Notes under the pieces: generated by a model | Databases searched by the model: none | Seen by the model: only the letters and a program-made list of their open reading frames with translations | What the model was told of the DNA's origin: nothing | Shown: positions 1 through 39,457 of the stretch, one piece after another | How positions within the stretch are numbered: the first letter of the stretch is position 1 | How the letters are laid out: every line of letters starts with the position of its first letter | Position numbers and translations under genes: made by a program | Source of the DNA: Oligoflexales bacterium | Lineage (GTDB): Bacteria; Bdellovibrionota_B; Oligoflexia; Oligoflexales; RGVZ01 | Reading direction: 5' to 3' | NCBI GenBank assembly: GCA_947476525.1 | Contig: CANJQY010000006.1 | Location: forward strand, 1-39,457 | DNA length: 39,457 nt

Positions 1-178
1 AATTGTAGTTGATGGAGCACTCCAACTCAAGAAAGGGGCGATGGAGAATAAATTCCAGTTTCGCGTGTTCGAGATACTTTGGTTTGTTGCTTTCCCAGAT
101 AAGAGCGTATTTCTTCTAAATAACAGCGTGTTGGTGAAAACAACAAAGACGATAAGTTCTGGTTCACGTTGTGAAGGC

Positions 179-736
179 TCAGTGACCCTTGCGGACCCCA
201 TTTGATTGACCAAGTTGCTCTTGAATTTGCATCAGGAGTTCAATTTGCTTTTCTTGGGCCAGAAATAGCGTCTTCATTTCTTCGCTTATTAGGAGGTCTA
301 CTTTCCTATGCAGGCCGCGCACTTCGAGCTCTGACTTCAGGTTTATCATGTAGTCCGAGCGAGATCGCATTCGGTCTTTGTCTTCTTTTCGATTTTGGCT
401 CATCATTATGACTGGAGCTTGGAGGGCTGCAATACACGATAAAATCAGATTTAGCAAAATGAATGGATACGGATCAAAGCTTGGATCTGCAGACTTTACG
501 GTGTTATACCCGATCCACAAAAACATAAAGCTAAGGAAGATTATAATAAATTTCCAGCTCCCACCGAAACTTGCCGCGCCGTCAGCCACTCGTTGGTGAA
601 AACTTGGTTTCTCCTCTCGCTCCATTTCGAGCAACTGAATCGACAGCATTTTTTCTTCGTCGAGAGATTCCTTGACCAATCGGTCTAGTTGTTGGACGTG
701 AACCTCCTCAGAATGCAACAAATCTATTAGTTCCAT
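179..736 (-). CDS. DUF1003 family membrane protein
   Basis: This 185-residue protein matches the DUF1003 family as I know it. It has a soluble, charged N-terminus of about 55 residues, a hydrophobic segment at about residues 62-80, a family-typical FDPYPFILLNLILSCIAALQ stretch forming the second membrane helix, and then a basic segment with the MMSQNRKEDKDRMRSRSDY signature. A charged, coiled-coil-like tail rich in Glu and Lys follows. The family has no established biochemical function. It is an inner-membrane protein with both ends probably cytoplasmic. The start at 736 is preceded by a G-rich stretch (GGGGGC) serving as a plausible ribosome binding site. It stands upstream of alr's 3' end on the same strand but nothing suggests a functional link. 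The first 178 bases of the window hold no gene that I can support. Confidence 0.85.
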   Translation of the reverse strand: MELIDLLHSEEVHVQQLDRLVKESLDEEKMLSIQLLEMEREEKPSFHQRVADGAASFGGSWKFIIIFLSFMFLWIGYNTVKSADPSFDPYPFILLNLILSCIAALQAPVIMMSQNRKEDKDRMRSRSDYMINLKSELEVRGLHRKVDLLISEEMKTLFLAQEKQIELLMQIQEQLGQSNGVRKGH

Positions 737-761
737 GCCAAGCCCCCAATTAAATTCTTGT

Positions 762-1880
762 TTAAATTAGTTTTCTTTCTATCGACGGGTGGAGCCTGGT
801 GACCAATTCATAGTGAATGGTCTCTGACCATCCTGCCACGTCAGACGCCGCTATGTATTCTTTACCGTCACCGCCGATCATGGTTGCGGTGTCGCCAACG
901 TTCGACTTGCCGGAAATATCGGTAATGTCGACCATCATCATGTTCATGCAAATTCGGCCGACAATCGGACAGCGTTCGCCGTGAATAAGTACATACGCTT
1001 CACTGCCTGATGCTATCCGCGGATAACCCTCAAAGTAGCCCACTGGCAGCACAGCAATACGCATGGCATGCCTAGTTTTGTAGGTACACCCGTAACCGAT
1101 GTATTCACCCGCAGGGACATTACTGGTGCTCGTAATTTGAGTTCGCCAGCTCAGCACAGGCTTCAAATCTATCAGGGCGCCGTGCAAGTGTTTGTACGAA
1201 ATTTTAGTGGCTTGACTCGGCCAAAATCCGTAAGTTGAAATGCCGACTCGCATCAAATCAAAACGACTTCCCTCTAAAATAAGGGCTGCCGCCGAAGATG
1301 CGGCGTGTGCAATGACCTTGAATCCGCGCCCAGTAAAAACTTTATAGACAGTGTCAAATCTGGCCATCTGCACATTTGCATATTCGAATTCGGTGACATC
1401 CTCGACGTTCGCAAAATGCATGCACACGCCTCGCACTAATTTTTTATCACTCTCAAGCCTAGCGGCAATATCGTCGGCCTCGGCGGGACGAAATCCTTGG
1501 CGCCCCATACCCGTGTCAAATTCGATATGAATTTCAGGTTTGACCTCCCCTTTGAGCCAGGCGCTCAGCCCTTCTTTGTGGCCCACCAACATTTCCAATT
1601 TATTTTTGAAGGCCTGAGAAATGTCTTCAGGAACAAACGGCCCAACCACGAGCAGTCGTCCTTTAAATCCCAAGGTGCGCAGCATGACGCCTTCATCGAC
1701 GTAGTTGACCGCTAACCAAGCAGGGTTTTCAGATTTTAATGCTTCATATATTTCTTTGAGGCCGTGACCGTAGGCATTGCTCTTGAGCACAAAAGCCAAT
1801 TTCTCCTTACCGGCGAGCGCAGAAAATACCTGAACATTGTGTTTCACGTGGTCGGCCTTGAGTTCTATCCACGTCAGCAT
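762..1880 (-). CDS. alr: Alanine racemase
   Basis: The product is a fold-type III PLP enzyme that interconverts L- and D-alanine for peptidoglycan precursors in the cytoplasm. The PLP lysine is Lys33 in the motif VLKSNAYGHG. Further family marks are HIEFDTGMGRQG, the AHAASSAA segment, the IGYGCTYKT segment carrying the second catalytic tyrosine, and the C-terminal GRICMNMMMVDIT block. At 372 residues it has the normal family length. The open frame extends upstream to 1934, but I chose the ATG at 1880: AGGAG sits eight bases before it and the protein then begins MLTWIELK, the usual N-terminus. The upstream 18 residues would be atypical. It is probably transcribed as a single gene or with the DUF1003 gene downstream. 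Confidence 0.96.
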   Translation of the reverse strand: MLTWIELKADHVKHNVQVFSALAGKEKLAFVLKSNAYGHGLKEIYEALKSENPAWLAVNYVDEGVMLRTLGFKGRLLVVGPFVPEDISQAFKNKLEMLVGHKEGLSAWLKGEVKPEIHIEFDTGMGRQGFRPAEADDIAARLESDKKLVRGVCMHFANVEDVTEFEYANVQMARFDTVYKVFTGRGFKVIAHAASSAAALILEGSRFDLMRVGISTYGFWPSQATKISYKHLHGALIDLKPVLSWRTQITSTSNVPAGEYIGYGCTYKTRHAMRIAVLPVGYFEGYPRIASGSEAYVLIHGERCPIVGRICMNMMMVDITDISGKSNVGDTATMIGGDGKEYIAASDVAGWSETIHYELVTRLHPSIERKLI

Positions 1881-2001
1881 GATGGTAACTCCTAAAGGGA
1901 AATTTAATCCGCTCAAATAGGAATATTGTACCATCCTTATTTTTTTTTGACGAAATCTGAGGCTTGAAGTTAAGATTTTAAGTGGTCGGGCAAGTATATG
2001 C

Positions 2002-3228
2002 TTAGTTGATCATGGTTCCTAAAACCCTGAGGCCAAAAACTTTTGGCATCGGACCCACGGTTGGACCCACCAAAGGGGTTTGAAGGGATAAAGTGACTGG
2101 CAATTTTTCAATGCTACAAACTTTGTCGTGGTTGGCAGCCATCACCGCCGCCGCCATGTTGCCGGCCGAGTCTTCACCCATCACAACACCAAGGTTGTCT
2201 AAGCATGTGGGCAGGACCTTAGCGCTAATACTGAACGGAGCGCCTCGGCGCGTTAAGTTTAAGGTGCTGATAGGTAACAAGTTGAATTTAAAATTAGCCT
2301 TTTGGCCTGCAAGCAAAACAGACTCGCTAGTCGTCGCCTCTAATTTTACACCACTTGGCACACTAAGAGCCTTGACGGTGTAGACCTCTTGGGTCTGGCT
2401 TAATGAACGGCAGTTGGAGTTAGGTGAATACACCGAAACAATGGCGACAACCCTGCCGCCAGGTCCTGAGAACAGTGCTCCTACAGCCTTTTCCTTACAC
2501 GTTTTGTCCCAGGTTATGGCAAGGGAGCCGTCCCCTGATATCTTTAGACTACGCGGTGCTTTTAAACCTAACGCATACAAAGATTTCATTTCACCGGGAC
2601 GGCTCACAAGTTGTGCGCTTTGACTAGGAGCGTGAACAGCCGATAGCGCAATACGCTTTGTTTCAAATTGGCAGGCGGGTAGGGAGGTCGCCACAGATTG
2701 ACTAGAAAGTTCCTGCACCAGGTTGATGCCCATGGCCATCGTACCATGATTTGACACTGGGCTGATGAGAACGCCAGCCATAGGCTTGCAGGTGTTTTGA
2801 TAAGATACAAAAATGTGCCCTTGGGCCATTGATACATTCGTAGCCTCAATGAGTATTAAGCGGCCAGAACCAGACTCAGGAAAAACATCTATCGCTTTGT
2901 CAGTAGAAACGGGGAGTACGAGATCTTCCTTCGTAGGCAGGGCCGAACACAGTTTGGCTGAGCGTTCCACGACGACACCAACTTGTACGACGTTGATTTC
3001 TTCTTTGATTAAAATTCCGCGAAATGTCTCGCCGCAACCGCGCTCATAGCTGACCTTGATGCCTGCGGCTGGACCATTCGTTTTGGACCTCTTGGGCGTC
3101 AGATCACCAACTATAACCGTTGGTTTTAGGTAGGCGGCCTGGGTGTCTACTTGTGAGGCGCCGTAGGCGTGGGGACTTGTCGCAAACATGCATAAGATAG
3201 AGAAGGTCAAATTTAGGCCCAAAGACAT
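2002..3228 (-). CDS. Secreted protein with four Cys-pair repeat modules
   Basis: I do not recognise this 408-residue protein. Residues 1-23 form a signal peptide (hydrophobic stretch ending HAYGA), so it is exported to the periplasm or beyond. The mature part appears to consist of four diverged modules of about 90-100 residues. Each module has a first cysteine after a short strand (C65, C147, C244, C342) and a second one further on (C94, C186, C273, C371). The spacing is 29 residues in modules one, three and four and 39 in module two. Between the cysteines lies a hydrophobic VGAL/AGVL...VVAIV-like pair of strands, which suggests disulphide-stapled beta modules. GGAGAAT upstream of the ATG provides the ribosome binding site. 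No neighbour indicates a function. Confidence 0.7.
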   Translation of the reverse strand: MSLGLNLTFSILCMFATSPHAYGASQVDTQAAYLKPTVIVGDLTPKRSKTNGPAAGIKVSYERGCGETFRGILIKEEINVVQVGVVVERSAKLCSALPTKEDLVLPVSTDKAIDVFPESGSGRLILIEATNVSMAQGHIFVSYQNTCKPMAGVLISPVSNHGTMAMGINLVQELSSQSVATSLPACQFETKRIALSAVHAPSQSAQLVSRPGEMKSLYALGLKAPRSLKISGDGSLAITWDKTCKEKAVGALFSGPGGRVVAIVSVYSPNSNCRSLSQTQEVYTVKALSVPSGVKLEATTSESVLLAGQKANFKFNLLPISTLNLTRRGAPFSISAKVLPTCLDNLGVVMGEDSAGNMAAAVMAANHDKVCSIEKLPVTLSLQTPLVGPTVGPMPKVFGLRVLGTMIN

Positions 3229-3589
3229 ATTTTATTCTCCGGTGGTCTGGAGTTTGATCGGCTGACAAAAGTTTAAGATTTTCCATTTATATTACAATTA
3301 TGATTAGAAATCAAGATTAATATGATAAAATCATTAAAATTTTTGCAAAATAGCTCTAGGACGCAGAAGGTGCCAGGCCTTTCTGGACAGCCTAATGCCG
3401 CCTGACCCGCCGTTTGGCCTGCCTTTGGATCTGGCCGCCGATCAAGAGCTCTGGTAAATTTCTCGACCGATGGAGCAAACAGATGGTTGCATCCCGCCGA
3501 GGTCTCTGATACATTCCTGGTTCAACCGACGTGGATATCTTTAACATACTGAAATAACACGTCTTTTAAGTAACTGGAGTTTTCTCGAT
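3229..3589. other. Intergenic region between divergent genes, before rpmH
   Basis: This 361-base stretch separates the minus-strand secreted-protein gene from rpmH. Its first 120 bases are AT-rich and should hold the promoter of the minus-strand gene. The remainder (about 3360-3540) is GC-richer and should hold the rpmH promoter. I see no convincing -35/-10 pair, no open frame of note and no obvious structured RNA. I looked for DnaA boxes because rpmH often lies near the origin, and saw none. Confidence 0.5.
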
Positions 3590-3742
3590 ATGTCAAAACG
3601 TACATTTCAACCGCACAATAAGCGCCGAATTCGTGTTCATGGATTCCGTGAACGTATGAAATCTGCTGCTGGCCGCGCGGTGCTTGCACTTCGCCGCTCA
3701 AAAGGCCGCAAAAAAATCGCTCCAACGATCTACCAGAAGTAA
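3590..3742 (+). CDS. rpmH: 50S ribosomal protein L34
   Basis: The 50-residue, strongly basic product begins [20 protein letters not shown] and continues with the family-typical ERM...[16 protein letters not shown] block, so it is ribosomal protein L34 of the large subunit. GGAG lies ten bases before the ATG. It is followed after 189 bases by rnpA, the standard order in most bacteria, where L34 and the RNase P protein are co-transcribed. The C-terminal extension IAPTIYQK after the usual KGRKK end is a few residues longer than in E. coli. Confidence 0.97.
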
Positions 3743-3931
3743 TCTTCGGTTGGTGGTGAGGCCTGCTGGTTGTTTAGGCTTTTATTAGGCTCTAAATGCT
3801 CGACAAGTGTCCCATCACTAAGACTCTTCTTACACGACTTCCGTAGAAGGTAACTTCTGCTTATGTAGTGTGTTGGTTTTTTTGCGCCAAATGAGATGCC
3901 TTAGCGTGTTTATAGTTAAAGAAAGTTGTGT

Positions 3932-4333
3932 ATGCCCGGAATTTCAAAATCACAACGTCTTCTGACTAAACGAGATTTTGATGCGACTTTAGATTCTCAA
4001 CAGAATGGCACGGGCGTAAAGATTGTGTGTCGCGATTTTGTTTTGGTAGCCTCACCCCCTGCGGCTGATCGCCCTGCGCGACTAGGACTCATCGTCAGTC
4101 GGAAAGTTGGGAACTCGGTGGTGCGTAATCGAGTCAAGCGCTGTGTTCGCGAGTATTTCAGAAACGAGCTAGTGTCCCAGCAACCTCTCAACGGTTGCAA
4201 CCTCGTCGTGATTGCAAGACCGTCTTTGGTCAACCAAGAAGGCCGAGTCAAAGATGACATTCAAGGTTCTCTCAAGCATTGTGCAGACAGACTACTTAAG
4301 AAGTTATCAGGACCGAGCAAGTCTTGCCCATGA
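3932..4333 (+). CDS. rnpA: Ribonuclease P protein component
   Basis: This 133-residue basic protein is the protein subunit of RNase P, which assists the catalytic RNA in trimming the 5' ends of pre-tRNAs. The diagnostic RNP motif is present as VGNSVVRNRVKRCVREYFR, preceded by LGLIVSRK, and the N-terminal SQRLLTKRDFDATL matches the family. I take the ATG at 3932; an upstream TTG at 3926 is in frame but less likely. The stop codon overlaps the start of yidD (ATGA), indicating translational coupling within rpmH-rnpA-yidD-yidC. Confidence 0.95.
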   Translation: MPGISKSQRLLTKRDFDATLDSQQNGTGVKIVCRDFVLVASPPAADRPARLGLIVSRKVGNSVVRNRVKRCVREYFRNELVSQQPLNGCNLVVIARPSLVNQEGRVKDDIQGSLKHCADRLLKKLSGPSKSCP

Positions 4334-4620
4334 TTCGTTTAGAGATGGGCACTGCTAAATGTGCTGATAAGTGTGCTGATAAGTGTGCTGATAAGCGTTC
4401 TGTACCGCACCTTGTTTTGAAGGCATTGATTAGACTGTACCAGCTGTTGTTCTCCCCCTTTCTTGCTGCTCTTGGTGCCCAATGCCGCTTCTACCCCTCG
4501 TGTTCTCAATATGCGAGCGAATGCTTAGACCAAGATCCTTGGCCAAAAGCCTTAAAAAGAATTTCCAGGCGACTGATAAAATGCGGGCCCTGGCACCCAG
4601 GAGGAATTGATTTACCATGA
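4330..4620 (+). CDS. yidD: Membrane protein insertion efficiency factor YidD
   Basis: The 96-residue product has the YidD core: ALIRLYQLLFSPFL followed by CRFYPSCSQYA and the C-terminal GPWHPGGIDLP, with the conserved cysteines. YidD is a small membrane-associated protein that helps YidC-dependent insertion, and it sits in its usual place between rnpA and yidC. The start ATG overlaps the rnpA stop and the stop overlaps the yidC start (ATGA at both ends). The oddity is the N-terminus: three perfect 12-base tandem copies (4360-4395) encode a repeated Cys-Ala-Asp-Lys unit ahead of the conserved core. An ATG at 4345 is an alternative start that would still include the repeats. Confidence 0.93.
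   Translation: MIRLEMGTAKCADKCADKCADKRSVPHLVLKALIRLYQLLFSPFLAALGAQCRFYPSCSQYASECLDQDPWPKALKRISRRLIKCGPWHPGGIDLP
4360..4395 (+). repeat. yidD: Three tandem 12-bp copies inside yidD
   Basis: The unit tgtgctgataag occurs three times in a row without mismatch. It is in frame and encodes Cys-Ala-Asp-Lys repeats in the YidD N-terminal extension. Its length is a multiple of three, so slippage would change copy number without breaking the gene. Confidence 0.95.
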
Positions 4621-6335
4621 ATAAAGATCCTGATTTATTAGCAAATAGAGGCTCGTTCATTGCCATTGCTTTGTGCGTTGTTTTTTATCTCGGCGTGAAC
4701 CAATACCTCACTCGAAAGTACCCGGGCTTTGGTCAACGCCCAACGACGGCAGCTGATACGACAAATACCGCGGCCCCCGTAAATTCAAATGCCGCTTCAC
4801 CGTCCGACAGCTCGCTAGCGAATAATTCTTCGACGGTAAACAACGCCGCGAATACTGCACCCAACAGCGCAGCAAAATCCAACGCGGTTACAGCTGTCGT
4901 TGCACCCCAAATGCCGGCCAGTGACCTCGTCATAGATTCCCAAGACGTCACGTTTTCCTTTCGCCAAGATTTAGGTTCCCTGTCGTCGGCCAAACTTAAA
5001 AACTACAAGGACGTCAACACCTCTGACAGCGCACCCGTCGAGCTGTTTGCTAGACCGGCAACGGTTCAAGCCTATGCACAAAATCCACCTACCCGCACAG
5101 GTCCACTTTCCTTTTCCGGAGTGCGAACGGCAGATGGCATAAAATTTTCTCGCGTAGATGGCCCGTGGAAAATCGATCAACAGTGGACCTTGCCTGCCTC
5201 CGGTTACGGCGGTAAACTGGCCATTACCTATTCCAATCAATCGGCAGTCGCTCAACCACTTGTGGCGACCGTCATGACTCAAGTTGGGGCTCATACTAAC
5301 ACGGCTTCGACATCATTTTTTGCGCCAGGTCAACCGGGAGAAGAGCCTCGCTTCTTGACGCAGTTTGATAGCAGCGACAGCTTTACTAACCTCAAAGATT
5401 TCTGCAAAGATCAGGCCTTGACGGTCATCGCAAAAAATCAAAGATTAGATTTTTTCGGATTTGATACTCACTATTTTGTCTTTGCACTATTGCCCCAAGC
5501 AAGTGCTTCTTACCGCACCGCATTTGCCGGCTTCACGCCAGACAGCGGGCAGGGCGCTCTTTGCGAAATCACAACGACCGCCACAAGTGATTTTGGCAGC
5601 ATCGCCCCCCTAGCCACCGCCACCTTGACCTACGACGTCTGGTCGGGGCCAAAAGAGGTCGAATATTTATCGGCCTTTAATCCTCACCTCAAAACGACAC
5701 TCGGCCTCGGCTGGCTAGATATGATTGCGCATCCTTTACTTTTGTCGATTAAAGGCCTCTATAAAGTAACGCACAACTACGGCCTTGCCATCATAGCACT
5801 CACCCTATTGCTTAAAGTGTTGTTTTTTCCGCTAACCAAGCAAGCAGCTCACAGCGCCGCAAAAATGAAAAAACTTAATCCACAGATGGCCATTATAAAA
5901 GAGCGCTATAAGGGTGATGCTCAAAAGTCTCAAATGGAAATCATGAAGTTCATGTCAGAAAATAAAATTAATCCGATGAAAGGTTGTTTGCCGATCCTTC
6001 CAACGATTCCCGTATTCTTTGCCTTGTTTCGAGTCCTAGGAGGTTCGATCGACCTTCGTCATGCTCCGTTTTTTGGATGGATTATCGATCTTTCCGCAAA
6101 AGACCCTTACTTTGTAACGCCAATTATTTTGACCGGATTCATGTTTATCCAACAAAAACTTACACCCATGACTGGAGTTGATAAAACCCAGGAAAAAGTT
6201 ATGCAATATATGCCGCTCATTTTTGGAGTTATGATGATCTCCCTTCCGTCGGGACTTGTGCTTTACATGCTGACCAACACAATCGTGTCGATTGCTCAGC
6301 AACGTTTTTTAAATAAGAAGTTCGCGAATATTTAA
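4617..6335 (+). CDS. yidC: Membrane protein insertase YidC
   Basis: This 572-residue protein is the YidC/Oxa1 insertase, which inserts and folds inner-membrane proteins with or without Sec. It has the Gram-negative layout. An N-terminal membrane helix lies at about residues 13-30, followed by an Ala/Asn/Ser-rich linker and a large beta-rich periplasmic domain (about 95-350). The conserved insertase core comes last (GLGWLDMIAHPLL, then YGLAIIALTLLLKVLFFPLT, the KMKKLNPQMAIIKERYKGD cytoplasmic loop and the final helices ending in IAQQRFLNKK). GGAGG sits about ten bases upstream and the start overlaps the yidD stop. The linker is low-complexity and alignment there will be poor. Confidence 0.97.
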   Translation: MNKDPDLLANRGSFIAIALCVVFYLGVNQYLTRKYPGFGQRPTTAADTTNTAAPVNSNAASPSDSSLANNSSTVNNAANTAPNSAAKSNAVTAVVAPQMPASDLVIDSQDVTFSFRQDLGSLSSAKLKNYKDVNTSDSAPVELFARPATVQAYAQNPPTRTGPLSFSGVRTADGIKFSRVDGPWKIDQQWTLPASGYGGKLAITYSNQSAVAQPLVATVMTQVGAHTNTASTSFFAPGQPGEEPRFLTQFDSSDSFTNLKDFCKDQALTVIAKNQRLDFFGFDTHYFVFALLPQASASYRTAFAGFTPDSGQGALCEITTTATSDFGSIAPLATATLTYDVWSGPKEVEYLSAFNPHLKTTLGLGWLDMIAHPLLLSIKGLYKVTHNYGLAIIALTLLLKVLFFPLTKQAAHSAAKMKKLNPQMAIIKERYKGDAQKSQMEIMKFMSENKINPMKGCLPILPTIPVFFALFRVLGGSIDLRHAPFFGWIIDLSAKDPYFVTPIILTGFMFIQQKLTPMTGVDKTQEKVMQYMPLIFGVMMISLPSGLVLYMLTNTIVSIAQQRFLNKKFANI

Positions 6336-6400
6336 CCATTCGCTCTTAATTAACAACCCACAGAATTACTGAATGCAGTAAACCACCAGGAGTATCGAAA

Positions 6401-7387
6401 ATGGAATCGTACACAACGCAAAAGACCATCAGGATCGAAGCAAAGTCTGTTGAGCAAGCCGTCACGCTTGCTTGTGTCAAACTTAACGTCTCTAAGGAAG
6501 GCCTTGAATTCAAGGTTCTTAAAGAAGTAAAACCAGGCCTCGTAAGCTTTTTTCTTGGCGCAAAAGCAGAAATTGAAGCTTGGCAAAAACCGGTCCACGG
6601 CCGCGACCGCGGTGGTCGCAAGGGCGCCAATGGTGGACGTGACGGCGAGCGTTCCGCGTCACAAAAATCGAATTCTGAGCGTCACAACTCTGCTAGCAGC
6701 GCTGGCCGGGATAATGGCCGGGATAATAATCGAGATAATGGCCGGGATAATAATCGAGATGGTGGCCACGACGGCGCTCGCCAGCAATCGGCCCGAGGCC
6801 CTCGCACCGAGCGTCCACGTTTTGAAGAGCGCGCCCCCCGTGAAGAGCGTCCACCAGCAGAGCCGTTGACACCAGAAGTCCAAGCTCAACTAGAGCACGA
6901 TATTCGTAAATTCTGTGTCGACCTATGTGGCATGATTGTTGGCGAGCCAGTAAACGTTACCTCCACAATGTCCGATGGCAAAATGATGCTTGAAGTGGAC
7001 AACGCTGCCATTGCGTCGATTATTCAATCGAACACCAAATTTGTTGAGTGCCTCGAACATATTCTTCGCAAAAAACCTCGTGACCTCAAGCAAGAACTGC
7101 CCTTCCGCATATTCATTGACGCTCAAGGCAGCCGCAAAGGCCGCGAAGTAGAGCTGGCTCGCATAGCCCTCGAAAAAGCCGCTGAAGTCGTCGCTACTGG
7201 ACAAAAATGTATTCTTGATTACAAGAGTGCGGCTGACCGGAAGGTCATTCATATGGCCCTAGAAAATGATTCTCGCGTCTACACAAAATCTATTGGCAAC
7301 GGCCCAAGCCGCAAACTGATGATCTTGGTTTCTCGAGGCCGTAACAGCGATCAAGCTAACGGCTCTGACCAGAGCTCAAATACCTAA
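6401..7387 (+). CDS. jag: Jag/KhpB RNA-binding protein with degenerate KH domain
   Basis: The protein has 328 residues and the expected Jag position between yidC and mnmE. The Jag-N domain covers residues 1-60 (SVEQAVTLACVKLNVSKEGLEFKVL). A long Arg/Asp/Asn-rich disordered linker spans about 64-155. A KH-like segment at about 170-232 follows, and an R3H domain at about 235-312 carries AADRKVIHMALENDSRV and the IGNGPSRKLMIL end. Jag/KhpB proteins bind RNA and influence cell elongation and division in Gram-positives; the role here is inferred only by family. The KH segment lacks the GXXG RNA-binding loop: where LIGxxG is expected the sequence reads IIQSNT (207-212). CCAGGAG precedes the ATG. 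Confidence 0.9.
   Translation: MESYTTQKTIRIEAKSVEQAVTLACVKLNVSKEGLEFKVLKEVKPGLVSFFLGAKAEIEAWQKPVHGRDRGGRKGANGGRDGERSASQKSNSERHNSASSAGRDNGRDNNRDNGRDNNRDGGHDGARQQSARGPRTERPRFEERAPREERPPAEPLTPEVQAQLEHDIRKFCVDLCGMIVGEPVNVTSTMSDGKMMLEVDNAAIASIIQSNTKFVECLEHILRKKPRDLKQELPFRIFIDAQGSRKGREVELARIALEKAAEVVATGQKCILDYKSAADRKVIHMALENDSRVYTKSIGNGPSRKLMILVSRGRNSDQANGSDQSSNT
6716..6760 (+). repeat. jag: 24-bp direct repeat in the jag linker
   Basis: A 24-base unit starting ggccgggataataatcgaga occurs at 6716-6739 and again, minus its last three bases, at 6740-6760. A 12-base partial copy lies at 6704-6715. It encodes the GRDNNRDN repeats of the disordered linker. Confidence 0.85.
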
Positions 7388-7403
7388 TTGAGTGAGATGA
7401 ACG

Positions 7404-8786
7404 ATGCTTCGCCCAAATGACGAACATCCTATTGCAGCTCTCGCTAGCGGCTCCGGACCTGGGGCCGTTGGCGTTATTAGGCTTTCTGGCCTCGATTGCT
7501 GGGACGTTGTTAAACATTGTTTAGGTGGGATTTCTGAACCCACCGCACGCCGCGTAGGTGTGAAAGTATTTCTAGACCCAATCACACTGGAATCCGTCGA
7601 TGAACTTGTAGTCGTATTTTTCAAAGGTCCACACTCTTACACTGGACAGGACACGGTTGAATTTTTTTGCCACGGTGGGCCTTATATTATTCAAAGAATA
7701 TTGGGACTGCTATATGCGCACGGCGCCAGACCGGCACAGGCTGGAGAATTTACTAAACGAGCTTTGTTAAATGGTAAGCTTGACCTAACGGCCGCCGAAG
7801 GTATTAAAGATCTTGTCGAGGCGCAGTCCAGACAGCAATGGCTTGCGGGGCGTCAGCTGTATACTGGCAAACTTAAAGAAGAGATCGATTCCCTCAGAAA
7901 AGAAGTTATCGGAGCCATGGCCTACCTCGAAGCCATGATCGATTTTCCAGACGAAGAAGACACACACCATGTAGGCCTAAGCCACGTTCGCTCAAGATTA
8001 GGTAATGTGTCAAAGCAACTGACTTCCCTAGTCTCAACGTTTCAAAGTGGGCAGGTTGCAAGTCGCGGCCTCATGGTCGTGTTTGCAGGGGCGCCTAACG
8101 CTGGAAAATCAACTCTACTCAACACACTACTCGGAAGACAACGCGCCATTGTGAGTGCCACTCCTGGAACCACTAGAGACTACATTGAAGAACCTTGTCT
8201 TTTTGATGGCCGGCTTGTGCGTTTAGTTGATACCGCCGGCATTCGAGAAACAAACGATCAAATCGAACGCGAGGGAGTTTCGCTGTCGAATCGATTAATT
8301 GAAGAGGCTGACGTCGTCATCTTGCTAAACTCTGCTGATTCGTCGTCGTCGGAACGCGAAGCCATGGCCACCTTAAAGACGTCCCTTCAGGCGAAAGCTA
8401 AGCAACTAAAAAATATTTCGCTCATCGCGCTTTTGACCAAATCCGATCAATCACAGCCTGCGTGGGCCTCGGGGCTAATGCCCATAAGCTGCAAAACGGG
8501 AGACGGCGTTGGAGACCTCCAAGCCGCCCTCATAAAAATTGTCGATGAGCATACGGGGAGTTTGGAAGAACGCCCTTTCTTGACGTCACAGCGGCAGCAG
8601 TCGGCGCTTTTGGCGGCCCAATCTGCGGTCGACAAATTTACGCATCAAGCTCAACAAAAAGCCGGTCCAGAAATGCTTGCCTTTGAACTACTTGAAGCGG
8701 CAAGAGCCTTGTCGTCGGTGGTCGGAGATATTTCGAACGAAGATATTTTAGATAAAGTATTTAGTGAATTTTGTATCGGGAAGTGA
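7404..8786 (+). CDS. mnmE: tRNA modification GTPase MnmE
   Basis: This 460-residue GTPase works with MnmG to install carboxymethylaminomethyl groups on wobble uridines of tRNAs. It contains the N-terminal tetrahydrofolate-binding domain ([21 protein letters not shown]) and the helical domain. An inserted G domain has the P-loop GAPNAGKST, switch region GTTRDYIEE and DTAGIRE. The invariant C-terminal FCIGK supplies the catalytic cysteine. The gene begins 16 bases after jag ends and is the last of the rpmH-to-mnmE run. GAGTGAGATGA provides a reasonable ribosome binding site. Confidence 0.97.
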
Positions 8787-8797
8787 CATGCCAATAT

Positions 8798-9661
8798 TCA
8801 GACTGACGCATCCAACACATGGCTTCGCCAATGTCTATTTAGAGCTGCCTGTATCATAAACATATAAAATGGCGGAAAAATCGCCAATAAAGTGGCAAAA
8901 ATGGGATTTACAGTCCTGTAACCATTCTGCATTTCCATTTGTCGAACCATTCGCGCCAATAAATAGGCAACGATTAAGTGCATACCAGGGATGAGGCATG
9001 TCCACATCGGCACCACAAAATTCATTTTACTTGCGCCGTTGAGGTGCCAGCTAACCTCTTGGCTAGCCGTCTCCATCCACGCCCACCAATAACCGCCAAT
9101 CGTCAGAGGAGTGTATACAAACGCGGCAACAGCTGCGTTAGATATTCGCCCCAAACGAAGTCGGCTGTATACTCGCAAATACTTCTGATCGAAATCTAAC
9201 CATGGGGCAGAAGGTTGCGTCTGACTTTCTTTGTTCGAATTCGCCGCCGCCGCGACGCTTGATTCAAAGCTAGCTTTAGCTGAGAGATCATTTTGAGCTA
9301 ACTTCAGTTTTTTGGCTTCAGGGGGCCCCATGACTTTCGCTACTGGCTGAAACCGATTTGACCCGGATTTTTTCTGAGATTCGAAATTATTTTGCGCACT
9401 TGTGATGCCATTAGCCAGCGAATATATTTCCGAAAAACTTTGAATCGCATACCATTGAGTAAAACCTTTACGGCTAACCATTCCGGCCTGACCGGTTGCT
9501 GTCAATCTTTGGGGCGTAAATGTCGCTGCGGAAGATAACGGGCCAATAACAACGCCGTCCTCATAAACATACCATCCACCGTCCCACGCACCACCGTCGC
9601 CACCGGGCGAAGAGTTGACAGCAGATTGACCAGAATTTATTGAAGAGAATCGATTGCTCAT
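8798..9661 (-). CDS. GYF_2-domain membrane protein
   Basis: The 287-residue product starts with a Ser/Gly-rich leader and then shows a GYF_2-like domain at about residues 24-82 (WYVYEDGVVIGP, ending in QWYAIQSFSEI). A polar linker follows, and then a C-terminal domain with about three hydrophobic segments (residues 170-275) that resembles DUF4234-type membrane domains (TIGGYWWAWME, then NPIFATLLAIFPPFYMFMIQAALN and HW). GYF_2 domains usually mediate protein contacts at the cytoplasmic face; no enzymatic function can be assigned. It is convergent with mnmE, with only 11 bases between their ends. The start has only a weak GAGAG-type ribosome binding site. Confidence 0.7.
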   Translation of the reverse strand: MSNRFSSINSGQSAVNSSPGGDGGAWDGGWYVYEDGVVIGPLSSAATFTPQRLTATGQAGMVSRKGFTQWYAIQSFSEIYSLANGITSAQNNFESQKKSGSNRFQPVAKVMGPPEAKKLKLAQNDLSAKASFESSVAAAANSNKESQTQPSAPWLDFDQKYLRVYSRLRLGRISNAAVAAFVYTPLTIGGYWWAWMETASQEVSWHLNGASKMNFVVPMWTCLIPGMHLIVAYLLARMVRQMEMQNGYRTVNPIFATLLAIFPPFYMFMIQAALNRHWRSHVLDASV

Positions 9662-10046
9662 AGGCTCTCAAATAGCTTCATGCGATTAATTTTAGATTAC
9701 TCTCTTAATTTTACCGCAACCTCGCTCCAAAACCAAGGCATTTGGTTTTTAGGCCAACAATTCCCGGCACGGAAACCGCCTAAATGACCGTAACTATTGT
9801 AACTATTTGGAAATTTGTTAGATTTTGAATGACGGCCTGCGCTGCTAGGTCGATAATCTTAGCGAGTTGGCCTAGGAAAGGGGTCTGGTTATTAAACAGT
9901 CCCTAGATACCCTGATATCGGCCTCAGTCGTCGACCATCCTCAACCATCCGCTCAACGTGCCCGAAGAATTACAAAATTCTGTCTTGCTCATTTGTCCCA
10001 TTATGTGGCTCTATACCGGATTGCGTCTCTGGAGGTGTCGCTATTT
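9662..10046. other. Intergenic region upstream of pgcA
   Basis: This 385-base region separates the divergent GYF_2 gene and pgcA, so it should hold both promoters. I see a weak A/T-rich stem (9729-9736 pairing with 9742-9749, flanked by Ts) and a direct repeat gtaactatt at about 9788-9806. There is no convincing promoter pair or gene. The open frame that extends pgcA upstream to 9993 falls here and is rejected as coding. Confidence 0.45.
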
Positions 10047-11828
10047 ATGGAACAAACAATTTTAGACCGCGCTACTTACTGGGCTACCAACCCGGTATTT
10101 GACTTGTCAACACGCTCTGAAATTCAAGAGCTGCTTGACACGAAAAATGTAAAGGAACTCACCGAAAGGTTTTACCGGGATTTGGAGTTTGGTACCGGCG
10201 GCTTACGCGGGATTATTGGTGCCGGCAGAAATCGCATCAACATTTATAATATACGCAAGGCCACAACAGCCCTCGCCCTATACCTTAGAGAAGTTCATGG
10301 CTCTAGGCCCGACTTGAAAGTGGCTATAAGCTATGACTCCAGAAATTATTCACGTGAATTTTCCATAGCCGCGGGTGAAATCTTTGCGGCACATGGCATC
10401 AAAGCTCTAATGACCAAAGAACTCCGCCCGACGCCGATGCTATCCTTCATGGTGCGGCATTTCCAATGTGTGGCAGGAATCTGCGTGACTGCAAGTCACA
10501 ACCCCGCCGCATACAACGGCTACAAAGTTTACTGGGATACGGGTGCTCAAATCATAGCACCACACGACGGCGCCATCATTGCAAAATATAGCGAGCTTAG
10601 CCGCTATGAGGACATCCGCTTTTTACCCGTTGAAACGGCAATAAAAGAGCGCCTTTTTGAGGAAATCGGAGCTGAGTTAGACGAAGCCTATTTCAAGAGT
10701 GTGTTGACCCTTAGCCGTCGCCGCACAGGAAGATCTAACTTTAGTATTGTCTACACGCCGCTTCACGGAAGTGGCCTCTACCCTGTGACTGAAATGCTGA
10801 AGCGATTTGGATTTGAAAACGTATTGGTCGTCCCCGAGCAAAGCCAGCCTGATGGGCGGTTTCCGACGGTGAAATTTCCGAATCCAGAAGAACGAGACGC
10901 CCTTCACTTAGCACTAGAACTAGCCAAAAAACACCAAGCGGACCTAGTCATGGGCACAGATCCTGATACTGACCGCATCGGAATCATGGTGCGGGAGGGT
11001 AATGACTACACATTCTTTAACGGCAACCAAATTGGTTGCCTCTTGGTGGATTTCTTTTTATCTGCGACCCGTGATGCTGGCCTCATGCCAAAAAATCCAC
11101 TGGTGATTAAAACGGTTGTCACCACTGATCTTCAGGCTGATATCGCCGCTGAATACGGCGCAACGTGCGAAGAAACGCTGACCGGCTTTAAGTGGATTTG
11201 TGGCCTGATTGAAGAGTACGAATCTGGCCGCCTAAAACCCTACCGCAAGTACGTGTGCGGGGGGGAGGAAAGCTACGGCTTTCTCGCCGATTCGTTTGTG
11301 AGAGATAAGGACGCGGTTAGTGCTGCCTGTGTAGCAGCAGAGATGGTTGCACACTACAAAAGCTTAAATCTAACCTGCTCCCAAGTTCTTGATCAGATTT
11401 TTCAGAAGCACGGCCTCTACCAAGAGTCCCTGTTCACCATGACCATGACTGGCAAGGCTGGCGCAGAGGCGATCAAGAGCATGATGATCGGTCTTCGTAC
11501 AAATCCGCCAGTGGCGATTGACGGGATAGCCGTGGCTACGCTTCGTGACTTTGAGACCCAGAAAATTTTGGCTCCTACCGGTCACAAGTTTATTGTCTTG
11601 GAAAAACTGGAGTTCCCCAAGAGTGACGTGCTACAATTTATCTTAATAGATGGCACAAAAGTCAGCGTTCGCCCTTCTGGAACTGAACCCAAGATAAAAT
11701 TTTATATCTCGGTCAAAGATCCGACGGCAAAGGGCTCATCGACAAAAGATTTACAGTCGATGAAAGAAAACGCGAATCAACGTCTCCGCCGCATCGAAGA
11801 GACCTTTGTAGCCATGGCAAAAACCTAA
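10047..11828 (+). CDS. pgcA: Phosphoglucomutase/phosphomannomutase, PgcA type
   Basis: This 593-residue enzyme belongs to the alpha-D-phosphohexomutase superfamily and interconverts hexose 1- and 6-phosphates, feeding envelope polysaccharide and glycogen metabolism. The four landmarks are in order. The phosphoserine loop is TASHNPAAYNGYK (Ser150), the metal loop GTDPDTDRIG, the sugar-binding loop GGEESYGF and the phosphate-binding loop RPSGTEPKIKFY. The N-terminal FYRDLEFGTGGLRG marks the long PgcA/PGM2-like subgroup. I chose the ATG at 10047 because GGAGGTG lies nine bases upstream; the frame remains open to 9993 but that extension lacks a ribosome binding site and family similarity. Substrate preference (glucose or mannose) cannot be settled from the sequence. 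Confidence 0.93.
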   Translation: MEQTILDRATYWATNPVFDLSTRSEIQELLDTKNVKELTERFYRDLEFGTGGLRGIIGAGRNRINIYNIRKATTALALYLREVHGSRPDLKVAISYDSRNYSREFSIAAGEIFAAHGIKALMTKELRPTPMLSFMVRHFQCVAGICVTASHNPAAYNGYKVYWDTGAQIIAPHDGAIIAKYSELSRYEDIRFLPVETAIKERLFEEIGAELDEAYFKSVLTLSRRRTGRSNFSIVYTPLHGSGLYPVTEMLKRFGFENVLVVPEQSQPDGRFPTVKFPNPEERDALHLALELAKKHQADLVMGTDPDTDRIGIMVREGNDYTFFNGNQIGCLLVDFFLSATRDAGLMPKNPLVIKTVVTTDLQADIAAEYGATCEETLTGFKWICGLIEEYESGRLKPYRKYVCGGEESYGFLADSFVRDKDAVSAACVAAEMVAHYKSLNLTCSQVLDQIFQKHGLYQESLFTMTMTGKAGAEAIKSMMIGLRTNPPVAIDGIAVATLRDFETQKILAPTGHKFIVLEKLEFPKSDVLQFILIDGTKVSVRPSGTEPKIKFYISVKDPTAKGSSTKDLQSMKENANQRLRRIEETFVAMAKT

Positions 11829-11902
11829 AAAGCGACCCCGCCACTCGGGATCCGCTGTCTAGGTATAGCGTGGAATCACCGGTAAAGTGAGGGGGCCTTA
11901 TA

Positions 11903-12847
11903 GTGAAAAGTGACACACACTCCGTGATGCTTAACCAATTGCGGTCGGCAGCTATGAGCCGGCGACCCTCGTGTGTGACGTTGCTTCTTTCGTCGCTCGC
12001 CTCCTCAGTTCTGTCAGCACTTGTTTTATCTGCTTTATTGACGCCAAATTTGTTTGCAGGCGTTGGCGGATACAAGAAAGCCACGGAAGGTGACGATGTC
12101 ATTAAGAACAAGCTCTACCCCAAACAAGGTCACGTAGAACTAAACGGCCCAAACGTCGGAGTCATCCTAAATCAAAGCTATGTATCGACCTATTTATTCA
12201 ACGGTGGAATTAATTATTTCTGGAGCGAGACCTGGGGTTTAGGCTTAGAGATGTCGTACGCCTTAAACAAGGACCGTCCCGAGCGCGACTGTATTGAAAA
12301 CTTCTACAACGACCCTGACTTCCTAGTCTCAGCAGAATGCAATGCGGGTGATGATGTCTTGACCCAAGAAAATCGGGCAAATTATGGGCCGGCCTACGTC
12401 AGTATTAGGGAGTATAATTATTTGTTCTCAGCCAACGCGCTCTGGAATCCTATTTATGGAAAACAAATTCTATTGCTGTCCTCGGTAATGAGCTTTGACA
12501 TTTATGCTTCCGTTGGCGGTGGTCTGGCAATGTCCACTTACTATCCGCTTAAAACCACGCTAGGCAATGGCAAGGAGAGTCGCGGCACGTTCCCTAACAA
12601 GGATACAAGTGGTCCCACTCCAGGCACCTCACCAGGCGAGGCCGGTGGCCCGTACTACGGCAAAGAAGGTCGTCCTACTCCACTAAAAGAGAGTAATGTT
12701 TTCTTAGACGGTGGTATCGGGCAAAAAATTCACTTCGGATCTAAGTTCAACGTCAAAGGCGAGCTTCGGAGCCATTTAGTTTTGGGCACGCCCGGCGGTT
12801 TTGATATATTTTTCACTCTTTGGGGCGGCCTCGGCATGAGATTTTAA
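11903..12847 (+). CDS. Outer-membrane beta-barrel protein
   Basis: The 314-residue product has a long N-terminus with a hydrophobic signal segment (about residues 26-50, ending NLFAG), followed by alternating beta strands rich in aromatic and glycine residues and a terminal phenylalanine (GLGMRF), as expected of an outer-membrane barrel recognised by BamA. It resembles the outer-membrane beta-barrel family found in myxobacteria and Bdellovibrio, whose function is not defined. A Pro/Gly/Ser/Thr-rich loop at about 230-255 is probably surface-exposed. The start is a GTG at 11903 with GAGGGGG seven bases upstream. ATGs at 11928 and 11955 are alternatives giving shorter signal peptides. Confidence 0.7.
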   Translation: MKSDTHSVMLNQLRSAAMSRRPSCVTLLLSSLASSVLSALVLSALLTPNLFAGVGGYKKATEGDDVIKNKLYPKQGHVELNGPNVGVILNQSYVSTYLFNGGINYFWSETWGLGLEMSYALNKDRPERDCIENFYNDPDFLVSAECNAGDDVLTQENRANYGPAYVSIREYNYLFSANALWNPIYGKQILLLSSVMSFDIYASVGGGLAMSTYYPLKTTLGNGKESRGTFPNKDTSGPTPGTSPGEAGGPYYGKEGRPTPLKESNVFLDGGIGQKIHFGSKFNVKGELRSHLVLGTPGGFDIFFTLWGGLGMRF

Positions 12848-12983
12848 ACCAAAGGTACGTTTCTATATTTCTAACAATTTGACCTCTTGAATTTTTTTTA
12901 CATCCCTGTTTGCAATAGGTGTCGCTCGCTCTTCCTTTAAAAAAAAGAGTTGTCCGTATTACAAGAATGATTGGAATTTTAAA

Positions 12984-14471
12984 ATGGCTAACATTCTTAT
13001 CATCGACCACCTTCAAGCGCAGCGCGTCGAACTAATAAACATTTTCACCAAGCTAAATCATACTGCCACAGAAGCTTGGGATGGCTCAAACGCCGCTCAC
13101 AAAACGGATCAAATAAAATACGACCTGATAATTTCTAACGCTGAAATTACCAAACTCACAATCGTAGACTTCATAAAATCACTTCGAATCGGTAAAATGA
13201 ACCGGCAGACTCCCGTATTCATCTATTCTAAAGCGTTTGACGAGGCATTAGTTTCGACACTCGGAAAATTTTCGCGCGTTCAATTCGTCAATTTGCCAAT
13301 CGACGGGGCCGCGTTAGCTGCCAAGATCACCGTAACGTTCAAGTCCGTCGAAGCGGTTGTGCGCGAGCAAAGCGTTCAAAAAAAAATCTACACGTTTTCA
13401 AAAGCCTCTCTAGAAAAGTGTGCCAAAGTTCCTGCGTCTACTGTTGACACTGATTTTTTCCGATTCTTTCCCGACATGTTGGGTCAAATCGACCCCTCCA
13501 CAGTCAATTTTGGTATCTGGCTCAAGGGCACCAATGATCTTTTGGAATACATTGGCGCCAAATTTACTGGCCCTGAAAATGTAAAAAACGCGGCAGATAT
13601 ATCCGCCGCCTTAAAAAGGGCTAACGTTGGTTTGGAAATATATGTGCGTATTTCCGATAAAGAAAAATTCTATGCGCACGTCCAAAAAAAGCGGCTGGCG
13701 CACCTTGGAACCAAGAATTTGCAGGACTCAAATCGCGAGGCAGCCGAAATATTTAATAAATTGACTATGTGTGCATCACGGTTTACCGCTGCTGATGTTG
13801 ATCAACAAGTTATAACGTCGGCAGAACAAATTTCGATGGACATGATGCAACGCATGACCGACAAACCTGACCTCATGAATATGCTTATCGACCTGCTCCG
13901 TAAGGATAATGCCATGTTTGATTTTGTTGCGATGGTCACCATCACCGCAGTTTCGATCGGTCAACGGCTCGGCCTAAAAGACATCGTTTTGAAAAAGCTC
14001 TCCCTTGGCTGCTTTTTTCATGATATCGGCTTAGCGCTACTCAATATGCCTCTGATTATAGACCGAGAGATGACTGCCGATGAAATGAACGTCTATAGGG
14101 ATCACCCGAGTACGGGGACTGATCATTTAAACATGCTAGAGGTAAAGGGCATTAATTTACCCGAGGAAGTTTTCTTGATCATGATGCAGCACCATGAGAA
14201 ATTTAATGGTACAGGCTTTCCGAATCAAAAGGCTGGACGAATGTCGAAGGAAAACCCAACCGGCATTCACCTTCTCGCTGCGATTGTCGCCGTTGCCGAC
14301 CGATTCGCCGGTTACGTTTTAAACGAGTCAAAAAATGGGACCATTGATCAATCAAGAATCGTCGCCGCCATGCACCGACTCACTGGGGAGTTCGACCCTG
14401 GGGTCCTCAAAGCGCTAAAAGAAGTCTTCGCAACAACCCGCCAGGGTAAGGTGAACTGGAAGCCGACGTGA
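12984..14471 (+). CDS. Degenerate receiver / HD-GYP-family protein
   Basis: The 495-residue protein begins with a receiver-like domain (residues 1-125). The expected phosphoacceptor aspartate is Asn52 (DLIISNAEI) and the acidic pocket is reduced (LIIDH), so it is probably not phosphorylated. A middle region of about 150 residues follows. The C-terminal HD-GYP-type phosphohydrolase domain has HD at 346-347, a later HPSTGTDH and HHEKFNGTGFP at 403-413. The family's GYP is GFP here and the Asp of DGxGYP is Asn408. HD-GYP proteins hydrolyse cyclic di-GMP. Bdellovibrio Bd1817 is a known member without the tyrosine, so loss of Tyr does not by itself imply inactivity. The last seven codons lie in the 46-bp repeat that bounds the inserted island, so the C-terminus may have been altered by that event. 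Confidence 0.85.
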   Translation: MANILIIDHLQAQRVELINIFTKLNHTATEAWDGSNAAHKTDQIKYDLIISNAEITKLTIVDFIKSLRIGKMNRQTPVFIYSKAFDEALVSTLGKFSRVQFVNLPIDGAALAAKITVTFKSVEAVVREQSVQKKIYTFSKASLEKCAKVPASTVDTDFFRFFPDMLGQIDPSTVNFGIWLKGTNDLLEYIGAKFTGPENVKNAADISAALKRANVGLEIYVRISDKEKFYAHVQKKRLAHLGTKNLQDSNREAAEIFNKLTMCASRFTAADVDQQVITSAEQISMDMMQRMTDKPDLMNMLIDLLRKDNAMFDFVAMVTITAVSIGQRLGLKDIVLKKLSLGCFFHDIGLALLNMPLIIDREMTADEMNVYRDHPSTGTDHLNMLEVKGINLPEEVFLIMMQHHEKFNGTGFPNQKAGRMSKENPTGIHLLAAIVAVADRFAGYVLNESKNGTIDQSRIVAAMHRLTGEFDPGVLKALKEVFATTRQGKVNWKPT

Positions 14472-14493
14472 GTGGCTCAACCTATAGATCGTA
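14448..14493 (+). repeat. 46-bp direct repeat, left copy (island boundary)
   Basis: These 46 bases are identical to 18983-19028. The left copy contains the last seven codons and stop of the HD-GYP gene and ends exactly at the tip of the left arm of the hairpin seen intact at 19018-19051. It marks the left end of the inserted segment. Confidence 0.97.
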
Positions 14494-14634
14494 CGATTGC
14501 GTCGGGTTTGCGCGAGCGCCATAGCTAGGAGACTGTGTCGGCTGAGTGCCATCACGCAGGCCTGGAGAGCTAAGGAACTGCACATTCTGTGCGACGATTT
14601 CTGTTTGGTATCGCTTCTGGCCACTTTGCTTATC
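14494..14634 (-). pseudogene. ssb: Internal fragment of ssb
   Basis: These 141 bases match 19285-19425 of the intact ssb without gaps and with four mismatches. They encode SSB residues 89-135 (DKQSGQKRYQTEIV through NPTQS), lacking the whole OB-fold and the acidic tip. Three of the four differences are synonymous; the fourth changes Gln114 to Leu. The fragment lies within a 69-codon open frame on the minus strand (14482-14691), with unrelated residues at either end, and is probably not functional. It directly abuts the left 46-bp repeat, so it is part of the recombination scar. Confidence 0.93.
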
Positions 14635-14829
14635 TAACCTCAGAGCCTTTGACGATTGATGACTCTTCATTGTAGCCGAACCCTGAACCAATCTTCGTGA
14701 CTAAATTTCCAGCGTTTGAATACAAAAGTATACTAGAGAATATCAAAACTATACCAGTCTGCCCCGCACATTTATTGATCGCGCCAACGTAAATGACTAA
14801 TAATACTTAAAAATTTAAAAACTCGAACC

Positions 14830-14845
14830 TAGCACGTGGCTTGCA
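14830..14845 (+). promoter_or_regulatory. Sigma-54-like promoter before the peptide gene
   Basis: The sequence TAGCACG-tggc-TTGCA matches the sigma-54 consensus TGGCACG-N4-TTGCW at eleven of twelve defined positions, with correct spacing. The deviation is at one of the two highly conserved -24 region guanines. Its -12 element ends 72 bases before the peptide start codon, giving a leader of about 60 bases. A possible sigma-70 pair (TTGATC at 14775, 17 bases, TAATAA at 14798) lies upstream and is an alternative. The rest of 14635-14917 is AT-rich with no gene I can support. Confidence 0.4.
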
Positions 14846-14917
14846 TTGCAGTCGATAAGTCCGGTCGCTTTGGTGGCGCTCGAAAACAAAAAACAACGAG
14901 ACGTAAGGAGTATTAGA

Positions 14918-15022
14918 ATGAGTAAGGCACAATTGATTGAAGCGATGTTGGCTAAGGCAGAAGAACAAATTGACGAGAAGGTTTGTTATTCCAATGATTT
15001 CTGCGGCGCAACATCCAACTAA
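14918..15022 (+). CDS. Candidate RiPP precursor peptide, 34 residues
   Basis: This short gene encodes a 34-residue peptide. Residues 1-21 form an amphipathic, Glu-rich, helix-prone leader (MSKAQLIEAML, then KAEEQIDEK). Residues 22-34 form a different tail, VCYSNDFCGATSN, with cysteines at 23 and 29. TAAGGAG lies seven bases before the ATG, a very strong ribosome binding site, and a perfect hairpin follows the stop. It is the first gene of an operon with two oxygenases and an exporter. Acidic leader, polar Cys-containing core and strong translation are typical of RiPP precursors. That it is cleaved and modified is inference; no classical cleavage motif such as GG is visible. It could alternatively be a source of an excised amino-acid-derived cofactor, as PqqA is. 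Confidence 0.7.
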   Translation: MSKAQLIEAMLAKAEEQIDEKVCYSNDFCGATSN

Positions 15023-15032
15023 AAAGGATGAC

Positions 15033-15055
15033 AGGAGGGCCTAACAGGCCCTCCT
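15033..15055 (+). terminator. Perfect hairpin between peptide gene and enzymes
   Basis: AGGAGGGCCT at 15033-15042 pairs perfectly with AGGCCCTCCT at 15046-15055 across an AAC loop. No T-tract follows, so it is not a full intrinsic terminator. It most likely acts as a partial terminator or as an RNA-stabilising 3' hairpin that makes peptide mRNA more abundant than enzyme mRNA, as is common in peptide operons. Confidence 0.75.
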
Positions 15056-15079
15056 CCATTCTATCCGGAGTTTTCTCAA

Positions 15080-15604
15080 ATGCGCTGCGATAAATATTTA
15101 GCTCTATCTTATCAGAACTCAGACATTATAAGCAGTTTTCTTGATTCCTATGAGTTGACGAATCAAGAAGCTCAGGAAATTTTTGAAGAAACAAAAAAAT
15201 GGATTTATCTTTGCGCGCTCGCGCGAGAAAAATCGCGTGATCTTCATGAGAATGCGCCAAGAAGCCTTTCCATCGATAAAAATCTCATCATAGTTGATGA
15301 GATGTGGCATACCTTTATCCTCTTCACCAATGAATACTCGGCGTATTGCAATAGAGCCTTTGGCTCCTATCTTCATCATCAACCACAAACGGCCAGCGCT
15401 AACCTCGCAGCTAAAGCCGAATATGCTAAAGATCCCCAAGCCATTCAAGCGCGCAAACGAGAGGATCTTCGCGCGCAATATGAATTTATCTATGATCATC
15501 TGGGAGCTGGTACTTTGAGCAAATGGTACGAAGAGTACTCTGAAAAATACACTCCCCAGTATATTGGCAGTCGTTGCCGGAAATATCGGGAGGCTTCCCA
15601 ATGA
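15080..15604 (+). CDS. GRDP-like (WH...HH motif) protein of the peptide operon
   Basis: The 174-residue soluble protein carries a motif at residues 72-101, VDEMWHTFILF then YCNRAFGSYLHHQP, that recalls the plant/bacterial glycine-rich-domain-containing-protein-like family (VDxMWHxxLL...FG...HH). Trp76-His77 and His99-His100 would be well placed to bind a metal or cofactor. Residues 1-60 are helical and charged; the C-terminus (120-174) is rich in Arg, Glu and Tyr. There is no signal peptide or membrane segment. It starts 57 bases after the peptide stop, with a TCCGGAG-type ribosome binding site, and its stop overlaps the next gene (ATGA). The role is unknown; position suggests peptide binding or a modification step. 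Confidence 0.75.
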   Translation: MRCDKYLALSYQNSDIISSFLDSYELTNQEAQEIFEETKKWIYLCALAREKSRDLHENAPRSLSIDKNLIIVDEMWHTFILFTNEYSAYCNRAFGSYLHHQPQTASANLAAKAEYAKDPQAIQARKREDLRAQYEFIYDHLGAGTLSKWYEEYSEKYTPQYIGSRCRKYREASQ

Positions 15605-16212
15605 AAACTATAGAAATACGTGAAGCTTTGTCTGATCGCGGTTTTTTTCAAATGAAACATCCTTGCGAATATACTGACTTTCTTGCCACCGCAAATGTGC
15701 TCGGAACTGTATTTGCAACAGCAGATGTCAAAATACACGCGAAAAGCCACTCCATGGTTTCTACTCCCAGCTCTGTGCCATTTCACAATGACGATCCACG
15801 CGCTCGCTATATCGGTTGGTTCTGTGTGGAACAAGATGAGCATTCTGGCGAAAGTCAATACATCGATTCGCGTCGAGCTTTGAAAAGACTAAATGAATCC
15901 GATTTGCACCTCTTGGAAGAAACGTTTGTTAAATGTCCAGGCACCGATGGAGTGGTTTCTAAACATCCGGTCCTATTTAAACGAGAAGGCGAACGGCAAG
16001 GCTTTTATTTCGCACCGTGGCTCGTTGAAGAATCAGACAAAAGCACCACAGCACTTTTGAATTTGACAACGGCGCTCAGGCAAACAGCGAGGGTCAAAAT
16101 CCGCCTTCGCCCCGGCGAGATGATCTTTATCGATAATCATCGGCTTTTGCACGGCCGCGACGCTTTAGACACATCAAGCAATAGGTATTTGAAAAGGGCA
16201 TGGATTTTATGA
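15601..16212 (+). CDS. TauD-like Fe(II)/2-oxoglutarate oxygenase A
   Basis: This 203-residue protein belongs by motif to the TauD/clavaminate-synthase-like non-haem iron oxygenases, which use 2-oxoglutarate and O2 to hydroxylate or otherwise oxidise a substrate. The iron facial triad is visible as His62-Asn63-Asp64 in FHNDD and His184 in DNHRLLHGR. The RYLKRAWI end supplies the arginine usually holding the 2-oxoglutarate carboxylate. It is short for the family (TauD is about 280 residues), so lid regions may be reduced. I start it at the ATG at 15601: GGGAGG lies seven bases upstream and the start overlaps the previous stop. It is followed by a paralogue, again with an ATGA overlap. The peptide encoded upstream is the likely substrate, by inference. 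Confidence 0.85.
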   Translation: MKTIEIREALSDRGFFQMKHPCEYTDFLATANVLGTVFATADVKIHAKSHSMVSTPSSVPFHNDDPRARYIGWFCVEQDEHSGESQYIDSRRALKRLNESDLHLLEETFVKCPGTDGVVSKHPVLFKREGERQGFYFAPWLVEESDKSTTALLNLTTALRQTARVKIRLRPGEMIFIDNHRLLHGRDALDTSSNRYLKRAWIL

Positions 16213-16853
16213 ATCAAGAAATCTTAGACACACTGGCAAGGGAAGGCTACTTCCATTTAACAGGAAATTACTCGCAAAGCGGCTATAATGAAGTTTGTAA
16301 GGCTTTGGGCTATCTGATTTCTCGTCTTGAAGTCCGCCTTGATAAAAGTAAACGACAATTGGTTTTCAAGGCCGAACCTATTGGCTTACACAATGACAGT
16401 CCAGATGTTGATGTCATCGCTTGGTATTGCGTAACCGCAGATCAAGATCAAGGCCAAGGCGCAACGGATTTCATCGATACCATAGATCTTGAACTCCGCC
16501 TTTCAAAAGAAGACCAGGTGGTTCTTTGTGGTTTAAAATTGCACCGCCGTATTCGAGATACTGAGACCTTCGTTTCAAGTGCGGTCCTTGAGAGGGTAGG
16601 TGGGCACTACAAAGTATTTTTTGCGCCTTGGCTGTTGCGCCCGGGGTACTCAGCAGAAGAACAGTCCGCATTGGATAATTTGCGTAACTATTTTGATAGC
16701 CAACCAAAGAAAAGCATCCGGATGAATCCAGGCGAGATTGTGATTGTAGACAATCACCGCATCCTCCACGGCCGATCGTCGATTTCTGAAGAAAGTCAAA
16801 GGCATTTAACAAGAACATGGATCAAATCCCCTTGTTCCAAAGAAGCGAGGTAA
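16209..16853 (+). CDS. TauD-like Fe(II)/2-oxoglutarate oxygenase B
   Basis: The 214-residue product is a paralogue of the preceding oxygenase with the same architecture. The triad is His61-Asn62-Asp63 (LHNDSPD) with His187 in DNHRILHGRSS, and the distal RHLTRTWIK has the expected basic residue. Both proteins share the FAPWL segment and the RxxPGE(I/M)xxxDNHRxLHGR end, but the N-terminal halves are diverged, so the two probably act on different positions or substrates. The start could be 16200 or 16209. I prefer 16209, which gives an ATGA overlap like the other junction and leaves AAAGGG at a workable distance. The stop lies three bases before the exporter start. Confidence 0.85.
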   Translation: MNQEILDTLAREGYFHLTGNYSQSGYNEVCKALGYLISRLEVRLDKSKRQLVFKAEPIGLHNDSPDVDVIAWYCVTADQDQGQGATDFIDTIDLELRLSKEDQVVLCGLKLHRRIRDTETFVSSAVLERVGGHYKVFFAPWLLRPGYSAEEQSALDNLRNYFDSQPKKSIRMNPGEIVIVDNHRILHGRSSISEESQRHLTRTWIKSPCSKEAR

Positions 16854-16856
16854 ATT

Positions 16857-18164
16857 ATGAATTGGCGCGCATTTTTTTCGGTTTTAACTCCGATACTTCT
16901 CACGTTTATCAGCGGTCGTTTGATTCAACAAACAGATATTTTGATGCTTTCTTCCTTAGGCGTAGCCGCGCGCGCAGCCCTTGTCATACCAACAAACATC
17001 ATGCTTTTGGATGCCATTTTTGGCTTTGCGATGGCGCCCGTTATTTCGGTGCATTTAGGCAGATTTCGCGACGATAAGAATTTAGACTTCGAAGTAAAAC
17101 GCTGCCTAAGGTTTTGCGCCAGTTGCAGCTTGATTTTAGTGTTGCTTGGCCTTCTGCTTTATCCATTCCTTGTTAAAATGACGGCGACCAACGTTGAAGT
17201 CCTCGCCTTGGCAAAAGATGCAACGTTTTGGTTGACACTTGCGATTCCGGGTCGTTTGATCCAGTTTGGCGCGGCCATGGCTTTGCACGGACTTGGTCGC
17301 GGCAAAGAATTAATTAAATGGTCGTTACTTGCAGTGACTTTGAACGCGCTCCTAAACTGGATACTCATTTTTGGTTTCAACCTTGGTTTCAAAGGCTCTT
17401 ACATAAGTACTTTCGCTGTCACGTGGTTGTCTTTGGGTTGGACCTTACTTCTTCTTGGAAAATCCTATTTTGGTTTTTATCTTTTCAATCCGCCAGATTG
17501 GGAATGGTCGCGTAGCTTTTTAAAACAAGTCCTCGCTGAATTTTCGCGGATTTGCTCTGGCCAAATGGCAGGCTTTGTTTCGCTTTTTCTTTATGGCTTA
17601 GGCTCTTTAGCAATGGAGAAGCTTAGTGTTTTCGGTGTTGCATGTGCTTTGGAAAATTTGATTTTTGTGCCTTTTTTGGCGACCACGCGCGCATCAAGCA
17701 TCTACCTAGCTCGTCAAAATAATATCAAAGATCCAGCCGAAACACTAAAGCCAGTCAAACTATGGGGATTTGCACTTTGTTGCCTTATCGTCATCACGAT
17801 CTTGGTTTTCGCAGAACCGATCGGTAAAAATCTTTATCATTTAGATGGTGAAGCTCTGCGTTGGTGGAAAATCTATTCGATTTTCCTCGCGTTTCAATTG
17901 CCCGTTAGTTTTCTAAATACTTTATCCAAATCGATTTGGCAGTATCGCGCCAAATTCAATCTGGTTAGCCGCATCGACATCGTTTTGTGCTGGTTTGTTT
18001 TAATGCCCGTTTTATCGCTAGGAAGCTACTTCGACAACCCATGGTTAACATGGAGTGCGTACGGGCTTATGACCTTTGGTACCTGGGCTTGGTTGAGGAT
18101 CGCCGAGTTTCGTCTAAATCAGTCGCCGAAGACAAATTTAAGCGCGGCAGTTATAGCTGCTTAG
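16857..18164 (+). CDS. MATE-family efflux transporter
   Basis: The 435-residue protein has about twelve hydrophobic segments in two MatE-type halves. The first half contains RLIQQTDILMLSSLG and later IPTNIMLLDAIFGFAMAPV; the second has SGQMAGFVSLFLYGLGSLAMEKL. These are typical of MATE exporters, which extrude small molecules in exchange for Na+ or H+. AGCGAGG lies seven bases before the ATG, three bases after oxygenase B, so it is the last gene of the operon. Peptide or metallophore export by MATE proteins is known (methanobactin clusters carry one). By context it would export the mature product. Its 3' end overlaps the convergent acetyltransferase gene by 14 bases. Confidence 0.88.
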   Translation: MNWRAFFSVLTPILLTFISGRLIQQTDILMLSSLGVAARAALVIPTNIMLLDAIFGFAMAPVISVHLGRFRDDKNLDFEVKRCLRFCASCSLILVLLGLLLYPFLVKMTATNVEVLALAKDATFWLTLAIPGRLIQFGAAMALHGLGRGKELIKWSLLAVTLNALLNWILIFGFNLGFKGSYISTFAVTWLSLGWTLLLLGKSYFGFYLFNPPDWEWSRSFLKQVLAEFSRICSGQMAGFVSLFLYGLGSLAMEKLSVFGVACALENLIFVPFLATTRASSIYLARQNNIKDPAETLKPVKLWGFALCCLIVITILVFAEPIGKNLYHLDGEALRWWKIYSIFLAFQLPVSFLNTLSKSIWQYRAKFNLVSRIDIVLCWFVLMPVLSLGSYFDNPWLTWSAYGLMTFGTWAWLRIAEFRLNQSPKTNLSAAVIAA

Positions 18165-18702
18165 CAATCATATGCTCATCGTAATAAGTGCCATTGATTA
18201 AAAAAGAAGACCGACGAGTTCCCTCGATTAGAAAGCCAGATTTTTCATAAAGTCTAACACCGTGCGAGTTATCGACACGAACAGAAGCCTCGATTCTAGT
18301 TACGTCAACGCTGCCGGCAAAGGCAAACATTGTTTGCAGCATTTTTTGGCCTAGTCCTTGCCCCCAATAGGGTTTCAAAATCATCATAGCAAAATAACCG
18401 ACGTGCTTACACCAAGGATGGTTTCCTCTGGCTTTTCCAAACATCAGATGACCGATAAGTTCTGATTCATTAAACGCGCCAAGCAAAAATTCATCTCTCG
18501 ACGCTGCCGCTGCATTCCAACGCTCACTAATCTTAGCTTCTGGTGGGTTTGGCTCTCCAGGATAGCGAAGAGTGTAGTTACTATCGTCGGCGACCTGCGA
18601 AAAAAAACCGACAAATAGCGGCGCGTCGGTGCCATTAAGATTTCGAAGCGTTACGGGACGATCGTCTTTTAATTTAACCTCTTCTGTTCTCCACTCGGTC
18701 AT
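18151..18702 (-). CDS. GNAT-family N-acetyltransferase
   Basis: The 183-residue protein is a GCN5-related acetyltransferase of the RimJ/RimL-like kind. The acetyl-CoA motif is YWGQGLGQKM, after the MMILKP beta strand, and VRLYEKSGFLIEGTRRSSF is the usual C-terminal alpha/beta element. It would transfer acetyl from acetyl-CoA to an amine of a small molecule, peptide or protein. It is convergent with the MATE exporter and lies inside the repeat-bounded island, so it travelled with the peptide operon. It could tailor or detoxify the product, but that is only a contextual guess. GGGTGAAGG precedes the start. Confidence 0.88.
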   Translation of the reverse strand: MTEWRTEEVKLKDDRPVTLRNLNGTDAPLFVGFFSQVADDSNYTLRYPGEPNPPEAKISERWNAAAASRDEFLLGAFNESELIGHLMFGKARGNHPWCKHVGYFAMMILKPYWGQGLGQKMLQTMFAFAGSVDVTRIEASVRVDNSHGVRLYEKSGFLIEGTRRSSFLINGTYYDEHMIAKQL

Positions 18703-18792
18703 GCCTTCACCCTTATTGTAGTCAGGAAAAATAAAACTTTTTGTGATCGTAAGGCATCCAACCTGTGTTTACAAGTCTTGATCGTAAGGCAT

Positions 18793-19011
18793 TCACCGCA
18801 TGCTTGGGAGTATCGGGGAGATTAGGGGGCGCCCTGCTGCGCGGGAGCCACCTGAACGATATCGGACCTTTTTCTTTTCGAGAGTTTTCAAGAGGCCAAA
18901 AGTTAGCACCATCATGACTGCAGGCAACCAGTAAGCCACACCGAATCCCCAGACTGCTGCCATCTTTCCCATGACATAGTGCAAGGTGAACTGGAAGCCG
19001 ACGTGAGTGGC
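18793..19011 (-). pseudogene. Truncated C-terminal fragment of a membrane protein
   Basis: An open frame of 72 codons without its own credible start reads GFQFTLHYVMGKMAAVWGFG followed by a hydrophobic helix (AYWLPAVMMVLTFGLL) and a basic KTLEKKKVRYR tail. It looks like the last one or two membrane helices of a larger protein. The pattern with a WLP in the last helix recalls LptF/LptG-type permeases, but the identification is weak. Upstream it runs into the right 46-bp repeat and a stop codon, so the rest of the gene is missing. It is best read as debris carried at the right end of the island. A TTG at 18984 could start a 63-residue peptide, which I think is unlikely to be functional. Confidence 0.5.
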
Positions 19012-19028
19012 TCAACCTATAGATCGTA
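18983..19028 (+). repeat. 46-bp direct repeat, right copy (island boundary)
   Basis: This is identical to 14448-14493. Here the repeat is followed by the complete hairpin, ssb terminator and intact ssb, so the right copy probably represents the original 3' flank of the HD-GYP gene. It closes the inserted segment of about 4.5 kb. Confidence 0.97.
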
Positions 19029-19051
19029 TGTTACTTTCGTTACGATCTATA
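19018..19051. repeat. 11-bp perfect inverted repeat
   Basis: TATAGATCGTA (19018-19028) and TACGATCTATA (19041-19051) are perfect complements separated by a 12-base loop. The left arm ends exactly where the 46-bp direct repeat ends. It could act as a transcription-ending hairpin between convergent genes; no T-tract follows on the plus strand. Confidence 0.9.
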
Positions 19052-19054
19052 AAT

Positions 19055-19090
19055 CAAAAAACGTCCTGCCGAATATACCGGAAGGACGTC
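19055..19090 (-). terminator. Intrinsic terminator of ssb
   Basis: Read on the minus strand, ACGTCCTTCCG and CGGCAGGACGT form a stem with one mismatch around a six-to-seven-base loop, and TTTTTT follows. It lies about 70 bases after the ssb stop. It may also work on plus-strand transcripts, less strongly. Confidence 0.85.
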
Positions 19091-19161
19091 TTTATATTCC
19101 ACGGACAAATCCACAGACAAATCCACAGCCTTAAATCAGCGGCCGCAATCAGCCGCCAACA

Positions 19162-19689
19162 TCAAAACGGAATATCATCTAGACCAGAAGTTTCAGGTCC
19201 ACCGTAACCCATGGATCCAGATGAACTCATGGGCGTGCCAATGTCAAACTCCGGAATCGATGGAGAGGCTCCGTAGCCAGGAGCCGATTGCGTCGGGTTT
19301 GCGCGAGCGCCATAGCTAGGAGACTGTGTCGGCTGAGTGCCGTCACGCTGGCCTGGAGAGCTAAGGAACTGCACATTCTGTGCGACGATTTCTGTTTGGT
19401 AACGCTTCTGGCCGCTTTGCTTATCGTCCCAAGAACGAGTCTGTAGACGGCCTTCGACAAAAACGGTGCGGCCTTTCACAAGAAATTTAGCGCAATTTTC
19501 TGCTACCTTGCTCCAAACAACTACGCGATGCCACTCGGTCGTTTCTTGGCGCTGCCCGTCGGCGCCTGTCTTGTAGTCGGTTGTTGCCACATTGAAAGTC
19601 GCCACTGGTGTTTGATTTGCGGTGTATCGTAGTTCGGGGTCTTGTCCCAAGTTTCCGATTATCATCACACGGTTGAGTGAGCCTGCCAT
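19162..19689 (-). CDS. ssb: Single-stranded DNA-binding protein
   Basis: The 175-residue SSB coats single-stranded DNA during replication, repair and recombination. The OB-fold covers residues 1-108 (MAGSLNRVMIIGNLGQDPELR, then WHRVVVWSKVAE and VFVEGRLQTRSW). A Gly/Pro/Ser/Gln-rich linker follows, and the acidic tip DDIPF, which recruits partner proteins, ends it. I chose the ATG at 19689, with GGAGG six bases upstream; the frame stays open to 19767 but that extension is not SSB-like. Residues 89-135 are duplicated at 14494-14634 beyond the island. A strong terminator follows the gene. Confidence 0.97.
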   Translation of the reverse strand: MAGSLNRVMIIGNLGQDPELRYTANQTPVATFNVATTDYKTGADGQRQETTEWHRVVVWSKVAENCAKFLVKGRTVFVEGRLQTRSWDDKQSGQKRYQTEIVAQNVQFLSSPGQRDGTQPTQSPSYGARANPTQSAPGYGASPSIPEFDIGTPMSSSGSMGYGGPETSGLDDIPF

Positions 19690-19952
19690 ATTCAGCCTCC
19701 TTACATCTAAAAATTGTGTATAAAAATTACTATTGCATTCTCTTGGCACCAGTCTTAACTCAGTCACTTCAACGGTTACAACAAAAACCGTAGGTTTGCC
19801 TATAAATATCCTGGCCAGTCAGGACATCCGTCCGCAATGGCCTGTTTTTAATGGAAATTCACAAAAAATGGTTATTTTTTCGTACATTTGGGGCACAATG
19901 ATCACCGGCTGCGACTTTATTAAACATCCCGCTTGCCTTGAGGGCTTCAACT

Positions 19953-21479
19953 ATGCGTTCAATGAATTGGCTTTTGACATTCGCTGTTCCCCGAACTGCC
20001 GCTCTAACGGCCGCTTTTACGGGTGCTTTAACCATTGGAGCTGCGGGCTGCAAAAAGAAGGAAATTTTTCCTATCCTAGGAGACAAAGTCTCCAGTCCTA
20101 TTGATGTGGCGGTGGATGCTAGCGAACAATATTTTTATGCTCTCAATAGTGATTTCCCAAGAGACTACAATCAAGGATCACTCCTCGTCTTGACAATTGA
20201 TGGCGTAAAGGTCACCTCGATACCTGTTCCACGCCTTGGGAGCAGCCTCACCGTCGCAGGCAACACGCTTATCGTCACCATTTCACAATCCGATTCCTCG
20301 CCTCAACAAGTAATGCTATTTGATATTACCGATCCGAAAGCTCCTGTGCTCGCAAAAACATTTATACCGAGTGAATGTAATCCCATTAACGCAATCGCGA
20401 AGGCGTCGTATCGTTATTGGGTCGTATCATGCTCCAACGGATATATTTTTGCGGGAGATTTAGCCCCCACACTTTCCGAGTCCACCCTACAACATGTGCG
20501 CAGCTATCCTGGCCCGCGAAGGGCACTTCACCTGGATACCGCTAGAGACTTATTGATCGCCTTTCCAACAAACCTAGGAGGTCAATCCTGGGGAGATGCA
20601 CAACTAGAAGACACAAAATCCTATTACGACACTGCTCTTGATTCCGCTCTCGACCAAACAAACATAGCTCCAGAAGCTTCATCCAAATCAGGCACTATGA
20701 CTGAGATCCCCAACGAAATCCCCGACGATCTAGAAAAAACCTCGAGCTCTCGCACCAATAAAAATTCGCGAGGAATGTACCAGTTTGCCGTTTACGACCT
20801 GCAAAAGAGCCATGACGCCAATTGGGTAGAAATCAAACCGGTCGCCCCAGTCAGCTCGGCCTTTGAATTACACTGGATCTATTTCGGACTTTCCAATTTT
20901 GACGGTACGCCAGACATCGCCGAAACGGCTGCAAGTCTAACCACGCACTACTACCGCACAAATTTCTGGGAAGCAAAATCAGACCCCTCAGATGGTGACG
21001 TTTTTTACGTATCCCAACGCGGCTCTGCTGATCCCCATTACGGTGGATCTCTGCACGCAAACAGCATCATCAAAGTGCGCATTACTGGCGACCTTACCTC
21101 ATCCACCTTAACCACTGCGGAAACCCTGTCCTTTGAACGAATATACGGGTTCAAAGGCGAGTTGGATCCCTCGGGTCGCCACTTTCCAGGGGACTTCGAA
21201 ATTGCCACCGTCCAAGGTAAACCCTTACTCGTGGTCAACCATTTTAGAGATCTCGTCAATTGGCCAAAACAACCATTTTTCTCAATTGCCGCAAAAATAA
21301 TCGGCGAAAATCGCTGGTTTACTGAAAACACTAGTGTTTCCAGCCTTAAATCCTATAACCAACTTGCCCTAACATCCTCTGGAAGGGCGATGGCGAGCAA
21401 CTTCTATGGGAATTCATTAATTTTGTTGGACGTAACGCCTGGTGTTGGTATCATTGAAAAAACGAGCCAAATAAAATAG
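19953..21479 (+). CDS. Lipoprotein with beta-propeller-like repeats
   Basis: I do not recognise a named family for this 508-residue protein. It begins with a basic N-terminus and hydrophobic segment ending in an AAGC lipobox, so it is probably a lipoprotein anchored by its cysteine. The mature part repeats blades such as ISSPIDVAVDASEQYFYALN, SLTVAGNTLIVTIS and QQVMLFDITDPKAPVLAKT, the kind of beta strands seen in LVIVD/YVTN-type propellers. A Ser/Thr/Asn-rich insertion is at about 230-265. I start it at the ATG at 19953, because GAGGG lies eight bases upstream. The smc gene follows after about 95 bases. The 263 bases before it, shared with divergent ssb, should hold both promoters. Confidence 0.65.
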   Translation: MRSMNWLLTFAVPRTAALTAAFTGALTIGAAGCKKKEIFPILGDKVSSPIDVAVDASEQYFYALNSDFPRDYNQGSLLVLTIDGVKVTSIPVPRLGSSLTVAGNTLIVTISQSDSSPQQVMLFDITDPKAPVLAKTFIPSECNPINAIAKASYRYWVVSCSNGYIFAGDLAPTLSESTLQHVRSYPGPRRALHLDTARDLLIAFPTNLGGQSWGDAQLEDTKSYYDTALDSALDQTNIAPEASSKSGTMTEIPNEIPDDLEKTSSSRTNKNSRGMYQFAVYDLQKSHDANWVEIKPVAPVSSAFELHWIYFGLSNFDGTPDIAETAASLTTHYYRTNFWEAKSDPSDGDVFYVSQRGSADPHYGGSLHANSIIKVRITGDLTSSTLTTAETLSFERIYGFKGELDPSGRHFPGDFEIATVQGKPLLVVNHFRDLVNWPKQPFFSIAAKIIGENRWFTENTSVSSLKSYNQLALTSSGRAMASNFYGNSLILLDVTPGVGIIEKTSQIK

Positions 21480-21573
21480 GGCCGAACCGCTAGATCTGTT
21501 GTCATTCAAGGGCAACACCAAAACGAGCGCAGGCCTATCATTAGTGATGTTGGCCATTTCAGGAGAATATTGA

Positions 21574-24500
21574 ATGCACTTAAAGCGTCTTACCATTCAT
21601 GGATTCAAGTCCTTCGCCGATAAAGTCGTCCTTACCTTTGACAAGGGTATTACCGGAATCGTTGGGCCGAACGGCTCTGGAAAAAGCAACGTCATTGACT
21701 CCGTGCGCTGGGTTATGGGTGAACAAAATGCTAAAAATCTACGCGGCGAAAAAGCTCTTGATATTATTTTTGCAGGCTCCGACAAACGAAAGGCACTTGC
21801 TCTTGCAGAAGTCGCTTTGACGTTTGACAACACCGAAAACACAGGCATCTGCCCGCCCGAATATCGGCACGATGCTGAAATCACGTTAGGTCGACGTTTA
21901 TACGCAGACGGTGAGCGCGAGTATTTTATCAATCGCAGGGCCTGCCGCCTTAAAGATATTGTCCAGTTTTTCGCCTTAACTGGACTCGGTGGCCGAAGTT
22001 ATTCGATGATTCAACAGGGCCAAGTCGACCGAATTCTAAATGCAAAACCAGAAGACGTCCGCGAAATTCTTGAGGAGGCTGCCGGAACACTGATCTACAA
22101 ACACCGGAAAATTGAGGCTCAAAAGAAGCTCGAAGAAACAAGCCTCAATCTATCTCGCGTCGACGACATACTCAAAGAGGTGGAAAAACAGCAGTCGAGC
22201 CTCGAAGGTCAAGTGGAGAAGGCGAAGCTCTGGAAGGAACTCTCCGATGAGCTTCGCGAGCTCGAGCTGAAACTTTTCGCCCATAACTACCATTTCTTTA
22301 AGGACAAGCTCACGGCCATCGAAGGGCAAATGCTAGATGAACAAAATAAAGAAGTTCACACCATAGCCAATCTCGCGTCCTGGGAAGCTCGCAACGAAGA
22401 GCTTCAACAGATACTTGCCGAAGCAGACCCTGAGTTGGCCGTCCTCGGCGAGCAATTCACCGTCATAAGGGAAAGTATCGCACGCACAGAGTCTTTAATC
22501 GTCAACAGCCTGGCTCGCGTAACCAACAATGAAGGTCGCCTGAGTGCCATTGGCCAAGAACTGTCGGAAGAAAATCAGCATCTTAAGTCCCTTGAGGAGC
22601 AAGTCGAGCGTTGTGTGCGTGAATTATCTGCCTCTGAAAATCAGGCCGCCAGTTTGCGTGAAATGATTGAAGACTTTCAAAGCGAAGTCGACGCCGTCGA
22701 TGAATCTGCCAATGTATTCCGGTCGCGAGTGGCTGAATTTGACGACGAAATTAAGCATGTCGACCGCCTAATGGAAAATAATCGCTTGCGCCATGAATCT
22801 ATAAACCGAGAAGTGGAAAAGATTTGCGCTAGCCGCGCCTCGCAATCACAACGCATCGATTTGCTAGAGTCGGAAGCTCTGCTAGCCCTTGCCGCCGTCG
22901 GTAAATGGAATGAAAAAGCATCTGGTCAACAAGAAGGCCTAGACAAAGAAATTCGCGATAAGCATGACCGCGAGGGCATCTTGGCTCAAAGTTATGCTCA
23001 AATGAAAGACGCTCAAGTCATTCGAGACCAAGGAAAAGAGCAATACCATGGCACTAAAGCCCGCCTTTCCTCTCTCGAGGAGTTGGTAGCGGGTGCCACG
23101 GATGTTGCGGGTAGCTGGTCTACGTTATTGGAAAAAGAAGGTGATTTGTCCGACGTATCCCTAGGCCTCATTGCTCACCACATATCCTTTCGGGAGACGG
23201 CTCAAGACCTTCCCAAAAAAGTCCTCACTGCTTTTGAAAATTGGAGTGAGCGACTGGTCATGACGAACCCTGACCGCGTCTCGGATCTTGTCCGTATTTG
23301 TCAGCGTCACAATGTGGGTGGAATGCCGGTCCTACTTTTAAATCAATCGGACGTCCTCGACGCTGGACTAATTAATTCTTGGGCTGATAAATATGACGCT
23401 GAGCCGATGGCCCCGTTTCTCAACACGACAAAGGCAGCCCCCGAAATAAAAGCACTCGCTAGCCGGGTGTACTTGATGCAAGTTTTGCAAATTGATCGAA
23501 ATACGCTAGATAACATTCCAGAAGGATTAATTGTGTTCACCCCGCAAGGCCTACTAATTCATAGCATGAACGGCGGCACGGGAACTTTTTTCATTGCCGG
23601 CCTTGCTGCCGCAGGCATCCTCTCAAGAAAAGCCGAGCAGGAGGTACTCTCAAAACAATTAAAGGACTTAGAGCGTAACTTGGCAAAAAGTCAGTCGTCC
23701 ATTGACGAACTAGAATTGCGGATTAGCGAAAATCGTCAGATTGTTGGCGAGATCGATACCAAATTGCAGGGTCAAAATAAAGAGGTCCTTGGTGTCATGG
23801 CGGAGCTTCAGTCGGCTCGTCAAACCGCTGAAAATAAACAGGAATTGACCCAGCAAGCTCGCCACCAAGTACAAGCCTTAACCGACCAAGAACGTCAACA
23901 CCTTGAAGAACTCGAAACCTTATACGAATCAAGACAGTCCCTCGAAAAAGAACGCAGCGTAGCTCAAGAAGAATCCCGCCAATTGCGAGAAGAATATGCT
24001 GCGATCGACGAACGTCGCGAAGAAATCTCCCGCCAAAATCAGCAACGGCAACTCGACCTCGCCCGCGCCGAGACTCGGGCCGTACAATTTCGCGACAACC
24101 AAAAACTTTCACACGCACAGCTAGAGCTCGCACAAAACAAACTCACTCGACGTTACGAAGAACAGTCGCGACTGAATCTTGAAATTGAAGATTCCCGCGT
24201 GGCACACAAAAGTGCAGAAGCGGATATTGAAGGACTTTTGATTCGACGAGATGAACTTCAAGAAACAATTAATGAACGACGCGATGCAAATTCCGCAGTC
24301 CACGAAGAATTAAAGGTCGTCGATGCTCGACTTCGTGAATGCCGCGAGGGACAAACGCGACTTCAAAAAGTATTAAATGATAAAAATATCGAAGCTGAGC
24401 GGGTTCGCCTTGGGATCGAATCCTATTTGACACAAACCCTAGAAAAGTACCAACTAGACCTCGCCGGCTTACCGTTTATCAAAGACGATGACTTCAACCT

Positions 24501-25224
24501 CGATAAAGCGGCACGACAATGTTCGCAACTTCGCAGCAAAATTGAAAACGTTGGGCCTGTCAATTTAATGGCGATGAAAGAGTATCAAGAGCTGACGGAG
24601 CGCCAGCAATTTATCATCAGCCAACGAGATGAGATTAATTCATCGATTGCGGTGTTAAATACTGCCATCGCTGAAATAGATCTGACGAGCAAAGATAAAT
24701 TTAGTGTGATTTTCGAAGTGATCAACAAAAATTTTGCTGAGCTTTTCACAGTCCTATTCCCAGGCGGAGAAGCCTCCCTGGAGCTTACCAACAAAGAGGA
24801 CCCGCTGGCTGGCGGCGTTGAATTAATGGTTCGACTACCCGGCAAGACTCGCAAGAGCATGTCCTTGTGCTCTGGCGGAGAAAAGGCTTTAACAGCTATT
24901 TCTCTGATCTTTGCGTTACTTAAAACCAAGCCTACACCCTTTTGTTTCTTGGACGAAGTCGATGCCCCCCTCGATGAGGCGAACGTTGGTCGTTTCAACC
25001 GCGTTCTTGAGGCCCTCTCGGCTCAATTTCAGTTCGTGGTCATTACCCACAACCGTCGTACCATGGAGGTTTTAGACTCCCTCTACGGCGTTACGATGCA
25101 AGAGGGTGGTGTTTCTACGGTCGTCGGCGTGGACATGAAAAAAGATCTACCGGTACACCTTAGAAAGGCGTTTAAGGACATGAATCCTAAAAGTCAAGCC
25201 ATCGAGAATGCTCAGACCCATTGA
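21574..25224 (+). CDS. smc: Chromosome segregation protein SMC
   Basis: This 1216-residue protein is the SMC ATPase, which with ScpA and ScpB organises and segregates the chromosome. The N-terminal head has FKSFADKVVL and the Walker A GPNGSGKSN (31-39), followed by the Q-loop region and the GGRSYSMIQQGQVDRILN segment. Long coiled coils flank a hinge at about residues 510-690. The C-terminal head has the ABC signature LCSGGEKALTA and Walker B FCFLDEVDAPLDEAN. The length is slightly above the usual 1150-1190. GCAGGAGAAT-type ribosome binding site (AGGAG) precedes the ATG, and a terminator follows the stop closely. ScpA and ScpB are not in the window. Confidence 0.97.
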   Translation: MHLKRLTIHGFKSFADKVVLTFDKGITGIVGPNGSGKSNVIDSVRWVMGEQNAKNLRGEKALDIIFAGSDKRKALALAEVALTFDNTENTGICPPEYRHDAEITLGRRLYADGEREYFINRRACRLKDIVQFFALTGLGGRSYSMIQQGQVDRILNAKPEDVREILEEAAGTLIYKHRKIEAQKKLEETSLNLSRVDDILKEVEKQQSSLEGQVEKAKLWKELSDELRELELKLFAHNYHFFKDKLTAIEGQMLDEQNKEVHTIANLASWEARNEELQQILAEADPELAVLGEQFTVIRESIARTESLIVNSLARVTNNEGRLSAIGQELSEENQHLKSLEEQVERCVRELSASENQAASLREMIEDFQSEVDAVDESANVFRSRVAEFDDEIKHVDRLMENNRLRHESINREVEKICASRASQSQRIDLLESEALLALAAVGKWNEKASGQQEGLDKEIRDKHDREGILAQSYAQMKDAQVIRDQGKEQYHGTKARLSSLEELVAGATDVAGSWSTLLEKEGDLSDVSLGLIAHHISFRETAQDLPKKVLTAFENWSERLVMTNPDRVSDLVRICQRHNVGGMPVLLLNQSDVLDAGLINSWADKYDAEPMAPFLNTTKAAPEIKALASRVYLMQVLQIDRNTLDNIPEGLIVFTPQGLLIHSMNGGTGTFFIAGLAAAGILSRKAEQEVLSKQLKDLERNLAKSQSSIDELELRISENRQIVGEIDTKLQGQNKEVLGVMAELQSARQTAENKQELTQQARHQVQALTDQERQHLEELETLYESRQSLEKERSVAQEESRQLREEYAAIDERREEISRQNQQRQLDLARAETRAVQFRDNQKLSHAQLELAQNKLTRRYEEQSRLNLEIEDSRVAHKSAEADIEGLLIRRDELQETINERRDANSAVHEELKVVDARLRECREGQTRLQKVLNDKNIEAERVRLGIESYLTQTLEKYQLDLAGLPFIKDDDFNLDKAARQCSQLRSKIENVGPVNLMAMKEYQELTERQQFIISQRDEINSSIAVLNTAIAEIDLTSKDKFSVIFEVINKNFAELFTVLFPGGEASLELTNKEDPLAGGVELMVRLPGKTRKSMSLCSGGEKALTAISLIFALLKTKPTPFCFLDEVDAPLDEANVGRFNRVLEALSAQFQFVVITHNRRTMEVLDSLYGVTMQEGGVSTVVGVDMKKDLPVHLRKAFKDMNPKSQAIENAQTH

Positions 25225-25249
25225 CGGATGCTATAGAGCTGCCAAAAAT

Positions 25250-25291
25250 ACCTAACCGAGAGGGCCAACTCCCGAGATTAGGTGTTTTTTT
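25250..25291 (+). terminator. Intrinsic terminator after smc
   Basis: ACCTAA pairs with TTAGGT, with a GGG/CCC pairing inside, and a seven-T tract follows. It begins 26 bases after the smc stop. A matching A-run lies on the other side, so it may act in both directions. Confidence 0.85.
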
Positions 25292-25324
25292 GGCCTAAAA
25301 TCGTCACTTTACGGAATCCTCGTG

Positions 25325-25330
25325 TATAAT
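25325..25330 (+). promoter_or_regulatory. Probable -10 element of the downstream lipoprotein gene
   Basis: A perfect TATAAT lies 50 bases before the lipoprotein start and after the smc terminator. I see no good -35 hexamer at the proper distance, so the call rests on the -10 and its context. Confidence 0.35.
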
Positions 25331-25380
25331 CAAAAAGAATAGACGACAGACACCGTGCCCCCTCATTTGGAGAGATGACT

Positions 25381-26220
25381 ATGCGTATGCGCAAGAATAA
25401 CTATCCTGACCGGTCGACGTTGGCGGCAGTAGACTTTTCCAAATTACTGCCCTCATTACTGCCCGCAATGTTTGCCGCCTTAGTCGTGCTGAGCAGTTGT
25501 GGAATGTTAATTAAAGACGACAAAAGTAAACCGGCCGCCGGGAGTCCCCCACCTGTTTCTCTGACGCCTTTTGAGCAAATGACGGGCGAATGGATCGGGA
25601 TTTACCGCGCAATCGACGAAGGAAAGCCCCTTGGGGAGGCTCAAAGTCTCACAGCCTCGTTTAGAGAAAATAGCCAATTCACAATGACGCTCGATGCGGA
25701 CGCAAGTGCCCGAGTGGAAGGGTACTGGAGTGAGTTTCAGGGCAAATCATTGATTCTGAGAGTCTCGGGTTCGTCCATTTCACGCATAGCGTCCGCTGGA
25801 AAAGTCGCTGAGCCTACGTACGAACTTTTGGGCTCAAGTCTTCGCATTGCCAGTACTACCTACGAATTAAAACTTAGCAAAAAGCAGGCGGGACCGAGTC
25901 CAGAAAGTCCTGGAGGATGGCACAGTATGTTCATGGGCACTTGGATGTGTTTAGGTCAAAGCCAACGCAAGACGACCATCGTCATCTCCGAACCTGCAGA
26001 CTTTAAACTGAGTTCTATTCTGGGAAATGAGCGAACCTTTATTGCCCTTGGCAAAGTTAGCCTCAGTGACTCTAACTCAATTGAGCTAACGGCCAGTTCG
26101 TCGTCAGATCCCCTTGAAGATGGCGCGAGTTTTGCACTTCAGCAAAGTAGTGCCTCGACCGAGTTGTTGTTTACTCGCAAAAATTTAGCCAAATCAAAGC
26201 TCGGTAATTGCCACAGATAA
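25381..26220 (+). CDS. Hypothetical lipoprotein
   Basis: The 279-residue product has a basic N-terminus, a hydrophobic stretch and a LSSC lipobox at about residue 40, so it is probably a lipoprotein. The mature part starts with a low-complexity KDDKSKPAAGSPPP linker and then contains two similar domains. One begins FEQMTGEWIGIYRA and the other HSMFMGTWMCLGQS, each followed by strands ending in a hydrophobic beta hairpin. This looks like a duplicated lipocalin-like fold, but I cannot name a family. ATGs at 25375, 25381 and 25387 are in frame. GGAGAG abuts the first, so I use 25381. Confidence 0.65.
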   Translation: MRMRKNNYPDRSTLAAVDFSKLLPSLLPAMFAALVVLSSCGMLIKDDKSKPAAGSPPPVSLTPFEQMTGEWIGIYRAIDEGKPLGEAQSLTASFRENSQFTMTLDADASARVEGYWSEFQGKSLILRVSGSSISRIASAGKVAEPTYELLGSSLRIASTTYELKLSKKQAGPSPESPGGWHSMFMGTWMCLGQSQRKTTIVISEPADFKLSSILGNERTFIALGKVSLSDSNSIELTASSSSDPLEDGASFALQQSSASTELLFTRKNLAKSKLGNCHR

Positions 26221-26249
26221 TGACCAAAACTATTATCCAGTGAGCCCTC

Positions 26250-27548
26250 TTAGAAAACTAATTTTTGCGGCTGGAAAAATTGGTTTATGCCGATATTGAG
26301 GCCGCTTGATTTCGTGTGCCCCACAGACCAGCCATAATCGACGCGCAGAATTAAACGCAAAACCTGCGGGACAGAAATGCGAAGGCCGCCACCAAAAGAA
26401 GTTTCTCTGTTTTGACTTAGATTCTCCCCTTCCATCCACGCTGAACCAGTATCCAAGAAAAGGGCCGGTTGAAGGTGGGCGTATTTAAATTTAGCCGCAA
26501 TGATTCGTGCCTCAAAATTTCCGATGGCCGCAGAATTGCCATAATGCAATCCATCTGGAAGGCCACGGATAGAATCAAAGCCTCCAAGATAAAACACGGT
26601 GCCAAGGGAGTTCTGATTAGATTTGGCGGTAAAAATACGAGATGCAAGATTGACGTCCTGTGGCAGGCGCGCAAAGGCAAATAGCTCTCCTTCGGCCGAT
26701 AGACCTTGCCGATTTGCCGCTTGAGTTCGCCCCGCCGTCAACGTAAATTTTAGGCCACTCAAATTAAGACCCTCTACCATAAGTCCATCGTGAGCCAACA
26801 TTGGTCCTAGCACTCCTCCGCCGCCTCCCTTTGAATCAAAAAAGAGATCCTTTGGCGCAGTCTTTGCTGGGCCTTGGTAGTTAGCGTCCAGTTCAAATAC
26901 AGTTGGGCGTTCGCGGAGGGCCTGGGCCTGAAAACCCGCCTGCCAACCCTCAGCCACCGGATACAGCCACTGCATTTTTGCGGTCCAGGCCTCACTTTTT
27001 GCGTCCCCGTACCTTTGGCCTGCATCGTCAAAAAATGGGCGAATTCTCCGGTCTAACCACAGCTCTGCTCCCCAACGCCCCCTACCGTTCCAGGCCCGCG
27101 GTGATTTGAAAAATAAAAACGCACCGGGTGCCATATTGCCGTACCGCCGAATTTCGCCCCCAACGGCAAAGAGTCGTCCGAAAGTATTAAAACTGTAACC
27201 ACCTAACACGGCAAGTGGTGTGCCGCCACCGTACTCGCCTCGAAAAACAGGGATTGTCGTGAGTTTTTCTGTCGCTTCGAGGAGAATGGTACAACTAGTA
27301 TCTGCATTTATTTTTTGAGCGATCGTCACGGAAGTGAAAATATCCGTCGTCATTAATTTTTGACGGATCGATTCCAATTTCTCCGCCGAGGGCTCCGTAC
27401 CAACCGAGTCAAGCTCAAGGTATTCGCGAACCCAACTCTCGTTTGTGCGGCCAAATCCGGATAATTCGAAGGTGACGCCACTACACGCCATGGCCGAAGG
27501 TGACGCCACCAACCACAAAGAACTGATAATTGTTCGGACGGCCTTCAT
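26250..27548 (-). CDS. Omp85-superfamily protein with one POTRA-like domain
   Basis: The 432-residue protein has a signal peptide (about residues 1-21, ending AMAC). A single POTRA-like domain spans about 23-90 (FELSGFGRTNESWVREYLEL then SIRQKLMTTDIFTSVTI). A beta barrel fills the rest. The barrel contains YLGGFDSIRGLPDG, matching the conserved (V/I)RG motif of loop 6 in BamA/TamA/FhaC-type proteins, and ends in a phenylalanine (KLVF). Such proteins insert or translocate other proteins at the outer membrane, but one POTRA is too few for BamA (five). The specific role is unknown. The start at 27548 follows the hldD stop after one base, so the two genes are translationally linked. Confidence 0.8.
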   Translation of the reverse strand: MKAVRTIISSLWLVASPSAMACSGVTFELSGFGRTNESWVREYLELDSVGTEPSAEKLESIRQKLMTTDIFTSVTIAQKINADTSCTILLEATEKLTTIPVFRGEYGGGTPLAVLGGYSFNTFGRLFAVGGEIRRYGNMAPGAFLFFKSPRAWNGRGRWGAELWLDRRIRPFFDDAGQRYGDAKSEAWTAKMQWLYPVAEGWQAGFQAQALRERPTVFELDANYQGPAKTAPKDLFFDSKGGGGGVLGPMLAHDGLMVEGLNLSGLKFTLTAGRTQAANRQGLSAEGELFAFARLPQDVNLASRIFTAKSNQNSLGTVFYLGGFDSIRGLPDGLHYGNSAAIGNFEARIIAAKFKYAHLQPALFLDTGSAWMEGENLSQNRETSFGGGLRISVPQVLRLILRVDYGWSVGHTKSSGLNIGINQFFQPQKLVF

Positions 27549-27549
27549 A

Positions 27550-28536
27550 TCAAAGATACGGGTCTTCCTTGGAGAGGTAGTTTCCCACATAATCGAAAAC
27601 ACCATCTTCCAGCGAAGTCATCTTGGCTTTATAGCCGGTTCTACTTCGAAGTTCCTCTAAGGTTGCTTCCGTATAATATTGATACTGACCCTTCAGGCGC
27701 TCTGGCATTTCAATCCACTCAAATCGTTCTTTCTTTTTACCAAGGGATTTAAATACTGCACGCCCTAAATCAGCGAAAGTTCGCGCTTTTCCCGTGCCTA
27801 AATTAAAAATTCCACTCACGGCAAGTCCGCGTGCAGTAAATAGATGATACAAAACGTCGACAATATCCTTCACATAAATGAAGTCTCGTTTTTGTTCTCC
27901 GTGCCCATACTCGGCGCGGTAGCTCTTAAACAATTCGAGAACTCCTCGATCCTTAACCTGAGGAAATGCATGATAAATCACGCTCGCCTGACTGCCCTTG
28001 TGATATTCTTGTGGGCCATAAACATTGAAAAACTTTAATCCCGTCCAAAAAGGTGGTGTCAATTTCTGCCGTGACGCCCAAACATCGAAAAGCTGTTTAC
28101 TGTATCCATATTGATTTATTGGCCGCAATTTTTCACACTTTTTTGGATCGTCTTTATAGCCTTGCTCTCCGGCTCCGTACGTTGCGGCCGAAGATGCGTA
28201 AATAAATGGGATCTTATGTTTCACACAAAAATCCCAGAGCCGCATAGAGTAATGAAGGTTATTTTCAAGCAGGTAGTCCATATTCACTTCCGACGTGGAG
28301 GAACTAGCGCCCATGTGAAAAATGGCCTCTATTTTTTTTATGTTGGGGAGTTTTTCCAGCCACTGAAAAAATTCGTCTTTGTGAACGATGTCGGTAATTT
28401 GGCGTTTTACTAGATTTCGCCATTTCGACGCAGTGCCCATCCGGTCCACCACGACGATGTCCGTAATTCCCTTTTCATTAAGCTTCCAAACAAGTGCAGA
28501 ACCTATAAATCCTGCTCCACCAGTGACAATAATCAT
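27550..28536 (-). CDS. hldD: ADP-L-glycero-D-manno-heptose 6-epimerase
   Basis: This 328-residue short-chain-type epimerase makes the heptose donor used for the lipopolysaccharide inner core. It begins MIIVTGGAGFIGSALVWKLN with the NAD(P)-binding GxxGxxG, has the SSAATYG serine/threonine region and the YGYSKQLFD Tyr-Lys catalytic pair. FFNVYGPQEYHKGSQASVI is the family-specific segment. Its length matches HldD (about 310-330). It is divergent from tatB with 85 bases between and is followed directly by the Omp85-like gene. Confidence 0.95.
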   Translation of the reverse strand: MIIVTGGAGFIGSALVWKLNEKGITDIVVVDRMGTASKWRNLVKRQITDIVHKDEFFQWLEKLPNIKKIEAIFHMGASSSTSEVNMDYLLENNLHYSMRLWDFCVKHKIPFIYASSAATYGAGEQGYKDDPKKCEKLRPINQYGYSKQLFDVWASRQKLTPPFWTGLKFFNVYGPQEYHKGSQASVIYHAFPQVKDRGVLELFKSYRAEYGHGEQKRDFIYVKDIVDVLYHLFTARGLAVSGIFNLGTGKARTFADLGRAVFKSLGKKKERFEWIEMPERLKGQYQYYTEATLEELRSRTGYKAKMTSLEDGVFDYVGNYLSKEDPYL

Positions 28537-28621
28537 TTACGCGACACTCCAATTGAGGGTAGACTCACATCGTGCCACACTTTTCGTGTACTTGGAATTA
28601 ATCTAGTGGGACTTTTATCAA

Positions 28622-29140
28622 ATGGGCGTTGGATTTCTTGAAATAGTCGTCATCGGAGTCATTGCCTTAATTTTATTCGGCCCGAGTAAACTTCCTGAAA
28701 TGATGCGCCAAGCTGCAAGGTATTATGTGCAGTTTCGCCGCGCCTCAAATGAGTTTAAAAGCTCGTTTGATCACATGCTTCGCGACGCCGAAAATTCTCT
28801 TCGAATCGAAGAGGTGACGCGCCTAAAGTCTCTCATGAACCTGGAAATGTCTAAATTGGACTCGTCCCTAGCGCCAAAACTTGATTCTACACTTGATTCT
28901 ACGCCTAATTCTTCACTTGATTCTAGACTCGGCAATCCTCCCGCAATTGGCACTGGAAATCTCTCCGCTCCCGATACGGGCCGTTCAACAAATGATCTCG
29001 GGCCTGCGACTGCTGTTTCTGCCACTGCCGAGGGGGCCGAGGCTGTCTTACCGGGTCTATCACCGCGTTCCAATAAGCCGTTTGAATGGGACCAAGCCAA
29101 CAACTCCGGCCCCGAAGTGACGAAGAAAGTCGAGCTTTGA
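28622..29140 (+). CDS. tatB: Sec-independent translocase protein TatB
   Basis: The 172-residue product has the TatA/B layout. A short N-terminal membrane helix at residues 4-21 (FLEIVVIGVIALILFG) leads to the hinge GPSKLPEMM. An amphipathic helix with YVQFRRASNEFKS follows, and then a long acidic tail. Tail length and the Glu after the N-terminal Phe suit TatB more than TatA, where TatB presents twin-arginine substrates to TatC. The tail contains short tandem repeats (cttgattcta units at 28880-28927) coding for Leu-Asp-Ser/Thr repeats. tatA and tatC are not in the window. lysA starts ten bases after the stop. Confidence 0.8.
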   Translation: MGVGFLEIVVIGVIALILFGPSKLPEMMRQAARYYVQFRRASNEFKSSFDHMLRDAENSLRIEEVTRLKSLMNLEMSKLDSSLAPKLDSTLDSTPNSSLDSRLGNPPAIGTGNLSAPDTGRSTNDLGPATAVSATAEGAEAVLPGLSPRSNKPFEWDQANNSGPEVTKKVEL

Positions 29141-29149
29141 GCCCTCATC

Positions 29150-30451
29150 ATGCCCTCTATTAGTACATTTCCAGGCGCCCACGTTGCCAGAGATCAAAAG
29201 GGCCTAAGTCTCTCAGGCGTCAGCTTACTAGGCCTTGCCACAAAGTATGGAACTCCGCTCTATGTCTATGATTTTGACAGGATAAGGGAGCGTGCACGCG
29301 AGATCTCCGCAGCGTTGCAAACCGTTTCATCGGGTTCTCGGGCGTTTTATGCCGTAAAGGCCCTTAGCCACCTCGCTGCTTTGAAACTCATCCATTCCGA
29401 GGGGCTGGGAATGGACGTCGTCAGCGGTGGGGAAATTGAACGGTCTCTAGTCGCTGGGATCAAGGCTAAAGATATTGTTTTTTCAGGTGTCGCAAAAACA
29501 CGAGATGAAATGACGTTAGGCGTAACGGCGGGCATCGGGTGCTTTAACATTGAATCCCCACACGAAATAGATCTCCTCCTTGACGTCATGAAGTGCCAGG
29601 GCGCTAGCACTAATCAAACAGGTAAAGTAAATATTGCACTTCGCATCAACCCGGATGTCGACGGGCAAACGCACGCAAAAATTAATACAGGCCTAGGTGA
29701 TACCAAATTTGGACTAAGCCCAATCCTGGCAATGACTCTCGCAAAGAAAATATTGGCGTCTAAAAATTTTGTTTTGAGTGGCGTTAGTTGCCATATTGGA
29801 AGCCAAATTCTCGACCTTGAGGTCATTAAACAAGCAGCCATCCAAGTGCGCATGTTTGCGACGTCACTCCTTCAATTGGGTGCTCCCCTGAGCCATATCG
29901 ATATGGGAGGCGGGCTAGGCGTGGCCTATCGCCCCGACGAATGGCTACTTATTCCTAGCCTATTAGATTGGGTTAATGCCGCAAAAAATTCCCTGCCAAA
30001 TGCCGACATCGATTTGCATCTTGAGCCGGGGCGCACCATCGTCGCCGATAGCGGCGTTCTATTAACGCGAATTATTGATGTGAAAGCTGGGAAAAGTAAA
30101 TCGTTTGCGCTTGTCGATGCTGGCATGACAGAACTTCTTCGCCCCGCACTCTATGATGCCTACCACCACATCGAAAGCCTCGAAAGTTTTTCTGATAGGC
30201 CGATCATACCCTACGATGTCGTTGGTCCAGTTTGCGAAACGTCTTGCTGGTTAGGAGAAAATGTTGCTTTACCAACGGTTGTCGCTGGAGATGTTTTGGC
30301 CGTAATGACTGTTGGGGCATACGGTATGAGCATGGCCTCCAACTATAATACTCGCGTGCGCCCCGCAGAAATAGCGATTGAAAATAAAATTCCACGGCTA
30401 ATCCGCAAACAAGAAGTGCTCAGCTCCTTGTGGGAATCTGAGCACTTTTAA
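29150..30451 (+). CDS. lysA: Diaminopimelate decarboxylase
   Basis: This 433-residue PLP enzyme decarboxylates meso-diaminopimelate to L-lysine, the last step of lysine synthesis. The PLP lysine is Lys70 in FYAVKALSHLA. DMGGGLG and EPGRTIV are phosphate- and substrate-binding loops, and VCETSCWLGEN carries the cysteine contributed across the dimer. AYGMSMASNYN is the family's C-terminal signature. The length is typical. The close spacing to tatB suggests co-transcription, although the two functions are unrelated. Confidence 0.96.
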   Translation: MPSISTFPGAHVARDQKGLSLSGVSLLGLATKYGTPLYVYDFDRIRERAREISAALQTVSSGSRAFYAVKALSHLAALKLIHSEGLGMDVVSGGEIERSLVAGIKAKDIVFSGVAKTRDEMTLGVTAGIGCFNIESPHEIDLLLDVMKCQGASTNQTGKVNIALRINPDVDGQTHAKINTGLGDTKFGLSPILAMTLAKKILASKNFVLSGVSCHIGSQILDLEVIKQAAIQVRMFATSLLQLGAPLSHIDMGGGLGVAYRPDEWLLIPSLLDWVNAAKNSLPNADIDLHLEPGRTIVADSGVLLTRIIDVKAGKSKSFALVDAGMTELLRPALYDAYHHIESLESFSDRPIIPYDVVGPVCETSCWLGENVALPTVVAGDVLAVMTVGAYGMSMASNYNTRVRPAEIAIENKIPRLIRKQEVLSSLWESEHF

Positions 30452-30483
30452 AGTCTTTTAAGCACGTTTCCCGAGCGCAGCGA

Positions 30484-30939
30484 CTACTTACCCCAGGCAC
30501 GAATTTTCGCGACCAGGGCTTTAACATCTTCGTCACTAATCACGGCGCCCCAAGGCGGCATAGTACCCGACAAACCATTGGCGGCTCCGCCCTCTTTAAT
30601 CACCTTCGCAATGTGGGCATCATCCACCTTCGCTTGCCAAGTTTTGTCATGGAAATTTCGTGGTTTTGGATTCATTGAAGCAACAGCTGGAGAGTCGGCG
30701 TTGCCCTCAGCCCCGTGACATGCCGAACAAAGCGAATTAAATTTTGCAGTTGCTGGGTCGACGTCGCCACCGCTTACCTCCCTCGGAGGCACTTCACCCT
30801 TCTCGGTAAGAGCAAAATGCTTTTCGCTTGTCACCTGACGCTCCGTTGTAAACTGCTTCCAATAAGGAAGCGGATTATATTGATCCATACACGCGGTCAT
30901 GATAAACGAGCCAGCGAAAACAAGAAAAAGTTTCTTCAT
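30484..30939 (-). CDS. Cytochrome c lipoprotein
   Basis: The 151-residue product starts MKKLFLVFAGSFIMTAC, a lipoprotein signal with the anchoring Cys17. A single class I cytochrome c domain is then seen: the haem motif CSACH at 71-75 and a Met ligand in GTMPPWG (Met127). It would carry electrons at the periplasmic face, tethered to a membrane. SDEDVKALVAKIRAWGK is the usual C-terminal helix. It is convergent with lysA. Its redox partner is not visible here. Confidence 0.92.
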   Translation of the reverse strand: MKKLFLVFAGSFIMTACMDQYNPLPYWKQFTTERQVTSEKHFALTEKGEVPPREVSGGDVDPATAKFNSLCSACHGAEGNADSPAVASMNPKPRNFHDKTWQAKVDDAHIAKVIKEGGAANGLSGTMPPWGAVISDEDVKALVAKIRAWGK

Positions 30940-31097
30940 ATTTTATTTCCCCAATCAAGTCAGACAATAATTGTACCAAAACAAACTCATGATGTTAAAC
31001 ATGTAATTTATGATAAACGTCAAATGCGTTAAAACTTTGGACCTTAAGCACCTTTATTCCGCACATTTGCCGTTTTATCGGTCAACGGTTTGCGTTT

Positions 31098-32375
31098 TTA
31101 AATTTGTCCTCCCAATTTGTAGCTAATTTGAACCCCAACTCGGCTTTGTGCACTCCGCATCCCATCACCGTGAGGGAAGGCTCCGGAGGTTCCGCCAACA
31201 TCATGACCATCGCGACGCCATTCCCTAGAAGCAATCGCCGCCAATTCTAACTGGTCTTCAATATGCCAAAGCCATCCTAATTCTACTTGAACACCTTTGA
31301 CGGGAAGAGATCTCGCAACGCTGCCTTCCGGGTGAATCTCGCCCGAGCCTGACCACAAGCCGAGCAACACTGAATTTTCTATATCGAGAATGATAGCAGA
31401 CGTGATTCCCACGCTAGTCAAAGTCACGTCACTTATTTCCGAATTTTCACGCTTAAAAGTCTCGCGAAGTTGCCGCATTTCCATGGCAAGAAGTAGCCCA
31501 GGCTTGGACGCCCGCACAAGGCTTCGCCGCACTCCTGCTTGGTACCAGTGCAGTCTGACTGTCGCTCCGTCCCGTTTTTCTTCTGTCATGGCCGTACTCA
31601 CCACCACTTTTGAGCCACTGAGGACATGAGCGCCAAATTTCACCGCTCCGCCCCAATAAGGGTCTCGCTTACTAGGAGATGCTCCAAAGTCCAGCGGGTC
31701 CTCGGTTCGACTATCATGGCGTTCATCTCTACCGCTTAATAGGCTAACGCCAAAACCCAAGCTATCCTCAGACTTAGCCTCCCCGATATTTACAAGGTTA
31801 GGAGCCGAAATTCCTGCCGAGAAACTCTTCTCTGGGCCGCGAATCCAAAGACCAAAACCCACAAGCTCTGGCGTGACTCGAATGGTCTCAAGGACTGCAG
31901 ATTCAACGCCTAGAAACACTTGCGCTGACGGTTTGCTTATGGAAAGCCGGTATTCATCCAACAAATGAATCGTCGGCATCTTCTCGACCACCCGACCTGA
32001 ACGCACATCTAACTCCCTGATCACCGGCCCACCACTTGCACCGAGGGCATCTGGACGCAGTGATACTTGAAGGCCAACGCCTCGCGGAGAATTCCACTGA
32101 AAATTGAAGGCCGATTTCCGAAGGCCGAGCGTTCTCACCGCGCTGCTCTCTGATGCACCCGCGAGCTTCCCCTCAGCCGGCATGATAGCCGATCGCCCGG
32201 AGGAAAGTCCGGAGGCCTCCGCTAAATAGAAAAAATCGAGATCAACATCGTAGTTGCAAGTTGCTTGTTGCTGCGCAGGGGCTACTGTTTCTCCTGACGC
32301 ATCTTGTGATTTGACGACGCCACCCACAACGACCGCCGAGGCAAAAATCCAGGCCCCTGTCACCAATACTTTCAT
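31098..32375 (-). CDS. Secreted, probably outer-membrane barrel protein of unknown function
   Basis: I do not recognise this 425-residue protein. It begins with a hydrophobic signal segment (VTGAWIFASAVVVGGVV) and a short Gln-rich stretch. The remainder alternates polar and hydrophobic residues with many Gly, Ser and Arg and repeated strand-like elements such as VQVELGWLWHIEDQLELAAI and SRVGVQISYKLGGQI at the end, consistent with a beta barrel. A single Cys40 lies after the signal. GGAG lies eleven bases before the start. It is divergent from fliL and may share regulatory DNA with it. Confidence 0.6.
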   Translation of the reverse strand: MKVLVTGAWIFASAVVVGGVVKSQDASGETVAPAQQQATCNYDVDLDFFYLAEASGLSSGRSAIMPAEGKLAGASESSAVRTLGLRKSAFNFQWNSPRGVGLQVSLRPDALGASGGPVIRELDVRSGRVVEKMPTIHLLDEYRLSISKPSAQVFLGVESAVLETIRVTPELVGFGLWIRGPEKSFSAGISAPNLVNIGEAKSEDSLGFGVSLLSGRDERHDSRTEDPLDFGASPSKRDPYWGGAVKFGAHVLSGSKVVVSTAMTEEKRDGATVRLHWYQAGVRRSLVRASKPGLLLAMEMRQLRETFKRENSEISDVTLTSVGITSAIILDIENSVLLGLWSGSGEIHPEGSVARSLPVKGVQVELGWLWHIEDQLELAAIASREWRRDGHDVGGTSGAFPHGDGMRSAQSRVGVQISYKLGGQI

Positions 32376-32682
32376 TGACGTTTACACTCCATTCAGTAGC
32401 GCCAGGGGCTTGACGGTATTAGTCAAATTCATGGCGCCTTGCGTTGACTATTTGTCGAAAAATGCGACCGCATGCCTTGTCTTTTTGTAAAACAAGCCTA
32501 AACACCAGAAACATAAAAAACCTATATTCCCCAATATAGTTCGAGAGTATCACATTTCTTTCCATCTAGCTCACAGTAGGTAAAAATGACCCGCAAAAAA
32601 CTGGCACGAGTCTTGTATTAGAACCCTTGAATCGGTGTACCTACCTTGTGGCAGGGATGTCAAAAGTTAATTGGAGTCAGAA
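32376..32682. other. Divergent regulatory region before fliL
   Basis: This 307-base region separates a secreted-protein gene from the flagellar operon. It holds the sigma-54-like site at 32602-32617 and a perfect short inverted repeat CTATATT-CCCC-AATATAG at 32522-32539, about 63 bases upstream of that promoter and a possible activator site. I see no gene in it. Confidence 0.55.
32602..32617 (+). promoter_or_regulatory. Sigma-54-like promoter before fliL
   Basis: TGGCACG-agtc-TTGTA matches the sigma-54 consensus TGGCACG-N4-TTGCW at all defined positions except the C of the -12 GC. It lies 65 bases before the fliL start. Sigma-54 control of flagellar operons is established in many bacteria, which supports the reading. 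The altered -12 GC is the main doubt. Confidence 0.55.
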
Positions 32683-33468
32683 ATGGCAAAAGAAGAAAAA
32701 AAAGACGACAAAAAAGGCGCTAAAGCAGAGGCTGCGCCAGCCACACCGGAAGCAGAGGCGGCGGCAGCAAAGAAAAAGAAACTAATAATGTTTGCCGGCA
32801 TCGGCCTCATCGTCGTTGGCGGTGGTGCGTTTGCGGCGATGAAGATTCTGGGCGGCTCAAGCAAGCCTGCTAGTGATGTCCCAGCAGCAGCAGGCGCAGC
32901 AGGCTCGGCAAATGGCGGCGCAGCAGGTTCGGCAAATGGCAGCGCAGCAGGTTCAGCCCATGGAGAACCAGCAAAAGACGCGCACGGTGCGCCTGCAAAA
33001 GACGCGCACGGTGCGGCTGCAAAAGACGCGCACGGTGCGCCTGCAAAAGACGCGCACGGTGCGCCTGCCAAAGATGCTCACGGCAAACCTGCTAAAGATG
33101 GCAACGAGGGAGAACCACCGAAAGATGAACATGGTGCCGCCTCCGGCGACCCGAGCAAATATTCTGGCATCGGTGTGATGTATGACCTTAAACCATTTCA
33201 TTTAAATCTCGGCAATCCGTTGGAAAATCGCTATGTCCGCATGGAAATTCGTTTGGAATTTCCAAACGAAGAACAACGCCCCGAATTAACCGCGCGCGAT
33301 AGCCAACTGCGCGACGCAATTGTGTCTATTATCAGTCGCAAAACGCGAGAACATTTACTAAGTCCAGATGGTAAGGATCAGTTACGACTCGAAATAAAAA
33401 ATCGGATTAATCAATATCTGGACAAGAAAATTAACAATATTTACATAACTGATATTTTGATCGAGTGA
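32683..33468 (+). CDS. fliL: Flagellar protein FliL with histidine-containing repeat linker
   Basis: The 261-residue protein sits at the basal body and supports stator function. It begins with a Lys/Glu/Asp-rich cytoplasmic tail, then one membrane helix at about residues 32-52 (LIMFAGIGLIVVGGGAFAAM) and a long periplasmic linker. The FliL domain covers about 166-261 (YDLKPFHLNLGNPLENRYVR, ending INNIYITDILIE). The linker has Ala/Gly/Asn/Ser repeats followed by about five AKDAHGAP octapeptides. FliL is usually about 155-180 residues, so the linker explains the extra length. I start at the ATG at 32683 with GGAG six bases upstream. It is the first gene of fliL-fliM-fliN-fliO-fliP-fliQ-fliR-flhB. 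Confidence 0.92.
   Translation: MAKEEKKDDKKGAKAEAAPATPEAEAAAAKKKKLIMFAGIGLIVVGGGAFAAMKILGGSSKPASDVPAAAGAAGSANGGAAGSANGSAAGSAHGEPAKDAHGAPAKDAHGAAAKDAHGAPAKDAHGAPAKDAHGKPAKDGNEGEPPKDEHGAASGDPSKYSGIGVMYDLKPFHLNLGNPLENRYVRMEIRLEFPNEEQRPELTARDSQLRDAIVSIISRKTREHLLSPDGKDQLRLEIKNRINQYLDKKINNIYITDILIE
32971..33090 (+). repeat. fliL: Five 24-bp tandem repeats in fliL
   Basis: The 24-base unit gcaaaagacgcgcacggtgc plus gcct is repeated four times almost perfectly (32971-33066). A fifth, more diverged copy follows to 33090. Each unit encodes Ala-Lys-Asp-Ala-His-Gly-Ala-Pro or a one-residue variant, and being in frame it can change length without frameshift. Confidence 0.9.
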
Positions 33469-33512
33469 ATTCCATCATCGAGTGAATTCCATCATCGAGT
33501 GAATTCCATCAT
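33462..33512 (+). repeat. Three 17-bp tandem repeats at the fliL stop
   Basis: The unit cgagtgaattccatcat occurs three times without mismatch. The first copy includes the fliL stop codon, so the array lies in the fliL-fliM gap, before the fliM ribosome binding site. Confidence 0.95.
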
Positions 33513-33561
33513 TGAATGACCCAGAGAATTGAATAAGACCCCAACAGTGTCGGAGCCAAAA

Positions 33562-34536
33562 ATGAATCAGGTCCTCTCACAAAATGAAGTTGATGCGCTG
33601 TTGTCAGCAGTGTCAGACAACAAAATGGACACCCCTGGTGGTGAAGGTGGTGCTGCCGGTGCGGGCGTCGTACAGTACGACCTTGCAAACCAAGACCGAA
33701 TTATCCGCGGACGAATGCCAACTCTAGATATTATTCACGATAGGTTTATCCGACTTTTTCGCATGACCCTTTCCAACTCACTAAGAAAAATGGCGAACAT
33801 ATCCGTAAATTCAACCGGTCCACTCAAATTTTCAGAATTTATGAACTCACTACCGTTACCATCCTGTCTTAATATATTGAGACTTGATCCACTACGTGGA
33901 GCGGCAGTGATGGTGATCGAGTCGAAGTTGCTTTATGCCCTTGTCGACAGTTTTTTCGGCGGAAATGATGTCCCATATACAAAAATTGAGGGCAAAGATT
34001 TTACCCAAATTGAAATTAAGATTGCACGACGCATCGTGTTAATCGCCATCGACGACCTCGAGAAAGCGTGGGAGCCCGTCTATCCGCTCAAAGTTGGCTA
34101 CAGCCGAACAGAAATTAACCCACAATTCGTCGCCGTAGTGCCGCCTAGCGATGTTGTCATTGCGACAACGTTTGACGTCGAGCTTGAAAAAGTCAGCGGC
34201 ACCATAAAAATAGTAATTCCTTATGCCACACTAGAGCCGATTAAATCTAAACTTTCGGTCGGATTTCAAAGCGAGCAGCTTGAAGTCGACTTTATTTGGA
34301 TCAACCGAATTAAAGAGCAAATCATGGGAACAACCGCCAACATGCTCGTGCGTCTAGGATCTGCTGACATAACGGTGCGAGACCTCCTTGAACTTGAACC
34401 AGGCGACATCATCCAGCTAAACAGTGATGCGACCATACCGCTGGAAATTCTCGTCGAAGGCCTGCCAAAATTTAGAGGAATCCCGGGCCTGTCTAAAGGC
34501 AATCGAGCGATCAAAATTACGGACGTATTTGGGTGA
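33562..34536 (+). CDS. fliM: Flagellar motor switch protein FliM
   Basis: This 324-residue protein forms the C-ring with FliG and FliN and binds phospho-CheY to switch rotation. The N-terminal CheY-binding motif is LSQNEVDALLSAV. The middle domain follows from the DQDRIIRGRMPTLDIIHDRF-like segment (here NQDRIIRGRMPTLDIIHDRF), and the C-terminal SpoA domain ends FRGIPGLSKGNRAIKITDVF. I chose the ATG at 33562 with GGAG six bases upstream; an in-frame TTG at 33529 has no good ribosome binding site. A 17-bp tandem repeat lies between it and fliL. Confidence 0.96.
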   Translation: MNQVLSQNEVDALLSAVSDNKMDTPGGEGGAAGAGVVQYDLANQDRIIRGRMPTLDIIHDRFIRLFRMTLSNSLRKMANISVNSTGPLKFSEFMNSLPLPSCLNILRLDPLRGAAVMVIESKLLYALVDSFFGGNDVPYTKIEGKDFTQIEIKIARRIVLIAIDDLEKAWEPVYPLKVGYSRTEINPQFVAVVPPSDVVIATTFDVELEKVSGTIKIVIPYATLEPIKSKLSVGFQSEQLEVDFIWINRIKEQIMGTTANMLVRLGSADITVRDLLELEPGDIIQLNSDATIPLEILVEGLPKFRGIPGLSKGNRAIKITDVFG

Positions 34537-34659
34537 AGCATCCCATTTTGGTCAGGGTGAACGTGTTGAGAAAGTAGTGCTGGGACAAAATTCGAAAGTT
34601 AGCCATTAAAAATAAAAATAAAAGTGACAGTCACTAAAACAAACAGAAGGAGCAACATT

Positions 34660-35091
34660 ATGACTATAGACGGCGGCGGATTAAGTGCAGAGGACTTTGG
34701 ATTAGGCGGTGATTTTGACGAGGCCGTCGCAGATGCCGGCGCCGGTGCCGGCGAGGGGGCAAAAGACGAGGGTGGTGGTGGCGGAGGCGGCGGTCGCATT
34801 GGGAAAACCGATTTTTCTAAATTAAAGATGATTTTGGACGTGCCGCTTAAAGTAAGTGTCGAGCTTGGCCGAACAAAAATGCTGGTCAACGATTTGTTGC
34901 AGCTCGGACAAGGTTCCGTCATCGAATTGGACAAAATTGCTGGCGAGCCCATGGAAATTCTAATCAACGACAAGTTGGTGGCAATGGGTGAAGTGGTCGT
35001 AGTCAACGAAAAATTTGGCGTTAGATTGACCGACGTTGTTAGCCAGTTTGGTTTAGGCGACTTCGGCGGGGCCGCCAAGGATGCTGGGTAA
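34660..35091 (+). CDS. fliN: Flagellar motor switch protein FliN
   Basis: The 143-residue protein has the SpoA domain at about residues 55-130 (MILDVPLKVSVELGRTKMLV, then IAGEPMEILINDKLVAMGEV and FGVRLTDVVS), the standard FliN core of the C-ring. Its N-terminus is acidic and Gly-rich, with a run of eight glycines at about 45-52. AAGGAG lies seven bases before the ATG at 34660. The gap to fliM is 123 bases, with no gene seen in it. Confidence 0.95.
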   Translation: MTIDGGGLSAEDFGLGGDFDEAVADAGAGAGEGAKDEGGGGGGGGRIGKTDFSKLKMILDVPLKVSVELGRTKMLVNDLLQLGQGSVIELDKIAGEPMEILINDKLVAMGEVVVVNEKFGVRLTDVVSQFGLGDFGGAAKDAG

Positions 35092-35159
35092 CTATTTGCG
35101 GCCAATATATGGCAAGGTTCACACTTCAAAAAAATAATCTTGTGCTCGGAGGCTACCCT

Positions 35160-36587
35160 ATGCTGAACTACAAAAATCCGGCGACCAATCCAACGTCACG
35201 CGTCCTGTCAACTATACTCTCCTCGGCGCTATTGTTGCCGGCGGTATATGCAAGTGTTTCATACGCAGCTGGGCCCGTTCGAAGCCCACAGTCAGCCGTA
35301 CCAACGGTTATTCCAGAGACCAGCGACGTGTCCACGCAGAGCCTGGACGTGCAACGAACTGCTACGCAGAATAGAAACCCCACAAAGGTCCTGCCTGTTG
35401 CCTTAAAGGCCGCCCCCCAATCCAATGACGACGGGAGACCAGCGGCGAACGCCGTCAACGAAGTTGCGCCTGCCGTCCGAGCCCTACCTACTTCGCCGGA
35501 CAAAAAGACGACGGCACCGTCGGGAGTCATGACCTCTTTAGGACAAATCACGACAGAGGTTGAGGGCGATCAAACCATTGTTACCGCTCGCCTCAACAAG
35601 ACGCCAGAATGGAAGGACGTCGTCATCGAGGAACACGGCACTTTTCTACAAATCAAAATGGCAAACACGATGATTCCCGCCTCAGGCGAATTTATTGACG
35701 GCAATGGTCCGTTCCTAAAAAAAATTGCGACCTTTCAGCTGCCCAACGAAGATGGCGCACTGCGCTTTTTCATCAACCAAGACGCTGCCAAAGCTAAACT
35801 AGCAACAACCGCGGAGCTCCTAGGCAACCGTCTCATTATTACCATTGACCACACAAAGCTTGAGCAGCTAATTTCTGCCCAACCCGCAAAATCTGCCAAT
35901 GTAACGGCCTCTGAAATTGTCGCAAAAACCCAAGTTGAAAAAAATATACCTGCCCCAGGAGATCTAATTGCCGGCAGCCCAACGGATCCTGCAAAATCAC
36001 CAGACGCACCTCTGGCCGCAACCGGAGAACTTCGCGCCCAACTGACTAAGGCTGCGGCATTTTTTGCCATACTATTGCTGGCTCTAATTGCGTCCCAAGT
36101 CGTGAAGGCAAAACGCAGAAAAGCCGGAAACTTTTCTTCGGCTCGAGGCATCTCCCAGCCGACAGCATTGAAAATTTTGTCGAGTATTGCCGTTGGTCCT
36201 AAACAGAAGGTCACCTTAATTCAAGTGGGACACCAAGAAATTTTAATCGGTATTGGGCCCGAGTCTATCAATCTCCTCAGCGTGTTAGCCACTAACGCTC
36301 CGACAAATAATTTTGCGCGCCACTTAGAGTCCGCAAATGCTAATACCGATATTCGCCTAAAATCTCCCGCCGAGCCTACTCCATCCTCGCCACAACGCAG
36401 GCCGATGACTGCCGCGACAGTCAGAACGCAGGCCCCAACCTCAAAACCCACGTCCGTGACGGGTAACCGAATTAATGTCGGAGTGGGTGACGACGGGGCG
36501 AAAAACATGAATCCACCTATGTCCCAAAAAAATGACGACATTACTCGAATTTTGAGAGATCGACTTCGCAACATCCCGCCGGGATGA
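35160..36587 (+). CDS. fliO: FliO-like flagellar assembly protein with large periplasmic domain
   Basis: The 475-residue protein is far longer than usual FliO (about 100-220). A signal-peptide-like segment at residues 14-37 is followed by a Pro/Thr/Ala-rich linker. A beta-rich domain at about 130-232 (GQITTEVEGDQTIVTARLNK, later IATFQLP and RLIITIDHT) resembles AMIN-type domains. After a second linker comes a membrane helix (about 296-315, AFFAILLLALIAS) and a short cytoplasmic FliO part (LKILSSIAVGPKQKVTLIQV). FliO helps assemble the FliP-FliQ-FliR export gate. The position before fliP and the cytoplasmic motif support the call. CGGAGG lies seven bases before the ATG at 35160. Confidence 0.8.
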   Translation: MLNYKNPATNPTSRVLSTILSSALLLPAVYASVSYAAGPVRSPQSAVPTVIPETSDVSTQSLDVQRTATQNRNPTKVLPVALKAAPQSNDDGRPAANAVNEVAPAVRALPTSPDKKTTAPSGVMTSLGQITTEVEGDQTIVTARLNKTPEWKDVVIEEHGTFLQIKMANTMIPASGEFIDGNGPFLKKIATFQLPNEDGALRFFINQDAAKAKLATTAELLGNRLIITIDHTKLEQLISAQPAKSANVTASEIVAKTQVEKNIPAPGDLIAGSPTDPAKSPDAPLAATGELRAQLTKAAAFFAILLLALIASQVVKAKRRKAGNFSSARGISQPTALKILSSIAVGPKQKVTLIQVGHQEILIGIGPESINLLSVLATNAPTNNFARHLESANANTDIRLKSPAEPTPSSPQRRPMTAATVRTQAPTSKPTSVTGNRINVGVGDDGAKNMNPPMSQKNDDITRILRDRLRNIPPG

Positions 36588-36771
36588 TGAGTCGGGACTT
36601 AGCAGGATACTTCAAAAAATAGATCGTACTAGTGACAATAAGCGCAAACGGTAAGACGAGCCTGCAAGCCGGCAATGCAAAGTCGGGACTGCAAAATGAG
36701 ATGGTAAAAATCGCAGAGACATCAACCGGCGCAAATTCAACCGCGACAACTCGGCGAGGCAAACAAACACA

Positions 36772-37548
36772 ATGCGCAACTCACGAAAAATAATGTTTGC
36801 CGCTTCAGCGAGCATCGTCCTCGCCGCTGCCGCTATTTCATATGGCGACCTTTTGGCAGCTACAAGTGTGCCAAAGCTACAGTTGAACCTTTCCCAGACA
36901 GATGACCCAACTGCGGTCGTCCCGGCAATTAAAATCGTTAGCCTATTGACGATACTGAGTGTTGCACCCGCAATATTACTTATGATGACATCCTTCACCC
37001 GTATTCTAGTTGTCTTGAGCTTCCTAAAGCAAGCGATCGGAACGAATACGATGCCTCCAAACCAAGTTGTTTTAGGACTATCACTTTTTTTGACTATGTT
37101 TACGATGGCGCCGGTATGGGGTCCAATTAATGACCGAGTCATCACACCACTCACACAAAATGCGATATCCCAGGAGCAAGCCTTGGAAGAAATTTCAAAA
37201 CCCATTAGAAAATTTATGCTGGCCGAAACGCGGGAATCCGATCTTGGATTGTTTATGAACCTTTCCAAAATGCCGAAGCCCGCTACTCAAAATGACATTC
37301 CCATGAGTGTTTTGATTCCATCATTCATGATTAGTGAACTCAAAACCGCGTTCCAAATTGGCTTTCTCATATACATACCATTTTTGGTTATCGACATGGT
37401 CGTTTCCGCCATTCTTATGGCAATGGGTATGATGATGCTGCCTCCTACTGTGGTGTCTCTTCCGTTCAAATTGGTGCTTTTCGTTTTGGTTGATGGTTGG
37501 GCTTTAATCGTTGGTGCCTTGGTAAAAAGTTTCCACACCTACTCTTAG
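36772..37548 (+). CDS. fliP: Flagellar export gate protein FliP
   Basis: The 258-residue inner-membrane protein is FliP of the flagellar type III export gate. After a signal-like N-terminus it shows ILLMMTSFTRILVVLSFLKQ, the family signature MPPNQVVLGLSLFLTMFTM, and the C-terminal IPFLVIDMVVSAILMAMGMM and PFKLVLFVLVDGW segments. It forms the FliP5-FliQ4-FliR1 gate. The ribosome binding site (GAGG) is 13 bases from the ATG, farther than usual. The 184-base gap after fliO is untypical of the tight operon and contains no convincing gene. Confidence 0.96.
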   Translation: MRNSRKIMFAASASIVLAAAAISYGDLLAATSVPKLQLNLSQTDDPTAVVPAIKIVSLLTILSVAPAILLMMTSFTRILVVLSFLKQAIGTNTMPPNQVVLGLSLFLTMFTMAPVWGPINDRVITPLTQNAISQEQALEEISKPIRKFMLAETRESDLGLFMNLSKMPKPATQNDIPMSVLIPSFMISELKTAFQIGFLIYIPFLVIDMVVSAILMAMGMMMLPPTVVSLPFKLVLFVLVDGWALIVGALVKSFHTYS

Positions 37549-37562
37549 TTAGGAATTTAGCT

Positions 37563-37832
37563 ATGACCGAACAAACTGTGATTGACTTAGGACTTGGAGC
37601 CATCTGGATCTCCTGTTTGATTGCGGCTCCGGCACTCGTGTCAATATTGATCACCGGCCTCATTGTATCGATTTTGCAGGCCGCAACTCAAATTAACGAG
37701 CAGACCCTTTCATTCATTCCAAAAATCCTGATCATGACCGTTGCACTTGCCGTCACGGGGCCGTGGATCTTAGAAACCATCACTCATTACACCATAGGAA
37801 TATTTGATAGAATTCCAGAAATTGCCCGCTAA
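37563..37832 (+). CDS. fliQ: Flagellar export gate protein FliQ
   Basis: This 89-residue protein has two membrane helices and matches FliQ throughout (ITGLIVSILQAATQINEQTL, then FIPKILIMTVALAVTGPW). It is a gate subunit of the flagellar type III export apparatus. I start at the ATG at 37563, with AGGA eight bases upstream. The open frame that extends to 37497 overlaps fliP and is not coding. fliR follows after 16 bases. Confidence 0.97.
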   Translation: MTEQTVIDLGLGAIWISCLIAAPALVSILITGLIVSILQAATQINEQTLSFIPKILIMTVALAVTGPWILETITHYTIGIFDRIPEIAR

Positions 37833-37848
37833 AAAGGAGTCTGTTTAC

Positions 37849-38637
37849 GTGTTTGATTTTGACACGCTCGACATTTTAACCGCGACTGCAACGTTCCTTA
37901 GAATTGCTTGCATTGTTGCGCTTCTTCCACTTTTTGGGGAGGCCAATGTTCCGGTGCGGGTCAGAATTCTACTATCCCTTGCTCTGACCGCAGGGATTTA
38001 CCCGATATTACCAAAAAGCTACTCGGCCGGAGTGGCTATTGCCCAGCAGGACGTTGCCTCCTTATGCATGCTGATGTTTCGCGAAATGTTGATCGGTGTG
38101 GTACTCGGTTACGTCGCTAAATTGGCCTTTGAAGGCCTGGTCATGGCAGCGAGTCTGATCGGCATTCAGATGGGGTTCAACACCGCCAGCATTTTTATGC
38201 CCGACAGCGCTGAGCAAACCAACGGTTTCAGTGCTTTACATCGTCTGCTCATTATTTTAATTTTTCTAGCTCTGAACATGCATCATATTTATATAAAATC
38301 AATTTGGGATTCGTTCACGATGATCCCAATTGGCCATGCGATGCCCACCGGAAACCTTCAAACTATGCTGCTTACGGCTTCGTCGGGAATATTCCTAAGC
38401 GCGGTCCAGTTGGCAGCCCCAATTTTGGTGGGTCTTCTGTTTTCGACCGCTGCCCTAGGCCTAATTAACCGGGCAGTCCCACAGGCGAATGTTTTTGTCA
38501 TGAGTTTTCCGGCCAACTTTTTCGTTGGACTGTTTCTTTACATGGCCATGCTACCGCTTCTACCAGGGTGGCTAGAGAATCATTTTAAAACCAGCCAAGA
38601 GCAGATTATGACTGCCTTCGCTCTGCTTGCTAAGTAA
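37849..38637 (+). CDS. fliR: Flagellar export gate protein FliR
   Basis: This 262-residue membrane protein is FliR, the single-copy subunit that closes the export gate. Recognisable segments are FREMLIGVVLGYVAKLAFEG, IGIQMGFNTASIFMPDSAEQ, and the C-terminal VPQANVFVMSFPANFFVGL. I take the GTG at 37849 as start because AAGGAG lies nine bases upstream. An in-frame TTG at 37804 would overlap fliQ. About six membrane helices are expected. Confidence 0.96.
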   Translation: MFDFDTLDILTATATFLRIACIVALLPLFGEANVPVRVRILLSLALTAGIYPILPKSYSAGVAIAQQDVASLCMLMFREMLIGVVLGYVAKLAFEGLVMAASLIGIQMGFNTASIFMPDSAEQTNGFSALHRLLIILIFLALNMHHIYIKSIWDSFTMIPIGHAMPTGNLQTMLLTASSGIFLSAVQLAAPILVGLLFSTAALGLINRAVPQANVFVMSFPANFFVGLFLYMAMLPLLPGWLENHFKTSQEQIMTAFALLAK

Positions 38638-38652
38638 GGGGGTTTCGACATT

Positions 38653-39457
38653 ATGGGCGACGAATCTCCTGATAATGATGACAAGACCGAAGACGCCTCT
38701 ACCGAGCGTCGCGAAGATTACCGCGAAAAAGGTAACGTTGCGCAAAGTCACGACCTAAGCCAGGTGGCTGGCCTTGCGGCCATCGCAAGCTGTCTCGGTT
38801 GGTACGTACCGCAAGTCTCGCTACGTTGCCAGAAGCTTCTCAGCGGATCATTTCAATCCATTGAATACTTCCGTGTGACGGATCAAAACATCATTTCCCA
38901 TCTCAGTGGAATTTGGGTCGACATTTTGACGATAATACTTCCAGTTTTTGTGATCGCCGCGAGTGCCGGGACCATCGTCACTATGCTGCAAACGCAATTT
39001 AACTTTTCGTGGGACAAACTGGAGCCAAATTGGGGAAAACTAAATCCGTTTCCGGGCATTGCTCGGATGTTTAGTATGGAAACCTTCGTCGGCCTTCTCA
39101 AGAGCACAGCCAAACTCGGCACCGTATCCGTCATTGCGTGGCTTGTGCTTGCCGGCGAATGGAAGCAAATTCCAGGGTTGCTTGCCGTCAATTACGCCGC
39201 TTCGTGGGTCTATTGGGCCGAGATCACGAGGCAACTTCTGTGGGGGGTAGTGGGACTCATGCTATTTATCGGCGCCGCCGACTTTCTCTACCAGTTTATG
39301 ACCCTTGAAAATAAAATGAAAATGACGAAACAAGAAGTGAAGGAGGAAACCAAACAACGGGAAAGCGACCCGCATGTTAAGGCGAGAATGCGCCGATTAG
39401 GGCGAGAAATTGCAAATAGGAAAACACTCGACCACGTCAAGACGGCGACCGTTCTTG
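38653..39457 (+). CDS. flhB: Flagellar export protein FlhB (truncated by window edge)
   Basis: The frame is open to the end of the window, giving 268 residues. It begins MGDESPDNDDKTEDASTERR and then REDYREKGNVAQSHDL, the usual FlhB start (DKTE...RREEAREKGQVAKS). Four membrane segments follow and the cytoplasmic linker begins at KMTKQEVKEETKQRESDPHV, a highly conserved FlhB signature. The NPTH autocleavage site, which lies further on, is outside the window. FlhB sets the export substrate switch from rod/hook to filament proteins. AAGGGGG is upstream of the ATG. Confidence 0.95.
   Translation, partial: MGDESPDNDDKTEDASTERREDYREKGNVAQSHDLSQVAGLAAIASCLGWYVPQVSLRCQKLLSGSFQSIEYFRVTDQNIISHLSGIWVDILTIILPVFVIAASAGTIVTMLQTQFNFSWDKLEPNWGKLNPFPGIARMFSMETFVGLLKSTAKLGTVSVIAWLVLAGEWKQIPGLLAVNYAASWVYWAEITRQLLWGVVGLMLFIGAADFLYQFMTLENKMKMTKQEVKEETKQRESDPHVKARMRRLGREIANRKTLDHVKTATVL

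Follow-up and report, generated by a model that had tools for sequence, protein, structure and literature searches.

One question raised by this locus is whether a cysteine-containing peptide of 34 residues, encoded at the head of a run of genes for a 174-residue protein, two oxygenases and an exporter, is the substrate of a RiPP pathway, and, if so, which of its neighbours belong to the pathway proper. In the window, by which we mean the whole stretch of 39,457 nucleotides analysed, the operon is real: the five co-directional genes described in the first-pass annotation, together with the ATGA overlaps or three-base gap said to join them, all lie where they had been placed (Table 1). The peptide gene is preceded by a ribosome site, AAGGAG, the start of the first oxygenase gene overlaps the end of the gene for the 174-residue protein by ATGA, and three bases separate the MATE gene from the second oxygenase gene, for which an alternative start (ATG at 16209) would give a protein of 214 residues and an ATGA overlap with the first. 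The features by which a RiPP pathway is recognised are present, namely an encoded precursor with a conserved leader and a variable core, and co-encoded candidate maturation proteins and an exporter. The reading that we consider probable is that of a RiPP operon of an apparently undescribed class, defined by the precursor (leader KxxLIxxLLxK, cysteine core) and a GRDP-fold protein, with the mechanism and the acquisition proposed below; a new RiPP class is likely, and the product and role of the window's own operon are putative.

Table 1. Features of the operon and of its boundaries in the window
Feature	Position	Strand	Description
Left boundary	14443..14634	.	HD-gene end (14443-14493) joined to ssb fragment (14494-14634)
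Precursor peptide gene	14918..15022	+	34 aa, MSKAQLIEAMLAKAEEQIDEKVCYSNDFCGATSN; leader MSKAQLIEAMLAK..., two-Cys core ...VCYSNDFCGATSN
RNA hairpin between precursor gene and first downstream gene	15025..15062	+	MFE -26.9 kcal/mol, z -4.57
GRDP-fold protein, class-defining partner	15080..15604	+	174 aa; conserved D73, W76, H77, Y86, H99, H100, P102, W149
TauD-family Fe(II)/2-oxoglutarate oxygenase 1	15601..16212	+	203 aa; Pfam TauD 7.3e-19; HND and distal His
TauD-family Fe(II)/2-oxoglutarate oxygenase 2	16200..16853	+	217 aa; Pfam TauD 1e-13; HND and distal His
MATE exporter	16857..18164	+	Pfam MatE 2.3e-19; MbnM nearest among NCBIfam models
Right boundary	18978..19028	.	Second copy of HD-gene end, 96%

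In a Pfam search of the window neither the peptide nor the 174-residue protein had a match above cut-off, and the operon showed no leader peptidase and no leader-binding (RRE) domain of a known kind; neither is obligatory, and many RiPP clusters are without one. The case for a precursor comes from relatives. At most of the 84 loci of the 174-residue protein family, a short open reading frame beside the family member combines the common leader KxxLIxxLLxK with a variable core of at least two cysteines, and every core found contains cysteine, all of which supports the RiPP reading of the first-pass annotation. With a strict motif such frames were found upstream at 46 of 82 loci, compared with 0/82 on the reverse strands and 0/1640 in dinucleotide shuffles, and with a relaxed motif on either side at 58 of 84, compared with 6 on the opposite strand. 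The reversed and shuffled controls give the chance level and, since the motif was drawn up after the same loci had been viewed, the hit rate itself is descriptive. The same annotation had named as a test of its proposal the lack of a short frame, or of its conservation, in relatives; on running this test, the frames were found to recur and the precursor codons to be under purifying selection, with pN/pS values of 0.24, 0.21 and 0.49 in three clades. Examples are the Fulvivirga precursor (MKTNKEALISRILADKATKAVGGTHCSNCGHCTSTL), the short cysteine-containing frames directly upstream of the homologue in genomes G043 and G044 (MKKSDFIAKLLLERKNLIKSKNSWCPGHACFAINK and MVTIKSEFIRKPVEERKLVLEKNNKITCCGIDLCLHMK) and the precursor of a Saprospiraceae locus (MSKAQLIDSLIKKNTKGGGKSDPPPFCLGGCS; L020), which starts with the window's own MSKAQLIE, encoded with four synonymous differences across these first eight codons. 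The precursor gene of Pseudoalteromonas follows the GRDP gene, and in Kosakonia, Azotobacter and the E. coli plasmids the homologue itself carries the cysteine core, fused to it as a C-terminal tail (for example, VCGCSGKGCGAGCSCNSR). Because its leader is met again in other phyla, next to members of the same family, the window peptide is no chance reading frame.

The hairpin that follows the precursor gene was equalled in stability by none of 200 shuffles and has no U-run, so that it looks less like a strong terminator than like an element for processing or attenuation; in a RiPP operon it would keep the precursor in excess over the enzymes. A stable hairpin directly after a short frame could also be an attenuator, the frame being a regulatory leader peptide, such that the TauD enzymes would hydroxylate a free amino acid or a similar compound for export by the MATE protein, and the solved-structure TauD relatives of the window's oxygenases do act on small molecules. 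We regard this as very improbable: the short frame is conserved as protein across phyla, can precede or follow the GRDP gene and in some lineages is joined with it in one protein, which is not expected of a transcriptional leader peptide.

How widely the precursor and its partner occur together was followed at several scales. Homologues of the 174-residue protein were present in four others of the 96 genomes searched. No close relative of the whole operon was found in the same class: close homologues of both precursor and GRDP gene occur in G043 and G044, more distant GRDP homologues in G042, G010, G051 and G032, and TauD matches elsewhere are distant single genes. A genome scan, seeded by a pattern and using one genome per species, gave at least 93 relatives, with at least 79 loci kept, in Bacteroidota, Pseudomonadota, Cyanobacteriota and Bdellovibrionota, and a plasmid search added homologues on mobilizable E. 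coli plasmids of about 7.9 kb and on one Aureibacter plasmid. Members of the class come from at least four phyla; marine bacteria and cyanobacteria are among the carriers, as are small plasmids of E. coli (25 records, in which the gene is mostly annotated just as a hypothetical protein), and the GRDP-fold protein together with the KxxLIxxLLxK leader provides a computable handle on it. The first-pass annotation knew of no described RiPP class that has both GRDP-like and paired TauD-like enzymes, and nothing matching was found in the curated libraries and literature searched: no model in Pfam, NCBIfam or PHROGs covers the 174-residue family, and searches on the gene combination, the core sequences and pHUSEC41-3, with subscription journals mostly outside their coverage, returned nothing on this system. 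Within these libraries and this literature the class appears to be undescribed.

The constant partner of the precursor is predicted, by AlphaFold from 51 sequences, to be all-helical (pLDDT 95.1, pTM 0.89). On comparison with the PDB no solved structure resembles the model, and its best match in BFVD is a 'Glycine-rich domain-containing protein-like' of Harvfovirus (prob 1.00, E 0.026, TM 0.43-0.52), which makes the original label of the protein, GRDP-like, plausible in fold; at the level of sequence, membership of the Pfam GRDP family was rejected, PF07173 giving no match to the 51 family members at E up to 1. A WH...HH motif and, perhaps, the fold of the predicted model are common to the window's protein and the GRDP-like proteins of plants and giant viruses covered by PF07173, whereas the window's family is a bacterial subfamily tied to precursors, whose members the Pfam profile misses. 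D73, W76, Y86, G142 and W149 do not vary in the family alignment, H77, H99, H100 and P102 hardly vary, and the conserved D/W/H/HH positions cluster in sequence. Judged by this conservation, the aspartate and the histidines may form a metal site and the protein may be catalytic; we know of no biochemical role for GRDP-fold proteins. It could instead be no enzyme at all but bind the leader and present the precursor as a chaperone or carrier, the chemistry in the window then falling wholly to the TauD pair and elsewhere to other partners. Such a role would agree with the constancy of the GRDP gene among oxygenases (TauD, JmjC), a P450 and transporters that vary, and with searches that gave no catalytic relative of the protein, and the fusion of core to GRDP protein suits a carrier no less than an enzyme. 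But the invariant or nearly invariant D73, H77, H99 and H100 suggest a metal or catalytic site more than a groove for a peptide, and G044 has the precursor and GRDP gene with no further candidate enzyme in their vicinity; on balance we think a mere carrier unlikely.

The neighbourhoods of the family fall into several types. Type A (28 loci) comprises the precursor, the GRDP protein, a beta-sandwich protein of 306 residues, a TonB receptor, DUF4374 and an ABC transporter; type B (17-18 loci) includes a Y_Y_Y/HATPase sensor kinase; type C, identified by motif only, has HlyD-like and C39-type ABC exporters; and type D is the fused form, accompanied by an ABC exporter and a JmjC oxygenase (JmjC_2, 3e-21 in E. 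coli). By eye the 306-residue partner of type A had been suspected of containing a PqqD-type leader-binding domain, an idea that found no support, the best hits of its model being only beta-sandwich proteins. Some loci (L023, L037, L077 and L081), with GG-type leaders and HlyD/C39-type ABC genes, are similar to RiPP pathways that use GG leaders and C39-type ABC exporters, from which the window differs through its MATE exporter and the lack of a GG cleavage site. Recurrent neighbours of the family are TauD, JmjC, MATE and ABC genes. Outside the window, TauD-family genes occur at L030, L081 and L096 and, split, at L058, and in one of these, the Arcicella locus L096, the MATE, TauD, precursor and GRDP genes are consecutive in this order; the exact TauD-TauD-MATE set was seen in the window only, among the loci surveyed. 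The proposal that cysteine peptide, GRDP-like protein, TauD pair and MATE exporter form one unit therefore holds for the precursor and the 174-residue protein, which are the conserved unit, and the simplest reading is that these two are the core, the oxygenases being exchangeable and the TauD pair and MATE protein variable accessories. In a tree of the family type B forms one clade and type A nearly so, the TauD-bearing members are scattered and the position of the window's protein is not resolved.

The assignment of two TauD-like oxygenases and a MATE exporter was borne out by the Pfam matches listed in Table 1. The two oxygenases, about 30% identical to each other and the only such pair in their genome, both keep the HxD...H iron ligands (H-N-D and the distal His). 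In fold family (Pfam TauD) and iron binding they are like the TauD/TfdA oxygenases of amino acids (VioC, AsnO-type, TmpA), but they differ in being compact (about 203-217 residues), paired and located inside a peptide operon, and they score far under every equivalog cut-off. The exporter matches the MbnM model NF045578 at 1.8e-69 with 234.8 bits, below its cut-off of 285, and the generic MATE model of NCBIfam with 85.8 bits. The window is like the methanobactin system (MbnA, MbnB, MbnC, MbnM) in its short precursor with a cysteine core, in an exporter that has MbnM as its nearest model and in having oxidative metalloenzymes as presumed modifiers of the core; it differs in its leader and in its partner, an unrelated helical protein in place of an MbnB-family protein. 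No match to PF05114, the MbnB family, was found in the genome (88% complete), and methanobactin membership was rejected on this ground. There is still a small probability that the product is a methanobactin-like copper-binding peptide, its cysteine pairs converted to copper ligands and the MbnM-like protein exporting it, as the two core cysteines, the nearest relative of the exporter and the TonB receptor and ABC genes adjoining relatives would suggest; against this, in addition to the absence of PF05114 and the score of the exporter under the MbnM cut-off, neither a TonB receptor nor a copper gene was found in the window. Similarly, the RiPP pathways of the MNIO (DUF692) type, such as those of TglH, ChrH and the bufferins, combine cysteine-containing precursors with iron-type oxidative maturation, from which the window is set apart by the absence of PF05114 and by its conserved GRDP-fold partner.

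For a RiPP operon of the new class, the following sequence of events can be proposed. The GRDP-fold protein would bind the leader, and its conserved D/H/HH residues, which probably hold a metal, would modify the cysteines of the core. In the window, hydroxylation or desaturation of core residues by the TauD pair may follow, after which a protease with its gene outside the operon would cut off the leader and the MbnM-like MATE protein would export the product.

A further lead on function concerns the Bacteroidota relatives, whose precursors can end in HCSNCGHC. A palindrome, TTGCAACANTGTTGCAA, lies about 240 bases before the GRDP gene in 19 of 27 type A operons (at most 3 mismatches) and at 0 of 55 other loci. 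Type A genomes also have the box at the gene of a Fur-family regulator adjoining a MerC protein (L130, L132), in front of several genes, one of them for a TonB-type receptor, and, at L136, in the gap that separates the operon from a divergent COG0523/CobW GTPase gene, genome-wide counts being small (4-8 sites per genome, compared with 1-2 for the reversed control). The Fur-family and COG0523 neighbours presumably point to a Zur-type zinc regulon and suggest, for the Bacteroidota relatives only, a ribosomal zinc metallophore; given the small counts and the box-free window, this is a hypothesis for those relatives. Upstream of the window's operon the best match to the box has 6 mismatches and the operator is absent, so that we propose no part in metal handling for the peptide of the window. 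Tentatively, and with slightly less than even confidence, we extend the argument to the family as a whole: GRDP-fold proteins may be new metal-dependent RiPP maturases acting on cysteine and put to at least four uses, namely exported peptides tailored by oxygenases, as in the window; ribosomal zinc metallophores under Zur-type control in Bacteroidota; peptides that go together with sensor kinases; and, on small plasmids of E. coli, proteins in which enzyme and substrate are fused. Whether GRDP-fold proteins are metal enzymes, whether Bacteroidota make ribosomal zinc metallophores and what the TauD pair does to the peptide are all questions that can now be put to the test.

The flanks of the operon bear on how it came to be in this genome. 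Repeats of an HD-gene end and of an ssb fragment flank the operon together with a GNAT gene, the native ssb copy of the left-boundary fragment lying at 19285-19425 (97%). None of the five other genomes examined from the genus has the GRDP gene, and in G002, the genome of a sister species in the same genus, the HD gene (protein 85% identical) adjoins ssb, as in an empty site. The unit would thus have been gained by insertion, and the arrangement fits homologous recombination of incoming DNA that carried a copy of the HD-ssb junction with a deletion.

The duplications of the HD-gene end and of an ssb fragment that flank the window operon are the footprint of an insertion, which is missing from the same-genus sister genome G002. 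The GNAT acetyltransferase gene is convergent to the exporter gene, the two overlapping by 14 bases.

Features of the inserted segment and of related GRDP loci
Feature	Position	Strand	Remark
Duplicated HD-gene end and ssb fragment	window 14443-14634 and 18978-19425		both sides of operon
GNAT acetyltransferase gene	window 18151-18702	-	within inserted segment
EgtB/EgtD-like genes, precursor, GRDP gene	L120:3123-6227		genome G043
Pseudoalteromonas GRDP locus	L024:5944-8760		also four sister Pseudoalteromonas loci
GRDP-fold/ABC exporter/JmjC plasmid set	L009:3605-6830		NZ_KU932034.1; further examples L008, L018

Among the Bacteroidota type A loci (L079, L084, L090 and others), the palindrome TTGCAACANTGTTGCAA lies approximately 240 bases 5' of the GRDP gene and recurs in these genomes at a Fur-family regulator/MerC pair and at a COG0523 GTPase. 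This distribution suggests, for the type A relatives only, a putative Zur-type regulon, in which case the peptide would be a zinc metallophore. At L021, L025, L032, L036 and 13 more loci, the gene that comes after precursor and GRDP gene codes for a large sensor kinase of the Y_Y_Y/HATPase type, an arrangement suggestive of peptide signalling.

Other neighbourhoods differ in gene content. In G043, genes judged by eye to be EgtB- and EgtD-like directly precede precursor and GRDP gene; EgtB and EgtD serve ergothioneine synthesis. In the five Pseudoalteromonas loci the precursor MNKSKIINSLVNKNLERNKGARFCGCVICLVDRKPGVGPNNK lies 3' of the GRDP gene; genes beside it code for a putative methyltransferase and for a P450 with weak similarity to the RiPP enzyme ApyO (1.7e-4). 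In E. coli, 25 records of small mobilizable plasmids encode a GRDP-fold protein with the Cys core fused to its C-terminus, along with an ABC exporter and an oxygenase of the JmjC type, the three being annotated as hypothetical, ABC and cupin proteins; the same set with the fused core occurs on genome contigs of Kosakonia (L082) and Azotobacter vinelandii (L065).
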